Shown here piece after piece: positions 1 through 54,525 of a stretch of 54,525 bases of DNA (position 1 is the first letter of the stretch; every line of letters begins with the position of its first letter). Origin of the DNA: Bacteroidia bacterium (GTDB lineage: Bacteria > Bacteroidota > Bacteroidia > B-17B0 > Aurantibacillaceae). The position numbers and the translations under genes were made by a program. Under the pieces are notes generated by a model that worked only from the letters and a program-made list of their open reading frames with translations, had not been told where the DNA came from and searched no databases. Location of the stretch: contig JALHRL010000026.1 of the NCBI GenBank assembly GCA_022841465.1, positions 1-54,525 on the forward strand. The letters are read 5' to 3'.

Positions 1-1952
1 CACAACATTTTATCAGGCCCTAAATTAAAGGGCAATATTGGTTTTACTAAAAGATCTGTTGCATTGCTGTTGTAACAAGTCATGTTGCCATTAGAAAACG
101 CTGCTGTTACCGTATACATACCACTCATAGTAGGTGTTAAGTTGGTAAACACAGGATTGTTTCCATTTAACTGGTAGTTGTTTGGTCCTGTCCAGGTATA
201 CGATTGTGCACCCGGTGCATTGGCCATAAAGGTGGCGCTTTCTCTCTCACATACTGTTATGGTTGGTATTACCGCAATGTTTGGAACTGGTATTACATTA
301 ACAGGAATAAAGTTGGTGGTAGTACAAGATACCGTGCCAATGGTAAATATTGCATTTACTGTATAGTTTCCTGCGTTTGCTGATTGAGCATTTGGTATAT
401 TGTTTGATTGTAATTGAGAATAAAATCCATTTGGTCCATACCACTCATAACCCGACGCATTTAATGCATTGGCCGAGAAAGTAATTGTTGTGTTTTGACA
501 GAAGTTACTTGGACTGAATGGGGTTACAGGGTTACGCGGCACTACTGATACATTGCTTACTGCCTCACTAGTACAAATTAATGTAGTTATTGGGCTAACA
601 TAATAAGCTGTTACAGAATAATCACCACTATGAATAGGATTTACATTATTGATAATTGGATTCTGAATTGATGTATTGAAATTAAAAGGGCCTGTCCAAC
701 TATAAGATGTTGCACCAACGGCATTTGCCGTAAGTGCTAAGTTTGAATTTTGACAAAGGGTAAATGATGGAACAACATTTAATGGGGCAACCGGAACAAT
801 TGCCGCACTGGTTGTTGCCATAGTTGTACAAGACAATGTTGGGTTATAAGTTGGCGCTAAATATGAATTTGTTACCACTAATGTATAAAAACCTGAAGCG
901 TTTGGTTGTGCATTTGGTATTGACGCGCTTGGTGTATTTGCAGTAAAACCATTTGGTCCTGTCCATGAATAAGTAACGGAAGCACTAGTTTGTGAAGTTG
1001 AACCAATATCTAATTGATTGTTTTGGCAAATTGGTCCATTATTAGCCATAATATTAATGGTTGGGGTAGGATAAACATTTACCATTACCGTTTTTGTAAC
1101 AGGGCAAGCACCCGGATCAACAGTAACTGTATAGACACCACTCATGTTTGGTTGTGCATTCGCAATAGTTGGCGCTTGCAAAGTACTTGTAAATGCGGCA
1201 GGCCCAGTCCATGTATATGATAATGGAGTAGTAGGAGATGCAGAACTTAAAACATTTAAGTTTAAAGCTGAACCGTTGCATATTGGTCCATTTGAAGAAG
1301 CAGTTGCTGTGATTACGCCGGTAGGAGTCATACCAACGTAAACTGTGTAATCTTCGGTTTCACCATAACTATATTGAATACATGGATCCATGTTTGTACC
1401 ATTCATAGCCCAAACACATCTTACACGCATGCGATAAGCGCCTGCTGGCTGTGCTGCAGGAACAGTGAAATTAATATTAACAAAAGAAGCAGCTGGAGGA
1501 ACATTTGGAGTCCAAGCAACTCTTTCTGCAGGCAAGTTGAAAACACCATTGTTGTTCCAATCAATAAAAATAGCAAAGCCTTGACCATAAACATTACCAG
1601 ACTGAAGAGTACAAACAATATTTTGACCGGGGTTGACAACTAAATAATTTTGACAACCATGATTAAAATAATTTCTTTGGCCCACGTTAGGAAAGTTTTG
1701 TGCATTACAACCACTATTGTTATTAGTAATGTTAGTAACTGCACCTGCAGTACTAAAACTATTAATGAAGTCATTAATCCAGTTACCGGGTGCGTTTGAT
1801 GCACCACCCTGATTACAAGGTGTAGCCCAAGCGCCATATAGCGGCATACAAAAAGGGGCAGGACCTACCAAGGCTTGAGCAGCTAATTTGTTTTGAACAA
1901 ACATACCGGCTAATAAACCAATTACTGCTAAACTTTTAATTATATTCTTCAT
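1..1952 (-). CDS. Large secreted GEVED/Ig-like repeat protein, partial (C-terminus beyond window)
   Basis: The frame is open from an ATG at 1952 to the window edge, about 650 residues with no stop. Residues 1-25 look like a signal peptide ending LAAQ. Residues about 130-205 form a GEVED domain: a DWNNNGVFN motif, an RMRVR strand, and the closing YGETEDYTV that names the family. From about residue 211 there are five tandem Ig/PKD-like modules of roughly 80-90 residues and the start of a sixth. Each has a Cys near its start, a central W(T/Y)GP motif, an NAQP-like turn and a final YTVT-like strand. Such proteins in Bacteroidota are usually T9SS cargo with a C-terminal sorting domain, but that part is not visible. 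Adhesive or surface function is inference. The modules resemble each other enough to make this region prone to misassembly. Confidence 0.85.
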   Translation of the reverse strand, partial: MKNIIKSLAVIGLLAGMFVQNKLAAQALVGPAPFCMPLYGAWATPCNQGGASNAPGNWINDFINSFSTAGAVTNITNNNSGCNAQNFPNVGQRNYFNHGCQNYLVVNPGQNIVCTLQSGNVYGQGFAIFIDWNNNGVFNLPAERVAWTPNVPPAASFVNINFTVPAAQPAGAYRMRVRCVWAMNGTNMDPCIQYSYGETEDYTVYVGMTPTGVITATASSNGPICNGSALNLNVLSSASPTTPLSYTWTGPAAFTSTLQAPTIANAQPNMSGVYTVTVDPGACPVTKTVMVNVYPTPTINIMANNGPICQNNQLDIGSTSQTSASVTYSWTGPNGFTANTPSASIPNAQPNASGFYTLVVTNSYLAPTYNPTLSCTTMATTSAAIVPVAPLNVVPSFTLCQNSNLALTANAVGATSYSWTGPFNFNTSIQNPIINNVNPIHSGDYSVTAYYVSPITTLICTSEAVSNVSVVPRNPVTPFSPSNFCQNTTITFSANALNASGYEWYGPNGFYSQLQSNNIPNAQSANAGNYTVNAIFTIGTVSCTTTNFIPVNVIPVPNIAVIPTITVCERESATFMANAPGAQSYTWTGPNNYQLNGNNPVFTNLTPTMSGMYTVTAAFSNGNMTCYNSNATDLLVKPILPFNLGPDKML

Positions 1953-1973
1953 GACTTATGTTTAAAATCTTTA

Positions 1974-2399
1974 TTATTTGTTTGAATTGGTATTATCTGA
2001 ATGCTTATAAATTAATTTACTTGAAGGAAGTAAAATTATTGCGTCTTTAAATCCTGGTAAATGAATACTTACTTCTTCATTTGCTTTACGTTGATCTTCA
2101 AAACGAGCAATATCAATTATTGACTCATCCAAGGTTACACCCTCTGTAAATGCATTACGTTTTACATAAAATGATTCGGTGAAATACCACATTTCTTTCA
2201 CATATTGAACTTTGTTGTTTTCCTTCCAAACATTAAATGCTGCTTTTCCGCCATGTCTAACTTCAACATAAGGTTGAAATTTATTTACCTTATCTGAATT
2301 AAGTTTTATGTCGTTTACATTTTGCGAATAACTAACTAAACTTAAAACAACAAATGCAATTGCTAAAAGGGTTTTCATATTTGTTTTCATCTTCATCAT
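1974..2399 (-). CDS. Small secreted protein of unknown function
   Basis: 141 residues. The N-terminus has a clear signal peptide (LLAIAFVVLSLVSYSQ) with a probable cut near residue 26. The mature part is charged, with no cysteines and no motif I recognise. ATG codons at residues 1, 2, 4 and 8 all lie before the hydrophobic segment. The one at residue 8 (position 2378) gives the most typical signal-peptide length, so the start is uncertain by seven codons. It lies 21 bases upstream of the large repeat protein on the same strand, so the two may be co-transcribed. Export to the periplasm or beyond is well supported; the function is unknown. Confidence 0.7.
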   Translation of the reverse strand: MMKMKTNMKTLLAIAFVVLSLVSYSQNVNDIKLNSDKVNKFQPYVEVRHGGKAAFNVWKENNKVQYVKEMWYFTESFYVKRNAFTEGVTLDESIIDIARFEDQRKANEEVSIHLPGFKDAIILLPSSKLIYKHSDNTNSNK

Positions 2400-2584
2400 T
2401 TTGTTACTACAAATTTAGAATAAGCTTGGTTTACAGGCTAATTTTTCAATCATTAATACCCTTATTTCACTCAATTGTTTTGAAGATGAAATTTTAACAA
2501 ATAGATTAAAAAGATAAATTTTAACATTTAAATCCTTTTAAAAATAAGTTGTTTTTGTTTTACTGTTTCTAAAAATATAAAGAA

Positions 2585-2607
2585 ATAAACAATATATTAT
2601 TGTTTAT
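2585..2607. terminator. AT-rich hairpin at the cysteine desulfurase stop
   Basis: ATAAACAAT (2585-2593), loop ATATT, ATTGTTTAT (2599-2607), a perfect 9-bp stem touching the stop codon. On the minus strand a T-rich run follows. The stem is mostly A-T, so strength as a terminator is doubtful. Confidence 0.4.
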
Positions 2608-3743
2608 CAATAACTTATGCTTTCTTTAATAAGATTTATTGCACTTTGTACTTCAACCAAACTATTGTGTTTAGAAAAACTAAACCTAAAAGACCTTTTT
2701 ACTTCTTCTTCCTCTAATTTCATTGCTTTTAACACGTGAGAAATTTCTGCATTTTGAGAAGAACAAGCCGATCCGCTTGAAAATGCAATTTTTGAAGTTA
2801 ACTTTTTTAAATTGGGAACTGTAGGAAACATAATGTTGGAAGTGGTGATAAGTCGGTTTCTTGTACCACCATTAATATGTAATCCTTCTATGTCTAATAA
2901 TTGATGTTCAAAATAGTTTTTAATTTTTGAGATATGTGTATTTATCTCCCAATAATCGCGCTGTGCAATTTCACAAGCCGTCCCAAAACCAACAATGGCA
3001 GGTACATTAAGGGTTCCTGATCTTTTATTTTGCTGATGACCACCTCCATGAATTTGTGGAATTAAACTAACACGCGGATTTTTTTTTCGAATATACAAAG
3101 CTCCGATGCCTTTTGGGCCATGGAATTTATGCGCACTAAATGCCATACAATGAATTTTTTGCTCTTGTACATCACATCTCATTTTCCCAATAACTTGCGT
3201 TGCATCTGTAAAAAAAACACACTCTTTTTCTTCACACAAATTCCCAATTGTTTCTATTTCTTGAAGTACCCCGGTTTCGTTATTTGCAGCCATAATTGCT
3301 ACTAAAATTGTATTAGCGTTAAAGGCATTTTTTAAATCCTCAACATTTAATACACCTTCCCTATCCACTTCCAAATAAGTAACAACAGCACCTTTCTTTT
3401 TCTCCAAATATTCGCATACATCTAAAACTGCCTTATGCTCGGTTTTTAAAGTAATAATATGGTTTCCTTTTGATTGATACGCTTCAAAAATTCCTTTAAT
3501 GGCAAGATTAACGGATTCCGTTGCTCCGGAAGTAAAAATTATTTCATCTATATCAGCATTAATTAATTTAGCTACCTGATTTGTTGCCTTTTCAACAGCA
3601 GCCTGAGCTTGCCAACCAAAAGCATGTAATTTACTGGATGCGTTTCCGTACGTTTCCGTTAAATAAGGCATCATACTTTCTAATACTTCCGCATCTAATT
3701 TTGTTGTTGCGTTATTATCAAAATAAATCATATTGCCTGTCAT
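2607..3743 (-). CDS. Cysteine desulfurase (NifS/IscS-type, class V aminotransferase)
   Basis: PLP enzyme that removes sulfur from cysteine for Fe-S clusters, tRNA thiolation or cofactors. Numbered from the ATG at 3743, the PLP-lysine is K206 in SAHKFHGPKG, the pyridine-stacking histidine is H103 in TEHKA, and the persulfide cysteine is C327 in SSGSACSSQ. The family N-terminus YFDNNATT follows at once. The frame stays open to 3797, but that would overlap the divergent gene at 3774. ATGs at 3743 (378 residues) or 3731 (374 residues) fit the family much better. No IscU or Suf genes are adjacent, so its specific acceptor cannot be assigned from context. A 9-bp palindrome sits at its stop codon. 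Confidence 0.93.
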   Translation of the reverse strand: MTGNMIYFDNNATTKLDAEVLESMMPYLTETYGNASSKLHAFGWQAQAAVEKATNQVAKLINADIDEIIFTSGATESVNLAIKGIFEAYQSKGNHIITLKTEHKAVLDVCEYLEKKKGAVVTYLEVDREGVLNVEDLKNAFNANTILVAIMAANNETGVLQEIETIGNLCEEKECVFFTDATQVIGKMRCDVQEQKIHCMAFSAHKFHGPKGIGALYIRKKNPRVSLIPQIHGGGHQQNKRSGTLNVPAIVGFGTACEIAQRDYWEINTHISKIKNYFEHQLLDIEGLHINGGTRNRLITTSNIMFPTVPNLKKLTSKIAFSSGSACSSQNAEISHVLKAMKLEEEEVKRSFRFSFSKHNSLVEVQSAINLIKESISY

Positions 3744-3762
3744 AAGTATTCCCTTAACTTTG
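3732..3762 (+). promoter_or_regulatory. Bacteroidota-type promoter upstream of EamA gene
   Basis: ATTG at 3732-3735, a 19-base spacer, then TAACTTTG at 3755-3762. This matches the TTTG / TAnnTTTG consensus of the Bacteroidota primary sigma factor. The ATG follows at 3774, so the predicted leader is under 10 bases. It is the best complete promoter match in the window. Confidence 0.7.
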
Positions 3763-3773
3763 CCGTTTGTTAA

Positions 3774-4661
3774 ATGCTTAAAGGTATAAATAAACATTAT
3801 CTTCTACTTCATTTTATTGTATTTATATGGGGATTTTCTCCCATTTTAGGGCGATACATAACTTTAGATGCAACTTCTTTGGTATGGTATAGAGTTGTTT
3901 TAACCGTATTGGTTATTTACGGTTATATACTTTTTCGAAAAATAAATTACAAAATTCCATTAAAAATTATTCTACAACTAAGTGGTATTGGAATTTTAAT
4001 TTTAATTCATTGGTTATGTTTTTATGGAGCCATAAAAGTTTCCAATATTTCTGTAACCATGGTTTCATTTAGCACCGGCACTTTATTTAGTTCAATTACC
4101 GAACCACTGTTTTATAAAAGAAGAGTTAGAGTTTACGAAGTAGTAATTGGTTTAATAATAATTATAGGTATTGCCTTTATTTTTACCATTCAATTAGACT
4201 ATTGGCTAGGAATAGTTTTGGGAATTGCAGCTGCATTTACTGCTGCATTTTTTGGTGTAATGAACGGCCTAATGGTTAAAAAAACGGATGCGGCAGTAAT
4301 TTCTTTTTACGAATTACTGGCAGCTGTTATCGGCTTAACACTGTATTTATTAATTGATGGTGGTTTTACTTCTGAATTTTTTAATTTAAACGAACAATCT
4401 ATAATAGGCTTATTAATACTCTCATTAGTATGTACCGTTTTTCCTTTTATTGCTTCGGTAAATCTGAATAAGTATTTAAGTCCGTATACCCAAATTCTTA
4501 CGGTAAACCTCGAAACAGTTTATGGAATCATTTGGGCTATTATTTTTTATAATGAAAATAAAGAACTTAAGCCCATGTTTTATATTGGTGTTTTAATAAT
4601 TTTATTTGCTGTTTTTTTAAACCCTATTATAAAATATAGGTTAGAAAACAGAAAAAAGTAA
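3774..4661 (+). CDS. EamA/DMT-family membrane transporter
   Basis: 295 residues, almost wholly hydrophobic, with about ten predicted membrane helices in two five-helix halves. This is the usual architecture of the drug/metabolite transporter superfamily. A FIWGFSPILGR-like motif lies in the first helix, as is typical of EamA proteins, and the C-terminal half carries a second copy of the fold. The substrate cannot be told from sequence. The gene is divergent from the cysteine desulfurase, and a good promoter (ATTG, 19-base spacer, TAACTTTG) ends 12 bases before the ATG, so the leader is very short. It is followed 21 bases later by the zinc-ribbon gene. Confidence 0.88.
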   Translation: MLKGINKHYLLLHFIVFIWGFSPILGRYITLDATSLVWYRVVLTVLVIYGYILFRKINYKIPLKIILQLSGIGILILIHWLCFYGAIKVSNISVTMVSFSTGTLFSSITEPLFYKRRVRVYEVVIGLIIIIGIAFIFTIQLDYWLGIVLGIAAAFTAAFFGVMNGLMVKKTDAAVISFYELLAAVIGLTLYLLIDGGFTSEFFNLNEQSIIGLLILSLVCTVFPFIASVNLNKYLSPYTQILTVNLETVYGIIWAIIFYNENKELKPMFYIGVLIILFAVFLNPIIKYRLENRKK

Positions 4662-4666
4662 ATTTG
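4659..4666 (+). promoter_or_regulatory. -7 box upstream of zinc-ribbon gene
   Basis: TAAATTTG matches TAnnTTTG and starts with the stop codon of the EamA gene (TAA 4659-4661). The next ATG is at 4683. No good -33 element is seen at the expected distance. Confidence 0.45.
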
Positions 4667-4682
4667 TATTAAGTTTTTAAAA

Positions 4683-5081
4683 ATGAAAATGAAAAAAAAT
4701 TATTGCAAAGAGTGTGGCCAAGAAATTAAAGGGCGCTCCGATAAAAAGTTTTGCGACGACAGTTGCAGAAACAATCACAACAACAAAATGAACAGTGATG
4801 GTAATAATTTAGTAAGAAACATAAATAACATATTAAGAAAAAACAGAAGAATTTTAAAACAATTTTTGAAGCGCGAAGAATTATTGAAGCTTAATAAACA
4901 AAAATTAATTGATGAGCAATTTAACTTTGCCTACTTCACCGGAATTGTGCATACAAAAAACAATACTACCTATTATTATTGTTACGAATACGGTTATTTA
5001 CTTTTAGAAAACAATCAGATTTTAATTGTAAAAAAACGCGATAAACCAAAAGAAAAAGAGAAACAAGAAATAAGTAATTAA
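4683..5081 (+). CDS. Small zinc-ribbon protein
   Basis: 132 residues. The N-terminus holds a treble-clef-like zinc-binding pattern: C8 and C11 in CKECGQ, then C24 and C28 in KKFCDDSC. The middle (about 40-75) is basic and probably helical, suggesting nucleic-acid contact. The C-terminal half has a Tyr-rich beta segment and ends in a Lys/Glu tail. Similar short proteins are common in Bacteroidota and have no assigned role. The start could be the ATG at 4683 or the third codon ATG at 4689. It has its own -7 box and is convergent with smpB, whose last base adjoins its stop. Confidence 0.75.
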   Translation: MKMKKNYCKECGQEIKGRSDKKFCDDSCRNNHNNKMNSDGNNLVRNINNILRKNRRILKQFLKREELLKLNKQKLIDEQFNFAYFTGIVHTKNNTTYYYCYEYGYLLLENNQILIVKKRDKPKEKEKQEISN

Positions 5082-5537
5082 CTACTTTAATTTTCGGCCT
5101 GTTTCCCTTTGGATATCTCGCTTTTTTATATCCTCTCGTTTATCAAATTCCTTTTTTCCTTTGCTTAATGCAATTTCTAGCTTTGCAAAACCTTGTTCAT
5201 TAATATACAAACGAATGGGTATAATGGTTAAACCCTGGTCTTTTATTTTCTTTGTAAGCTTATTGAGTTCTTGTTTTTGTAACAATAATTTTCTTTCGCG
5301 CAAAGGCTCATGATTGTAAAACGATGCCTCAGAATATTCTGAAATATGCATGTTTTTTATATACAATTCACCATTTTTAAAATAGCAATAACTATCGTTT
5401 AAACCGGCTTTACCCTCTCTTATAGATTTTATTTCTGTTCCTTTTAATACTAAACCGGCAGTAAATTTTTCTAGAAACTGATAATCAAATTTCGCTCGTC
5501 GGTTTTCTATATTAATGTTATTGCTTAACTTAGGCAC
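5082..5537 (-). CDS. smpB: SsrA-binding protein SmpB, with GTG start
   Basis: tmRNA-binding protein needed for trans-translation rescue of stalled ribosomes. The sequence shows the family core: ENRRAKFDY, then GTEIKSIREGKAGLNDSY, then the YIKNMHISEY strand. It ends in the basic KGKKEFDKREDIKKRD tail that enters the empty mRNA channel. The open frame begins at a TTG (5543), but those bases are part of a TAATTTTG -7 box. The first plausible start is GTG at 5537, giving MPKLSNNINIENRR and 151 residues, close to the family norm. The predicted transcript starts at or within a base or two of this codon, suggesting a leaderless mRNA. The gene is divergent from the GNAT gene, whose ATG is at 5557. 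Confidence 0.93.
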   Translation of the reverse strand: MPKLSNNINIENRRAKFDYQFLEKFTAGLVLKGTEIKSIREGKAGLNDSYCYFKNGELYIKNMHISEYSEASFYNHEPLRERKLLLQKQELNKLTKKIKDQGLTIIPIRLYINEQGFAKLEIALSKGKKEFDKREDIKKRDIQRETGRKLK

Positions 5538-5540
5538 ACA

Positions 5541-5573
5541 CAAAATTAGCTATTTAATGTTAGATAGTACAAT
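5541..5573 (-). promoter_or_regulatory. Promoter for smpB
   Basis: On the minus strand, ATTG (5573-5570), a 21-base spacer and TAATTTTG (5548-5541). The GTG start of smpB begins 4 bases after the box, so the mRNA would have almost no leader. Confidence 0.55.
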
Positions 5574-6063
5574 AAATTTAATAAAGGCAAACCTTGATGA
5601 TATTGAGGTTATAGAAAAACTTGCTTATAAAATTTGGCACGAGTACTATCCCTTTATTATTACAACTGAGCAAATTAATTACATGCTCAATAAAATGTAC
5701 AGCAAAGAAAGTTTAACGGAACAAATAAATGACAATAACACTACCTTTTATTTAATTATGGTAAATCATCAGCCAAGCGGATTTATTTCAATTACAAATG
5801 AAAATGAAGGTAAGTTTTTCTTAAATAAATTTTATATACTTCAGGATGTTGCCGCAAAAGGCAAAGGTACACGTGCTTTTAAGCAGCTTTTATCAATTAT
5901 TGAACCAAACGAAATTAAACTAACCGTTAACAGGCAAAATTACAAATCGATTAATTTTTATTTTAAAAACGGATTTGTAATTGAAAGTGTTGCCGATTTT
6001 GATATTGGCAATAATTATTTTATGAATGACTTTGTAATGATATGGAAAAAAGAAATTAAATAA
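5557..6063 (+). CDS. GNAT-family N-acetyltransferase
   Basis: 168 residues from the ATG at 5557; a longer frame to 5515 would run back through the smpB promoter and start. The fold is typical of GNAT proteins: an N-terminal IKANLDDIEVIEKLA helix, a central beta pair ending in FLNKFYIL, then an acetyl-CoA loop-like segment (DVAAKGKGTRAFKQLL) replacing the usual Q/RxxGxG/A. It finishes with VNRQNYKSINFYFKNGF, the characteristic C-terminal Asn/Tyr segment. The substrate is unknown. The last 8 bases overlap the convergent BatE gene. Confidence 0.87.
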   Translation: MLDSTINLIKANLDDIEVIEKLAYKIWHEYYPFIITTEQINYMLNKMYSKESLTEQINDNNTTFYLIMVNHQPSGFISITNENEGKFFLNKFYILQDVAAKGKGTRAFKQLLSIIEPNEIKLTVNRQNYKSINFYFKNGFVIESVADFDIGNNYFMNDFVMIWKKEIK

Positions 6064-6796
6064 TTCCTATTTCAGATTGCTTTATCCAACCTTCATTACC
6101 ATTTTCTAACTTTATTAAAACCCAATCGCCATTCACTTCAACAATTCTTACTTTTGTTCCTTCGTGTAAAGCAAATTTTAATATGGCTGATGTGTTTGGT
6201 TCATTGTTGATCTTAACTTCTTTATTTAAAATAATGGCAAACTTGTTTTCCTTTTTACTGTTTAAAGCAGATTTCCCTAAAAAATAAACAACAATTAAAA
6301 TAATAAAAGAAGTGATGGAAAAAAAGAAAGCGATTTTTTTAATGATACTATTATAACTGCTTACAAACAAAAAGAAAAGTAAACAAGTTACAAAGGCCAA
6401 AAGAATGCTAAACAATGCCCAAGTGTTGGTGGTAAACGAATGTACAATATTTGATTTTATTGCATTGATAAAGAAATTTTCTTTTGCGTCTATATTATCA
6501 ATTGTTTTTGAAGAAGCAATTCCCAGATTTATTTGAACATCTTGATCGTTCGGATTTAATTTACGTGCTAATTCGTAATTATAAATTGCATATCCAATTT
6601 CTTTGTTTCTGTAATGTGCGTTTCCTAAGTTATAATATAATTCAAAAGATGAATTCCCCTCCTTAATTAACTGATTATACAACGCTATCGCTTCTTTATA
6701 ATTTCTACTATCGTAAGCTGTTGCTGCTTTATCCAATAAATCATTGGCTACTATAGGTGTAGCAAAAACTAAAAATATAAATAAATACTTCATCAT
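6056..6796 (-). CDS. batE: BatE-like TPR and SH3 domain protein
   Basis: 246 residues and the last gene of the Bat operon. It has a signal peptide (1-17), two or three TPR-like helical hairpins (about 20-100; YYNLGNAHYRNKEIGYAIYN is a clear TPR), two membrane helices (about 125-180) and a C-terminal bacterial SH3 domain (about 185-246, ending GWIKQSEIGII). This order is the usual one for Bacteroidota BatE proteins. It probably helps assemble the envelope-anchored VWA complex made by its neighbours; bat genes were linked to aerotolerance in Bacteroides fragilis. Its ATG overlaps the batD stop by 4 bases, implying translational coupling. Confidence 0.88.
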   Translation of the reverse strand: MMKYLFIFLVFATPIVANDLLDKAATAYDSRNYKEAIALYNQLIKEGNSSFELYYNLGNAHYRNKEIGYAIYNYELARKLNPNDQDVQINLGIASSKTIDNIDAKENFFINAIKSNIVHSFTTNTWALFSILLAFVTCLLFFLFVSSYNSIIKKIAFFFSITSFIILIVVYFLGKSALNSKKENKFAIILNKEVKINNEPNTSAILKFALHEGTKVRIVEVNGDWVLIKLENGNEGWIKQSEIGII

Positions 6797-8580
6797 GCCT
6801 TTTTTGTATTTATTTGTTGCTCAATATCTGTAATCAAATTAATAGTATCGTTGTAAACAGCCTTTAAATCGCCGCTTACTGCTCCGGGAGCATATTTTGC
6901 ATACTCACTTATTTCAATTGTTTTTACCAATTTTTTAATTGCATCTTGATTTACATTTTTTTGTACTAAACTCTTTTCAACAATTTCCTTTGAAATTTCG
7001 GCAGGTGGTATGTTTAGTTTACTGCTTATGTAGTTATTAATTGCCGTTAAAATTTCAGTATAAAAGGCGTCCTTATTGTTTTGAGTCATAAATTTTTCGG
7101 CCAAAACCAATTGTTTTTTTGCAATTTTTACTGCCTTTCGTTGTTTAACAGCTACTACATCACTATTGTTTTTAAGATAATTTTTATGAATAAGTAACCC
7201 AAATGCAAGTAGCAAAAACGGAACAGTTAATAACAACAAGTGCATGGCCGAATTAAAAAATTCAGTTTCTGTTTTAGTTAAATTAAAATTTCCTTTTTTA
7301 ATATACCTAATGTCATTTTCAGTTTCCTTTACTTGGTTTTTAGCATTAAACACCTGAGCTCCGGAACTATTTGGATCAGGTGATAAAACTTTTATATTTA
7401 TTTCAGGAGAAGGAATATTTATGTATTTTTTTGACTCTAAACTAAAATAAGAAAAGCCCAAATTATCTAATTTAAAATCTCCCTCTTCGCGTGGGATAAC
7501 CAAATAATCAAACACTTTACCATTAGCGGTTTCTGTTATTTTTGGGTCGTATGTTTCAAAAGACTCTGGTAAATTCAAAATTGGCGCATCAATTAATTTT
7601 GTATTTCCCTTTCCGCTTATGCTTATTTTTAAATTAAATGCATCGTTTGCTTTTAAACTATTTTTATTAACCTCGGCTTTATAATTGTACGAACCTACTG
7701 CTCCATTAAAATTTAAGGGCCTACCTTCAGTTGGTAACTCCATCACATCAACAACAGCAGTATTTCCTTTTACTTTTATGGCAACATCTTCATAACCTCC
7801 GCCAAAAAATTGCTCAAAAATATTCCGTGGTTTGTTCGTACTTGCTCTTCTAATTACAACCTCTTCTTCTAAAGGCGCAATAGCAATTTTTCCGGTTTTT
7901 GTTGGTGCTGCCTGATGCAAAAATAATTGATAAACATAGTACTGAATTCCGTCTACCACTTCATTTGGCAACTGCTTTATTACACCTGTTTGCTCTAAAT
8001 TTTGCGACCAAAAACCATCGTAAACCGGCATATTACCCTTTTGAAAACCTAAAAACTGATAGCGTGAATACAATTTTTGTGTAATTACAACTTGCTCTCC
8101 TAAATAGCACTTTAATTTACTAAGGCTTGTTCTAATAAAAATATCATCACCCCCCGAAATTTTATCATTCCCTTTATTTGCACTTGGAGAACTTGTATTT
8201 CCCTTTCCAACTTCAATGGTTACCGGTGTTGTTTCAAGCTTATGACCGCTTGAAATTATAGAAGCCGGTCCTATAATATACTTTCCCTCTTTTTTAGGAA
8301 CTAATAAATAAGAAAGTGAAATAGATTGAGACATTTGGCCATTTACAATTTGTATGCTTGAACTTTGATTCGGTCCACCTGCGACTTCAAAATCTTTAAA
8401 ACTAGGTGGCGTAAAATCGGAAGCATTAACTGTAATTACAAAAACCAATTCAAACATTTGCCCTACTTGCACATTTTTTGTGTTTACTTGTGCGTAAAAC
8501 TTTTGAGCATTAACATTAATAATTATTACTACACTAAATAGTAGTGTAAAAAATAATTTTATATAATTTGCTCTGTTCAT
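6793..8580 (-). CDS. batD: BatD protein (oxygen-tolerance family)
   Basis: 595 residues. A signal peptide (about 1-25) is followed by a long periplasmic region of Ig-like beta domains, beginning with FYAQVNTKNVQVGQMFELVF. This is the classic BatD opening, in which conserved Val-Gly precede the first beta-sandwich. One membrane helix lies near residues 455-475 (LLLLTVPFLLLAFGLLIH), and a cytoplasmic helical tail follows. BatD is thought to act with the VWA proteins BatA and BatB in the periplasm; its molecular activity is not known. There is a 65-base gap to batC, the widest inside the operon. Confidence 0.92.
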   Translation of the reverse strand: MNRANYIKLFFTLLFSVVIIINVNAQKFYAQVNTKNVQVGQMFELVFVITVNASDFTPPSFKDFEVAGGPNQSSSIQIVNGQMSQSISLSYLLVPKKEGKYIIGPASIISSGHKLETTPVTIEVGKGNTSSPSANKGNDKISGGDDIFIRTSLSKLKCYLGEQVVITQKLYSRYQFLGFQKGNMPVYDGFWSQNLEQTGVIKQLPNEVVDGIQYYVYQLFLHQAAPTKTGKIAIAPLEEEVVIRRASTNKPRNIFEQFFGGGYEDVAIKVKGNTAVVDVMELPTEGRPLNFNGAVGSYNYKAEVNKNSLKANDAFNLKISISGKGNTKLIDAPILNLPESFETYDPKITETANGKVFDYLVIPREEGDFKLDNLGFSYFSLESKKYINIPSPEINIKVLSPDPNSSGAQVFNAKNQVKETENDIRYIKKGNFNLTKTETEFFNSAMHLLLLTVPFLLLAFGLLIHKNYLKNNSDVVAVKQRKAVKIAKKQLVLAEKFMTQNNKDAFYTEILTAINNYISSKLNIPPAEISKEIVEKSLVQKNVNQDAIKKLVKTIEISEYAKYAPGAVSGDLKAVYNDTINLITDIEQQINTKKA

Positions 8581-8645
8581 TAATTTAAAGTTCTACATAA
8601 AACCTTCACCTGTAAAATAAAAATAGTTAAGTTTTCTAAATTACT

Positions 8646-9398
8646 TTACCAATCTTTTTCCGGATTAGATTTTGAATAATCATCCTGTTTTTGTTTTCGC
8701 TTATCTTGTGTTTTTTTCTCTGCGTTCATCATGGCTTTCAACAACCTTTCTGCTTCTTCCTTGCTTATTTCATTTTTTTGTTGTTGCTGTTTTTTATCTT
8801 GTTGATTTTGCTGTTGCTGCTTTTGATCTTGGCCACCACCACCCTTGTTATCTTTAGGCTTTCTGTTTTTTAATGCGTAAGCTAAATTATAGCGCGTATC
8901 TTCATCTTTTGGGTTATATTTTAAGGCTTTTTTATAGGCAGTAATTGCCTGATCAAAATCTTTCTTTTGAAGATAACAATTACCAATGTTATGCCACGAC
9001 TTATGAAGTGTATCAATATCAGAAACAGTATTGGCTACAATGGCAAAACTTTGAGCGGCTTCGTCTAAAACCAAATTTGCCAATGAATCAGGGTTTACCT
9101 TTTGATTTCCTTGCATTAAAGCTGCTTTAGAATTTCTAATTTCAAAAGAATTTCTGTAAAGGGCGGCTCCTAAATTATAATGTGCTTTGTAATTAGAAGG
9201 ATTTAGTTTTATAGCTTCGCGATATTCAAAGTTAGCGTGTACATAGTTAGAGTCGTAATAAAGTTTGTTGCCATCATAAACTTTTTTAGTGTCTTTTTGT
9301 GCAAATGAAAAAGCACAAAACAATCCTAGGAATAGAATTAAATTATTCCTAAAACTGTTTAATCTTGTTTTATTTAAACTACTTGGCAGCATTTTCAA
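8646..9398 (-). CDS. batC: BatC-like TPR protein
   Basis: 250 residues. After an N-terminal signal/anchor (LILFLGLFCAFSFAQ) come TPR units (NYKAHYNLGAALYR, WHNIGNCYLQKKDFDQAITA, KYNPKDEDTRYNLAYALKN). A low-complexity Gly/Gln/Lys linker (about 180-210) follows, then the short charged tail EAERLLKAMMNAEKKTQDK that marks BatC proteins. TPR units suggest a scaffold for the complex. The first 20 bases overlap the end of batB. A second ATG at the third codon is equally possible as start. Confidence 0.9.
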   Translation of the reverse strand: MKMLPSSLNKTRLNSFRNNLILFLGLFCAFSFAQKDTKKVYDGNKLYYDSNYVHANFEYREAIKLNPSNYKAHYNLGAALYRNSFEIRNSKAALMQGNQKVNPDSLANLVLDEAAQSFAIVANTVSDIDTLHKSWHNIGNCYLQKKDFDQAITAYKKALKYNPKDEDTRYNLAYALKNRKPKDNKGGGGQDQKQQQQNQQDKKQQQQKNEISKEEAERLLKAMMNAEKKTQDKRKQKQDDYSKSNPEKDW

Positions 9399-10419
9399 AA
9401 AGATTTAATTTTTTAAACCACTCGCTCATGCGCTCACTAATTAAAAATTCAATAACAAATAAAATTAGTGCAAAACCTAAAAACCATTGAAACTGATCTT
9501 CATAATCCGTAAACATTTTTGTGTCAATTTTAGCTTTTTCCAACTCGTCTACCTTGTTTATTATTGCCTTAATTCCTAAATCACTTTGTGTTGCTTGCAC
9601 ATAAACTCCATTTGCTTTTCCTGAAATCTGTTTTAAAACATCTGCGTTTAATTTTGTAATAATTGTTTCTCCGGCTTTATTTTTTCTATAGCCTACAACT
9701 TTTCCGTTTTCAATAAGCGGAATGGGAACACCGTTTAAAGATCCAATACCAATAGTGTTTATCATTATTCCTTTTTGCGCTGCATCTTCAGCTGCTTTTA
9801 CAGCTTCAATTTCATGGTTTTCTCCATCCGTAATTAAAATAATTGCTTTATTTTTTCCTTCATCTTTACCAAATGATTCTACTGCTTTGTTAATGGCGGC
9901 GGCTAAATTTGTTCCTTGAACAGGGACCATTTTAGTATTTATTGAAGATAAAAATAATTTTGCAGCGCTATAATCACTTGTAATAGGTAATTGCACGTAT
10001 GCTTCTCCTGCAAAAATAATTAAGCCTAATCTGTCGCCTTCTAAACCATCAATCATTTTCTCTAATGCGTACTTAGCTCTTTCCAGTCTGTTAGGTTCCA
10101 AGTCCTGCGCCAACATACTATTACTTACATCTAAGCAAACAATTAAATCTGCTCCTTCGCGTTTTACTTCAGATAATTTACTTCCGGTTTGTAAATTACA
10201 CAGTGCTAAAATTAAACTACTAAATGCCAATAAAAATAAAATAATTTTAGTGATTCGTTTACGCGTGCTAACATAAGGCAATAAATTACTTAATAAAGTT
10301 TCATCAGCAAATTTTTTAAGTTTGTTTTTTCTAGATGCAAAATACAAAAGCACAAGCAAAATAAATAGTGCAATTGCAATAAAGCCATAAAAGTATTCAG
10401 TATGTTCAAACTTAAACAT
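9379..10419 (-). CDS. batB: BatB: membrane-anchored von Willebrand factor A protein
   Basis: 346 residues. Two N-terminal membrane helices (about 12-30 and 58-75) are followed by a VWA domain and a C-terminal helix near 310-330. The metal-ion-dependent adhesion site (MIDAS) is intact, with D97-x-S99-x-S101 in CLDVSNSM. Further MIDAS segments GTNLAAAINKA and ILITDGENHE follow. It is paralogous to BatA next to it. VWA domains bind partner proteins through a metal ion, so BatA and BatB are probably the recognition arms of the complex powered by MoxR. The start overlaps the batA stop by one base. Confidence 0.94.
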   Translation of the reverse strand: MFKFEHTEYFYGFIAIALFILLVLLYFASRKNKLKKFADETLLSNLLPYVSTRKRITKIILFLLAFSSLILALCNLQTGSKLSEVKREGADLIVCLDVSNSMLAQDLEPNRLERAKYALEKMIDGLEGDRLGLIIFAGEAYVQLPITSDYSAAKLFLSSINTKMVPVQGTNLAAAINKAVESFGKDEGKNKAIILITDGENHEIEAVKAAEDAAQKGIMINTIGIGSLNGVPIPLIENGKVVGYRKNKAGETIITKLNADVLKQISGKANGVYVQATQSDLGIKAIINKVDELEKAKIDTKMFTDYEDQFQWFLGFALILFVIEFLISERMSEWFKKLNLFENAAK

Positions 10420-11429
10420 TATGGTATATTTCTAAATATGGTAAAACGTAAAACAAATTCTAAAAATAAAAACAATGCTGCAGCAATAGCAAATGGTAAA
10501 AAATGCTCTGCTTTATTAGTAAAACTTTTTTCACTAACAATGGTTTTTTCCATTTTATCAATTTCCTTATAAATAGTAATTAAACTTTTTTTATCAGTTG
10601 CTCTAAAATATTTTCCTCCGGTCATGTCGGCAATTTCTGTCATCACTTTTTCGTCAATTTCCACATCTATATAATCGTACTCATACTCTCCCTGTGCATA
10701 CATAGCAACAGGTTGTAAAGCTTTACCTTTAGAGCCAACCCCTATACAATAAACTCTTACACCAAATGTTTTGGCTAACTCTCCGGCTGTTAAAGGTGCT
10801 ACTTCTCCCATGTTATTAACACCGTCACTTATTAAAATAACAACTTTGCTTTTTGCTTTACTGTCTTTTATTCGTGCAACAGAGTTTGCTAAACCTAAAC
10901 CAATTGCTGTACCTTGATCTAACATTCCGGCTTTAACTTCATTAAACATATTATTAAGAACTTTATGATCGCTGGTTACCGGACATTGAGTAAAAGCTTC
11001 GCCACCAAAAATTACCAATCCAATTCTATCATTTGGTCTTGCTCCAATAAAATCTATTAAAACATCTTTTGCTACTTCTAATCTGTTTGGTTTAAAATCC
11101 TTTGCCAACATAGATAAAGAAATATCTAAACTTAATACAATATCAATTCCTTCGGTTTTAGAATCTTTCCAACTGCTTCTTGATTGTGGACGAGCCAATG
11201 CAATAATTATAAAACCTATACCTAATAATCTAAAAGCTATTAAAGTATGACGTAACTTTACTTTTATTGAAGCTTTTACACCTTCTAATAGCGAGAAGGA
11301 AGAAAACTGAAGTTCGCTTTCGCGATATTTATTCTTATAGATATACCAAAAAAGTAATCCCGGTATTAATAATAATAACCAGAACCAATGTTTTTCGGCA
11401 AATTGTATATCTCCTAAAAATTCTGTCAC
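10419..11429 (-). CDS. batA: BatA: membrane-anchored von Willebrand factor A protein
   Basis: 336 residues with the same plan as BatB: N-terminal helices (about 14-32 and 62-80), a VWA domain and a C-terminal helix. MIDAS residues D102-x-S104-x-S106 (LDISLSM), the GTAIGLGLANSVA segment and ILISDGVNN are all present. The C-terminal membrane helix lies near residues 312-330. It overlaps the upstream gene's stop by 4 bases (ATGA) and touches batB, so it is tightly coupled to both. Confidence 0.94.
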   Translation of the reverse strand: MTEFLGDIQFAEKHWFWLLLLIPGLLFWYIYKNKYRESELQFSSFSLLEGVKASIKVKLRHTLIAFRLLGIGFIIIALARPQSRSSWKDSKTEGIDIVLSLDISLSMLAKDFKPNRLEVAKDVLIDFIGARPNDRIGLVIFGGEAFTQCPVTSDHKVLNNMFNEVKAGMLDQGTAIGLGLANSVARIKDSKAKSKVVILISDGVNNMGEVAPLTAGELAKTFGVRVYCIGVGSKGKALQPVAMYAQGEYEYDYIDVEIDEKVMTEIADMTGGKYFRATDKKSLITIYKEIDKMEKTIVSEKSFTNKAEHFLPFAIAAALFLFLEFVLRFTIFRNIP

Positions 11430-12427
11430 GGTTGCTTCGGGGTTATTTCATTTGTGTTTTCTATTACTTCATACACTTCTTCGCGCTTTGTTCCATTTAC
11501 AAAATCAAATGCATTGTTAAGTGTTAAAAGGTGTTCTTGCTCAACAGGAATTAATTTTGCGAATTTTACAAAATCGCTTAATACTAAAATTTGCTTCATT
11601 CTATCTGAACTTGCAGCATCAATTACTTGGCTGCGCATAATAGATAAAATTTCATCGGTGGTGCTTTCAAGTGCTAATACACCATATCTCTCTTCAATGT
11701 ATAAACGAATGGTATCAGCAATTTGCGAATAATATTCTTTGTACTTCCCATCTTTCCAAATTTGAGTTTCCTTAATTTTTTCAAGTGCAGCTAAGGCTGT
11801 TATATGTGCCGGTATTTTTGGTTTTTCGGGTTCCAATAATTGTTCTTTTCTTTTTTTATTAATTGTATAAATAACATAAAAGATTATTGTACCCAATAAA
11901 ATACCAACTATAAATAAATAGATATAATTTTCGTACCAACGCCAATTAAAGGGTTCAGTAAAAGGTTCTTTAATATCCTTTGTTTTAGTTAAACTGGTAT
12001 CAGTTGGTACAGTATGAACCTCCAATAAAAGGGCTTCTGTATATTTTACATTAACTGTATCGTCGTTAATAATAAACTTAAATGGAGCAATTGCAAAATA
12101 ACCACTATCGTAAGCACTAATAACAATTTGCTGATGCTGTAAAATTAAGTTGGGATTTGCTCTATCGGGGGTTGCGGTATCGATTGGTGTGGCAGAAATT
12201 ACTTCAATTTTTTCAGTAATGGTATCGCCAATACTTGGCCATTGAATTTTAATGGGGCCGATGTTTGGATTATATTTTACATACAAATCTAGTTTTACTT
12301 GTTCGCCAATTCTAATTTTTGAAGAATCTAATATGGCGTTTACTTGCACGTCTTGAGCAGAGACTTTTAACCCCGCAAAAGCAAGCAATAACAAAAAAAC
12401 AAATTGAGTATGTAATTTTAAACGCAT
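11426..12427 (-). CDS. Bat-operon accessory membrane protein (beta domain, TM, helical tail)
   Basis: 333 residues. Signal peptide (about 1-24, ending KVSAQ), a periplasmic beta-rich domain that resembles a single BatD-type Ig unit (DSSKIRIGEQVKLDLYVKY), one membrane helix (about 170-190, YIYLFIVGILLGTIIFYVIY) and a cytoplasmic helical domain. The layout resembles a shortened BatD plus a DUF4381-like tail. It sits between the DUF58 gene and batA, the usual position for such genes in Bacteroidota operons. A role as a membrane linker between cytoplasmic and periplasmic parts of the machine is inference. It shares one base with the DUF58 stop. Confidence 0.8.
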   Translation of the reverse strand: MRLKLHTQFVFLLLLAFAGLKVSAQDVQVNAILDSSKIRIGEQVKLDLYVKYNPNIGPIKIQWPSIGDTITEKIEVISATPIDTATPDRANPNLILQHQQIVISAYDSGYFAIAPFKFIINDDTVNVKYTEALLLEVHTVPTDTSLTKTKDIKEPFTEPFNWRWYENYIYLFIVGILLGTIIFYVIYTINKKRKEQLLEPEKPKIPAHITALAALEKIKETQIWKDGKYKEYYSQIADTIRLYIEERYGVLALESTTDEILSIMRSQVIDAASSDRMKQILVLSDFVKFAKLIPVEQEHLLTLNNAFDFVNGTKREEVYEVIENTNEITPKQP

Positions 12428-13293
12428 TATCTCTTTTTAAATAAATTCATTAAAGGTTTAATGTAACTTTCGTTTGTATAAACAGCTGTTGCATCTACTC
12501 CGCTTCTATTAAAAACGTCTTTTAATTCTGCTTCATATTTCATTCTATTAACCGCGAATTGCTTCCTAAAATCTTTATTACTTGTATCAATCCATGCCGT
12601 TTTACCGGTTTCGTTATCTTTTAGTTTAATTAAACCCACATCGGGTAATTCTAATTCTGTTTTATCTATTATTCTTAATGCAACTAAATCATGTCGTTTG
12701 TTACTTATTTTCAAAGCATCAGTATAATTAAACGGTGCTTGAAAATCGCTTAGTAAAAAAGCAATTGATCTTTTTTTAATGGCATTGGTAAGAAATTTTA
12801 ACGGGACTTCAATATTTGTACCTTTTTCTGTTGGAGAAAAGTTTAATAACTCTCTAATTATTCTTAATACATGAGATTTTCCTTTTTTTGGAGGAATAAA
12901 CTTTTCTATTTTATCGCTAAAGAAAATAATTCCTATCTTATCATTATTGGTAGATGCAGAAAAAGCAATTACAGCACACAACTCTGTAATTAAATCTTTT
13001 TTAAACTTTTCGCGTGTTCCAAATAATCCACTTGCACTTACATCAACCAAAAGCATTACACTTAATTCACGTTCTTCTTCAAAAACTTTTACAAAGGGTG
13101 TATTAAACCTAGCGGTAACATTCCAATCTATTGAGCGAACGTCATCTCCCGGTGTGTATTCCCTCACTTCCGAAAAAGCCATACCTCTACCTTTAAAAGC
13201 ACTGTGGTACTCGCCAGAAAAAATCTGTCGACTTAACCCACGTGTTTTAATTTCTATTTTTCTTACTTTTTTAAGTAATTCAGAGGTTTCCAT
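12427..13293 (-). CDS. DUF58 domain protein
   Basis: 288 residues, cytoplasmic. The DUF58 signature REYTPGDDVRSIDWNVTAR is at about 44-62. A VWA-like fold follows, with a partial MIDAS (VDVSASG, about 83-89) and IGIIFFSDKIEKFIPPKKG. DUF58 genes almost always accompany MoxR AAA+ ATPases and are presumed to be substrate or adaptor proteins of that ATPase. It lies immediately downstream of the transglutaminase-like gene with no gap. Confidence 0.93.
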   Translation of the reverse strand: METSELLKKVRKIEIKTRGLSRQIFSGEYHSAFKGRGMAFSEVREYTPGDDVRSIDWNVTARFNTPFVKVFEEERELSVMLLVDVSASGLFGTREKFKKDLITELCAVIAFSASTNNDKIGIIFFSDKIEKFIPPKKGKSHVLRIIRELLNFSPTEKGTNIEVPLKFLTNAIKKRSIAFLLSDFQAPFNYTDALKISNKRHDLVALRIIDKTELELPDVGLIKLKDNETGKTAWIDTSNKDFRKQFAVNRMKYEAELKDVFNRSGVDATAVYTNESYIKPLMNLFKKR

Positions 13294-14595
13294 TTATACG
13301 CTTATTGCTTTTCTTCTTTTACTTAAACTATTTAATGCCATTATTAATTTAATTACAACCACAAACAACCAAGTATAAAAAACAAGCAAAGAAGTTTTGT
13401 AGGTATATAATTTTAAATAATGTTTACTGTTATCTATTTTTTTATTTCCACTATAGTAGGTTCCGTAATGACTGCTTTCACTCAAGTACTCCTTAAATGT
13501 TTCGGAAAAATTCATTTGCTCATTAATATCCTCCTTTATAGCATAAATTTCTGCCGTAGGCTTAAAATGCATTTTTTCTGATGAATTCATTTTTGAAAAT
13601 GGGACAACATTAAAATCAGAAAAAACAGAATCGGGAGTTAATACAAAAATATCGCTGTTAAAACCAGATAAATTAGCATTAAATATTTCAATTGAATTTA
13701 GCGGATAACCTTCCTTATTTACAATAGCCAATTTATTAGAAGTTAAATCAACCATCACCCACTTCCCTTGCTCTTTAATAAAACTCTCGTTAAAAACATG
13801 GCCCGAAATCCCCGTATAATCAATCCATCCGGCAACCCCCATTTTTCTGGTTGGAATTCCTGCAACATTTGCGAATAAATGATAGATGTCGGAATAATTA
13901 GCGCAGTCTACTTCATCTTTGCCACTTAAAGCTAATTTATATTGTGCCAAAGGTGTTGTTTTTTTAATTTCCTCTGAGGGCGCACCTTCGTGTGGTTTTA
14001 ATTTTTTTGATAAAAACAAACCAATAGAAAGAAGTTTGCCTTGGCTATCGGCAGTATCTGAAATACGTATTTCATTTTTTAAGATTTCAGCAACTTGTTT
14101 TTTTTCATCTTCTGTAATTTTTGATGAAAGTTTACACCAGCGATTGTATGAAAATAAATTTCTATCGTACATTGGCATGTTTGATGAAACAATACTTAAA
14201 CCTTTGTCGCTTACGTTGTATTCAACACTAAATTTAAAATCTTGAAAAGAGGATGAATTAATAGTAAATGAATTTATTCCATTCGTAAGTTTTACAATTG
14301 GGTAAGTACTGTTTATTATTTCGTAACTGTTTGAATCTTGAATATTCCAACTGGTATTTGCTGGTGTTGGAGCAATTTTAATTACTAACGAATCGCCTTC
14401 CTTTTTCTGAAAACCAACAACGCGACTTGCCTCCTCTACCATGTAAAACTCATTGTAGTTAAGAGCATCCGTAAACTGGTAACCGTTAAATCTATTGATA
14501 TACATATATCGGTTTACAAAAAAAAGTGCAACAACAATTAAGGTGAATAAAAAAAAGAAAATATTATTCTTTATTATCTTTAAGGCGCTTATCAC
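13294..14595 (-). CDS. Membrane-anchored transglutaminase-like protein
   Basis: 433 residues. There is an N-terminal membrane helix (about 11-30) and a C-terminal helix (about 402-422). Between them is an extracytoplasmic region with a transglutaminase-like/papain-fold core and an intact triad: C231 in VDCANYSD, H266 in GHVFNE and D283 in MVDLTS. The sequence between Cys and His (HLFANVAGIPTRKMG) is typical of the family. The activity could be peptide cleavage or crosslinking. Transglutaminase genes accompany MoxR-DUF58 pairs in other bacterial groups, but they are not a standard member of the BatABCDE operon. The start overlaps moxR by 4 bases. Confidence 0.85.
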   Translation of the reverse strand: MISALKIIKNNIFFFLFTLIVVALFFVNRYMYINRFNGYQFTDALNYNEFYMVEEASRVVGFQKKEGDSLVIKIAPTPANTSWNIQDSNSYEIINSTYPIVKLTNGINSFTINSSSFQDFKFSVEYNVSDKGLSIVSSNMPMYDRNLFSYNRWCKLSSKITEDEKKQVAEILKNEIRISDTADSQGKLLSIGLFLSKKLKPHEGAPSEEIKKTTPLAQYKLALSGKDEVDCANYSDIYHLFANVAGIPTRKMGVAGWIDYTGISGHVFNESFIKEQGKWVMVDLTSNKLAIVNKEGYPLNSIEIFNANLSGFNSDIFVLTPDSVFSDFNVVPFSKMNSSEKMHFKPTAEIYAIKEDINEQMNFSETFKEYLSESSHYGTYYSGNKKIDNSKHYLKLYTYKTSLLVFYTWLFVVVIKLIMALNSLSKRRKAISV

Positions 14596-15581
14596 GGCAC
14601 TTCAATAGTGTTTAAAATCTCATTGATAATATGTTCTGAAGTAATATTTTCTGCTTCTGCCTCGTAAGTTAAGCCAATACGATGGCGCATTACATCTGTA
14701 CAAATTGCACGCACATCTTCAGGTATTACATAGCCACGTCTTTTTATAAACGCATAAGCCTTTGCTGCCAATGCAAGATTAATAGATGCTCTTGGTGAAC
14801 CTCCGTAAGAAATTAATCCGTTGAACTTTTCTAACTTATGCTCTTTAGGAAAACGAGTAGCAAAAACAATATCTACAATATAACGCTCAATTTTTTCATC
14901 CATGTAAACATCCTTTACCACCGTTCTTGCTTTTAATATTGTTTCAGGATTTAAAACAGTATTTGGCGTTGGCATTCCGGTTGGCGAAATATTTGATGCA
15001 ATAATTTTACGCTCATCTTCTTTGGTTGGATAGCCAATTACAACCTTCAACATAAAACGATCCATTTGTGCTTCCGGTAAAGGATAAGTTCCTTCTTGCT
15101 CAACTGGGTTTTGTGTTGCTAAAACTAAAAAAGGATTAGGTAATTTAAATGTTTCTTCTCCAATGGTAACTTGTTTTTCTTGCATGGCCTCTAACAAAGC
15201 CGATTGTACTTTTGCCGGAGCACGGTTAATTTCATCGGCCAAAACAAAATTCGCAAAAATGGGCCCCTTCTTAATTGAAAAAGCTTCTTGCTTTTGATTA
15301 TAAATCATTGTACCAATAACATCGGCCGGTAATAAATCGGGCGTAAATTGAATACGACTAAATTTTGCATCAACACATTTTGCCAAAGTATTAATAGCTA
15401 AAGTTTTTGCTAAACCCGGAACACCTTCTAATAAAATATGGCCGTTACTTAACAAGCCAATTAAAAGACGTTCAACCATTGTTTTCTGGCCAACAATTAC
15501 TTTGTCCATCTCAACATTTAGCAGATCAACAAATGCACTTTCGCGTTGAATGCGTTCGTTAATTTCATTTATATCTATCAT
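14592..15581 (-). CDS. moxR: MoxR-family AAA+ ATPase
   Basis: 329 residues. Walker A GVPGLAKT (53-60), Walker B with D116-E117 in LADEINRAPAKVQSALLEAMQE, sensor and arginine segments through PEAQMDRFMLKV, and a C-terminal lid domain. It should be the ATP-driven chaperone of the downstream machine and is the first gene of the nine-gene operon. The upstream region has a degenerate -7 box (TAACTTTA, minus strand, 15614-15607). Confidence 0.95.
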   Translation of the reverse strand: MIDINEINERIQRESAFVDLLNVEMDKVIVGQKTMVERLLIGLLSNGHILLEGVPGLAKTLAINTLAKCVDAKFSRIQFTPDLLPADVIGTMIYNQKQEAFSIKKGPIFANFVLADEINRAPAKVQSALLEAMQEKQVTIGEETFKLPNPFLVLATQNPVEQEGTYPLPEAQMDRFMLKVVIGYPTKEDERKIIASNISPTGMPTPNTVLNPETILKARTVVKDVYMDEKIERYIVDIVFATRFPKEHKLEKFNGLISYGGSPRASINLALAAKAYAFIKRRGYVIPEDVRAICTDVMRHRIGLTYEAEAENITSEHIINEILNTIEVP

Positions 15582-15606
15582 AAAAAGGAGTTGTGTGAAT
15601 GAGTCG

Positions 15607-15614
15607 TAAAGTTA
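15607..15614 (-). promoter_or_regulatory. Possible -7 box for the Bat operon
   Basis: TAACTTTA on the minus strand, one mismatch from TAnnTTTG, 25 bases before the moxR ATG. TTTG at 15634-15631 is at a short 16-base spacing. A weak call, supported mainly by position. Confidence 0.3.
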
Positions 15615-15725
15615 GTAATGATGCGGTTTTCAAAGGGATTTGGCGCTGTTAAAATATGTTAACCAAATAAGCGGTTTGCCTTGTGTCAAAAGGCAATAGA
15701 ATTAGGTTAATTAGCCCATTTTAAG

Positions 15726-15733
15726 TACTTTTG
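15726..15733 (+). promoter_or_regulatory. -7 box for ornithine aminotransferase
   Basis: TACTTTTG, a full match to TAnnTTTG, 26 bases before the ATG at 15760. No convincing -33 element was found. Confidence 0.45.
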
Positions 15734-15759
15734 ATTTTTACGTATTAACTTTATTTACC

Positions 15760-16989
15760 ATGATGGAAACTATGACAAGGAGCGAAACTTTAATACAATT
15801 AGAAGAACAATTTGGTGCCCATAATTACCACCCCATACCTGTTGTGTTAGAAAAAGGAGAAGGCGTTTTTGTTTGGGACGTGGATGGAAAAAAATACTTC
15901 GATTTTCTATCGGCTTACAGTGCAGTTAACCAAGGTCATTGTCACCCACGATTAATTAAAGTATTAACGGAACAAGCTAAAAAAATCACATTAACATCGC
16001 GTGCATTTTACAACTCAACTTTAGGTGAATACGAAAAGTTTATCACACAATACTTTGGATACGATAAAGTGTTGCCCATGAATACCGGAGTAGAAGGAGG
16101 AGAAACCGCAATTAAATTGGCGCGCAGATGGGCTTATGATGTAAAAGGAATTAAAGAAAATGAAGCGAAAATAATTTTTGCTGAAGGAAATTTTTGGGGA
16201 CGTACATTGGCTGCAATTTCAGCAAGCACCGACCCCAGCAGCTTTAAAGGCTTTGGTCCTTACATGCCGGGATACATTACTGTACCGTACAATAATTTAG
16301 TTGAACTTGAAAAAGCAATGCAAGATAAAAATGTTGCAGCTTTTATGGTAGAACCCATACAAGGTGAAGCAGGAGTGTTAGTACCAGACGATGGGTATTT
16401 AAAAAACGTAAGAGTCTTGTGCGATAAATACAATGTTTTATTTATTGCCGATGAAGTACAAACAGGTTTGTGCCGTACCGGAAAAATGCTGGCATGCGAC
16501 CATGAAAATGTAAAACCTGATATTTTAATATTAGCAAAAGCATTAAGCGGAGGGATACTGCCTGTTAGTGCTGTACTTGCAAACAATGAAATTATGCTCA
16601 CTATAAAACCCGGAGAGCACGGAAGCACTTATGGCGGAAATCCTTTGGCGTGTGTAGTTGCCATGGAAGCTTTAAAAATATTGAAAGAGGAAAAGCTGGC
16701 CGAAAACGCGGAAGAACTAGGGAAAGTGTTACGTGACGAATTAAACAAGATTAAAGCTGAATGCGATGTAATTACTGCTGTTAGAGGAAAGGGGTTGTTG
16801 AACGCAATTGTTATTAAAGAAAAAAACGGGAAAACGGCTTGGGATGTTTGTTTGCAATTAGCAGAAAACGGCTTGTTGGCTAAACCTACCCATGGTGATA
16901 TTATTAGGTTTGCTCCGCCTCTGGTAATTAATAAGGAACAATTAATGGAATGCGTTGCCATTATTAGAAAAGTAATTTTAAATTTCTAA
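15760..16989 (+). CDS. rocD: Ornithine--oxo-acid transaminase
   Basis: PLP-dependent class III aminotransferase that moves the delta-amino group of ornithine to 2-oxoglutarate, giving glutamate semialdehyde (arginine/proline metabolism). 409 residues, the family norm. The N-terminal block [12 protein letters not shown] and [15 protein letters not shown] are diagnostic of ornithine aminotransferases. The PLP-binding D231 is in ADEVQTG, the Schiff-base lysine is K260 in LAKALSGG, and [12 protein letters not shown] closes the active site. ATGs at codons 1, 2 and 5 are possible starts. It appears monocistronic or co-transcribed with the methyltransferase 25 bases downstream. Confidence 0.95.
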
Positions 16990-17014
16990 ATTTTATTAAT
17001 CATTTAAAATTGCC

Positions 17015-18211
17015 ATGCTGTACAACTTTAGCCATACCGGCGATTTTGAAATGAAAGCCACCACCTTTTTTGGTTTAGAAGAACTATTAGAAGGAGAATT
17101 AAAAAAACTTGGCGCAAAAAACACACAGCCATTTAAACGCGGCGTAAGCTTTACCGGCGATTTGGGTTTTCTTTATAAAGCTAACCTTTGTTTACGAACA
17201 GCCTTAAAAATATTAATTCCCATTCATAGCTTTAAAGCTAACAACAACGATAGTTTTTACGAAGGAATTAATGAAATTGCCTGGGAAAAATTTATTACCT
17301 ATAACGATACATTAAAAATAGAATGTGTAGTTAACTCCGATAATTTTGATCATAGTTTGTTTATGGCACAAAAAGCCAAAGATGCCATTGTTGATCGGTT
17401 TAGAAAAAGATACGGAAAACGCCCCAGTGTTGATTTGGTTTTTCCAACATTAAGAATTTACATTCATATTTTTAGAGATGAAATAAGTGTTAGTATAGAT
17501 AGCAGTGGCGAACTTTTATATAAAAGAGGTTACAGAACCGATACAAACAAAGCCCCTATTAATGAAATTTTAGGAGCAGCCCTTGTAATGTTAAGCAATT
17601 GGCAACCTCATCAATTATTAATAGATGGTATGTGTGGAAGTGGTACTATTGCAATTGAAGCAGCTCTTTATGCAAACAACATTCCACCCGGAATTTTTAG
17701 AAAAGAATTTGCTTTTATGCGGTGGAAAAATTATGATCAGGCTTTATTTGATTTAATTACAGAAAGTGCCGTTGCAAAAATAAAAGAAAACGATTTAAAT
17801 ATTATTGCCAACGATATTTACGAACCTACCTTAAAAAAAATGATGGTGAATTTAAAAAACGCCAAGCTGGAAGATATTATTCAGATAAGTAACAAATCAT
17901 TTTTTGATATAAGCACAGAAAAAAAATCAGGGGTAATTATTTTAAACCCTCCCTACGGAGAACGCATAGAAAAACAAGAAATAACACAGTTTTACAAAGA
18001 GATTGGCGATAAACTAAAAAAAGATTTCAGTGGTTTTACCTGTTGGATTATTACCAGTAGCATGGAGGGATTCAAAAATATTGGATTACGTCCTACCAGA
18101 AAAATTACACTTTTTAATGGTTCATTAGAGTGTAAGTATTTAAAATACGAACTTTACGAAGGAAGTAAAAAAGGAAAATATATTTCCAATAGCTCAGATT
18201 CGGGCAATTAA
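17015..18211 (+). CDS. THUMP-domain 23S rRNA methyltransferase (RlmL-like)
   Basis: 398 residues. The N-terminal FFGLEELLEGELKKLGA motif and a THUMP RNA-binding domain (about 50-165) precede a class I SAM methyltransferase domain (about 170-385). The latter has the SAM motif DGMCGSGTIAIEAAL and the catalytic NPPYGER motif. The protein matches the N-terminal half of E. coli RlmL, which makes m2G2445 in 23S rRNA; the RlmK half is absent, as is common in Bacteroidota. The ATG at codon 13 (17051) is an alternative start that fits many homologues. The last 18 bases overlap the convergent punA gene. Confidence 0.88.
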   Translation: MLYNFSHTGDFEMKATTFFGLEELLEGELKKLGAKNTQPFKRGVSFTGDLGFLYKANLCLRTALKILIPIHSFKANNNDSFYEGINEIAWEKFITYNDTLKIECVVNSDNFDHSLFMAQKAKDAIVDRFRKRYGKRPSVDLVFPTLRIYIHIFRDEISVSIDSSGELLYKRGYRTDTNKAPINEILGAALVMLSNWQPHQLLIDGMCGSGTIAIEAALYANNIPPGIFRKEFAFMRWKNYDQALFDLITESAVAKIKENDLNIIANDIYEPTLKKMMVNLKNAKLEDIIQISNKSFFDISTEKKSGVIILNPPYGERIEKQEITQFYKEIGDKLKKDFSGFTCWIITSSMEGFKNIGLRPTRKITLFNGSLECKYLKYELYEGSKKGKYISNSSDSGN

Positions 18212-19009
18212 TTCTTTTACAATAAAGGTTAGTTTTGGTTCTTGCGCATTTGCAACTTGCTGCACTTCTTCATGACTAACGTTTTGCACCACACCTTCAA
18301 TTCCTAAATCAGTAACAATACTTATTCCAAAACAATTAATTCCGCTGTGTTTTGCAACAATAACTTCAGGTACAGTACTCATCCCTACTGCATCTGCACC
18401 TATTCTCCACAAATAACGATACTCTGCCGGAGTTTCAAAACATGGGCCTGTTAAACCTGCATAAACTCCTTCTTTCACTCTTATTTTATTTTCTTGAGCA
18501 ATTTTTTTTGCTAAATCAATATAACTTTTTTTGTAGGCTTCGCTCATATCTACAAAACGCGGCCCCATCTCATTACTATTTTTTCCAATTAAAGGGTTAT
18601 CCGGAAATAAATTAATATGATCGTTAATAATCATAATTTCTCCAACCTCAAATTCCGGATTCATTCCTCCGCTTGCGTTGCTAACAATTAAAGTATGAAT
18701 ACCCAATGCTTTCATCACACGAACGGGAAATGTAATTTGTTTCATATTATAACCTTCGTAATAATGAAAACGCCCTTGCATGGCCATTACATTTTTACCG
18801 CCAAGTTTTCCAAAAATAAGTTTGCCACTATGGCCTTCTACTGTACTTACCGGAAAATTTGGAATTTCATTATAGGGAATAACATGCTCTACCGTTATTT
18901 CTTTCACCAAACCACCTAAACCTGTTCCTAATATTATTCCTACTTGCGGATTAAAGTTGTTGGTTTTCTCACGAATACTTGCTGTGGTAGAATTTATTTG
19001 TTCGAGCAT
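18194..19009 (-). CDS. punA: Purine-nucleoside phosphorylase
   Basis: 271 residues. Trimeric class I PNP that splits inosine or guanosine with phosphate for purine salvage. Visible signatures are the phosphate loop GTGLGGL, VEGHSGKLIFG, MQGRFHYYEGY, the base-binding ANEMGP-like region (NEMGPRFVDM), LTGPCFETPAEYR and VGMSTVPEVIVA. The start lies 41 bases inside the end of lpxK, so the two genes overlap and are probably co-transcribed. No downstream in-frame ATG would preserve the phosphate loop, so the overlap is real. Confidence 0.95.
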   Translation of the reverse strand: MLEQINSTTASIREKTNNFNPQVGIILGTGLGGLVKEITVEHVIPYNEIPNFPVSTVEGHSGKLIFGKLGGKNVMAMQGRFHYYEGYNMKQITFPVRVMKALGIHTLIVSNASGGMNPEFEVGEIMIINDHINLFPDNPLIGKNSNEMGPRFVDMSEAYKKSYIDLAKKIAQENKIRVKEGVYAGLTGPCFETPAEYRYLWRIGADAVGMSTVPEVIVAKHSGINCFGISIVTDLGIEGVVQNVSHEEVQQVANAQEPKLTFIVKELIARI

Positions 19010-20042
19010 ATTTTAAAATTATTTGATTAAACTCTTCTTCTTTGTCTTTAAAAGTAACCTCAACAGGCAAAACATACAAATTCATTTTTTGAACAATTGG
19101 CCAAACGTTTTTATTTTTAAGACGCATATAATCTTTTTCGGTAGTAATAATTATTTTATCGGGCTTATTTAACTGATTGTAGTACCGTTGAATATCTTCT
19201 AATTCCTTTGGAATATATTCATGGTGATCTTCAAAAGGAAAATGATAAACCTCATTTGCAAACTCTTTTAAATACGTGAACATAGTTGATGGATTAGCAA
19301 TTCCGGTAAGCAACATTACATGGTATTTAAACAATTCATTTTCTACAATAATTTTTTGTGATTTATCGGTTACCGAATATAAATCGCCATATTTTAAATA
19401 ACTAAAAAAAACATACTGATGTGCTAGTGGTTTTACATCTTTAACCACAGTTCGCAATTCAACTGGTGTAGTTTTATCAGGAGTTTTACTGATTATAATA
19501 ATGTCTGCGCGCAGCATTCCGCTTTTTTGCTCGCGTAAACGACCATAAGGAAGTAAGTGATCGTTAAAAAAAGGACGAGCAAAATCGCTCACCATAATAT
19601 TCATTCCGCATTTAATGGCGCGGTGTTGTAAAACATCGTCTAACAAAACAATTCCTGGTTTTGGATTTAATTCAATTAGTTTTTTTATGCCATTTACTCT
19701 ATTGGCATCTACCGCAACTTGAAGATTATATTTAGTTTGGTATATTAATGGTTCGTCGCCAATATCTTCAGCGGTACTGCTTTCATTTGCTAAAATAAAG
19801 CCATTGGTTTTTCGCTTATAGCCTCTGCTTAAAGTAGCTAATTTAAATTCGTTAGCCTGTAATAAATTAATTAGGTATTCTACCATAGGAGTTTTACCTG
19901 AGCCGCCAACTGCTAAATTTCCAACGCCAATGGTGTGAATTTCAGGTTTAAATTCTTTAAGAACTCCGGTGTCGTATAAACGGTTTCTAATAAAAATCAC
20001 TAATCCGTAGATTAGTGATAGTGGATAAAGTGCTATTTTCAG
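18969..20042 (-). CDS. lpxK: Tetraacyldisaccharide 4'-kinase (lipid A), apparent CTG start
   Basis: Adds the 4'-phosphate to the lipid A precursor at the inner membrane. The P-loop GNLAVGGSGKTPMVEYL and the DDVLQHR motif are clear. A simple ORF call starts at GTG 20000, but the frame continues upstream. It encodes ALYPLSLIYGLVIFIRNRLY, which is the conserved N-terminal membrane segment of LpxK. The in-frame stop is at 20061-20063, and no ATG, GTG or TTG lies between that stop and the conserved segment. A CTG at 20042-20040 falls exactly where the family methionine is expected (then Lys-Ile-Ala), giving 357 residues. A perfect 10-bp hairpin covers codons about 8-15. A sequencing error cannot be excluded. 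Confidence 0.9.
   Translation of the reverse strand: MKIALYPLSLIYGLVIFIRNRLYDTGVLKEFKPEIHTIGVGNLAVGGSGKTPMVEYLINLLQANEFKLATLSRGYKRKTNGFILANESSTAEDIGDEPLIYQTKYNLQVAVDANRVNGIKKLIELNPKPGIVLLDDVLQHRAIKCGMNIMVSDFARPFFNDHLLPYGRLREQKSGMLRADIIIISKTPDKTTPVELRTVVKDVKPLAHQYVFFSYLKYGDLYSVTDKSQKIIVENELFKYHVMLLTGIANPSTMFTYLKEFANEVYHFPFEDHHEYIPKELEDIQRYYNQLNKPDKIIITTEKDYMRLKNKNVWPIVQKMNLYVLPVEVTFKDKEEEFNQIILKYARTNKFYHSKYS
19996..20019. repeat. Perfect 10-bp inverted repeat at the start of lpxK
   Basis: ATCACTAATC (19996-20005), loop CGTA, GATTAGTGAT (20010-20019). It is perfectly paired over 10 bp with a 4-base loop and overlaps the GTG at 20000 in one arm. It lies inside the conserved N-terminal coding segment of lpxK, so it may act on mRNA folding or be a by-product of codon choice. 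Confidence 0.8.
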
Positions 20043-20076
20043 TGCAAAATTCAGCGTTCGTTATTTTAAAATTTTA

Positions 20077-20832
20077 TTAATCGCTTTTTTCACTTTGCAA
20101 ACCTAATTGTGGTGCTGCCGGATCAAACTTAATATCATAAAACTGTGAGCCTTTGTGGTAACTTATTTCTAGTGGTGATGTAGCATCCCAATCCACAATT
20201 TTAACTTTTGTCATGTTAGTAACTGTTTTAATACACGAGCTTATGGTACGTTGTTTCCAAATTGCTTTGCCTTTTGGCGCCCATCTAACAAAATAAACTT
20301 TTGTTTCGTGTCCTCCGTTACAAGCTCCGTCTCTATATGCAGATTTGGTAAAAGCATCTACATAAATCAGCATATAAGCAGTATCCCCAATTGTTTTATT
20401 AAAAAGAAGTTTAGAAACTTCAGGGTTTTTTACAACAGAATCTTTATAGCAATACGTTAAAAAGGTATCGCGGTTTGCAATGTTAATACATAATTCCATT
20501 CTGTCCGTTTTCTTTTTTGGTGTTTTTGTTCTAACGTAAAACGACATCTGTTTTCTTTTTTGCTCAGCTCTAAACGCCGCTCTAATAGAATCGTTTTTTA
20601 TTTTACGTTCTTTGTAAAACTTCTTTTCGCCCGTTAAGCCATCAATTTCAACTTCAAGTGGCAAAGTAAGTTCAAGGGCTTGCATAGGATCTAACTCCTC
20701 ATCTTCCGCATAAACAGTATCCTTCACGGCAACTTCTTTTCCTTTTTTACTTTTATATCCCGTTTGTTTTCCTTTTGTTTGTGCTCCTGCTACAGAAACA
20801 CAAAACATTAATATGAAAAGGTATCTTATCAT
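20077..20832 (-). CDS. Secreted protein of unknown function
   Basis: 251 residues. A signal peptide (IRYLFILMFCVSVAGAQ, about 1-18) is followed by a basic Lys-rich stretch, an acidic stretch (YAEDEELDP) and a soluble domain. That domain has cysteines in ELCINIA, TYCYKD, GACNGGHET and SSCIKT, which could form disulfides. I do not recognise the family. A strong -7 box (TAACTTTG) lies 20 bases before the ATG. It is 34 bases upstream of lpxK on the same strand, so the two may share a transcript, but no functional link is evident. Confidence 0.75.
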   Translation of the reverse strand: MIRYLFILMFCVSVAGAQTKGKQTGYKSKKGKEVAVKDTVYAEDEELDPMQALELTLPLEVEIDGLTGEKKFYKERKIKNDSIRAAFRAEQKRKQMSFYVRTKTPKKKTDRMELCINIANRDTFLTYCYKDSVVKNPEVSKLLFNKTIGDTAYMLIYVDAFTKSAYRDGACNGGHETKVYFVRWAPKGKAIWKQRTISSCIKTVTNMTKVKIVDWDATSPLEISYHKGSQFYDIKFDPAAPQLGLQSEKSD

Positions 20833-20852
20833 GGCTATCAGTTTAATTATTA

Positions 20853-20860
20853 CAAAGTTA
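20853..20860 (-). promoter_or_regulatory. -7 box upstream of secreted protein and lpxK
   Basis: TAACTTTG on the minus strand, an exact TAnnTTTG match ending 20 bases before the ATG at 20832. The -33 region is weak (ATTG at 20887-20884, 23-base spacer). Confidence 0.5.
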
Positions 20861-20888
20861 TGTTTATTTACTTAAATTAAAAACAATT

Positions 20889-21659
20889 TTATTGCGCATT
20901 CCATCCTCCATCAATTGGTAAAGCTGTTCCGGTTAATGTAGAAGCACTTTCACTTGCCATAAAAACCGCTGTTTGCCCAAGCAACTCTACCGTTACAAAA
21001 TCTTTTACGGCCTGCTTGTATAACATTATTTTACTTATTACTTCGTTTTCAGGTATTCCGTGTGTTTTAGCCTGATCTTTAATTTGTTTTTCAACTAAAG
21101 GCGTTTTAACATAACCCGGGCATATGGCATTGGCTGTAATGTTAAACGGTGCTCCTTCTAAGGCTATAGTTTTTGTAAACCCAACAATACCGTGTTTACT
21201 TGCTACATAGGCACTTTTAAATTCGCTTGCCACCAAACCATGCGCCGATGCAATATTAATTATTCTTCCAAATTTTCTCTCTTTCATCCCTTTCCACACA
21301 GCTTTGGTTAAATGAAAGGCCGAGGTTAAATTAATTGCAATAATGGCATCCCACTTTTCTTCCGGAAAATCTTCAACAGCCGATACGTGTTGTATTCCGG
21401 CATTGTTAACCAACACATCAATTTTTCCAAATTTTGCTATACCATCACTTACCATCTTTCGTAATTCTTCGGGCTTTAACATGTTTGCATTACTAAACAT
21501 AGTGCCTATTCCATAATCCCTTGCTACCTGTTCCGCAATTTCCGGGCCATTAGCTTCCAAACCATTAAAAATAATGTTAAATTGTTTTGTCTTAGCAAAC
21601 TCTATCGCTATTCCTAAACCAATACCACTGCTGCTTCCCGTTATTAATACTGTTTTCAT
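20889..21659 (-). CDS. 3-hydroxybutyrate dehydrogenase (SDR family)
   Basis: 256 residues. Interconverts (R)-3-hydroxybutyrate and acetoacetate with NAD. The Rossmann motif TGSSSGIGLGIA (7-18), NNAG, the catalytic Ser in IASAHG and YVASK (Tyr and Lys) are all present. The segment ANAICPGYVKTPLVEKQI is characteristic of 3-hydroxybutyrate dehydrogenases rather than acyl-carrier reductases. It is divergent from the Crp-type regulator and could be under its control, but no operator was recognised. Confidence 0.9.
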   Translation of the reverse strand: MKTVLITGSSSGIGLGIAIEFAKTKQFNIIFNGLEANGPEIAEQVARDYGIGTMFSNANMLKPEELRKMVSDGIAKFGKIDVLVNNAGIQHVSAVEDFPEEKWDAIIAINLTSAFHLTKAVWKGMKERKFGRIINIASAHGLVASEFKSAYVASKHGIVGFTKTIALEGAPFNITANAICPGYVKTPLVEKQIKDQAKTHGIPENEVISKIMLYKQAVKDFVTVELLGQTAVFMASESASTLTGTALPIDGGWNAQ

Positions 21660-21795
21660 TTTTCGTTTTATTTTAACATTAACTAAATTACTAAATTAAT
21701 TGTTATTGCACCTTCTTTTAAATGCTAAATAATTTTTACCTAACAATGCATGGTTATTAAACTATTTTCTTTTAAAATTTTAACTTTAACGATTC

Positions 21796-22374
21796 ATGTT
21801 TGAGCAAATAAATAAAAATGTAACACGCTACCACACGTTTAGTAAAAAAGAGCTTGACTTATTTAATAAACTACTCAAGCCGGTGAAGTATGAAAAAAAA
21901 GCATTTCTATTACAAGCAGGCGAAGTATGCAATTTTGAAGCATTTATTAATAAAGGATGTGTTATGACTTATTTACTAAATGAAGAAGGGAAAGAAACTG
22001 TTTTATATTTTTCTATAGAAGATTGGTGGGTGAGTGATTTATCGAGTTTTAATGAACAAAGAAAAAGTGATTTTTACATTCAATCTTTAGAAGATAGTGA
22101 AGTTTTAACTCTAAATCCTCAAACAAAAGAAGAGCTATTGTTTCATGCCCCAAGCTTTGAAAGGGTTTTTCGTTTAATGGTACAAAAAAACTTATCGGTA
22201 ATGCAAAATCGTTTGCACAGCATAATTGCAAAAACAGCAGAACAACGTTACACCGATTTTATTAAACGCTACCCAAGTATTATGCAGCGTGTTTCGCAAC
22301 GCCACATTGCCTCGTATTTAGGCGTTACTCCCGAGTTTTTAAGTAAAATAAGAGCCAAGCAATCCAAATTGTAA
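21796..22374 (+). CDS. Crp/Fnr-type transcriptional regulator
   Basis: 192 residues. An N-terminal cyclic-nucleotide-binding-like beta roll (about 20-115, with LLQAGEVCNFEAFINKG) is joined by a long helix to a short helix-turn-helix (RVSQRHIASYLGVTPEFLSKIR). The canonical cAMP phosphate-binding Arg/Ser set is not evident, as is usual in this Bacteroidota subgroup. It is divergent from 3-hydroxybutyrate dehydrogenase and upstream of pirin and yceI, which may be targets. A near-match -7 box (TAACTTTAA) precedes it. Confidence 0.85.
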   Translation: MFEQINKNVTRYHTFSKKELDLFNKLLKPVKYEKKAFLLQAGEVCNFEAFINKGCVMTYLLNEEGKETVLYFSIEDWWVSDLSSFNEQRKSDFYIQSLEDSEVLTLNPQTKEELLFHAPSFERVFRLMVQKNLSVMQNRLHSIIAKTAEQRYTDFIKRYPSIMQRVSQRHIASYLGVTPEFLSKIRAKQSKL

Positions 22375-22415
22375 TTTCTTAATCTAGTTCAATGTTTTTA
22401 ACCTAAAGGTTGCCG

Positions 22416-22423
22416 TAACTTTG
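22416..22423 (+). promoter_or_regulatory. -7 box upstream of pirin gene
   Basis: TAACTTTG, an exact TAnnTTTG match. Its last three bases are the TTG that would otherwise be taken as an upstream start codon. The true ATG follows at 22442. Confidence 0.5.
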
Positions 22424-22441
22424 TGGTATAAAAATTTAACA

Positions 22442-23317
22442 ATGGACAGAAAAGATTTTTTAAGAAAGGGGTTAATGGGCACAGGTATGCTAGTTTCCTC
22501 AAAAGTTCTTGGAAATTTAATTCAAAACAATATTGACGAATTAAAAGAACTTGAACCCATCGGTTTTAATCATATACCAAATACAAATTCAAAAATTATG
22601 GCAAATACAATTCTACACAAAGCAAACACAAGAGGTCACGCTAATCACGGTTGGTTAGATTCTCATCACACTTTCAGTTTCGCAAACTATTACAATCCCG
22701 AGCGCATGCACTTTGGTGTTTTAAGGGTTTTAAATGACGATAGAGTTGACCCCGGAATGGGATTTGGTACCCACCCGCACGATAATATGGAAATTATTTC
22801 TATACCGCTTGAAGGTGATTTAGAACACAAAGACAGTATGGGAAATGTTGCGGTAATTAAACATGGCGATATACAGGTAATGAGTGCAGGTACAGGAATT
22901 GAACACAGTGAATTTAATCGTAATAAAGACAAACTGACCAAGTTTTTACAAATTTGGGTATTCCCCAATAAAAAAAATGTAAAACCTCGTTACGATCAAA
23001 TATCATTAGATAGTAAAGACCGCCATAATAAATTACAACAAATTTTATCACCCAATGAACACGACGAAGGAGTATGGATACATCAAGATGCTTGGTTTCA
23101 CTTAGGAGTATTTGATAAAAATTTTAAAACCAAATACCAATTTAAAAAGGAAGGAAATGGCGTTTATGCCTTTGTAATTAAAGGTGAATTTACTTTAAAC
23201 GGACAGGTTTTAAACGAACGAGATGGAATGGGAATTTGGAATACGAATTCTTTAGATATTATTTCAGGTTCTGATAAAGCAGAAATTTTATTAATGGAAG
23301 TACCAATGACTTTATAA
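22442..23317 (+). CDS. Pirin family protein with Tat-like N-terminus
   Basis: 291 residues from the ATG at 22442; the in-frame TTG at 22421 lies in the -7 box and is not a start. The N-terminus MDRKDFLRKGLMGTGMLVSS resembles a Tat signal with Arg-Lys in place of Arg-Arg. The pirin cupin follows from about residue 55, with metal-binding HPHDNMEI, then GDLEHKD and GTGIEHSEFN, and a C-terminal cupin half. Pirins can be quercetin dioxygenases or redox-linked regulators; here neither is shown. A Tat-type leader is unusual, since pirins are normally cytoplasmic. It is followed 28 bases later by yceI. Confidence 0.88.
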   Translation: MDRKDFLRKGLMGTGMLVSSKVLGNLIQNNIDELKELEPIGFNHIPNTNSKIMANTILHKANTRGHANHGWLDSHHTFSFANYYNPERMHFGVLRVLNDDRVDPGMGFGTHPHDNMEIISIPLEGDLEHKDSMGNVAVIKHGDIQVMSAGTGIEHSEFNRNKDKLTKFLQIWVFPNKKNVKPRYDQISLDSKDRHNKLQQILSPNEHDEGVWIHQDAWFHLGVFDKNFKTKYQFKKEGNGVYAFVIKGEFTLNGQVLNERDGMGIWNTNSLDIISGSDKAEILLMEVPMTL

Positions 23318-23345
23318 ATTCAATAAACAAATAAAAATAAAAACT

Positions 23346-23879
23346 ATGGAAACAACAAAATGGGGCTTAGACCCAATGCACAGCGAAATTACTTTTAAAG
23401 TAAAGCACATGATGATTGCCAATGTAACAGGTAATTTTACAAAATTTGATTCGAATGTAATTACTGAAGGGGATGATTTTACCAAAGCTAAAATTAATTT
23501 TTCGGCAGATACCAACTCTTTAAATACTAATAACGAGCAAAGAGATGGTCATTTAAAATCGCCTGATTTTTTTGATGCAGAAAAATTTCCGAAAATTAAT
23601 TTTGAAAGTAACTCCATTACAAAAAAAGCTGATGATGAGTTTTTGGTGAATGGAAATTTAACCATAAAAGAAGTTACTAAACCGGTAAGTTTAAACGTAA
23701 ATTTTGGAGGTATTGGCAAAGATCCTTATGGAAATACCAAAGCAGGTTTTACAGTAGAAGGAAAAATTAACAGAAAAGATTTTGGTTTAACTTGGAACGC
23801 TGCCTTAGAAACAGGTGGTATGTTGGTAGGAGAAGAATTAAAAATTCATTCGGAAATACAACTGGCAAAACAAAATTAA
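23346..23879 (+). CDS. YceI family protein
   Basis: 177 residues. The YceI lipocalin-like barrel is clear: WGLDPMHSEITFKVKHMMI at the start, GHLKSPDFFDAEKFP in the middle, and TVEGKINRKDFGLTWNAAL near the end. YceI proteins bind isoprenoid-like lipids. This copy has no signal peptide, so it is predicted to be cytoplasmic, unlike the periplasmic E. coli protein. It is probably co-transcribed with pirin and ends at a strong shared terminator. Confidence 0.93.
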   Translation: METTKWGLDPMHSEITFKVKHMMIANVTGNFTKFDSNVITEGDDFTKAKINFSADTNSLNTNNEQRDGHLKSPDFFDAEKFPKINFESNSITKKADDEFLVNGNLTIKEVTKPVSLNVNFGGIGKDPYGNTKAGFTVEGKINRKDFGLTWNAALETGGMLVGEELKIHSEIQLAKQN

Positions 23880-23890
23880 AATGTAAAAAC

Positions 23891-23920
23891 AAAAAGGCAA
23901 CATGTTTATGTTGCCTTTTT
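23891..23920. terminator. Bidirectional intrinsic terminator between yceI and purF
   Basis: A perfect 13-bp stem, AAAAAGGCAACAT (23891-23903) and ATGTTGCCTTTTT (23908-23920), with loop GTTT. A-tracts and T-tracts on both sides allow it to work for both convergent genes. Confidence 0.9.
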
Positions 23921-23925
23921 TGTTT

Positions 23926-25824
23926 TTAGTACGCTCTAATGTTTTTGCCTTCCATGTAATTTACAAATGCTTTATTACTAACCCTTATTCCACCGGGTGT
24001 AGGATAATTTCCTGTAAAATACCAATCGCCTAGATGATTTGGACATGATTGGTGTAAACCTTCTATACTTTGATAAATAATTTGAAGTTCGGCTTTTAAA
24101 TTTTTTGGCTTAATTAATTCCGCAATTTTATCTGATATTTCAGTTGCTGTGTATGCATCATACAACTCCTTAACAACATTTATTTGTTCTTCTTTCGGTT
24201 TTTCTAATTCTGCTTTTGCTTTATTATATACTTCTTGAATTAACTTTTCTTTTCCGTTTTGTTTTAAAAGAGCCATGCACGCATCAAATGCAACAAATTT
24301 TCCTAAAACGGCCATATCAATTCCATAGCAATCAGGGAAACGAATTTGTGGTGCAGAACTCACTATTATTATTTTTTTAGGTTCTAACCTGTCTAAAATA
24401 GAAAGTATACTTTGCTTTAATGTTGTTCCTCTAACGATACTATCATCCACTATCACCAAATTATCTACGCCCTTTTTAACTGTTTCGTAAGTAATATCGT
24501 ACACCAAATTAACAAGGCTGTCGCGTGTTTCATCTGCAGTAATAAATGTGCGTTGCTTAGCGTCTTTTAAAATAACTTTGTGAATGCGCGGATGTATGTT
24601 TAAAATTTTATTTAATTCTTCTTTTGTACAATTTTTTGAAGCCAGAATTTTTTCGGCTTTTAAATTATTATTGTAATCATCTAAACCTTCTATTAATCCG
24701 CCAAAAGCAATTTCAGCAGTATTAGGAATATAACTAAATACTGTATTTTCTAAATCGTGGTTAACCGCTTCCAGCACTTGATTGGTAAGATTTCGTCCTA
24801 AAGCTTTTCTTTCTAAATAAATATCTGCATCGTTCCCTCTGCTAAAATAAATTCGTTCAAAAGAACACGATTTTCTTTCTTCTGCCGGTACAATTTCTTC
24901 TTCGCTAAAACTGCCATCTTTTTTTACAATAGCTGCATGACCCGGTTTTAATTCTTTTACCTTATCAAAAGGCACATTTAATACCGTTTGAATAACGGGT
25001 CTTTCGCTTGCAACAACAATTATTTCTTCGTCTTTATAATAAAATGCGGGCCTAATTCCATTAGGGTCTCTTAATACAAAAGCATCGCCATGCCCCATTA
25101 AACCGCACATCACATAACCTCCATCCCATCGTTTACTGCTTTCTTTTAAAATGGCGTTTACATCAATATTTGCCTGAATTAATTTACTTATTTCAACATT
25201 GCTGTCTGTTTTCTCTTTAAACTGTTTAAATAATTTATCGTTTTCTTTATCTAAAAAGTGACCGATTTTTTCAAGAACTGTTACTGTGTCTGCCTTTTCT
25301 CGTGGGTGCTGACCTAACTCTACCAAATGTTCAAAAAGTTCATCTACATTGGTTAAATTAAAATTACCGGCAACCACTAAATTTCTACTTTTCCAATTAT
25401 TTTGTTTTCTAAAAGGGTGGCAGCTGTGTACAGTATTTTTACCAAAAGTTCCGTAACGTAAATGACCTAAAATTAATTCGCCTAAAAAGGGAATATTTTC
25501 TTTTTGCCAATCGGCACTTTTGTATGCTTCCGGATTTTTTTCTTGCGCTTTTACAAAAAGCTCATTAATTTGAGAAAAAATATCTTGAGTGGCTTTGTTT
25601 TCAATAGATCTAAGACGGTCGATGTAGGTAGTTCCCGGCTTTGTATCCAATTTAATAGTGGCAATTCCGGCTCCATCCTGACCCCTATTTACCATTTTTT
25701 CCATTAGCTGGTACATTTTGTGTAAACCGTACCTAGCCGAACCGTATTTTGTTTTGTAATAACTGTGCGGTTTTAACAAACGTATAAAGGCTACTCCGCA
25801 CTCGTGTTTAATTAATTCGCTCAT
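23926..25824 (-). CDS. purF: Amidophosphoribosyltransferase, long Bacteroidota form
   Basis: 632 residues against about 500 for E. coli PurF. It would catalyse the first step of purine synthesis, PRPP plus glutamine to phosphoribosylamine. The catalytic cysteine is C9 in HECGVAF, preceded by an eight-residue leader that would have to be cleaved to expose it, as in the B. subtilis enzyme. NRGQDGAGI and LGHLRYGTFG form the glutaminase site. The PRPP-binding loop LVIVDDSIVRGTTL is intact. Extra length lies in the glutaminase half and in charged C-terminal insertions. Many Bacteroidota carry both a short and this long form, so it may be a second copy. A degenerate -7 box (TAACTTCG) precedes it. 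Confidence 0.88.
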   Translation of the reverse strand: MSELIKHECGVAFIRLLKPHSYYKTKYGSARYGLHKMYQLMEKMVNRGQDGAGIATIKLDTKPGTTYIDRLRSIENKATQDIFSQINELFVKAQEKNPEAYKSADWQKENIPFLGELILGHLRYGTFGKNTVHSCHPFRKQNNWKSRNLVVAGNFNLTNVDELFEHLVELGQHPREKADTVTVLEKIGHFLDKENDKLFKQFKEKTDSNVEISKLIQANIDVNAILKESSKRWDGGYVMCGLMGHGDAFVLRDPNGIRPAFYYKDEEIIVVASERPVIQTVLNVPFDKVKELKPGHAAIVKKDGSFSEEEIVPAEERKSCSFERIYFSRGNDADIYLERKALGRNLTNQVLEAVNHDLENTVFSYIPNTAEIAFGGLIEGLDDYNNNLKAEKILASKNCTKEELNKILNIHPRIHKVILKDAKQRTFITADETRDSLVNLVYDITYETVKKGVDNLVIVDDSIVRGTTLKQSILSILDRLEPKKIIIVSSAPQIRFPDCYGIDMAVLGKFVAFDACMALLKQNGKEKLIQEVYNKAKAELEKPKEEQINVVKELYDAYTATEISDKIAELIKPKNLKAELQIIYQSIEGLHQSCPNHLGDWYFTGNYPTPGGIRVSNKAFVNYMEGKNIRAY

Positions 25825-25933
25825 TAGAAGTGGTTGGGAATGCGAAGTTACTGCTAAAAATTAATTTAACAGATATGTTTTAATAAATAAATATTGGGCC
25901 TAAATTTTGTGTTCCATTTTGGTGTTTTTTCAC

Positions 25934-25941
25934 TATATTTG
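25934..25941 (+). promoter_or_regulatory. -7 box upstream of CotH-like gene
   Basis: TATATTTG, an exact TAnnTTTG match, with the chosen ATG at 25960. The longer open frame back to 25894 would place this box inside coding sequence. Confidence 0.5.
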
Positions 25942-25959
25942 GGCATATTATATCTAATT

Positions 25960-28794
25960 ATGAAATTTATGCTTATGCAAAAATTTAAGGGATTTGGCAT
26001 TTTTGTTTTATTCGCTTTTCTAAGTATTTCTAATAGGGCCTACTCTCAATCTGCTTACGCAATTGCTTTAAATGAGTACATGGTTACCAATACACAAGGC
26101 TTTCCGGCAATTGATAATTACGGGCAGCCGGAAGATTGGGTTGAGTTATACAACGCCCATACTGCTAGTGTAAACCTTGGTGGTTATTATCTAAGCAACG
26201 ACAGAACCAATTTAACAAAATGGCGAATACCGAATACCTGTACAATGACGGTGGGAGGCTACCAAATTTTTTGGTTTTCTGGTAGAAATGAATCTAAACT
26301 TCAGGGCGGTCAGTGGCACTACCACACTAATTTCACAATTGATCAATGTAAAAACCAATGGATTATTTTAACTGCGCCAAACGGCGTTGTGCGAGATTCC
26401 ATAGCTGTTCAAAAAACTCAAGAAAACCACTCAAGAGGTCGTCTTTTAGGAGATTATAGCACCATTGGTGTTAACGGATGGCGTGTTTACACAGCTCATA
26501 CATTTTCTGCAATTAACAACAACCCGGGTTATATTAATTATTGCCCAACACCAAATTTTACTGAACCTCCGGGAATTGGCGCAATTACTTCACAAACATT
26601 TGAAATTTATACTGCATGGGCTGGAGTTCCTATTGATACTACTTGTTACAGGGTATTTTTTACAATTGACGGTTCTTTTCCTTGGCCAAACATTCCAAAC
26701 CCTTTTGGGCCAACAAATCTAACATCACAAGAATTTATTGACCCGGTAACACCTATGATTGCCCCACCGGCACAAACTACCATGTTTAGGGCTGTTGCTT
26801 ATCCTAACTTTTCCTTAACTCCTGATCCTCCAACCTATTGTCAGGTTAACTATTTGCCAAGTTTTTGCCAAACAAACACCTACTTTACAGATAACGGACA
26901 CTTAATTCCTGATTTTTCAGATAAGTTTGGTGTGCTTTCATTAGCAATAGAACCACTTACTGATTTGCAAACTTGGTTTTTAGTGGGTACACCTGCCACC
27001 ACTGTTCATGCAGAATATTTTGAACTAAAAGCAAACGACCCTAAAAAGTTTGTACAAGAAGGTTATGCTCAAATGACTAAACCGGTTAATGAATCTTGGT
27101 TGTCATTTCAAAAAGGTTTTAATTTAAGTATAGATGATAAACGAGGCTTTGGCTGTAATTTTGAAGGTCAAATGTTTAATGTTCCTGAATTAGGAACCAG
27201 TACTAGAACTCTTTTCCCTACATTACACGTAATGGGTGGAGATTATGAAGCTCATTCAGCACCTTCTTCCAACACACTACTCCCCTCGGAAGGAACAGGA
27301 ATTCGTGACGTTTTTATGCAAACTTTAGCAGCAAAAAATAATATTGACGTAAATCCACTTCACATAAAACCTATTGCCATGTTTATAAATGGTAAATACT
27401 GGGGAACCTATAATCTTAAAGAAATTTATGACGAGGAGTATGAAATATATTACAACAAACAACCGAAGAAGGATTTAACCATGTTGTTTTATCATAATGG
27501 TGAGGGAGTTGTTGCATCATCTACACTAACAAATAATTGGTTTGGACATCCGTCCGTTGACACCTATAGCTTTGTAAATCTTTACTCGTTCTGGACTACT
27601 AAACCTACTGTTGTTTCTGCAAATTACAACACGTTAAAAAAACGATTGAATATTCCCAACTTTATAGATTGGAATATATTAAACAGCTATGCTCAAAACA
27701 GCAACTTATATAATTATAATCTTACACTTGCAAAAGGCACTAACACTTTAACGGGTGGAGGTAGATGGCATAGCTATTTATGGAATATGCCTTCTGTATT
27801 TCAATACACAACTATTGCGCAAAACACCTATTTCTATAACACCGCACAAAGTAGCCCTTGCGCCATTGCACAACCAACTTATCCTTTAAGCCCTAACAGG
27901 TATAACGGACATGGAATAATTTTTAATAAATTAATGAATGAAAATGGCGGTGTTGGTAATGCGGAGTTTAAGCGCGATTATTTAACGCGCTATCAAGATT
28001 TATTAAATGGCCCACTTAGTTGTGAAGAAATATTGAAACATTGGAAAACCTTGTATGATTTGTATTTTACAGAAATGAAAAAACACGAAGATCCCGGAAC
28101 AGCTCCTTTAGCAAGTCCTTTTGCTCAGTTAACAGATGTTTGGGACACGAACATGAATGTTTTGAAACGCGCTATTGAAAGACGTTGTGAATTTATGGAA
28201 ACAGCGTTTTCTAAAACAGTAAGCTGTTATGGTTTGGTTGGCCCTTATGATATAACAGTAAAAGTTAGACCTGAAGGTGCCGGTACCGTTAAACTAAATA
28301 CTACTTGGTTACCTTATTATACCTGGAGTGGAAAATACTTTAAGAGTGAAATGACATTTAAGGCAAAACCTGCGGATTCTTCGTTTGTTTTTGATCATTG
28401 GGAATTGGTTAATCATCCTGAAAAAAATGCAAGACCACTTAGTTTAGATTCTATTGGAATTGATTTTAGTAATGTTGCCGGTGAAGAAGTGGTAGCAGTA
28501 TTTACCGATAGACAAAAAGATTCAGGAATACCGACAGCCTTTTCGCCAAATGGTGATGGGGTAAATGATTTCTTTCATATTTTAGGAAGTGGTAAATACA
28601 GTGATAGTTTTGAAATGCGAATTTGGAATCGATGGGGACAAGAAGTTTTCAGATCAGTAGACCCAACAGTTGGCTGGGATGGGAATTTTAATGGTGCACA
28701 AGCTCAACCCGGAGTTTATGCTTACTATATTTCTTACAAAAACATTTTTGGAGAAGATAAAATTTTAAAAGGTAACGTAACACTTGTAAGATAA
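25960..28794 (+). CDS. Secreted CotH-like protein with lamin-tail domain and type B T9SS sorting domain
   Basis: 944 residues from the ATG at 25960. Order: signal peptide (about 1-31, ending YSQ); lamin-tail domain (about 35-150; EDWVELYNAHTASVNLGGYYLSND); a chitobiase/hexosaminidase C-terminal-like beta domain (about 210-300); CotH-like region (about 325-740; PIAMFINGKYWGTYNLKE); a repeat-like beta domain; and a C-terminal gliding-motility-type sorting domain (PTAFSPNGDGVNDFF to the end). CotH is a spore-coat and pathogen surface kinase fold. Where active members have a W-x-x-D-x-D-like metal site, this protein has LWNMPSVF, so catalysis is doubtful. The next gene encodes PorP/SprF, the usual partner of type B cargo. 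Confidence 0.87.
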   Translation: MKFMLMQKFKGFGIFVLFAFLSISNRAYSQSAYAIALNEYMVTNTQGFPAIDNYGQPEDWVELYNAHTASVNLGGYYLSNDRTNLTKWRIPNTCTMTVGGYQIFWFSGRNESKLQGGQWHYHTNFTIDQCKNQWIILTAPNGVVRDSIAVQKTQENHSRGRLLGDYSTIGVNGWRVYTAHTFSAINNNPGYINYCPTPNFTEPPGIGAITSQTFEIYTAWAGVPIDTTCYRVFFTIDGSFPWPNIPNPFGPTNLTSQEFIDPVTPMIAPPAQTTMFRAVAYPNFSLTPDPPTYCQVNYLPSFCQTNTYFTDNGHLIPDFSDKFGVLSLAIEPLTDLQTWFLVGTPATTVHAEYFELKANDPKKFVQEGYAQMTKPVNESWLSFQKGFNLSIDDKRGFGCNFEGQMFNVPELGTSTRTLFPTLHVMGGDYEAHSAPSSNTLLPSEGTGIRDVFMQTLAAKNNIDVNPLHIKPIAMFINGKYWGTYNLKEIYDEEYEIYYNKQPKKDLTMLFYHNGEGVVASSTLTNNWFGHPSVDTYSFVNLYSFWTTKPTVVSANYNTLKKRLNIPNFIDWNILNSYAQNSNLYNYNLTLAKGTNTLTGGGRWHSYLWNMPSVFQYTTIAQNTYFYNTAQSSPCAIAQPTYPLSPNRYNGHGIIFNKLMNENGGVGNAEFKRDYLTRYQDLLNGPLSCEEILKHWKTLYDLYFTEMKKHEDPGTAPLASPFAQLTDVWDTNMNVLKRAIERRCEFMETAFSKTVSCYGLVGPYDITVKVRPEGAGTVKLNTTWLPYYTWSGKYFKSEMTFKAKPADSSFVFDHWELVNHPEKNARPLSLDSIGIDFSNVAGEEVVAVFTDRQKDSGIPTAFSPNGDGVNDFFHILGSGKYSDSFEMRIWNRWGQEVFRSVDPTVGWDGNFNGAQAQPGVYAYYISYKNIFGEDKILKGNVTLVR

Positions 28795-28813
28795 CAACAA
28801 CTAACTCTATTTT

Positions 28814-29899
28814 ATGAAACATATATATACGTTAATACTTGTTTTTGTTTTTGGAACACTAACAACTAATTTAAAAGCGCAGGATATACATTTTTCAATG
28901 GTTGATGAAACACCGTTGCTAATAAACCCTGCAAATACCGGTTTTTTTAACGGTTATTTCAGATCAAACATTAACTACCGAAATCAATGGCAAGCTATGG
29001 GCAAAGCCTTTCAAACAATGAATTTGAATGTTGATGCCGGTTTATTTAAGCACAGAAAAAGAAAATCATTTTTAGGTGTTGGATTAGTTTTGTTTCAAGA
29101 TGTTGCCGGTACTGCAAAATTTACACGCACAAATGCTTTGATAAATGTTAGTGGTATTGTGAAATTAAGCAAAAACAGTGTTTTAAGCGCAGGAATTAGT
29201 GGTGGAGCTGTTGGAACTTATGCCAGTTACAGTAAATTAAAATGGGCAAGCCAGTTTGACGGTAATGAGTTTGTTGACGATGCTGATAATGGCGAAAGAT
29301 TTAACTACCGCTCGTTTACCACAACAGATTTTGGTGTTGGTTTAGCTTATGAATATTCAACAGTAAAAATAGATCAAGATCATGACGATTTTACGAGATT
29401 TAGAATAGGTATTGCTGCTTTTCATGTGAACAGACCAAAACAAGAAATGTCGCCGGGATCAACTTACCGTTTACCAATTAGATGGGTAGGTTCCTTTACT
29501 TCTAATTTTGATTTTGAAGATACACGATATACAATTACTCCAACATTTATTGTTCAACGCCAAGGAACAAAAGATAATAACATCCCACAAGATTACAGCT
29601 TAAATGGTGCTTATCAGTTATACATGGGTAGTTATTTAAAGATTCGTTTAGCAACAGGAACAAAAGTTACCGGACAAAAAACTCAAAATGCTTTTGGAAT
29701 AGGTTTGTTTTACCGTACAAAAGACGCATTAATTCCTGCAATTTTATATGAAGCAGGTGATTATGCTTTTGGTGTTGCGTACGATGTGAACATTTCAGGA
29801 TACCGTTCTGCAAGCAGATACCAAGGTGGTTTTGAAGTTTCTTTACGTTATAACAAATTAGCAAGCTCTTTATTTGCAACAAGAAGCGAATACAATTAA
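28814..29899 (+). CDS. PorP/SprF family type IX secretion membrane protein
   Basis: 361 residues. Signal peptide (about 1-22, ending LKAQ), then a beta-barrel-like outer membrane protein. The family opening DIHFSMVDETPLLINPANTGFF, the YRNQW motif and repeated Gly/aromatic strands are clear. These proteins sit downstream of genes for T9SS proteins with type B sorting domains and help retain or anchor them at the surface. Here it follows the CotH-like gene by 19 bases, giving a cargo/anchor pair. Confidence 0.93.
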   Translation: MKHIYTLILVFVFGTLTTNLKAQDIHFSMVDETPLLINPANTGFFNGYFRSNINYRNQWQAMGKAFQTMNLNVDAGLFKHRKRKSFLGVGLVLFQDVAGTAKFTRTNALINVSGIVKLSKNSVLSAGISGGAVGTYASYSKLKWASQFDGNEFVDDADNGERFNYRSFTTTDFGVGLAYEYSTVKIDQDHDDFTRFRIGIAAFHVNRPKQEMSPGSTYRLPIRWVGSFTSNFDFEDTRYTITPTFIVQRQGTKDNNIPQDYSLNGAYQLYMGSYLKIRLATGTKVTGQKTQNAFGIGLFYRTKDALIPAILYEAGDYAFGVAYDVNISGYRSASRYQGGFEVSLRYNKLASSLFATRSEYN

Positions 29900-29927
29900 T
29901 CATTATTTTATTTCTTACATCAATTAA

Positions 29928-30965
29928 ATGAAAAAGTCATCACTTATTATTATTGGTGTTTTAATTGCATTAATAGCTATTTCTTTACTTGTTTTTAAAA
30001 AGAAAGGAAATTCAAGTACACTTGATGAAGATTCACGTAATTTTAGTTATAAAGATACTGCTGCCATTACCAAAGTTTTTATGGCAGATAAAAACGGAAG
30101 ACAATGCACCGTAGAAAGAACCAAAAACGGTTGGATTGTAAACAATAAATTTCATGTAAGGCCCGATGCCATTTTAACGTTACTGGAAACAATAAAAAAC
30201 GTTGAAGTTAAAAGACCAGTTGCTCGCCAGGCGAAAGAAGGAACCTTAAAGGTACTTTCTAATAAAGCCATAAAAGTAGAAATTTATAAAGGAAACAATT
30301 TAGTGAAACAATATTACGTTGGTCACGAAACCCCTGATGGAGAAGGAACACACATGCTTTTAACCGATGTTGAAAGCGGAGATAATTACAAAGACCCCTT
30401 TGTTGTTTTTATTCCGGGCTTTACCGGTTTTTTAAATACACGCTATATTGTAGAAGAAAAACACTGGCGAGATTTATCTGTTATTAATTATACACCCGAT
30501 AAAATAAAAACGATTGCTTACTTTAATAATAACTTTCCGGATTCATCCTTTAGCATTCAAATAGTAAACACTAAAACATTTGTTTTAAAAAATCACTTAA
30601 ACACAGTGCTTCCTTTTTCAGAATTAAAAATGAAACAGTATTTAGCCTATTTTCAAAACTTAAATTGTGAAGCAATATTTACTTCTACAGATAAAAAAGT
30701 AGCAGACTCTTTAAAAACAGCTAAACCCTTTGCGAGTTTTGTAATTACAGATATTAATAATAAAAATAACAGATACGATTTTTACTTTAAACAACCGCCA
30801 ACCTTTAAAAATATTGAATACGGTATACGTTATAAATACGATCCTGATAGACTTTACGTAAATTTTGACGATAAAAAAGAATGGGCCGTTATACAATATT
30901 ACGTTTTTGGAAAATTGTTTATCACAACCGATTACTTCTCTGATAAAGAGTCTGTTAAAAAGTAG
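29928..30965 (+). CDS. DUF4340 domain protein
   Basis: 345 residues. One N-terminal membrane helix (about 5-24, LIIIGVLIALIAISLLVF), then an extracytoplasmic domain. It carries the repeated DUF4340 pattern of short beta units (AAITKVFMADKNG, TVERTKNGWIVN, RPDAILTLLETIKNVEV). In several Bacteroidota, DUF4340 genes lie beside ABC transporter or gliding (GldG-like) genes. That context is missing here, so its role is unknown. It follows the PorP gene by 28 bases. Confidence 0.82.
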   Translation: MKKSSLIIIGVLIALIAISLLVFKKKGNSSTLDEDSRNFSYKDTAAITKVFMADKNGRQCTVERTKNGWIVNNKFHVRPDAILTLLETIKNVEVKRPVARQAKEGTLKVLSNKAIKVEIYKGNNLVKQYYVGHETPDGEGTHMLLTDVESGDNYKDPFVVFIPGFTGFLNTRYIVEEKHWRDLSVINYTPDKIKTIAYFNNNFPDSSFSIQIVNTKTFVLKNHLNTVLPFSELKMKQYLAYFQNLNCEAIFTSTDKKVADSLKTAKPFASFVITDINNKNNRYDFYFKQPPTFKNIEYGIRYKYDPDRLYVNFDDKKEWAVIQYYVFGKLFITTDYFSDKESVKK

Positions 30966-30992
30966 CTTATAACTCCCCCTTATTTTAAGCCC

Positions 30993-31018
30993 TAATTTTG
31001 TGGCTAAGCTTAATTTTG
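30993..31018 (+). promoter_or_regulatory. Two tandem -7 boxes upstream of dnaN
   Basis: TAATTTTG occurs at 30993-31000 and again at 31011-31018, 18 bases apart, before the ATG at 31040. Both match TAnnTTTG. Neither has a clear -33 element. Confidence 0.5.
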
Positions 31019-31039
31019 TTTACTTAAAACAAGTGTATT

Positions 31040-32161
31040 ATGAATTTTGTAGTTTCAGCCAACACCCTATTAAAACATTTAAAATCAATAAGCGGAGTAT
31101 TAAGCACCAATAATACAGTGCCTATTCTTGATTGTTTTTTGTTTGAAGTAGAAAAAGGAGAGCTTACTGTTTCTGCAAGTGATATGGAAACAGCTATTAC
31201 AACTTCTATTAAGGTAGAATCAAATAATTCTGGCAGCATTGCAATTCCAGCAAAAACACTAATTGAAACTTTATCTAACTTACCTGAACAACCTATTTCG
31301 TTTGTAATAGATAAAGGAAAATTTTCTACAAAAATCAAAACAGAAAATGGAGATTACAGTATAAGCGGACATAATGGCGATGATTTTCCGAAAATGAATA
31401 AAGTTGATTCGCAAGCTTCCATGGTTATAAAAAGTGATATACTTGCTTCTGCAATTAACAAAACTATTTTTGCAACCGGTAACGACGATTTAAGACCTGT
31501 AATGAATGGCGTATATTGTCAGTTTAATGAAAACAATACTATTTTTGTTGCAACCGATGCACATAAATTAGTACGCTACATACGTAACGATGCAAAAGCA
31601 GGAACAACAGCTGCTTTTATTATGCCAAAAAAACCATTAAACGTTTTAAAAACATTATTATCAGGAGTTGATGATGCTGTTAAAATAGAATTTAATAAAA
31701 CCAACGCGCTATTTAGCTTTGGAAATGTAAATATGATTTGCCGTTTAATTGATGGAAAATATCCAAACTACGAAGCCGTTATTCCTAAACAAAACCCAAA
31801 TAAATTAACCGTTGACAGAGCCGCTTTTTTAGGTGCTTTAAAGCGTGTAAGTGTGTTTTCTAATAAAGCAACTCACCAAATACGTGTGAAGGTGGCAGGA
31901 AGTCAGTTAACCATTAACGCAGAAGATTTAGACTTTGCTAACGAAGGGCACGAAACTTTAACTTGTACTTATGTTGGAGAAGATATGGAAATTGGATTTA
32001 ACTCTCGCTTTTTAATTGAAATGGTTAGCAATATGGAGTGCGATGAAATTGTTTTGGAAATGAGTGCGCCTAACCGTGCAGGAATTATTTTACCTCACAA
32101 TAAAACCAACCCTTCAGAAGATTTATTAATGCTGGTAATGCCGGTAATGCTTAATAATTAA
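31040..32161 (+). CDS. dnaN: DNA polymerase III beta subunit (sliding clamp)
   Basis: 373 residues, the usual length, with the three-domain clamp fold. The start MNFVVSANTLLKHLKSISGV, the domain 2 segment GVYCQFNENNTIFVATDAHKL, and the C-terminal domain ending MLVMPVMLNN are characteristic. It tethers the replicative polymerase to DNA. It is not next to dnaA here, as in most Bacteroidota. Confidence 0.97.
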   Translation: MNFVVSANTLLKHLKSISGVLSTNNTVPILDCFLFEVEKGELTVSASDMETAITTSIKVESNNSGSIAIPAKTLIETLSNLPEQPISFVIDKGKFSTKIKTENGDYSISGHNGDDFPKMNKVDSQASMVIKSDILASAINKTIFATGNDDLRPVMNGVYCQFNENNTIFVATDAHKLVRYIRNDAKAGTTAAFIMPKKPLNVLKTLLSGVDDAVKIEFNKTNALFSFGNVNMICRLIDGKYPNYEAVIPKQNPNKLTVDRAAFLGALKRVSVFSNKATHQIRVKVAGSQLTINAEDLDFANEGHETLTCTYVGEDMEIGFNSRFLIEMVSNMECDEIVLEMSAPNRAGIILPHNKTNPSEDLLMLVMPVMLNN

Positions 32162-32179
32162 AAAGCATATCTTTATTAA

Positions 32180-33319
32180 ATGCTAACTATAAAAAAATCA
32201 ATTTTAAGCCTGTTAATATTTACAGGCTTTTTTGTTACTGCGCAAAATGGTATTACTATTTCCGATAGTATTCTTTCAAATAATATTTATCGTAAATACA
32301 GAATATACATCCCCAATTCATACAATAGTTCCCAAGCTGTTCCATTGCTTTTTAATTTACATGGATACACCTCTAACGCTTTGCAACAACAATATTATGG
32401 CGATTTTATGCCAATAGCAGATACCGCAAAGTTTATAATGGTTTTGCCGGAGGGTACTGCTCCGTTAGGTAACCAATATTTTAATGCAGGATTTGGTCCG
32501 GGTGCAAACGACTTACTATTTATGACCGATTTAATAGACTCTATAAGTTTAAACTACAACATTAATCAAAATAGAATTTATAGTTGCGGAATGAGTAATG
32601 GTGGTATAATGAGTTATTACTTGGCTTGCAATATTACAAATCGCTTTGCTGCTATTGCTTCTGTAACAGGAAGTATGCTAAAAAATTGGTTTGTTTTAAC
32701 TCCTACACGCGCAGTACCTGTTATGCATATTCACGGAACCAATGATGGCACTGTGCCCTATGCCGGTGATGCAACCTTTGCACCGGTAGACTCTATTGTG
32801 AAAAAATGGAGAGTTCATAACCAATGTTTACCAACACCAACAATAACAAATGTTCCTAATATAAATACTACAGACGGTGCCACTGCAACACACTACTTAT
32901 ATAGTGGCAGTAATGCAGATGTTGAATTTTATAAAATTAATAATGGTGCGCATACGTGGCCGGGAGCAAATTTTGTAATTAATGTTACTTGTCAGGATTT
33001 TAATGCTTCATATGAAATTTGGAGATTTTTTAGCAAATACGAATTAAGTATGTTTACCAATATTTCAAATGAAGATAAAGTAAACGAATTTCAACTTTTC
33101 CCTAATCCGGCAAATAATGAATTATATATTTTAAATACCGAATTTATTTCTAGTACTTATAAATTTTATAATGTGTTAGGTAAGGAAGTTTCACCCCTTT
33201 TACTTTATAATGGATTTGAATCTAAATACGATTTATCAGAACTTAACAGCGGCTTTTATTTTGTGTACCGTTATCATAACAATACACTAATTGATTGTAA
33301 AAAAATTATTAAAAACTAA
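32180..33319 (+). CDS. Secreted PHB-depolymerase-family esterase with type A T9SS sorting domain
   Basis: 379 residues. Signal peptide (about 1-21, ending VTAQ). The alpha/beta-hydrolase core matches the LpqC/PHB depolymerase esterase family. The nucleophile Ser is in GMSNGG, the Asp in HGTNDGTVPY and the His in GAHTWPG. A linker leads to a C-terminal type A sorting domain (FQLFPNPANNELYI to KKIIKN), so it should be exported by T9SS. Family members include feruloyl and acetyl-xylan esterases as well as polyhydroxybutyrate depolymerases, so the substrate is open. It overlaps the convergent HsdR-N gene by 4 bases. Confidence 0.9.
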   Translation: MLTIKKSILSLLIFTGFFVTAQNGITISDSILSNNIYRKYRIYIPNSYNSSQAVPLLFNLHGYTSNALQQQYYGDFMPIADTAKFIMVLPEGTAPLGNQYFNAGFGPGANDLLFMTDLIDSISLNYNINQNRIYSCGMSNGGIMSYYLACNITNRFAAIASVTGSMLKNWFVLTPTRAVPVMHIHGTNDGTVPYAGDATFAPVDSIVKKWRVHNQCLPTPTITNVPNINTTDGATATHYLYSGSNADVEFYKINNGAHTWPGANFVINVTCQDFNASYEIWRFFSKYELSMFTNISNEDKVNEFQLFPNPANNELYILNTEFISSTYKFYNVLGKEVSPLLLYNGFESKYDLSELNSGFYFVYRYHNNTLIDCKKIIKN

Positions 33320-33753
33320 GTGTTTTTGCATTCCGGTAATTCACCTATTCTTTCTGTTCCAAATAAAACAAAATCATTCATGCCGTTTGTAATCATTAAA
33401 TAAGGTACTTTTAAGACCAAATTATAACGCAAAGCTTGCTCTAATACCTTTTCATTTAACATAATCTCCGGAGCCTTGCATTCAATAATAATAAGAGGTT
33501 TTAATGTTTTAGAAAACACAACAACATCGTATCGTTTTTTTGTTTCATTTAATATTAATTCCTTTTCAACTGAAATAAGTGATATTGGATATCTTTTCTC
33601 CTTAATCAAATAATTTATTAAATGCTGTCTCACCCACTCTTCGGGTGTTAATAAAAACCACTTCTTTCTTATTTCATCAAACACTTGTACATTTCCCTTA
33701 GCATTTTGCTTTAAGCGAATGTTATATGTTGGATATTTTAACTGCGGAAACAA
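33316..33753 (-). CDS. HsdR-N-terminal-like PD-(D/E)xK nuclease domain protein
   Basis: 145 residues. It is a stand-alone version of the N-terminal domain of type I restriction R subunits. The PD-(D/E)xK-like site is the Asp in RYDVVVF, followed by IIIECKAPE (Glu and Lys). No helicase, HsdM or HsdS lies nearby, so it is not part of a restriction system. Short orphan members of this family are common in Bacteroidota chromosomes, often near DNA replication genes; here dnaN is about 1.2 kb away. Its role is unknown. It is divergent from the AMP nucleosidase. Confidence 0.85.
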   Translation of the reverse strand: MFPQLKYPTYNIRLKQNAKGNVQVFDEIRKKWFLLTPEEWVRQHLINYLIKEKRYPISLISVEKELILNETKKRYDVVVFSKTLKPLIIIECKAPEIMLNEKVLEQALRYNLVLKVPYLMITNGMNDFVLFGTERIGELPECKNT

Positions 33754-33808
33754 ATTATTGCTTTATTTTAGATATCTTTACTTAAAGTTCCAAAATTACA
33801 CTACAGGA

Positions 33809-34582
33809 ATGAAATCAAAAGAAGAAATTGTAAACAACTGGCTACCTCGTTACACCGGAGTTCCTTTAAATGAATTTGGTGAGTATATTATTTTGGTAAA
33901 CTTCAGCAACTATGTAAATATGTTTGCCGAAGAAAACAAAGTATCTGTTAGAGGTATAGACCGCCCAATGAGCAGTGCTACCGCTAATAATATTACCATT
34001 ATTAACTTTGGCATGGGAAGTGCCAGCGCTGCTACCGCCATGGATTTATTATCTGCCATTAAACCTAAAGCAGTTTTATTTTTAGGGAAATGCGGTGGTT
34101 TAAAAAAGAAAAACAATATTGGCGATTTAATTTTACCCATTGCCGCTATAAGAGGCGAAGGAACAAGCAATGATTATTTTCCACCCGAAGTACCCGCATT
34201 GCCTGCGTTTAGTTTACAAAAAGCAATTTCTTACACCATAAGACTAAGTAATAAAGATTATTGGACCGGAACTGTTTACACCACCAACAGAAGAGTTTGG
34301 GAACACGACGATAAGTTTAAAGAATACCTGCGTGTAACAAGAACTATGGCCATAGATATGGAAACGGCAACAATTTTTAGCGTTGGTTTTCATAACGAAA
34401 TTCCCACAGGTGCCTTGCTTCTGGTTACCGATCAACCCATGATTCCTGAAGGAGTTAAAACAGAAGACAGTGATAAAAAAGTAACTGAAGGTTTTGTGAA
34501 GGAACATTTAAGAATTGGAATTGCTTCTTTACAAGAATTACAAAATAAAGGAGTATCTGTAAAACATTTACGCTTTGAGTAA
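33809..34582 (+). CDS. amn: AMP nucleosidase
   Basis: 257 residues from the ATG at 33809 (the frame runs back to 33719, overlapping the divergent gene, but homologues start near MKSKEEIVNNWLPRYTG). It hydrolyses AMP to adenine and ribose 5-phosphate. NP-I fold features are INFGMGSASAATAMDLL, LFLGKCGGLK, the GEGTSNDYFPPEVPALP segment and the catalytic DMETATIFSVG followed by LLLVTDQPM. It matches the short Bacteroidota form lacking the E. coli regulatory domain. It overlaps meaB by 8 bases. Confidence 0.92.
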   Translation: MKSKEEIVNNWLPRYTGVPLNEFGEYIILVNFSNYVNMFAEENKVSVRGIDRPMSSATANNITIINFGMGSASAATAMDLLSAIKPKAVLFLGKCGGLKKKNNIGDLILPIAAIRGEGTSNDYFPPEVPALPAFSLQKAISYTIRLSNKDYWTGTVYTTNRRVWEHDDKFKEYLRVTRTMAIDMETATIFSVGFHNEIPTGALLLVTDQPMIPEGVKTEDSDKKVTEGFVKEHLRIGIASLQELQNKGVSVKHLRFE

Positions 34583-35555
34583 TACCGAACAAAATATTTC
34601 TCCACACTATTATATTAATGGTGTTTTAAAATGTGATACCGCCATTTTAAGCAGAGCTATTACCATTGTAGAATCAAAAAATCCGGAACACCGATTGCTT
34701 GCCAATCAAATTATAGATGGTGTTATTCACCGTTCAGGAAATTCTTTCCGCCTAGGTATTACCGGAGTACCGGGTGTTGGTAAAAGTACTTTTATTGAAA
34801 GCTTTGGAAAAGAATTATTAAATCACGGACACAAAGTTGCAGTACTAGCCATTGACCCAAGTAGTACAAAAAGTAAAGGCAGTATATTAGGTGATAAAAC
34901 ACGCATGAATTTTTTAGCCGCTCAAGAAAAAGTATTTATTCGTCCTTCACCTAGTTCCGGTTCTTTGGGTGGCGTTGCACAAGCAACATACGAAACTATT
35001 TTATTATGCGAAGCAGCCGGTTTTGATTTTATAATTGTAGAAACTGTTGGGGTTGGACAAAGTGAAATTGCAGTAAGTAAAATGACTGATTTCTTTTTAT
35101 TACTAATGCTTGCCGGTGCCGGTGATGATTTGCAAGGCATTAAGAGAGGTATAATGGAAATGGCCGATTTTATTTTAATTACCAAAGCCGATGGTGATAA
35201 TAAAGATAAAGCAAAAATTGCTCGTGCCCAATACGCCAATGCTATTCATTTTTTTCCTCCAACAGTAAGCGGTTGGATCCCAAAAGTAGAAACTTGTTCA
35301 AGTACTGAAGAAAAAGGAATTTTACATGCTTATCAAATAATTTATGAGTATAAAGAATTTACTACTATAAATGGGTATTTTGCTGAAAACAGAAAAAAAC
35401 AACAATTAGAAATTTTAAGAGAAACCTTAAATAATGAAATTGTAAAACAGTTTTATCTTACCCATCAAATTGAAAAAAAACTGGATAATTTAAAACTAAA
35501 AGATATTATAAATCCCTTTTCTGAAGCCCTTAAATTGTTAAAAGGCACTACTTAA
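34575..35555 (+). CDS. meaB: Methylmalonyl-CoA mutase-associated GTPase MeaB
   Basis: 326 residues. P-loop GVPGVGKSTFIE, the AIDPSSTKSKGSILGDKTRM switch region, ETVGVGQSEIAVSKMTDFF and the TKADGDNK base-specificity motif identify MeaB/ArgK. This G-protein chaperone guards and reloads the B12 cofactor of methylmalonyl-CoA mutase. The mutase itself is not in the window. The start appears to be TTG at 34575, since no ATG occurs before the P-loop. This start overlaps the amn stop by 8 bases. Confidence 0.93.
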   Translation: MSNTEQNISPHYYINGVLKCDTAILSRAITIVESKNPEHRLLANQIIDGVIHRSGNSFRLGITGVPGVGKSTFIESFGKELLNHGHKVAVLAIDPSSTKSKGSILGDKTRMNFLAAQEKVFIRPSPSSGSLGGVAQATYETILLCEAAGFDFIIVETVGVGQSEIAVSKMTDFFLLLMLAGAGDDLQGIKRGIMEMADFILITKADGDNKDKAKIARAQYANAIHFFPPTVSGWIPKVETCSSTEEKGILHAYQIIYEYKEFTTINGYFAENRKKQQLEILRETLNNEIVKQFYLTHQIEKKLDNLKLKDIINPFSEALKLLKGTT

Positions 35556-35631
35556 TTTTCCGTAAAAATTCTAAAACAATTTAAGACGCCATTCCTTCAT
35601 ATTTCCTTAATAAAGCCTATTATTAATTCCG

Positions 35632-35639
35632 TAAATTTG
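35632..35639 (+). promoter_or_regulatory. -7 box upstream of secreted amidase
   Basis: TAAATTTG, an exact TAnnTTTG match, 15 bases before the ATG at 35655. The in-frame TTG at 35637 lies inside it. Confidence 0.5.
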
Positions 35640-35654
35640 CCTTTTAGTTTTATT

Positions 35655-38600
35655 ATGAAAAAAAATTATATTCTTTTTATTTTATTATTCTTTTTAAAGA
35701 ATTTCGTAAGTGCAGAAAATATTTTTCCGGAAAATCCTTATTCTAATTTTTTTAAAAAAGCCTATACTTTAAACCCAAGTATTCCTAAAGGTGCCTTAGA
35801 AGCCGTGGCTTTTACACAAACTCGCTTTCAGCATTTAAACAACGAAGAAGGAAGTTGCATTGGATACCCAACTACACAAGGGGTTATGGGCTTAGTAGAA
35901 AATGGGAAAAACTATTTTAGAAACAACCTACTTACAATTGCTGAACTTTCAGGATTAGCAATTATTGAAATTGAAAAAAATCCGGAAACACATATTTTAG
36001 CTTATGCCAAAGCATTTGCTGAATTGCAAAACAAATTTGGTGTTTTTGGAAACAAAATAAGTAATTACAAAAATATTTTTGTTGCTTTGAGTGAATTACC
36101 GCTTAGTAACGATTTACAAAACGACTTTGCACTTAACAGTCACTTATACCAACTTTACTGGTTTTTAAATAACAGCGAAGCATCACAACAATATAATTTT
36201 CCAAAACATACTATTAATTTTGATGAACTATTTGGTGAGAATTATAAAATCTTGTCTTCGTCTACCATAAAAATTACAGATGAAAGTAAAATAACCAATG
36301 GTTATAGCGATTATAAATTTACATCAACCGCTGCCTTGTTTTCTACCGATTACCCTCCTGCCCTTTGGGATGCCGCTGCTTCTTGCAATTACAGTTCTCG
36401 CAACGGAACTCAAATTTCTGCAGTAACTATTCATTTTGTACAAGGTTCATATGCCGGTTGTATTTCTTGGTTTAAAAATTGTTCGGCAAATGCATCAGCA
36501 CATTATGTAATAAGAAGTTCAGACGGACAAGTAACACAAATGGTTTTAGAAAGTAACAAAGCATGGCATGTTGGTACAGAAAACCCCTACACCGTAGGTA
36601 TTGAACACGAAGGGTATATCAGCCAAATTTCTTGGTTTACAAATGCAATGTATAATTCATCTGCTGCATTAACAAAAGATATTTGTGTAAGCCATAATAT
36701 AAATCCACTACGCACTTATTACGGGCCTTCGTGTAGCGGCTCATCTTCGCAATGTTTATTAGGAAGTTGTGTTAAAGTAAAGGGACATCAACACAACCCA
36801 AACCAAAGTCATACAGACCCCGGACAATATTGGAACTGGGCAAGATTTTACAAATTAATTAATAATACCTATTCTATTACTTCTACCTATACAGCAAATA
36901 GCGGTAATTTTTACGACACGGGTGGGCCTGCCGGAAATTATAGCAACGACGAAAGAAAGTTTTGGTTGTTTACAAATTCAAACGCAACAAATATTAATTT
37001 AAATTTTACAAGCTTTAATGTAGAACAAGGTTATGATAATTTATTTATTTATAATGGTGGAAATCATAATTCAGCGCTTGTTGGTCAGTTTACCGGATCT
37101 ATTAACCCCGGCCCTGTTGTAGTTAGTAACGATAGTTTATTGGTTGAATTTAGAAGCGATTGCGGTGTTGTTTCTTCAGGCTGGGCCGCCACCTATACAA
37201 CGGTATCAAGCACGCCTACCGCCAGTGATAATGTGGCACCAAGCACTTCTGTCTCTGCCAATAATATTTGGCAAACCACTGCATTTACATCTACCATAAC
37301 AGATTTAGATAATACTGGCGGAAGCGGAGTTGAAAAAGGTTATTATCAGGTTATTGATTTTAATGGAACAGAATGGCGCGCCAATTATACCAAAGGATTT
37401 CTATCTGATAATTTTGATAATGCCATACATCCTGAATGGACCATAAAAACCGGCACCTGGAGCATTGCCACAAACGCACTTCAACAAACTGATGAAATAA
37501 GTACCACCGCAAATAACACCAATATTTATACAGCACTTACACAAAGCTTATCAAACAGATACTTGTATAATTTTTACGCAAAGTTTGAAGGCAGCGGAAC
37601 CAACAGAAGAGCAGGCTTACATTTCTTTTGCGATCAACCCGACAGCAGTAACCGCAACAACAGTTATTTTGTTTGGTTTAGATTAGATGATCAAAAAATT
37701 CAAATATATAAAGTAGTAAATAATGTTTTTGGCTCTCCTGCCGTTGATTTACCTCTTGCTTTTAATGCAGGGCAATGGTACGATATAAAAGTAATTTATG
37801 ATCGCATTAGCGGTAAAATGAGTGTGTATATGAATAATGTTTTAGTTGCTACATGGACAGACCCCTCTCCACTTACCAACGGAAACTACATTTCATTCCG
37901 CAGCGGCAATTGTAAATTTAGTGTTGATGAAATTAAAGTTTACCGTTCTAGAGCTACATCGGTTAATGTAAATGTTGGCGCAGGTAATACAAATGATTTA
38001 CGTTATCAAAACCCAAGTCCAATTCAAATTGCCGGAAAAATAAAATCTATTTGCCAAGATAGCGCAGGTAATTTATCGCCGATTGATTATTACGATTTAA
38101 ATATTGATTGGACACCTCCTGCAAACTTAACCTTTGTAAATGATGGTGCAGGAAGTGATATTTCAACCGTTAACACCAGCGATTCATTAAAAGCTAATTG
38201 GTCGGCCAGCGCCGATCAGCATTCAGGTATCATTCGTTATTGGTATAGTATAGGAACGTCACCGGGTAATAATAATATTTTAGGTTGGACCAGCAATTGG
38301 GCATCTACCTCTGTTACTGCAACCGGATTAAATTTAACCCAAAACACCATTTACTATTTTAATGTAATGGCCGAAAACGGTGCTAATTTATACTCACCGG
38401 TAATTAGCAGTAACGGACAAAAAGTAGATTCTACCTATGTAGCTTCTATTAACGAAAAATCTTCTTTAGATAAATTAGTAAATGTGTATCCCAATCCATT
38501 TAAAAATGAATTTACTATTTCATTACCTGAAAATGAAAACTATGCTTACAAATTATTTGATTTATTAGGTAAGCAATTAATTGTTTCAGAGAAAAGAAAA

Positions 38601-38717
38601 ACAAATCAAAACGCTAATCATTTAACCATTGATTCTTCTAATTTATTAAATGGTGTATATATATTAGAAATAGAAATTAATCATCAAAAAATTAAATACA
38701 AGTTGGTGAAGGAATAG
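35655..38717 (+). CDS. Secreted N-acetylmuramoyl-L-alanine amidase with CUB, laminin-like and FN3 domains, type A T9SS sorting
   Basis: 1020 residues from the ATG at 35655. Order: signal peptide (about 1-20); a helical region (about 25-190) of the kind seen in lytic-transglycosylase-like modules (GALEAVAFTQTRFQHL); Amidase_2 domain (about 230-395), with zinc histidines in TIHFVQG and KGHQHNPNQSHTDPG and IEHEG before them; CUB domain (about 405-510; FNVEQGYDNLFIYNGG); a concanavalin/LamG-like domain (about 570-750); an FN3-like domain (about 775-880); and a sorting domain (VNVYPNPFKNEFTIS to KYKLVKE). It should cleave the peptide from muramic acid outside the cell. Secretion by T9SS suggests attack on other cells or wall debris rather than self-turnover, which is inference. 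Confidence 0.9.
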   Translation: MKKNYILFILLFFLKNFVSAENIFPENPYSNFFKKAYTLNPSIPKGALEAVAFTQTRFQHLNNEEGSCIGYPTTQGVMGLVENGKNYFRNNLLTIAELSGLAIIEIEKNPETHILAYAKAFAELQNKFGVFGNKISNYKNIFVALSELPLSNDLQNDFALNSHLYQLYWFLNNSEASQQYNFPKHTINFDELFGENYKILSSSTIKITDESKITNGYSDYKFTSTAALFSTDYPPALWDAAASCNYSSRNGTQISAVTIHFVQGSYAGCISWFKNCSANASAHYVIRSSDGQVTQMVLESNKAWHVGTENPYTVGIEHEGYISQISWFTNAMYNSSAALTKDICVSHNINPLRTYYGPSCSGSSSQCLLGSCVKVKGHQHNPNQSHTDPGQYWNWARFYKLINNTYSITSTYTANSGNFYDTGGPAGNYSNDERKFWLFTNSNATNINLNFTSFNVEQGYDNLFIYNGGNHNSALVGQFTGSINPGPVVVSNDSLLVEFRSDCGVVSSGWAATYTTVSSTPTASDNVAPSTSVSANNIWQTTAFTSTITDLDNTGGSGVEKGYYQVIDFNGTEWRANYTKGFLSDNFDNAIHPEWTIKTGTWSIATNALQQTDEISTTANNTNIYTALTQSLSNRYLYNFYAKFEGSGTNRRAGLHFFCDQPDSSNRNNSYFVWFRLDDQKIQIYKVVNNVFGSPAVDLPLAFNAGQWYDIKVIYDRISGKMSVYMNNVLVATWTDPSPLTNGNYISFRSGNCKFSVDEIKVYRSRATSVNVNVGAGNTNDLRYQNPSPIQIAGKIKSICQDSAGNLSPIDYYDLNIDWTPPANLTFVNDGAGSDISTVNTSDSLKANWSASADQHSGIIRYWYSIGTSPGNNNILGWTSNWASTSVTATGLNLTQNTIYYFNVMAENGANLYSPVISSNGQKVDSTYVASINEKSSLDKLVNVYPNPFKNEFTISLPENENYAYKLFDLLGKQLIVSEKRKTNQNANHLTIDSSNLLNGVYILEIEINHQKIKYKLVKE

Positions 38718-38723
38718 AAAAAC

Positions 38724-38753
38724 AAAAAGCCCCGCAAATTGCAGAGCCTTTTT
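38724..38753 (-). terminator. Intrinsic terminator downstream of icd
   Basis: On the minus strand AAAAAGGCTCTGC pairs with GCGGGGCTTTTT around an AAATT-like loop. The stem has two G-U wobbles in minus-strand RNA, which would be A-C mismatches in plus-strand RNA. It is therefore better suited to icd than to the amidase gene. Confidence 0.7.
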
Positions 38754-38773
38754 ATTTACTATTACTTTACTTA

Positions 38774-40006
38774 TTATTTACCTAAAGCTTTCTTTAAATT
38801 TTCATCTAAAGCAGTTAAAAATTCTTCGGTATATAAATAATGTTTACCGTGCTCTACTTTATTACCGTGAATACAAACTGCTAAATCTTTGGTCATTTTA
38901 CCACTTTCAACAGTTTCAATACACACTTTTTCTAAAGCATGGCAAAACTTAATTAGCTCTTGGTTATTATCTAATTTACCGCGGAATTCTAAACCTCTTG
39001 TCCAAGCAAAAATACTTGCAATTGGGTTTGTTGAAGTTGGCTTACCTGCCTGGTGATCGCGGTAATGGCGCGTAACTGTTCCGTGAGCAGCTTCCGCTTC
39101 CATTGTTTTTCCATCCGGTGTAACTAAAACAGAGGTCATTAAGCCTAATGAACCAAAACCTTGCGCAACAGTATCTGATTGTACGTCGCCATCATAATTT
39201 TTACAAGCCCAAACAAAGTTTCCGTTCCACTTTAATGCAGAAGCAACCATATCATCAATTAAACGATGCTCGTAAACAATTCCGGCAGCCGCAAATTTAT
39301 CTTTAAACTCTTTTTGATAGATCTCTTCAAAAATATCTTTAAATCTTCCGTCGTATTTTTTTAAGATGGTGTTTTTAGTTGATAAATACAAAGGCCATTT
39401 TTTTGCTAAGGCTGTATTAAAACAAGAATAAGCGAATCCTTTTATTGATTCATCGGTATTATACATGGTTAATGCAACACCATCGCCCTTAAAATTAAAT
39501 ACTTCATAAGATTGTGGTTCCCCTCCACCTTCGGGTGTAAAGGTTACGGTTAATTTTCCTTTTCCTTTGGTTACAAAATCTGTAGCACGGTATTGATCAC
39601 CAAACGCGTGACGACCAATACAAATTGGGGCTGTCCAGTTGGGAACTAAGCGTGGTACATTTTTACAAACAATTGGCTCACGAAAAACAGTACCATCTAA
39701 AATATTACGAATGGTTCCGTTTGGCGATTTCCACATTTGTTTTAATTTAAATTCTTCTACACGTTGCTCATCGGGTGTAATGGTAGCGCACTTAATACCA
39801 ACATTGTATTTTTTAATGGCTTCGGCTGCATCAATTGTAACCTGATCGTTCGTTTCATCTCGGTACTCTACACCTAAATCGTAATATTTAATATCCACAT
39901 CTAAGTATGGAAGAATTAATTTGTCTTTAATAAATTTCCAGATAATACGGGTCATTTCGTCCCCATCTAATTCAACCACCGGATTGGCTACTTTAATTTT
40001 GCTCAT
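38774..40006 (-). CDS. icd: NADP-dependent isocitrate dehydrogenase, eukaryote-type
   Basis: 410 residues, TCA cycle. The sequence is of the dimeric IDH1/IDH2 subtype rather than the E. coli type: [14 protein letters not shown], the substrate loop [45 protein letters not shown] and [11 protein letters not shown] (metal Asp residues), then [12 protein letters not shown] for NADP. A good promoter (CTTG, 19-base spacer, TACTTTTG) lies upstream. This subtype is common in Bacteroidota. Confidence 0.96.
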
Positions 40007-40042
40007 AATTATTGTGTTTAGTATAGTTTAAATTGTGCGTTA

Positions 40043-40073
40043 CAAAAGTAAAAAAGCCTGTAAATAAAGCAAG
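40043..40073 (-). promoter_or_regulatory. Promoter for icd
   Basis: On the minus strand CTTG (40073-40070), a 19-base spacer, then TACTTTTG (40050-40043), followed 36 bases later by the icd ATG. This is one of the better two-box matches in the window. Confidence 0.6.
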
Positions 40074-40107
40074 GGAAATCATCGGAAATTTATTGGTTAT
40101 AAACCCT

Positions 40108-40115
40108 TATATTTG
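40108..40115 (+). promoter_or_regulatory. -7 box for psd
   Basis: TATATTTG, an exact TAnnTTTG match, 21 bases before the psd ATG at 40137. No good -33 element. Confidence 0.45.
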
Positions 40116-40136
40116 CACAATATCTAAAATTATTAA

Positions 40137-40793
40137 ATGAAATTTCATAAAGAAGGTTGGCCTAGTTTGTTTATAGTATTGGTGTTCAGTGCCATAATTA
40201 CATTTATTGCGCATTACTTTTTCCCTGACTTTGTTATTGCGCATTGGTTTGCTTATTTATTAAGTGGCTTTTTAATTATCACCATATTACAGTTTTTCCG
40301 CGACCCTAAACGTGAATTTACGCAAGGAGAAAACCTGATTATTGCCCCTGCCGATGGTAAAATAGTTGTAATTGAAGAAACGGAAGAAGGTGAATATTTT
40401 AAAGAAAAACGTTTACAAGTATCTATTTTTATGTCGCCCATAAACGTTCACATAAACCGCTACCCTATTGCCGGTAAAGTGGCGTTTTTTAAATATCACC
40501 CGGGTAAATTTTTAGCAGCCTGGGAGCCTAAAAGTAGTACCGATAATGAGCGTACAACGGTTGTTGTAGAACATAATAACGGAAAGAAAATACTATTCAG
40601 GCAAATTGCGGGAGCATTAGCGCGACGCATTGTTTGGTATTGCAAAGAAGGCGATTCAGCTAGCCAATGTCAACAAATGGGCTTTATTAAATTTGGTTCA
40701 AGAGTAGATTTATTTTTGCCTTTAGGCACGCCTCTTAAAGTTAAAATTGGAGATGTTGTGAAAGGTTCGCAAACGGTTATTGGCGAAATCTAA
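40137..40793 (+). CDS. psd: Phosphatidylserine decarboxylase (short, proenzyme type)
   Basis: 218 residues. Makes phosphatidylethanolamine at the inner membrane. Two N-terminal membrane helices (about 10-50) precede the decarboxylase core (APADGKIV, FMSPINVHINRYPI, then LARRIVWY). The FGSRVDLFLP segment near the C-terminus contains the Gly-Ser at which the proenzyme cuts itself to form the pyruvoyl group. The length matches the compact form found in Bacteroidota and archaea. It is divergent from icd. Confidence 0.93.
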   Translation: MKFHKEGWPSLFIVLVFSAIITFIAHYFFPDFVIAHWFAYLLSGFLIITILQFFRDPKREFTQGENLIIAPADGKIVVIEETEEGEYFKEKRLQVSIFMSPINVHINRYPIAGKVAFFKYHPGKFLAAWEPKSSTDNERTTVVVEHNNGKKILFRQIAGALARRIVWYCKEGDSASQCQQMGFIKFGSRVDLFLPLGTPLKVKIGDVVKGSQTVIGEI

Positions 40794-41113
40794 TTTTAAC
40801 CCAAAAAGCATTTAATTTTAATATTTAACTAGTCACTTTTTTCTTAGTCAAAAAAGTAACCAAAAAGACAAGCTCAAAAGATGCTTCAGCGCACAAGCAC
40901 CACTTCCTCGCCTTTTGAGCAGGCCTACGCACCTTTTGCTCCGAAAATTCATAATGCGAACTTTAACTTTTAATGTATGTTTTTGACTTTAGTGAAATTT
41001 AACAGCTAATACAAGCACTTTTATCAGGGTTTAACCGTTAATATCTTAAGGCTTTCAATTATTTAGCGCAAATAGTAAAACACTATTTTTAATGGTTAGC
41101 TAATTAAAAAAAC
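40794..41113. other. 320-base intergenic stretch containing a hairpin-rich element
   Basis: Only gap over 300 bases in the window. The left part (about 40831-40986) is locally richer in G and C than its surroundings. It carries two inverted repeats and a 51-codon open frame without a start codon. The right part (about 40987-41113) is AT-rich with nothing recognised beyond the leader of the flippase gene. Confidence 0.6.
40831..40986. repeat. Candidate dispersed repeat element with two hairpins
   Basis: Stem 1 is ACTTTTTT (40835-40842) with AAAAAAGT (40850-40857), loop of 7. Stem 2 is GCTCAAAAG (40872-40880) with CTTTTGAGC (40912-40920), both perfect. The frame from 40831 stays open for 51 codons but has no start or family match. 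From memory, closely similar sequence recurs in intergenic regions of many Bacteroidota genomes. Only one copy lies in this window, so the repeat call rests on recollection. Confidence 0.45.
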
Positions 41114-42607
41114 GTGTCAAACCCAATTAAAAAACTTGCAGGACAGACTGTAATCTATGGTTTAGGAACCATACTGCCTCGTTTTTTAAATTATTTACTT
41201 ACACCTTTACTCACTTACATTTTTCAAAAACCGGTTGATTATGGCGTAAATTCAGAGATGTACGCCTACATTGCATTTCTAAATGTAATTTTTACCTACG
41301 GCATGGAAACTGCGTTTTTTAATTTTGCCAGTAAACGCGAAAATAAAATTGAAGTTTACAATACCGCTTTAGGTTCTTTAATTATTTCTTCGGTAGGATT
41401 TAGTTTATTGATGTTTCTGTTTGCACACCCCATTGCAAACTGGTTAGAATACCCTGAGAAAATAAGTTATATCTATTGGACCATTTTAATTATTGCTACC
41501 GATGCTTTAATGGCTATTCCGTTTGCAAAGCTTCGCTTAAATAATAAAGCACTAAACTTTGCGCTTATAAAAGCCGGTAATGTTGTAGTAAATATTTCTT
41601 TACATATTTTCTTTTTTGTTTTTTGTAAAAATGCCTATGAAAACGGTGAAGCTTCAACACTAGCATCCTTTTATAATCCGCAAATTGGAATCGGTTATTC
41701 CTTTCTCGCCAATCTAATTGCAAATTTATTTTCATTGCTTTTTTTGGCGCCACAATTTAAAGATTTCAGATTTTCAATTAATACCAGTCTTTGGAAAGAA
41801 ATGTTTAACTATGCCTGGCCCTTGCTAATACTAGGCCTAGCGGGTATGGTAAACGAAACTTTCGACAGAATTATTCTAAAAAAACTTTTACCGGATGATA
41901 TAGGACAGCATGCACAAGGAATTTATGGAGCCTGTTATAAAATTTCCATTTTAATGACTGTTTTTATACAAGCTTTCAGATACGCGGCAGAACCCTTCTT
42001 TTTTAATAACGCTAAAGAAAAAGATGCGAATAAGGTGAATGCTTTTGTAATGAAAGTATTTGTTATTTTTTGTTCCTTTCTATTTTTAGCAACCATGATG
42101 AATTTACCGGTTTTAAAATATTTTGTAAGCGCGCCTTATTGGGAAGGTTTAGGGGTTGTACCCATATTATTGCTGGCGAATTTATTTTTAGGTGTATACT
42201 TTAATTTAAGCATATGGTACAAACTCACCGGACAAACTAAATACGGGGCAATAATTACCGTTATTGGGGCTGTAATTACTTTAGTAATTAATCTAATTTT
42301 TGTACCAACCCACAGTTACATGGCTTCGGCTTGGGCTACGTTAGCTGCATACGCAAGTATGGCTATTATCTCCTATTTTATAGGTCAAAAACATTACCCT
42401 ATTAAATATAATGTTCGAGCAATGGGTTTCTTTTTTGCTTTAGCAGTGGCTCTTTACTTCCTTTCCTTTTTATGGCAAGGCTTGGATAACAAATACCTGA
42501 GGTTAATTTTGAATAATTTGTTAGTAGTATTATTTGTTTTCTTGTTTTATAAGTTGGATTTTTCTAATCTGAAAAAATTCAAAAACCAAACAAGTGATAA
42601 CAGTTAA
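41114..42607 (+). CDS. Polysaccharide flippase / MATE-like membrane protein (Wzx-type)
   Basis: 497 residues with about 12-14 membrane helices. The start ([29 protein letters not shown]) is typical of the oligosaccharide flippase family of the MOP superfamily. It likely moves lipid-linked sugars across the inner membrane. No glycosyltransferases are nearby, so the sugar is unknown. The start is GTG at 41114; the last 14 bases overlap dut. Confidence 0.9.
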
Positions 42608-43031
42608 AGTAATCAATCAATCGCTTCACTCCTTACCCGAATACGCAACAGAACATGCTGCGGGTATGGATTTAAGAGCAAATTTAAGCGAGCCTATTGT
42701 ATTAAAACCATTAGAAAGAGCTTTGATTCCTACAGGATTGTTTATGGAATTACCGGTTGGTTTTGAGGCACAAATAAGACCCCGAAGTGGCTTGGCCTTT
42801 AAACATGGGTTAACCGTTTTAAATTCGCCCGGTACCATTGATGCTGATTATAGAGGAGAAATTAAAGTATTACTGGTTAATCTTTCTAATAGTGATTTTA
42901 CAATTAACGATGGTGAACGTATAGCTCAGATGGTTGTTGCTAAACATGAAGCCATTGAATGGTATTCGGTGGTGAAAATAGAAGAAACAACAAGAGGTGC
43001 CGGTGGTTTTGGAAGTACTGGTAAAGAATAA
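42594..43031 (+). CDS. dut: dUTP diphosphatase
   Basis: 145 residues, trimeric dUTPase. All five motifs are present: [20 protein letters not shown], the catalytic [25 protein letters not shown] and [10 protein letters not shown]. It removes dUTP and supplies dUMP for thymidylate. The start is GTG at 42594 inside the end of the flippase gene, implying coupling. Confidence 0.96.
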
Positions 43032-43059
43032 TTTTGAATGTTGAATTATAAATTTAAAA

Positions 43060-44256
43060 ATGAAAACAGTTGACTCAATAAATTTCACTAACAAGCGCGC
43101 TGTTATTCGCGTTGATTTTAATGTTCCGTTAAACGAAACTTTTCAGGTAACGGATGAAACCAGAATTAAAGCTGCCATTCCAACTTTAAAAAAAATATTG
43201 AAAGATGGTGGAAGCATAGTGTTAATGTCGCATTTGGGTCGCCCAAAAGAAGGTCCTACCAACAAATATTCCTTAAAGCATATTGTTCCCAATGTTTCTA
43301 AACTATTAGGGGTTGAAGTGAAATTTGCAGATGATTGTATTAGTGAAGATGCATTCTCAAAATCTGAATCATTAAAACCAGGAGAAGTATTATTACTTGA
43401 AAATTTACGCTTTTATAAAGAAGAAGAAAAAGGAGATGAAGCTTTTGCTGAAAAATTAAGCAAGCATGGTACTGTTTATGTGAACGATGCCTTTGGAACC
43501 GCACACCGCTCGCATGCATCTACTGCCGTTATTGCTAAATTTTTCTCGGCAGAAAACAAATGCTTTGGTTATGTAATGGCAAACGAAGTGGCCAGCATTG
43601 ATAAAGTTTTAAATAAAGCAGAAAAACCTTTTACAGCCATTATTGGTGGGGCAAAGGTTAGCGACAAAATTTTAATTATTGAGCAATTAATGAACAAGGC
43701 CGACAATATTTTAATTGGGGGCGGAATGGCATTTACCTTTGTAAAAGCCATGGGAGGAAAAATTGGAAAATCGTTGTGCGAAGATGATAGATTGGAAACT
43801 GCCAAAAATTTATTAATGAAAGCCAAGGAAAAAGGAGTGAATATTTACATTCCTACAGATGCAATTATAGCTGATAATTTTGCTAACGATGCAACAATAA
43901 AAGAAACAAAAATTACAGAAATACCCGATGGCTGGATGGGATTAGACGCCGGGCCGGAAACAGTGAAAATGAACAGTGAAGTAATAAAGAATTCTAAAAC
44001 AATTTTATGGAACGGGCCCATGGGCGTTTTTGAAATGAGCAATTTTGAAAATGGCACTAAACAAGCGGCAATGGCAATTGTAGAAGCAACAAAAAACGGT
44101 GCATACTCCTTAATTGGCGGTGGCGATAGTGTTGCTGCCATTAATAAATATAATTTAGCAGATAAAGTGAGTTACGTTAGTACGGGAGGCGGTGCTTTAC
44201 TAGAATATATTGAACAAGGAAGTTTACCCGGTGTTAAAGCAATAGAAGAAAATTGA
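43060..44256 (+). CDS. pgk: Phosphoglycerate kinase
   Basis: 398 residues. Glycolytic ATP-forming step. Signatures [50 protein letters not shown] and the nucleotide site [12 protein letters not shown] are all in place. It follows dut by 28 bases, and that gap holds a weakly 7-base-periodic sequence. The stop codon overlaps the TTG start of the small lipoprotein. Confidence 0.97.
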
Positions 44257-44459
44257 AAACAATAAAAAGATTAATACTTTTAGTTATTGCTATACAAATT
44301 GTTGGCTGTAAAAAGAATCATGTATGCGAATGTAAAAATTCTAATAGCACATACATTGCAGGGGTAATTGAAAGTACACCCAAAAGAAAAGCGAAAAAAA
44401 GTTGCAAAGATTTGTCGAGCGAAAGTACAGAATGTTATATCTCTGAAACTTATAAATAA
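44253..44459 (+). CDS. Small cysteine-rich lipoprotein
   Basis: 68 residues. An N-terminal hydrophobic segment ends in a lipobox (QIVGC, Cys19), so a lipid-modified envelope protein is predicted. The mature part is short and Lys-rich with C25, C27, C51 and C61, perhaps two disulfides. The start is TTG at 44253, sharing TTGA with the pgk stop. No ATG occurs in the frame. The function is unknown. Coding reality is supported by the lipobox and the coupled position only. Confidence 0.65.
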
Positions 44460-44519
44460 GTTAAAAATTTGAATTTGTTCAACATAAATAAAAAAAATAA
44501 ATTACGCTTTTACAGGGCT

Positions 44520-44527
44520 TAATTTTG
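44520..44527 (+). promoter_or_regulatory. -7 box for the SDR/CPBP operon
   Basis: TAATTTTG, an exact TAnnTTTG match, 14 bases before the ATG at 44542. No -33 element was recognised. Confidence 0.5.
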
Positions 44528-44541
44528 TTCAGTTACAGGTT

Positions 44542-45534
44542 ATGGAAGTTTTAGTTACAGGGCCAGATGGTGTTTTAGGAAGTAATTTAGTACGAGAATT
44601 ATTAAACAGAAATTATAAGGTTAGTGTTTTAGTTGAAGCCGGAAAAGATCCCATAACACTAAGAGGATTACCCATTCAAGTTCATTATGGAAATATATTA
44701 GACAAAAACGCTTTAAATGAAACTTTTAAAAACAAAGATATTATTTTCCACTGCGCTGCATCTACCTTAATGTTTCCTGCCAGAAATGAAATTGTAAGAA
44801 AGGTAAACATTGACGGAACTAAAAATATAATTGATGCTTGTTTAAATAATTCTATAAAAAAACTAATTTATGTAGGTACCGCTACTTCCTTTGGATATGG
44901 TACATCACACGAACAACCCGGAAACGAAACCATCCCTTATAAATCTGCAAAATTTGGAATAGATTATTTAGATTCTAAATTAAAAGCACAAGAAATGGTG
45001 ATTGAAGCAGCCAAAAAACAAAATTTGCCTGCAATAATAGTTAACCCAACCTATATGCTTGGCCCATTTGATTCCAGGCCAAGTTCAGGAGCAATGGTAA
45101 TTGCCATAGCAAAAAACAAAGTGCCCGGAAGTTCCTCAGGAGGTAAAAATTATATTGCCGTAAAAGATGTTGCAACCGCCATGGCCAATGCCATTACTAT
45201 GGGGCGAGTTGGTGAATGTTATATTCTAGGAAATAGAAACATGGGCTATAAAGAAGCCTTTGAAACCATTGCTAAAACAATTGGCGCTAAAGCTCCAAAA
45301 AGAATGCTACCCGATACAATAGTAAAAATGTACGGTTCCTTGAACACTGCCCTGGCAACAATATTTAAATACTACCCGGCCGTTACAAAAGAATTAGCCA
45401 TAATTTCAACTGAAAATCAATTTTACTCTGCCGATAAAGCCAGAAAAGAATTGCAGCTACCTGAAACACCTATTGAAGTAGCCATAAAAGAATGTTACGA
45501 CTGGTTTATAGAAAATGGTTATCTTCAAAAATAA
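44542..45534 (+). CDS. NAD(P)-dependent epimerase/reductase (extended SDR)
   Basis: 330 residues. The Rossmann motif is TGPDGVLGSN (7-16), and the active-site pair is YLDSK (Tyr-x3-Lys) after VGTATSFGYG. The pattern is that of the dihydroflavonol-4-reductase / NAD-dependent epimerase group (NPTYMLGPFDSRPSSG). The substrate is unknown. It is first in a four-gene operon with a CPBP protease, a classical SDR and a seven-helix membrane protein. Confidence 0.87.
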   Translation: MEVLVTGPDGVLGSNLVRELLNRNYKVSVLVEAGKDPITLRGLPIQVHYGNILDKNALNETFKNKDIIFHCAASTLMFPARNEIVRKVNIDGTKNIIDACLNNSIKKLIYVGTATSFGYGTSHEQPGNETIPYKSAKFGIDYLDSKLKAQEMVIEAAKKQNLPAIIVNPTYMLGPFDSRPSSGAMVIAIAKNKVPGSSSGGKNYIAVKDVATAMANAITMGRVGECYILGNRNMGYKEAFETIAKTIGAKAPKRMLPDTIVKMYGSLNTALATIFKYYPAVTKELAIISTENQFYSADKARKELQLPETPIEVAIKECYDWFIENGYLQK

Positions 45535-45542
45535 ATTAAACG

Positions 45543-46292
45543 ATGCAAACTTTAGAAATTGATTTTAGCTGGAAAGAACACGATTTAACATCCTTTTTAC
45601 CAATCATTCTTTCCTTAGTGTTTTTTGTTATTTATTGGTTTACCGCACAATCAGAAAAAATAAAACAAAAATTCTATTTGAAGTATTCCTTTGATGAAGC
45701 ATCTTCAAAACACATTTTTTTTACTAAATATTTTGGCTTAATAAGTATGGGAATTTTACCTTCGGTAATTTGCTTACTACTTCTTCCTGATTTTAAGTTA
45801 GCCGATTACGGTTTAACATTCATTCCTGAAACTACCATGTTTACCGTAATTTGGACATTAGGATTAACTGTATTGGTTATACCTATAGCTTACTTTAGCG
45901 CAAAAAAAGAAAAAAACTTAGTTAACTACCCGCAAATACGAAGCAAAGTTTGGACTAAAAAAACGGTTTTTACCGCTGCCTTAGGTTGGGCATTGTATTT
46001 ATTTGGATACGAATTTTTGTTCAGAGGAACCTTGTTGTTTCCATTGGTTGCTGCCATTGGCGTATGGCCTGCCATTGCAGTTAATATAGCTCTTTACTCT
46101 GCTACACACATTCCAAAGGGATTGGATGAAACCATCGGTGCAATTCCGCTCGGTTTGGTTTTATGTATTTTAACGTTGTATTCAGGTACCATTTGGATTG
46201 CGTTTTTAGTGCATGTAGCCATGGCATGGACCAATTGCTTTACTGCCTTAAAATTTCATCCGGAAATTAATTACTTACCTAATAAAAAATGA
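45543..46292 (+). CDS. CPBP-family intramembrane metalloprotease-like protein
   Basis: 249 residues with about seven membrane helices. The CPBP (CAAX protease / bacteriocin-processing) motifs are YEFLFRGTLLF, in which E-x3-R is kept but the usual double Glu is Tyr-Glu. Next come SATHIPKGLDE with the first His and FLVHVAMAWTN with the second. Loss of one motif Glu leaves activity uncertain. Its last 4 bases overlap the next gene (ATGA). Confidence 0.82.
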   Translation: MQTLEIDFSWKEHDLTSFLPIILSLVFFVIYWFTAQSEKIKQKFYLKYSFDEASSKHIFFTKYFGLISMGILPSVICLLLLPDFKLADYGLTFIPETTMFTVIWTLGLTVLVIPIAYFSAKKEKNLVNYPQIRSKVWTKKTVFTAALGWALYLFGYEFLFRGTLLFPLVAAIGVWPAIAVNIALYSATHIPKGLDETIGAIPLGLVLCILTLYSGTIWIAFLVHVAMAWTNCFTALKFHPEINYLPNKK

Positions 46293-47107
46293 TTTCACAA
46301 AAATTTAGTGGTAAGGTTGCCGTAATTACCGGTTCCAGCAGAGGCATTGGCAAAGCAATTGCCATTCAGTTAGCGCAGCAGGGTATGTGTATTGTTTTAA
46401 ATGGGAGAAGTGCTGAACGTTTAATTGAAACTGAAAATGAAATTAAGAAAATACATAACAAAGTAATTAGTGTGTGTTGTGATGTTTCAGTAATTGAAGA
46501 GTCGCAAAAATTAATTGATACAACTATTCAAACTTTCGGGCGAATTGATGTGCTGGTAAACAATGTTGGTGTTTCTATGCGCGGTAATGTAGCCGACTTA
46601 AATCCTGAAGTTTTTAAAATGGTTTTTGACAGCAACGTAATGGGTGCAGTTTATCCAACCATTCCTGCATTAAAATATTTAAGAGAATCGAAGGGGAGCT
46701 TAGTGTTTATTTCCAGTTTAGCCGGCATAAGAGGACTGCCATTTTTATCCGCCTATTCCTCTTCAAAAATGGCCTTGCGTGCTTTTGCTGAATCTATTAG
46801 AATTGAAGAACATAAAAATAATATTCATGTTGGATTAATTTTTGTTGGAATTACAGAAATAGAGCACAACAAAGAAACCATTGCTGCAGATGGTTCAAAA
46901 ATTACATTGGCTTCACGTAACAATAAAAAAGTACAAACAACAGAATATGTAGCTAAATCGGTATTAAAAAATATTAGTAAACGTAAATTTATTACTACAC
47001 TTACTTTTGTTGGCAAACTAAATGCCTTTTTGCAACCACGCTATCCGCTGCTGGTTGAAACCCTTATTATAAAAAATATTAAAAAATTTGTAGAGCACAG
47101 CAAGTAA
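46289..47107 (+). CDS. Short-chain dehydrogenase/reductase
   Basis: 272 residues, classical SDR. TGSSRGIGKAIA (13-24), NNVG, ISSLAG and YSSSK with its catalytic Tyr and Lys. The C-terminal extension is longer and more hydrophobic than in soluble SDRs (KFITTLTFVGKLNAFLQPRYP), a trait of membrane-associated lipid-modifying SDRs. The reaction is unknown. It is translationally coupled to the CPBP gene. Confidence 0.88.
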   Translation: MISQKFSGKVAVITGSSRGIGKAIAIQLAQQGMCIVLNGRSAERLIETENEIKKIHNKVISVCCDVSVIEESQKLIDTTIQTFGRIDVLVNNVGVSMRGNVADLNPEVFKMVFDSNVMGAVYPTIPALKYLRESKGSLVFISSLAGIRGLPFLSAYSSSKMALRAFAESIRIEEHKNNIHVGLIFVGITEIEHNKETIAADGSKITLASRNNKKVQTTEYVAKSVLKNISKRKFITTLTFVGKLNAFLQPRYPLLVETLIIKNIKKFVEHSK

Positions 47108-47108
47108 C

Positions 47109-47822
47109 ATGTTAATTGGAGAAGATTTCGAAAAAATTAAACTTCATCTTTTTGGATTAGATTTATTGGAGCCCAATGCCTTTATTGGAGATGTTGTAAT
47201 TCTTTCCGTTGCCTTATTTTGCGCCCACAAAACGAATAAACTAAAATCTAACGGAATGTTTTTCGTGTATTGGCGTTGGTTTTTTTTGGTTTTTGGTTTT
47301 GGTTTTATTTTCGGTGGTTTAGGTCACCTCTTATATAATTATACGGGTGTGCCCGGCAAATATTTATCGTGGTACAGTGGAATTGTTTCATCTTATTTAA
47401 TAGAAATGGCTTTTATTTCAGTTTTTCCTCATCAAAATTGGATTCCAAAACTAAAAGTTATAGCATTGGTTAAAATGATAATTGTGTTTGTTATTGCCAC
47501 TTATGTTTTTTACACCACCGATTTAACTGTTGATCATAAGAAAGGCTTAATGGTACCAACAACCAATTCAATTGTTGGTATGGGCTTAACCTTAGGAGTT
47601 TTAGGATTTTATTATTCTAAAAAAATTGACAAATCGTTTCTGATTTTTTTTATAAGCATTTTTATTTTGGTGCCTTCCGCTATTTTTCAATCACTTAAAA
47701 TTAATTTTCATCAATGGTTTGACAGAAATGATGTAAGCCATGTATTAATAATTGCAAGTGCTATAATGTATTATATGGGTATAAAAGCCTACCATAACTA
47801 TTTAGTTTTAAATCGTAAATAA
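47109..47822 (+). CDS. Seven-helix membrane protein of unknown function
   Basis: 237 residues with seven predicted membrane helices. Conserved-looking polar residues sit within or beside helices: H73 in GGLGHLLY, and H201, D208 and H211 in NFHQWFDRNDVSH at the last helix. This placing is reminiscent of the CREST superfamily (alkaline ceramidases, PAQR receptors), but the match is by eye and partial. It starts 1 base after the SDR gene, closing the operon. A role in lipid processing with the SDR partners is inference. Confidence 0.7.
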   Translation: MLIGEDFEKIKLHLFGLDLLEPNAFIGDVVILSVALFCAHKTNKLKSNGMFFVYWRWFFLVFGFGFIFGGLGHLLYNYTGVPGKYLSWYSGIVSSYLIEMAFISVFPHQNWIPKLKVIALVKMIIVFVIATYVFYTTDLTVDHKKGLMVPTTNSIVGMGLTLGVLGFYYSKKIDKSFLIFFISIFILVPSAIFQSLKINFHQWFDRNDVSHVLIIASAIMYYMGIKAYHNYLVLNRK

Positions 47823-47867
47823 AAAATTAATATACCCCTTGTTAAATAATTATAGTAAATTTAATAT

Positions 47868-48347
47868 ATGAATTTTAGAATAGGATTTGGATACGATGTG
47901 CATCCGTTAGCAAAAGGACGTCCGTTATGGTTAGGTGGAATAAAACTGGAACATCACAGCGGTTGTGACGGACATAGCGATGCTGATGTTTTGCTACACG
48001 CTATTTGCGATGCATTACTTGGGGCTGCTAATTTGCGTGATATTGGCTATCATTTTCCAAACACAAATGCAGAATATAAAAATGCAGATAGTAAGCTTCT
48101 TTTAAAAAGTGTTGTGAAACTTTTAAAAGAAAAAAATTATTTTATTGGAAACATTGATGCAACATTGGCTTTAGAAGCTCCAAAAATAAATCCGCACATA
48201 GAAAGCATGGTTAAAGCAATTGCACCCATTTTAGAAGTGGAGGAAGATTGCGTTTCTATAAAAGCTACTACCAATGAAAAACTTGGTTACGTGGGAAAAG
48301 AAGAAGGTGTTAATGCTTATGCAGTTGCACTAATCTATAAAAAATAA
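47868..48347 (+). CDS. ispF: 2-C-methyl-D-erythritol 2,4-cyclodiphosphate synthase
   Basis: 159 residues, trimeric zinc enzyme of the MEP isoprenoid pathway. [12 protein letters not shown] (metal Asp and His), [24 protein letters not shown] (second metal His and substrate loop), [15 protein letters not shown] and [16 protein letters not shown] are typical. Other MEP genes are not nearby. Confidence 0.97.
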
Positions 48348-48358
48348 ATAATCGTTTT

Positions 48359-48865
48359 TTAATGATGCTTCGGAGGCAACGGTGCTCCGGGAGGTAATGG
48401 CGGTGGTTGCATTTTCATTCCACGTAAAATGTCCTGTATAGAGGCATCAAACAATTTCTTTTGTTGCTCATCGCAAATGGCTCTTACACTTTTAAAATGA
48501 TTAAATGTTACTTGTTCTATTAACTTTTGATTCTCGCTAATTAACTTTTCAAATTCCAATTTCTTTGTTTCGTTAACAGAATCGGTTTTTAAAAGTTCAA
48601 AATAAGAATGTCTCATTTCTCTACCTGTTCTATCTAACTCACGCATACTCGCCCGATGTTCCTCTTTCAATTCGTGAAACTTTAGTTCTTGATCATTATT
48701 AAATTTCAGCTCCTTTATAATTAATTGAGCAGGGCCATGTGGGCCATGAGGAATTGGAGGAGGCGGAGGAACCTGTTTATGGAAACCATTTACCAAAAGA
48801 ACAATATTCATAATCATTAATAATGCTACACTCCATTTTAATACTGTAACGCTTTTATTTTCCAT
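48359..48865 (-). CDS. Periplasmic Spy/CnrX-like sensor protein, His- and Pro-rich
   Basis: 168 residues. One N-terminal membrane helix (about 7-26), then a Pro/His segment (PPPPPIPHGPHGPAQ), a long helical hairpin (about 50-145) and a Pro-rich tail ending in His-His. The layout resembles heavy-metal-resistance and Spy/CpxP proteins, which sense metals or misfolded proteins in the periplasm. It is third in an operon with an ECF sigma factor and a membrane anti-sigma, one base after the latter. It is therefore a likely modulator of that anti-sigma. Metal sensing is inferred from the histidines. Confidence 0.8.
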   Translation of the reverse strand: MENKSVTVLKWSVALLMIMNIVLLVNGFHKQVPPPPPIPHGPHGPAQLIIKELKFNNDQELKFHELKEEHRASMRELDRTGREMRHSYFELLKTDSVNETKKLEFEKLISENQKLIEQVTFNHFKSVRAICDEQQKKLFDASIQDILRGMKMQPPPLPPGAPLPPKHH

Positions 48866-48866
48866 A

Positions 48867-49166
48867 TTAATAATTATATGTTATTGCATTATACAAATCG
48901 TTTTTTACAGTTACTTCTGCCTTTGCAACCGATACTTTTTTATAATTTACACTAACAACAGCAATTATGTTAATTGAAACAATAAATGAAATAGAAAATG
49001 CTAAAGTCCATCTTAAAAACTGATTACCGTTGTAACTGTAAGAAGCAGGTTTAACCCCTCTGTTAATTTTATTAATTACCTGATCAAACAAAAAGGGAGA
49101 TGGCTCCGCTTTATGCATCCCCTTTGTGCTTTCGAATATTTCATTTATTTGGTTATTAATATCCAT
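48867..49166 (-). CDS. Short membrane anti-sigma factor (putative)
   Basis: 99 residues. A cytoplasmic N-terminal stretch of about 50 residues is followed by one membrane helix (about 52-72, LAFSISFIVSINIIAVVSV) and a short outside tail. There is no zinc-binding ZAS motif. Position directly after an ECF sigma gene and before a periplasmic sensor, plus the single-helix layout, support the anti-sigma call. Confidence 0.65.
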   Translation of the reverse strand: MDINNQINEIFESTKGMHKAEPSPFLFDQVINKINRGVKPASYSYNGNQFLRWTLAFSISFIVSINIIAVVSVNYKKVSVAKAEVTVKNDLYNAITYNY

Positions 49167-49190
49167 TTTTATATTAGACGTTTTAAATTA

Positions 49191-49742
49191 TTAAATCCCT
49201 CGGTTTTTGTAAAAATTTTTAAGTTTATCTCTTAAATTGGCTTTTGCTCTTAAAATCAACGATTCAACTGCTTTCGGACTAATATCCATTATTAACGCAA
49301 TTTCCTTTTGTGGCAACTCCTCTATATGAAACAAAATAAAGGCCGTTTTTTGCTTCTCATTTAAACAATCAATAGCCGCAAAAAGCACATTGGCGCTTTC
49401 CTTTTTTTCTAAAATTATTCCGGGGTGGTTAAAATGAGCCGAATCAACATTAATTTCTCCGGTTTTTTTATAAAAAAAGGTTGAGAAAATACCTTGTCTC
49501 TTTTTTGCATTCTTTTTCCTTAAAAAATCCAATGCTCGGTTAACAGCAATTCTATAAATCCATGTTGAAATATTAGCTTGCTTTCTAAAACTATCAATTG
49601 AGTGATAAACCTCAATAAAAACTTCTTGCGTTACATCTTCAGCATCTTCATTATTCTGTAAAAAAGAAATAACCGTATTGTAAACAAGATTTTGATTTTG
49701 TTTCACAATCTCCTCAAAAGAAATATTATTTAGGTTTTCCAA
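49191..49742 (-). CDS. ECF-type RNA polymerase sigma factor
   Basis: 183 residues. Region 2 is seen in NEDAEDVTQEVFIEVYHSIDSF and WIYRIAVNRALDFLRKKN; region 4 is in LNEKQKTAFILFHIEELPQKEIALIMDISPKAVESLILRAK, a clear helix-turn-helix. There is no region 3. It starts with TTG at 49742, since no ATG or GTG lies between the upstream in-frame stop and region 2. It probably directs its own operon and envelope-stress genes; the regulon is unknown. Confidence 0.92.
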   Translation of the reverse strand: MENLNNISFEEIVKQNQNLVYNTVISFLQNNEDAEDVTQEVFIEVYHSIDSFRKQANISTWIYRIAVNRALDFLRKKNAKKRQGIFSTFFYKKTGEINVDSAHFNHPGIILEKKESANVLFAAIDCLNEKQKTAFILFHIEELPQKEIALIMDISPKAVESLILRAKANLRDKLKNFYKNRGI

Positions 49743-49785
49743 TATTAAAGAAGGCCTTAAATTAAATTAATTTTTTAAGAAATAA

Positions 49786-50463
49786 TTAGCAAGCCCTTTT
49801 AATAATTTCAGCTAATAAAAACGCATCAATTGTTTCAATTGGGTGCTTTGCGTATGGAAGTATAAACCTGTTTACATTTTTTAATTGCTTATACACATGT
49901 GTTGTTTCATCTAAACTTACCATGGCATCTTTATCAGCTAAACCAAGCAATACCTTGTTTTCAATAGCAGAAAGTAGTTTATCACTTAATAAATTATTCT
50001 CTCCTAGCGAAAGCATCATCTCTGCAGTACGTTTTAAAAGAACTTCCCAAGCGTTTCCATGCATTTGTTTTAAAGCTTCTGCAAACTTTGGTACTTTTTC
50101 ACTAATAGTTTTTGGGTTTAATTGTAAAATTTCCTTTTCCGCAATTTCTTTACTCCAATTAAACTTTGTACCCAAGGTTACTATATTTCCTAAAATATTA
50201 TTTTCGGTGGTAGCTAAATACAAGGCAACGTAACCACCCATGCTGTATCCAAAAATAGAAGGTTGCTGTAATTTATTTTCTAAAATAAAATTCTTTAACT
50301 CTTTGGCAAATTGTTGAATACTAAAATCGTTTTTAAAAGGAGTATTCCCATGCCCAGAAAACGAAAACCTGTAAACATTAAAATTATCTTGTAAGTTATT
50401 CGCTAACGGAATTAATTGCTCTGATGATCCTATTGCTCCATGAAGAAGTATAATATCCTTCAT
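49786..50463 (-). CDS. Alpha/beta hydrolase
   Basis: 225 residues. The oxyanion HGAIGSS motif, nucleophile elbow GYSMGGYVAL (Ser), acid in ADKDAMV and His in YAKHPIE make up a complete triad with a small lid. The size and layout resemble MenH-like or carboxylesterase enzymes, but no substrate can be assigned. It follows the enoyl-CoA hydratase on the same strand with a 2-base gap. Confidence 0.87.
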   Translation of the reverse strand: MKDIILLHGAIGSSEQLIPLANNLQDNFNVYRFSFSGHGNTPFKNDFSIQQFAKELKNFILENKLQQPSIFGYSMGGYVALYLATTENNILGNIVTLGTKFNWSKEIAEKEILQLNPKTISEKVPKFAEALKQMHGNAWEVLLKRTAEMMLSLGENNLLSDKLLSAIENKVLLGLADKDAMVSLDETTHVYKQLKNVNRFILPYAKHPIETIDAFLLAEIIKRAC

Positions 50464-50465
50464 CG

Positions 50466-51224
50466 TTAAGCTTTTTGCTTAAACTTATTTATAGCGTTAA
50501 TGGTAAATTCAGATAAAACCAATTTACCGCTCATTCCTGCTCGTTCAATTAAAAGTTTATCCCAATTTTCTGTTCCTTCCCACATTACTTTTTTAAGCAT
50601 AGCCATGGCTTCCGGATTGCTGGCAGCTAATTTAGAACACAAAGCTGCAATTGAATTATCCATTTCTGTAGTTGATGCGAATAATTCTGAATACAAACCT
50701 TTTTCTTTTGCCCACTCTGCGGTTTGCCATTCGGTTGCGTTTATGGTAAGTTGACAAAAAGCCGACTTTCCAACCTTACGCTCAACAGCCGGGCCAACAA
50801 CAAAAGGACCGATTCCAACAGCCAACTCACTTAATTTAACTGCAGAACCGGTAACTGCAAAAGTGTAATCGGCAGCAGATGCAATTCCAACACCGCCACC
50901 AACTGCTTTGCCTTGCACACGAGCAATAACAAATTTAGGTGCTATACGCATGGCGTTAATTACTGCAGCAAAACCGGAGAAAAATTTTAATCCTGTTTCT
51001 AAATCTTTAATGGAAATTAATTCATCAAAACTTGCACCGGCACAAAAAGCTTTATCGCCTTCACTTTGTAAAACAATTACTTTTACTGAATTGTCACTTC
51101 CCAATTTCTCTACTTCAGCAGCTAAATTTCTTAATTGCTGACCCGGCATTGAATTACTTTGAGGATGAAAGAAAGTAACAGTACCTATTCCGTTTTTTAT
51201 TTCAGATTTTACAAATGCTTCCAT
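50466..51224 (-). CDS. Enoyl-CoA hydratase/isomerase family protein
   Basis: 252 residues, crotonase fold. AFCAGASFDEL forms the first oxyanion strand and GKAVGGGVGIASAADYTF the second. ELAVGIGPFVVGPAVERKVG replaces the usual catalytic Glu region with a GPF-containing loop, so the exact reaction (hydratase, isomerase or hydrolase) is uncertain. It begins after a heptad-periodic intergenic array that separates it from pdhC. Confidence 0.87.
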   Translation of the reverse strand: MEAFVKSEIKNGIGTVTFFHPQSNSMPGQQLRNLAAEVEKLGSDNSVKVIVLQSEGDKAFCAGASFDELISIKDLETGLKFFSGFAAVINAMRIAPKFVIARVQGKAVGGGVGIASAADYTFAVTGSAVKLSELAVGIGPFVVGPAVERKVGKSAFCQLTINATEWQTAEWAKEKGLYSELFASTTEMDNSIAALCSKLAASNPEAMAMLKKVMWEGTENWDKLLIERAGMSGKLVLSEFTINAINKFKQKA

Positions 51225-51231
51225 ATAAATG

Positions 51232-51303
51232 AGTGTTTAGTTATTAGTGTTCAGTTTTTAATATAAAGCTCTTTTAAAAACTAAGAACTCAAAATTAAAA
51301 ACT
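51232..51303. repeat. Mirror-image heptad array between enoyl-CoA hydratase and pdhC
   Basis: Read on the plus strand, AGT begins at 51232, 51239, 51246 and 51253, exactly 7 bases apart. After an 18-base spacer, ACT begins at 51280, 51287 and 51301 (ATT at 51294), again 7 apart. The arms pair at AGTTTTTAA (51253-51261) with TTAAAAACT (51274-51282), so it can form a hairpin. It could also act as a terminator-like element between the two genes. Confidence 0.75.
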
Positions 51304-51306
51304 ATT

Positions 51307-52896
51307 TCATATGAACATTGTTAAAGGATTCTCAATAAAAGTTTTAAGTGTTTGAAGGAAAGCCGCACCGGTTGCTCCATCTACTGTTCGGTGGTCGCAA
51401 GCCAAAGTAACTTTCATTACATTTCCAGGAACTACTGCCCCGTTTTTTACCACCGGTATTTGACGAATTGCACCCACAGAAAGTATACACGATTCAGGAG
51501 AATTTATAATAGATGTAAAAGATTCTATTCCAAACATTCCCAAATTTGAAATGGTGAAGGTATTTCCCTCCCAGTCTGATGGTTGTAATTTCTTTTCTTT
51601 AGCACGTTTGCCTAATTCTTTTACCTCAGATGAAATATGTGATATGGATTTTTGATCGGCAAATCTAACTACAGGAACCAATAAACCATCTTCTACCGCA
51701 ACTGCAACACCAATGTGAATATGATGATTTATTCTAACCTTATCACCTAACCACGAACTATTAACACGCGGGTGTTTTCTTAAAGCTGCAGCACAAGCTT
51801 TAATAACCAAATCATTAAATGAAACTTTTGTCTCACTCACTTTATTAATTGCCTCGCGTGCGCTTATAGAATTATCCATATCACACTCAATGGTTAAATA
51901 AAAATGTGGCGCGCCGTTTTTACTTTCCAGTAACCTTCTGGCAATTGTTTTACGCATTTGCGATGCAGGTTCATCAGTAAAACTTTCAACACCCGAAACA
52001 AAATTTGTTCCTGCCGAAGTTGAACTTACACCTTTAAAGTTTAAAATATCTGCTTTGGTAATTCTACCACCATCACCGGTTCCACTAACTTTACCAATAT
52101 CAATTCCTTTTTCTTTTGCTAAGGCTTTTGCTAATGGCGATGCCTTAATTCTTCCGTTTGAGTTTGAAGAAGAAGTAACAGCAACAGGTTTTTGTGTGTT
52201 ATTAGCAGCTGATTGTGTAACAGCAGTTTTTTCTTGCTTAGTTACTGTGGTAGACTGACTGTTTACAATACTCAAAATCGAATTAATATCCTCTCCGCCT
52301 TTACCTAAAATAGCAATAATTGCATCAACCGGTACTGCTTGCCCTTCTTCAATACCACGATAAATTAAAACACCATCTTGAAATGATTCAAATTCCATGG
52401 TAGCTTTGTCTGTTGCTATATCAGCAAGCAATTCGCCACTTTTAATTTTATCGCCCACCTTTTTATGCCACTTCTCAATGGTTCCTTCTGTCATCGTATC
52501 ACTTAACTTCGGCATGCGAACCACTTCAACTCCTTTGGGAATTTCTTGTTTTTGAGTTGAAATTTCCGGTTTTGTTTCGCTTACCGCTTCCTTTTTCTCA
52601 CTTTTATCATTTGCAAACTGCTTACTACCTTCTGCTAAAAGCCCACTGATGTCTTCACCTTCTTTTCCTAATATTGCCAATATTGCATCTACCGATGCCG
52701 CCTGCTTTTCTTGAACACCAATGTGCAACAATACACCATCTTGAAATGATTCAAATTCCATCGTTGCTTTATCGGTTTCAATATCTGCAAGTAAATCTCC
52801 ACTTTTAACTTTATCTCCCACTTTTTTGTGCCACTTCGCAACGGTTCCTTCCGTCATGGTATCACTTAATTTGGGCATTCTTACAATTTCAGCCAT
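51307..52896 (-). CDS. pdhC: Pyruvate dehydrogenase E2 (dihydrolipoamide acetyltransferase) with two lipoyl domains
   Basis: 529 residues. Two tandem lipoyl domains (about 1-80 and 122-200) carry lipoyl lysines K43 and K164 in TDKATMEFES. A linker follows, then the E3-binding domain (about 250-285; ASPLAKALAKEKGIDI) and the catalytic acetyltransferase domain, ending with the active-site DHRTVDGATGA. The two lipoyl domains are near-copies about 121 residues apart, so the DNA has a direct repeat. E1-alpha is two genes upstream; E1-beta and E3 are not in the window. Confidence 0.96.
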   Translation of the reverse strand: MAEIVRMPKLSDTMTEGTVAKWHKKVGDKVKSGDLLADIETDKATMEFESFQDGVLLHIGVQEKQAASVDAILAILGKEGEDISGLLAEGSKQFANDKSEKKEAVSETKPEISTQKQEIPKGVEVVRMPKLSDTMTEGTIEKWHKKVGDKIKSGELLADIATDKATMEFESFQDGVLIYRGIEEGQAVPVDAIIAILGKGGEDINSILSIVNSQSTTVTKQEKTAVTQSAANNTQKPVAVTSSSNSNGRIKASPLAKALAKEKGIDIGKVSGTGDGGRITKADILNFKGVSSTSAGTNFVSGVESFTDEPASQMRKTIARRLLESKNGAPHFYLTIECDMDNSISAREAINKVSETKVSFNDLVIKACAAALRKHPRVNSSWLGDKVRINHHIHIGVAVAVEDGLLVPVVRFADQKSISHISSEVKELGKRAKEKKLQPSDWEGNTFTISNLGMFGIESFTSIINSPESCILSVGAIRQIPVVKNGAVVPGNVMKVTLACDHRTVDGATGAAFLQTLKTFIENPLTMFI

Positions 52897-52906
52897 ATCT
52901 TTTATA

Positions 52907-52934
52907 AGTTGTGAGTTATTAGTTTTAAGTTTTT
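52907..52934 (+). repeat. Heptad AGTTNNN array between pdhC and S23 gene
   Basis: AGTT begins at 52907, 52914, 52921 and 52928, exactly 7 bases apart. The array runs through the stop codon and the last codon of the four-helix-bundle gene and lies next to the pdhC start. Confidence 0.75.
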
Positions 52935-53299
52935 AATAAGGGTGCTTGTGAAGTTTTTACAATCTTGGTTAAAATCTTCACTAATTCACTACAATCGCTA
53001 TAATAACTTTGCAAATCCTTATTGTAATATTTTGATTCTGATAATAATTTAATCCAGTACAAAGTTTCTCGGGCTTCTTTACTTGCAATACTCATTTTGG
53101 AAATAAAATCTCGTTTCGTTTGTCCTGCACTGCCTTCTTGAACATTAGCTCCAGTGCTTGTTGCACTTCTTAATAAGTGCTTTAAAATAATTGTATCATT
53201 TGATTTTGCTAATTCTTTGTATAATTGAATTATACTTAAGGCAAAATCAAATGATTTTTTTTGAATAATGCTTTCTTTATATGTTTCTTCTATTTTCAA
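52925..53299 (-). CDS. Four-helix-bundle (S23 / 23S rRNA intervening sequence-type) protein
   Basis: 124 residues. Family motifs are KSFDFALSIIQLYKEL, LLRSATSTGANVQEGSAGQTKRDF and SKEARETLYWIKLL. Such proteins were first seen inside 23S rRNA intervening sequences but are often stand-alone in Bacteroidota chromosomes; no rRNA gene is here. Its molecular function is unknown. The start is TTG at 53299, since a TAA stop lies directly upstream in frame. It splits the pyruvate dehydrogenase genes and is flanked on both sides by heptad arrays. Confidence 0.88.
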   Translation of the reverse strand: MKIEETYKESIIQKKSFDFALSIIQLYKELAKSNDTIILKHLLRSATSTGANVQEGSAGQTKRDFISKMSIASKEARETLYWIKLLSESKYYNKDLQSYYSDCSELVKILTKIVKTSQAPLLKT

Positions 53300-53306
53300 T
53301 TATTTA

Positions 53307-53327
53307 AAACTAAACACTTATAACTAA
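53307..53327 (-). repeat. Heptad array between S23 gene and pdhA
   Basis: On the plus strand ACT ends units at 53309-53311, 53316-53318 and 53323-53325, all 7 bases apart (AGT on the minus strand). It lies just upstream of the S23 start and downstream of pdhA. Confidence 0.65.
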
Positions 53328-53330
53328 AAA

Positions 53331-54344
53331 TTATTCTATAATAAACGGGTAATTCGGTTCTGAGTAAACATCTTTGTACAATTCTTCAGGTTCAGGATAA
53401 GGACTTTCCTCGGCAAACTGAACTGATTCGTTAACCAATGCTTTCACTTTTTCTTCCATTGCTTCAATTCCGGCGTCATCAATCCATTTATTTGCTTTTA
53501 AAGTGGTAATAACTTTATCAATAGGATCTTGTTGTTGATATTCTTTTACTTCATCTTTTGTACGATACGTTTGTGCATCACTCATACTATGTCCTTTGTA
53601 GCGATACGTTTTCATTTCTAAAAAAGTAGGACCATCGCCTCTGCGTGCTCTGTTTACTGCTTCTTCTATTGCTTCGTGCACCGCTTCAACCGTTAAACCA
53701 TCAACCGGTTTGCTTGGCATATCATATGCTAATCCTAATTTCCATAAATCGTGTACATTACTTGTTCGTTCAACAGATGTACCCATTGCATACATATTGT
53801 TTTCAACAATAAAAACTACAGGTAATTTCCATGTCATAGCCATGTTAAATGCTTCGTGCAATGCACCTTGGCGAACAGCACCATCACCCATTGAACAAAT
53901 ACACACATTTTTTGTTCCTGTATATTTTTCTGCAAATGCAATACCCGCACCTAAAGGAATTTGTCCGCCTACAATACCGTGACCTCCTAAAAAATTATGC
54001 TCCTTACTAAAAATATGCATTGAACCACCTTTGCCTTTGCTGCACCCTGTAATTTTAGCATACATTTCAGCCATTACATATTTTGGATGCATCCCTAAAC
54101 CAATAGGATGCGCATGATCGCGATATGCGGTAATGTGTTTATCGTCTTTTGTTGTTGCACTTACTGTACCTGCTACAATGGCTTCTTGCCCAATGTATAA
54201 ATGGCAAAAACCTTTAATTTTTTGTTGTACGTATACTTGTCCGGTTTTCTCCTCAAACCTGCGCATTAACAACATAGATTCATACCATTTCAAGTATTGT
54301 TCTTTATCGAACTTCAGCTTTTTTTCAGTTAACGTTTTAGCCAT
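53331..54344 (-). CDS. pdhA: Pyruvate dehydrogenase E1 component, alpha subunit
   Basis: 337 residues. The thiamine diphosphate motif GDGAVRQGALHEAFNMAMTW up to VENN is intact. The phosphorylation-loop-like region YRYKGHSMSDAQTYR and the CHLYIGQEAIVAGT segment are typical of alpha subunits. It decarboxylates pyruvate with E1-beta, which is encoded elsewhere. A good promoter (ATTG, 21-base spacer, TAAATTTG) precedes it. Confidence 0.96.
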   Translation of the reverse strand: MAKTLTEKKLKFDKEQYLKWYESMLLMRRFEEKTGQVYVQQKIKGFCHLYIGQEAIVAGTVSATTKDDKHITAYRDHAHPIGLGMHPKYVMAEMYAKITGCSKGKGGSMHIFSKEHNFLGGHGIVGGQIPLGAGIAFAEKYTGTKNVCICSMGDGAVRQGALHEAFNMAMTWKLPVVFIVENNMYAMGTSVERTSNVHDLWKLGLAYDMPSKPVDGLTVEAVHEAIEEAVNRARRGDGPTFLEMKTYRYKGHSMSDAQTYRTKDEVKEYQQQDPIDKVITTLKANKWIDDAGIEAMEEKVKALVNESVQFAEESPYPEPEELYKDVYSEPNYPFIIE

Positions 54345-54367
54345 GAGCCAAGAATTTGTTTAAGCAA

Positions 54368-54400
54368 CAAATTTAACAGAAAATCCGATAAAATGACAAT
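54368..54400 (-). promoter_or_regulatory. Promoter for pdhA
   Basis: On the minus strand ATTG (54400-54397), a 21-base spacer and TAAATTTG (54375-54368), 23 bases before the pdhA ATG. The rest of the right edge is AT-rich and featureless. Confidence 0.6.
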
Positions 54401-54525
54401 TATCAGGTGTTTTCAAACTAGCTGTAAAATACTGAATATAAATAAGATATAAAGAGATAAAACTAAGTTTAAAATATTTAATGCAGTAGTGTTTAAAATT
54501 ACATTAATTAAGTAAAAAAGTTTAC

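Follow-up and report, generated by a model that had tools for sequence, protein, structure and literature searches.

The gap between psd and a flippase gene, two ordinary genes in the genome of a Bacteroidia bacterium, raises the question of what kind of sequence has come to lie between them. The window, i.e. the whole stretch of 54,525 nucleotides analysed here, had been described in an earlier note, which likened a hairpin-rich block at 40831-40986 to a repeat found in intergenic regions of unrelated Bacteroidota and left open whether it is a non-autonomous element or a structured RNA. The block is indeed one copy of a dispersed repeat. Comparison of its copies shows a dispersed non-coding element in whose ends structure is conserved more than sequence.

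The copy between psd and flippase

The block differs in composition from its surroundings, as had been noted, with 51.9% GC at 40868-40946 compared to 33.3% in the whole window, and only 0.3% of 79-base windows are equally GC-rich. The two perfect inverted repeats described before are present, an 8-bp pair (ACTTTTTT/AAAAAAGT, 40835-40842 with 40850-40857) that lies within an 11-nt arm of 91% complementarity and a 9-bp pair (GCTCAAAAG/CTTTTGAGC) that makes up the two arms of stem 2 (Table 1). The 51-codon frame itself exists as well, and the ORF list holds no ORF of at least 45 aa with an ATG, GTG or TTG start in 40831-40986. By themselves, the two hairpins are near chance level and unremarkable in DNA of 33% GC; nine-bp perfect inverted repeats with a spacer of at most 31 occur 33 times in the window versus 18-28 times in three Markov shuffles, and eight-bp short-loop inverted repeats 11 times versus 6-26 times in three such shuffles. 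Since the hairpins are near chance and the recurrence is real, the weight of the observation comes from recurrence and not from the stems. The minus strand of the copy folds better than its own shuffles (z -2.81), which cannot be said of the plus strand (z -0.50).

The psd-flippase order is also found in the genus-mate G402 (G numbers denote compared genomes, G000 being the source genome and C26 and the like its contigs, while L numbers denote extracted loci). After the psd stop, G402 reads AATTA followed by ACTTTTATTAGGG (sequence AATTAACTTTTATTAGGG), whereas the window reads TTTTAAC and, past an insert of about 217 bp, ACTTTTATCAGGG. In the local alignment of the window with the G402 gap the score was 33, and 2 of 500 shuffles scored at least as high. 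Global MAFFT alignments placed the gap otherwise, thus the insertion boundary, drawn from the local alignment and by eye, is approximate, and the apparent insertion rests on a short flanking match. The coordinates of the earlier note fit the conserved A-type unit, yet the inserted segment is wider. No target-site duplication was seen at this approximate boundary. Wherever another psd locus of the genus included its 3′ flank, this gave no flippase match over the length examined. The G402 gap (L194) carries another palindromic insert (GCGAGTTCTA..TAGAACTCGC).

The unit at the window copy was delimited by a match of the covariance model R1, in whose training set (A1) the copy itself is included, and its continuation to about 40986 was traced by eye from a comparison with other copies. 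In the window copy, one end is clear, and a second is at best present in decayed form.

Table 1. Features of the element copy between psd and flippase, in window coordinates.
Feature	Position	Strand	Basis or remark
Segment of ~217 bp that genus-mate G402 lacks in its orthologous psd-flippase gap	40801..41016		local alignment and by eye
Conserved unit of A type; the minus strand folds	40832..40986	minus	covariance model R1 match G000:C26:40830-40934 minus, E 7.5e-16
Hairpin 1: outer GTCACTTTTTT, loop CTTAGTC, inner AAAAAAGTAAC	40832..40860	minus	plus C.A is minus G.T/G.U wobble
Hairpin 1 loop, can pair with 40867-40872	40843..40849	minus	CUUGUC with GACUAAG: 6 pairs, one G.U, one bulged C; by eye
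C and A-run (T-run on folded strand), hairpin 1 to linker	40861..40866	minus	
Linker GACAAG, loop partner	40867..40872	minus	family-level loop-linker pairing
Stem 2 arm 1 (GCTCAAAAG)	40872..40880	minus	
Stem 2 loop, 31 nt, words common to many copies	40881..40911	minus	A1 alignment
Stem 2 arm 2 (CTTTTGAGC)	40912..40920	minus	
Conserved tail AGGCCTACGCAC	40921..40932	minus	
Possible decayed inverted second end	40967..40992		22-nt 73% complementary to 40846-40867; weak, maybe chance

Recurrence and architecture of the element

A DNA search found further copies on contigs C17 and C33 of the same genome, and relatives were found far beyond the species. The model R1, built from A1 (14 copies chosen for a perfect stem 2 and a short loop, out of 16 candidates of which two near-repeats were dropped), detects 8 copies in the source genome, 6 of which, the window copy included, are training members. 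Across Bacteroidota, it matches 65 of 395 genomes (37 of 171 genera) at E<=0.01 and 20 at E<=1e-4, these E-values being rough, calculated per genome and without a reversed control, so that a few of the 65 genomes may be false. The wording given in the earlier note, searched as the strict core pattern TACTTTTT-N4..14-AAAAAGTAACNAAAAA, recurs in 15 of the 395 genomes, with none in the reversed control. A looser pattern gave 185 matches in 31 of 40 genus genomes against 29 reversed-control matches in 20; as the control matches half of the genomes, individual matches of this pattern mean little. Three genomes (G413, G415 and G446) have 23-24 such matches each and no control match.

The repeat is found in many Bacteroidota, but its core pattern is not confined to them. 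At least 120 stretches of bacterial and archaeal genomes carry it, and among the 80 titled matches listed are records of Oscillospiraceae, Acetobacteraceae, Pseudomonas oryzihabitans, Motiliproteus, SR1 and Falkowbacteria. The core hairpin pattern is found in Clostridia, Proteobacteria and candidate phyla as well. The non-Bacteroidota loci, hand-picked from these 80 titles, come mostly from MAGs in which misbinning is possible, and include isolates such as P. oryzihabitans and Motiliproteus sediminis. They share the same hairpin words and loop-linker pairing, several of them with inverted pairs, and may be homologous or convergent. With a G413 element as query, no match was found in phages, while in five plasmid records one end matches over about 40-50 nt; 12 stretches of the viral_contigs set match. 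An end-like match lies right after an HU gene, beside a polysaccharide locus, in a Parabacteroides distasonis plasmid (L286), and occurs in three plasmid records of this species. Several stretches of Oscillospiraceae MAG contigs (L073, L082, L096, L114 and L126) start near an element copy, as would happen if a high copy number interrupted the assembly. Tandem arrays of units were seen in L282 and at G000:C33:21234-21738, with periods of about 290 bp and 201 bp. No account of this element was found in the literature searched; a paper on a Cardinium MITE was considered and, in its available part, concerns an IS982 derivative (PMC9769881).

Each end of the element is composed of hairpin 1 (GTCACTTTT..AAAAGTAAC), an A-run, a loop-pairing linker and stem 2. 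Complete elements in relatives consist of two such units in inverted orientation and are 0.4-0.9 kb long and mostly intergenic. In genus-mates, 12 pairs of convergent ends lie 417-591 bp apart, some of them at orthologous sites, and one pair spans 738 bp; complete elements of other phyla reach about 930 bp. A convergent partner accompanies 24 of 104 eligible copies, compared to 3 of 132 in the divergent control. Nearly all genus copies (87 of 90) are not within an ORF of more than 200 aa. The longest ATG ORF in 12 complete relatives is 14-44 aa, so a decayed coding gene is not evident. Two candidates for an autonomous version were rejected: the 1.83 kb between paired ends in L263 proved to be two elements around a 277-aa esterase-like gene, and the 738-bp pair in L254 has no ATG ORF of 50 aa. 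The names epimerase, polysaccharide and esterase were read by eye from sequence and not from a family search. Likewise, an array of attC-like gene cassettes was considered from same-strand clusters of R1 matches, and L330, the one of 16 loci that was inspected closely, shows tandem copies between ordinary genes.

Many orthologous sites are common to different species at about 80-93% identity. Because so many sites are kept between species, many genus copies look old and inherited, and the evidence falls short of recent movement. At one orthologous site (L255, L264 and L268), the left module differs in three species and the right end is common. A sister end type, CTTCTTTTC..GAAAAGAAG, is found in the source genome at G000:C5:51227 and C17:54141 (L044, L045); its architecture is the same, and its stem is compensated. 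Another small palindromic element, unlike this one, ends in GAGCC..GGCTC and forms a clean insertion of 158 bp that is present in G413 and not in G400 (L254:9447-9606).

Pairing and the folded strand

The rows of A1 were chosen for pairing, so that both they and the model R1 lean to it, whereas the test on 90 distinct copies (96 rows minus six repeats) is the fair one. In that test, stem 2 has a perfect complement of at least 6 in 36 of the 90 copies versus a mean of 13.3 and a maximum of 23 for shuffled partners, and its mean perfect complement is 4.99 versus 3.70 (top of 300 shuffles, 4.37). The other 54 copies are without a 6-bp perfect complement; by eye, many of them belong to a type in which the loop is long and the stem longer and interrupted. 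The sequence of stem 2 varies while the pairing stays, with 17 different 8-base arms in 24 scored copies. In A1, double changes are found in 7 of 8 stem-2 pairs, 93.8% of stem-2 cells are paired, and covariation of both helices combined is 0.668 versus 0.214. The loop-linker helix is 88.6% paired in A1, with one pair being G.C or G.U and no double change; variants in the larger set are CTTGAT/ATCAAG, CTTGAA/TTCAAG and CTTGAC/GTCAAG. This pairing exceeded every shuffle in all runs: 4.03 versus 3.28 in 129 rows collected with a pattern that also took some wrong-strand hairpins, 3.86 versus 2.88 in 126 cores, and 3.45 versus 2.77 in 42 non-Bacteroidota cores (highest of 500 shuffles, 3.10). Covariation had been proposed for the two stems first noticed; it holds for stem 2, together with the loop-linker pairing that had escaped notice, and the evidence comes mainly from these two and not from hairpin 1.

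The mismatches are asymmetric. In the 90 distinct copies, 61 cells are minus-strand G.T/G.U wobbles (plus A.C) versus 3 of the opposite kind (68 versus 4 with the repeats still in), the ratio of plus A.C to plus G.T being 32:3 in hairpin 1, 12:0 in the loop-linker helix and 17:0 in stem 2. These cells count copies and not independent events, one position accounts for 21 of the 33 hairpin-1 cells of the 96-row count, and the stem-2 count keeps 24 of the 90 copies (an earlier run dropped 67 of 96 rows). The mismatch between outer GTCAC and inner GTAAC recurs at right ends and in Pseudomonas. This asymmetry argues that the outward-reading (minus) strand is the one that folds, which reverses the strand on which the structure was first read. 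The simultaneous formation of the pseudoknot on the folded strand may be strained, for it would leave almost no connecting nucleotides on one side.

A loop-conserved, stem-variable and wobble-bearing structure equally marks an RNA. In such a case the outward strand would be transcribed, and hairpin, pseudoknot and variable stem would form a regulatory or trans-acting RNA on a dispersed element. The covarying stem, the shared loop words and the G.U-type asymmetry agree with this, as does the position of a unit directly upstream of the same NAD-dependent-epimerase-like gene in three species (L274, L280 and L261), where the folded strand is the coding strand. However, the folded strand of genus copies is the same as that of co-directional genes in 40 cases and opposite in 30 (p 0.28), and the absence of bias to the transcribed strand is expected for DNA rather than for a cis-acting RNA. 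Moreover, the window copy is antisense to both neighbouring genes, and a complete element has two inverted ends. The element shares compensatory stems and conserved loops with the structured RNA families of Rfam 15, yet none of these reached its gathering score in the window and the 8 loci scanned; the 8 loci gave four sub-gathering matches, including TwoAYGGAY with E 0.2 in the Pseudomonas element (L124:3892-3954). Hence a structured RNA seems unlikely to us and, the wobbles fitting both, we lean towards single-stranded DNA, so that the choice left by the earlier note is tilted towards DNA.

Bidirectional transcription terminators, or mRNA-stabilising hairpins between genes, are hardly to be expected here. 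Convergent gene pairs surround 31 of 79 genus copies, a count without genome background, and in other phyla the ends appear by eye as GC hairpins followed by T-runs; yet no terminator-like site was found at the window copy, the strand bias is absent, and neither the loop-linker pairing nor the conserved words are needed for termination.

A further alternative is a conventional MITE, i.e. a deletion derivative of a DDE-transposase transposon whose terminal inverted repeats are merely hairpin-like. The inverted ends, the lack of a long ORF, the length of 0.4-0.9 kb, the mostly intergenic position and the multiple copies would all be accounted for, and the relatives agree with the usual definition (terminal inverted repeats, no ORF, less than about 1 kb), the second end being doubtful in the window copy. 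Nevertheless, no parent autonomous element with the same ends was found among the loci examined, which are short stretches, and no target duplication was seen among the sites examined for it, where the orthologous filled and empty pairs were mostly shared sites with one messy case. In addition, the stem varies in sequence while its changes are compensated, and a single end is by itself both palindromic and pseudoknotted, properties unneeded for duplex recognition. Such an origin is, in our estimate, quite improbable.

Kinship and putative mobilisation

The explanation that we prefer, with evenly balanced confidence, is a foldback element that is non-autonomous and has ends functioning as folded single-stranded DNA, similar to BIMEs and REPINs without being made of REPs. 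In outward direction, each end shows a variable stem 2, the loop and tail words of which are shared, followed by a T-rich spacer and a hairpin; the loop of this hairpin pairs with the linker at the base of stem 2. Since the complete elements of relatives have two inverted ends, both of their DNA strands carry the structure at the 3′ side. In the preferred reading, the unit would function as a folded single strand that is laid bare when the two strands separate in replication, transfer or repair. A trans-acting enzyme, either a nuclease or a transposase, would recognise the shape of the folded end, and through this putative mobiliser copies may spread between genes.

The ends of IS200/IS605 elements and the attC sites of integrons are folded single-stranded DNA on which an enzyme acts through its shape. 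In contrast to both, the present element has no TnpA/TnpB or integrase linked to it, and its unlikeness to the attC core was judged by eye only. Among known systems, as far as the available parts of their descriptions go, the element comes closest to the REP/BIME/REPIN units and to MITE-like repeats, for example R0/R2 of Pseudomonas fluorescens. REP/BIME/REPIN units with their TnpA-REP (RAYT) share with the element short palindromic units, inverted pairs, intergenic position and multiple copies, and REPs are processed as folded single strands (PMC6006769, available part). REPs as defined in that part have a stem of 7-20 and a loop of 2-5 nt or a bulged long form, whereas the stem-2 loop of the element is 14-35 nt in A1; they have GTAG/GTGG 0-2 nt from the hairpin foot, whereas 6 of 14 A1 rows have it, 3-5 nt away, the remaining rows showing GCGG, GTTG, GAGG or ACGG in its place. 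The loop-linker pairing is a further difference from the REPs so described. The two inverted palindromic units of BIMEs and REPINs are found in the relatives but not clearly in the window copy. The R0/R2 repeats also place two inverted repeats around a variable core at high copy number; they show a tail-to-tail bias and have been suggested to be MITEs (PMC2718517, available part). There they match known IS ends, whereas the ends of our element covary and its parent was not found in the loci examined.

A Y1 (RAYT) transposase would be the obvious mobiliser of a BIME or REPIN. Genes of RAYT subclass 2.6 in Bacteroidetes are reported to be adjoined by "atypical secondary structures" (PMC6006769, available part), which could be relatives of the element, although the genus Y1 genes examined do not support this. 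Single-strand folding, inverted pairs and intergenic position fit such a system. Moreover, Y1_Tnp is present in 54 of the 65 element-bearing Bacteroidota genomes versus 217 of the 330 others (Fisher p 0.005, with no correction for ancestry or genome size), and element and Y1 copy numbers in the genus are weakly correlated (rank correlation 0.32, p 0.046), with element counts that take both strands and may count palindromic hairpins twice. REP copies, however, flank their Y1 transposase gene, whereas only 1 of 40 genus Y1 loci scanned with R1 has an element nearby (L376, E 0.0003), at 1.6 kb from the gene; these loci cover 43 of the 66 genus Y1 matches with flanks of about 2 kb, less at contig ends, and weaker matches (L351, E 0.1; L373, E 0.95) are no better than chance. 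Nine of these Y1 loci were checked for palindromes: in three, palindromes of another kind lie right next to the gene, two have none of 10 bp and four are ambiguous. Both Y1_Tnp genes of the source genome (G000:C33:16431 and C5:24320; L223 and L222) adjoin other palindromes, of CTCCCGCGCGAATCCTTTCGCGTG and CCCCGAAGGGGTT type by eye. Furthermore, 11 of the 65 carriers are without any Y1_Tnp match, and neither G368 (10 model matches) nor G400 (13 pattern matches) has one. The Y1 transposase is weakened as mobiliser by the loci examined, and a Y1-driven BIME or REPIN, such as the atypical structures described in the available part of that paper, becomes a very remote prospect. When the 3635 ORFs near elements were clustered, the 40 largest clusters showed no transposase and no evident recurrent neighbour gene.

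It is conceivable, although we hold this only tentatively and with more doubt than belief, that the folded DNA element proposed above represents a phylum-crossing mobile class with pseudoknotted single-stranded DNA ends, freely drifting stems and a kind of enzyme new to such structures, possibly a major foldback group other than REPs. If this is right, many unexplained intergenic repeats, along with their accidental small frames, would form one structural class that extends from Bacteroidota as far as Clostridia and Pseudomonas. Its structure would then serve as a handle for fishing out the enzyme and for testing whether the shape of single-stranded DNA, and not its sequence, defines the ends.
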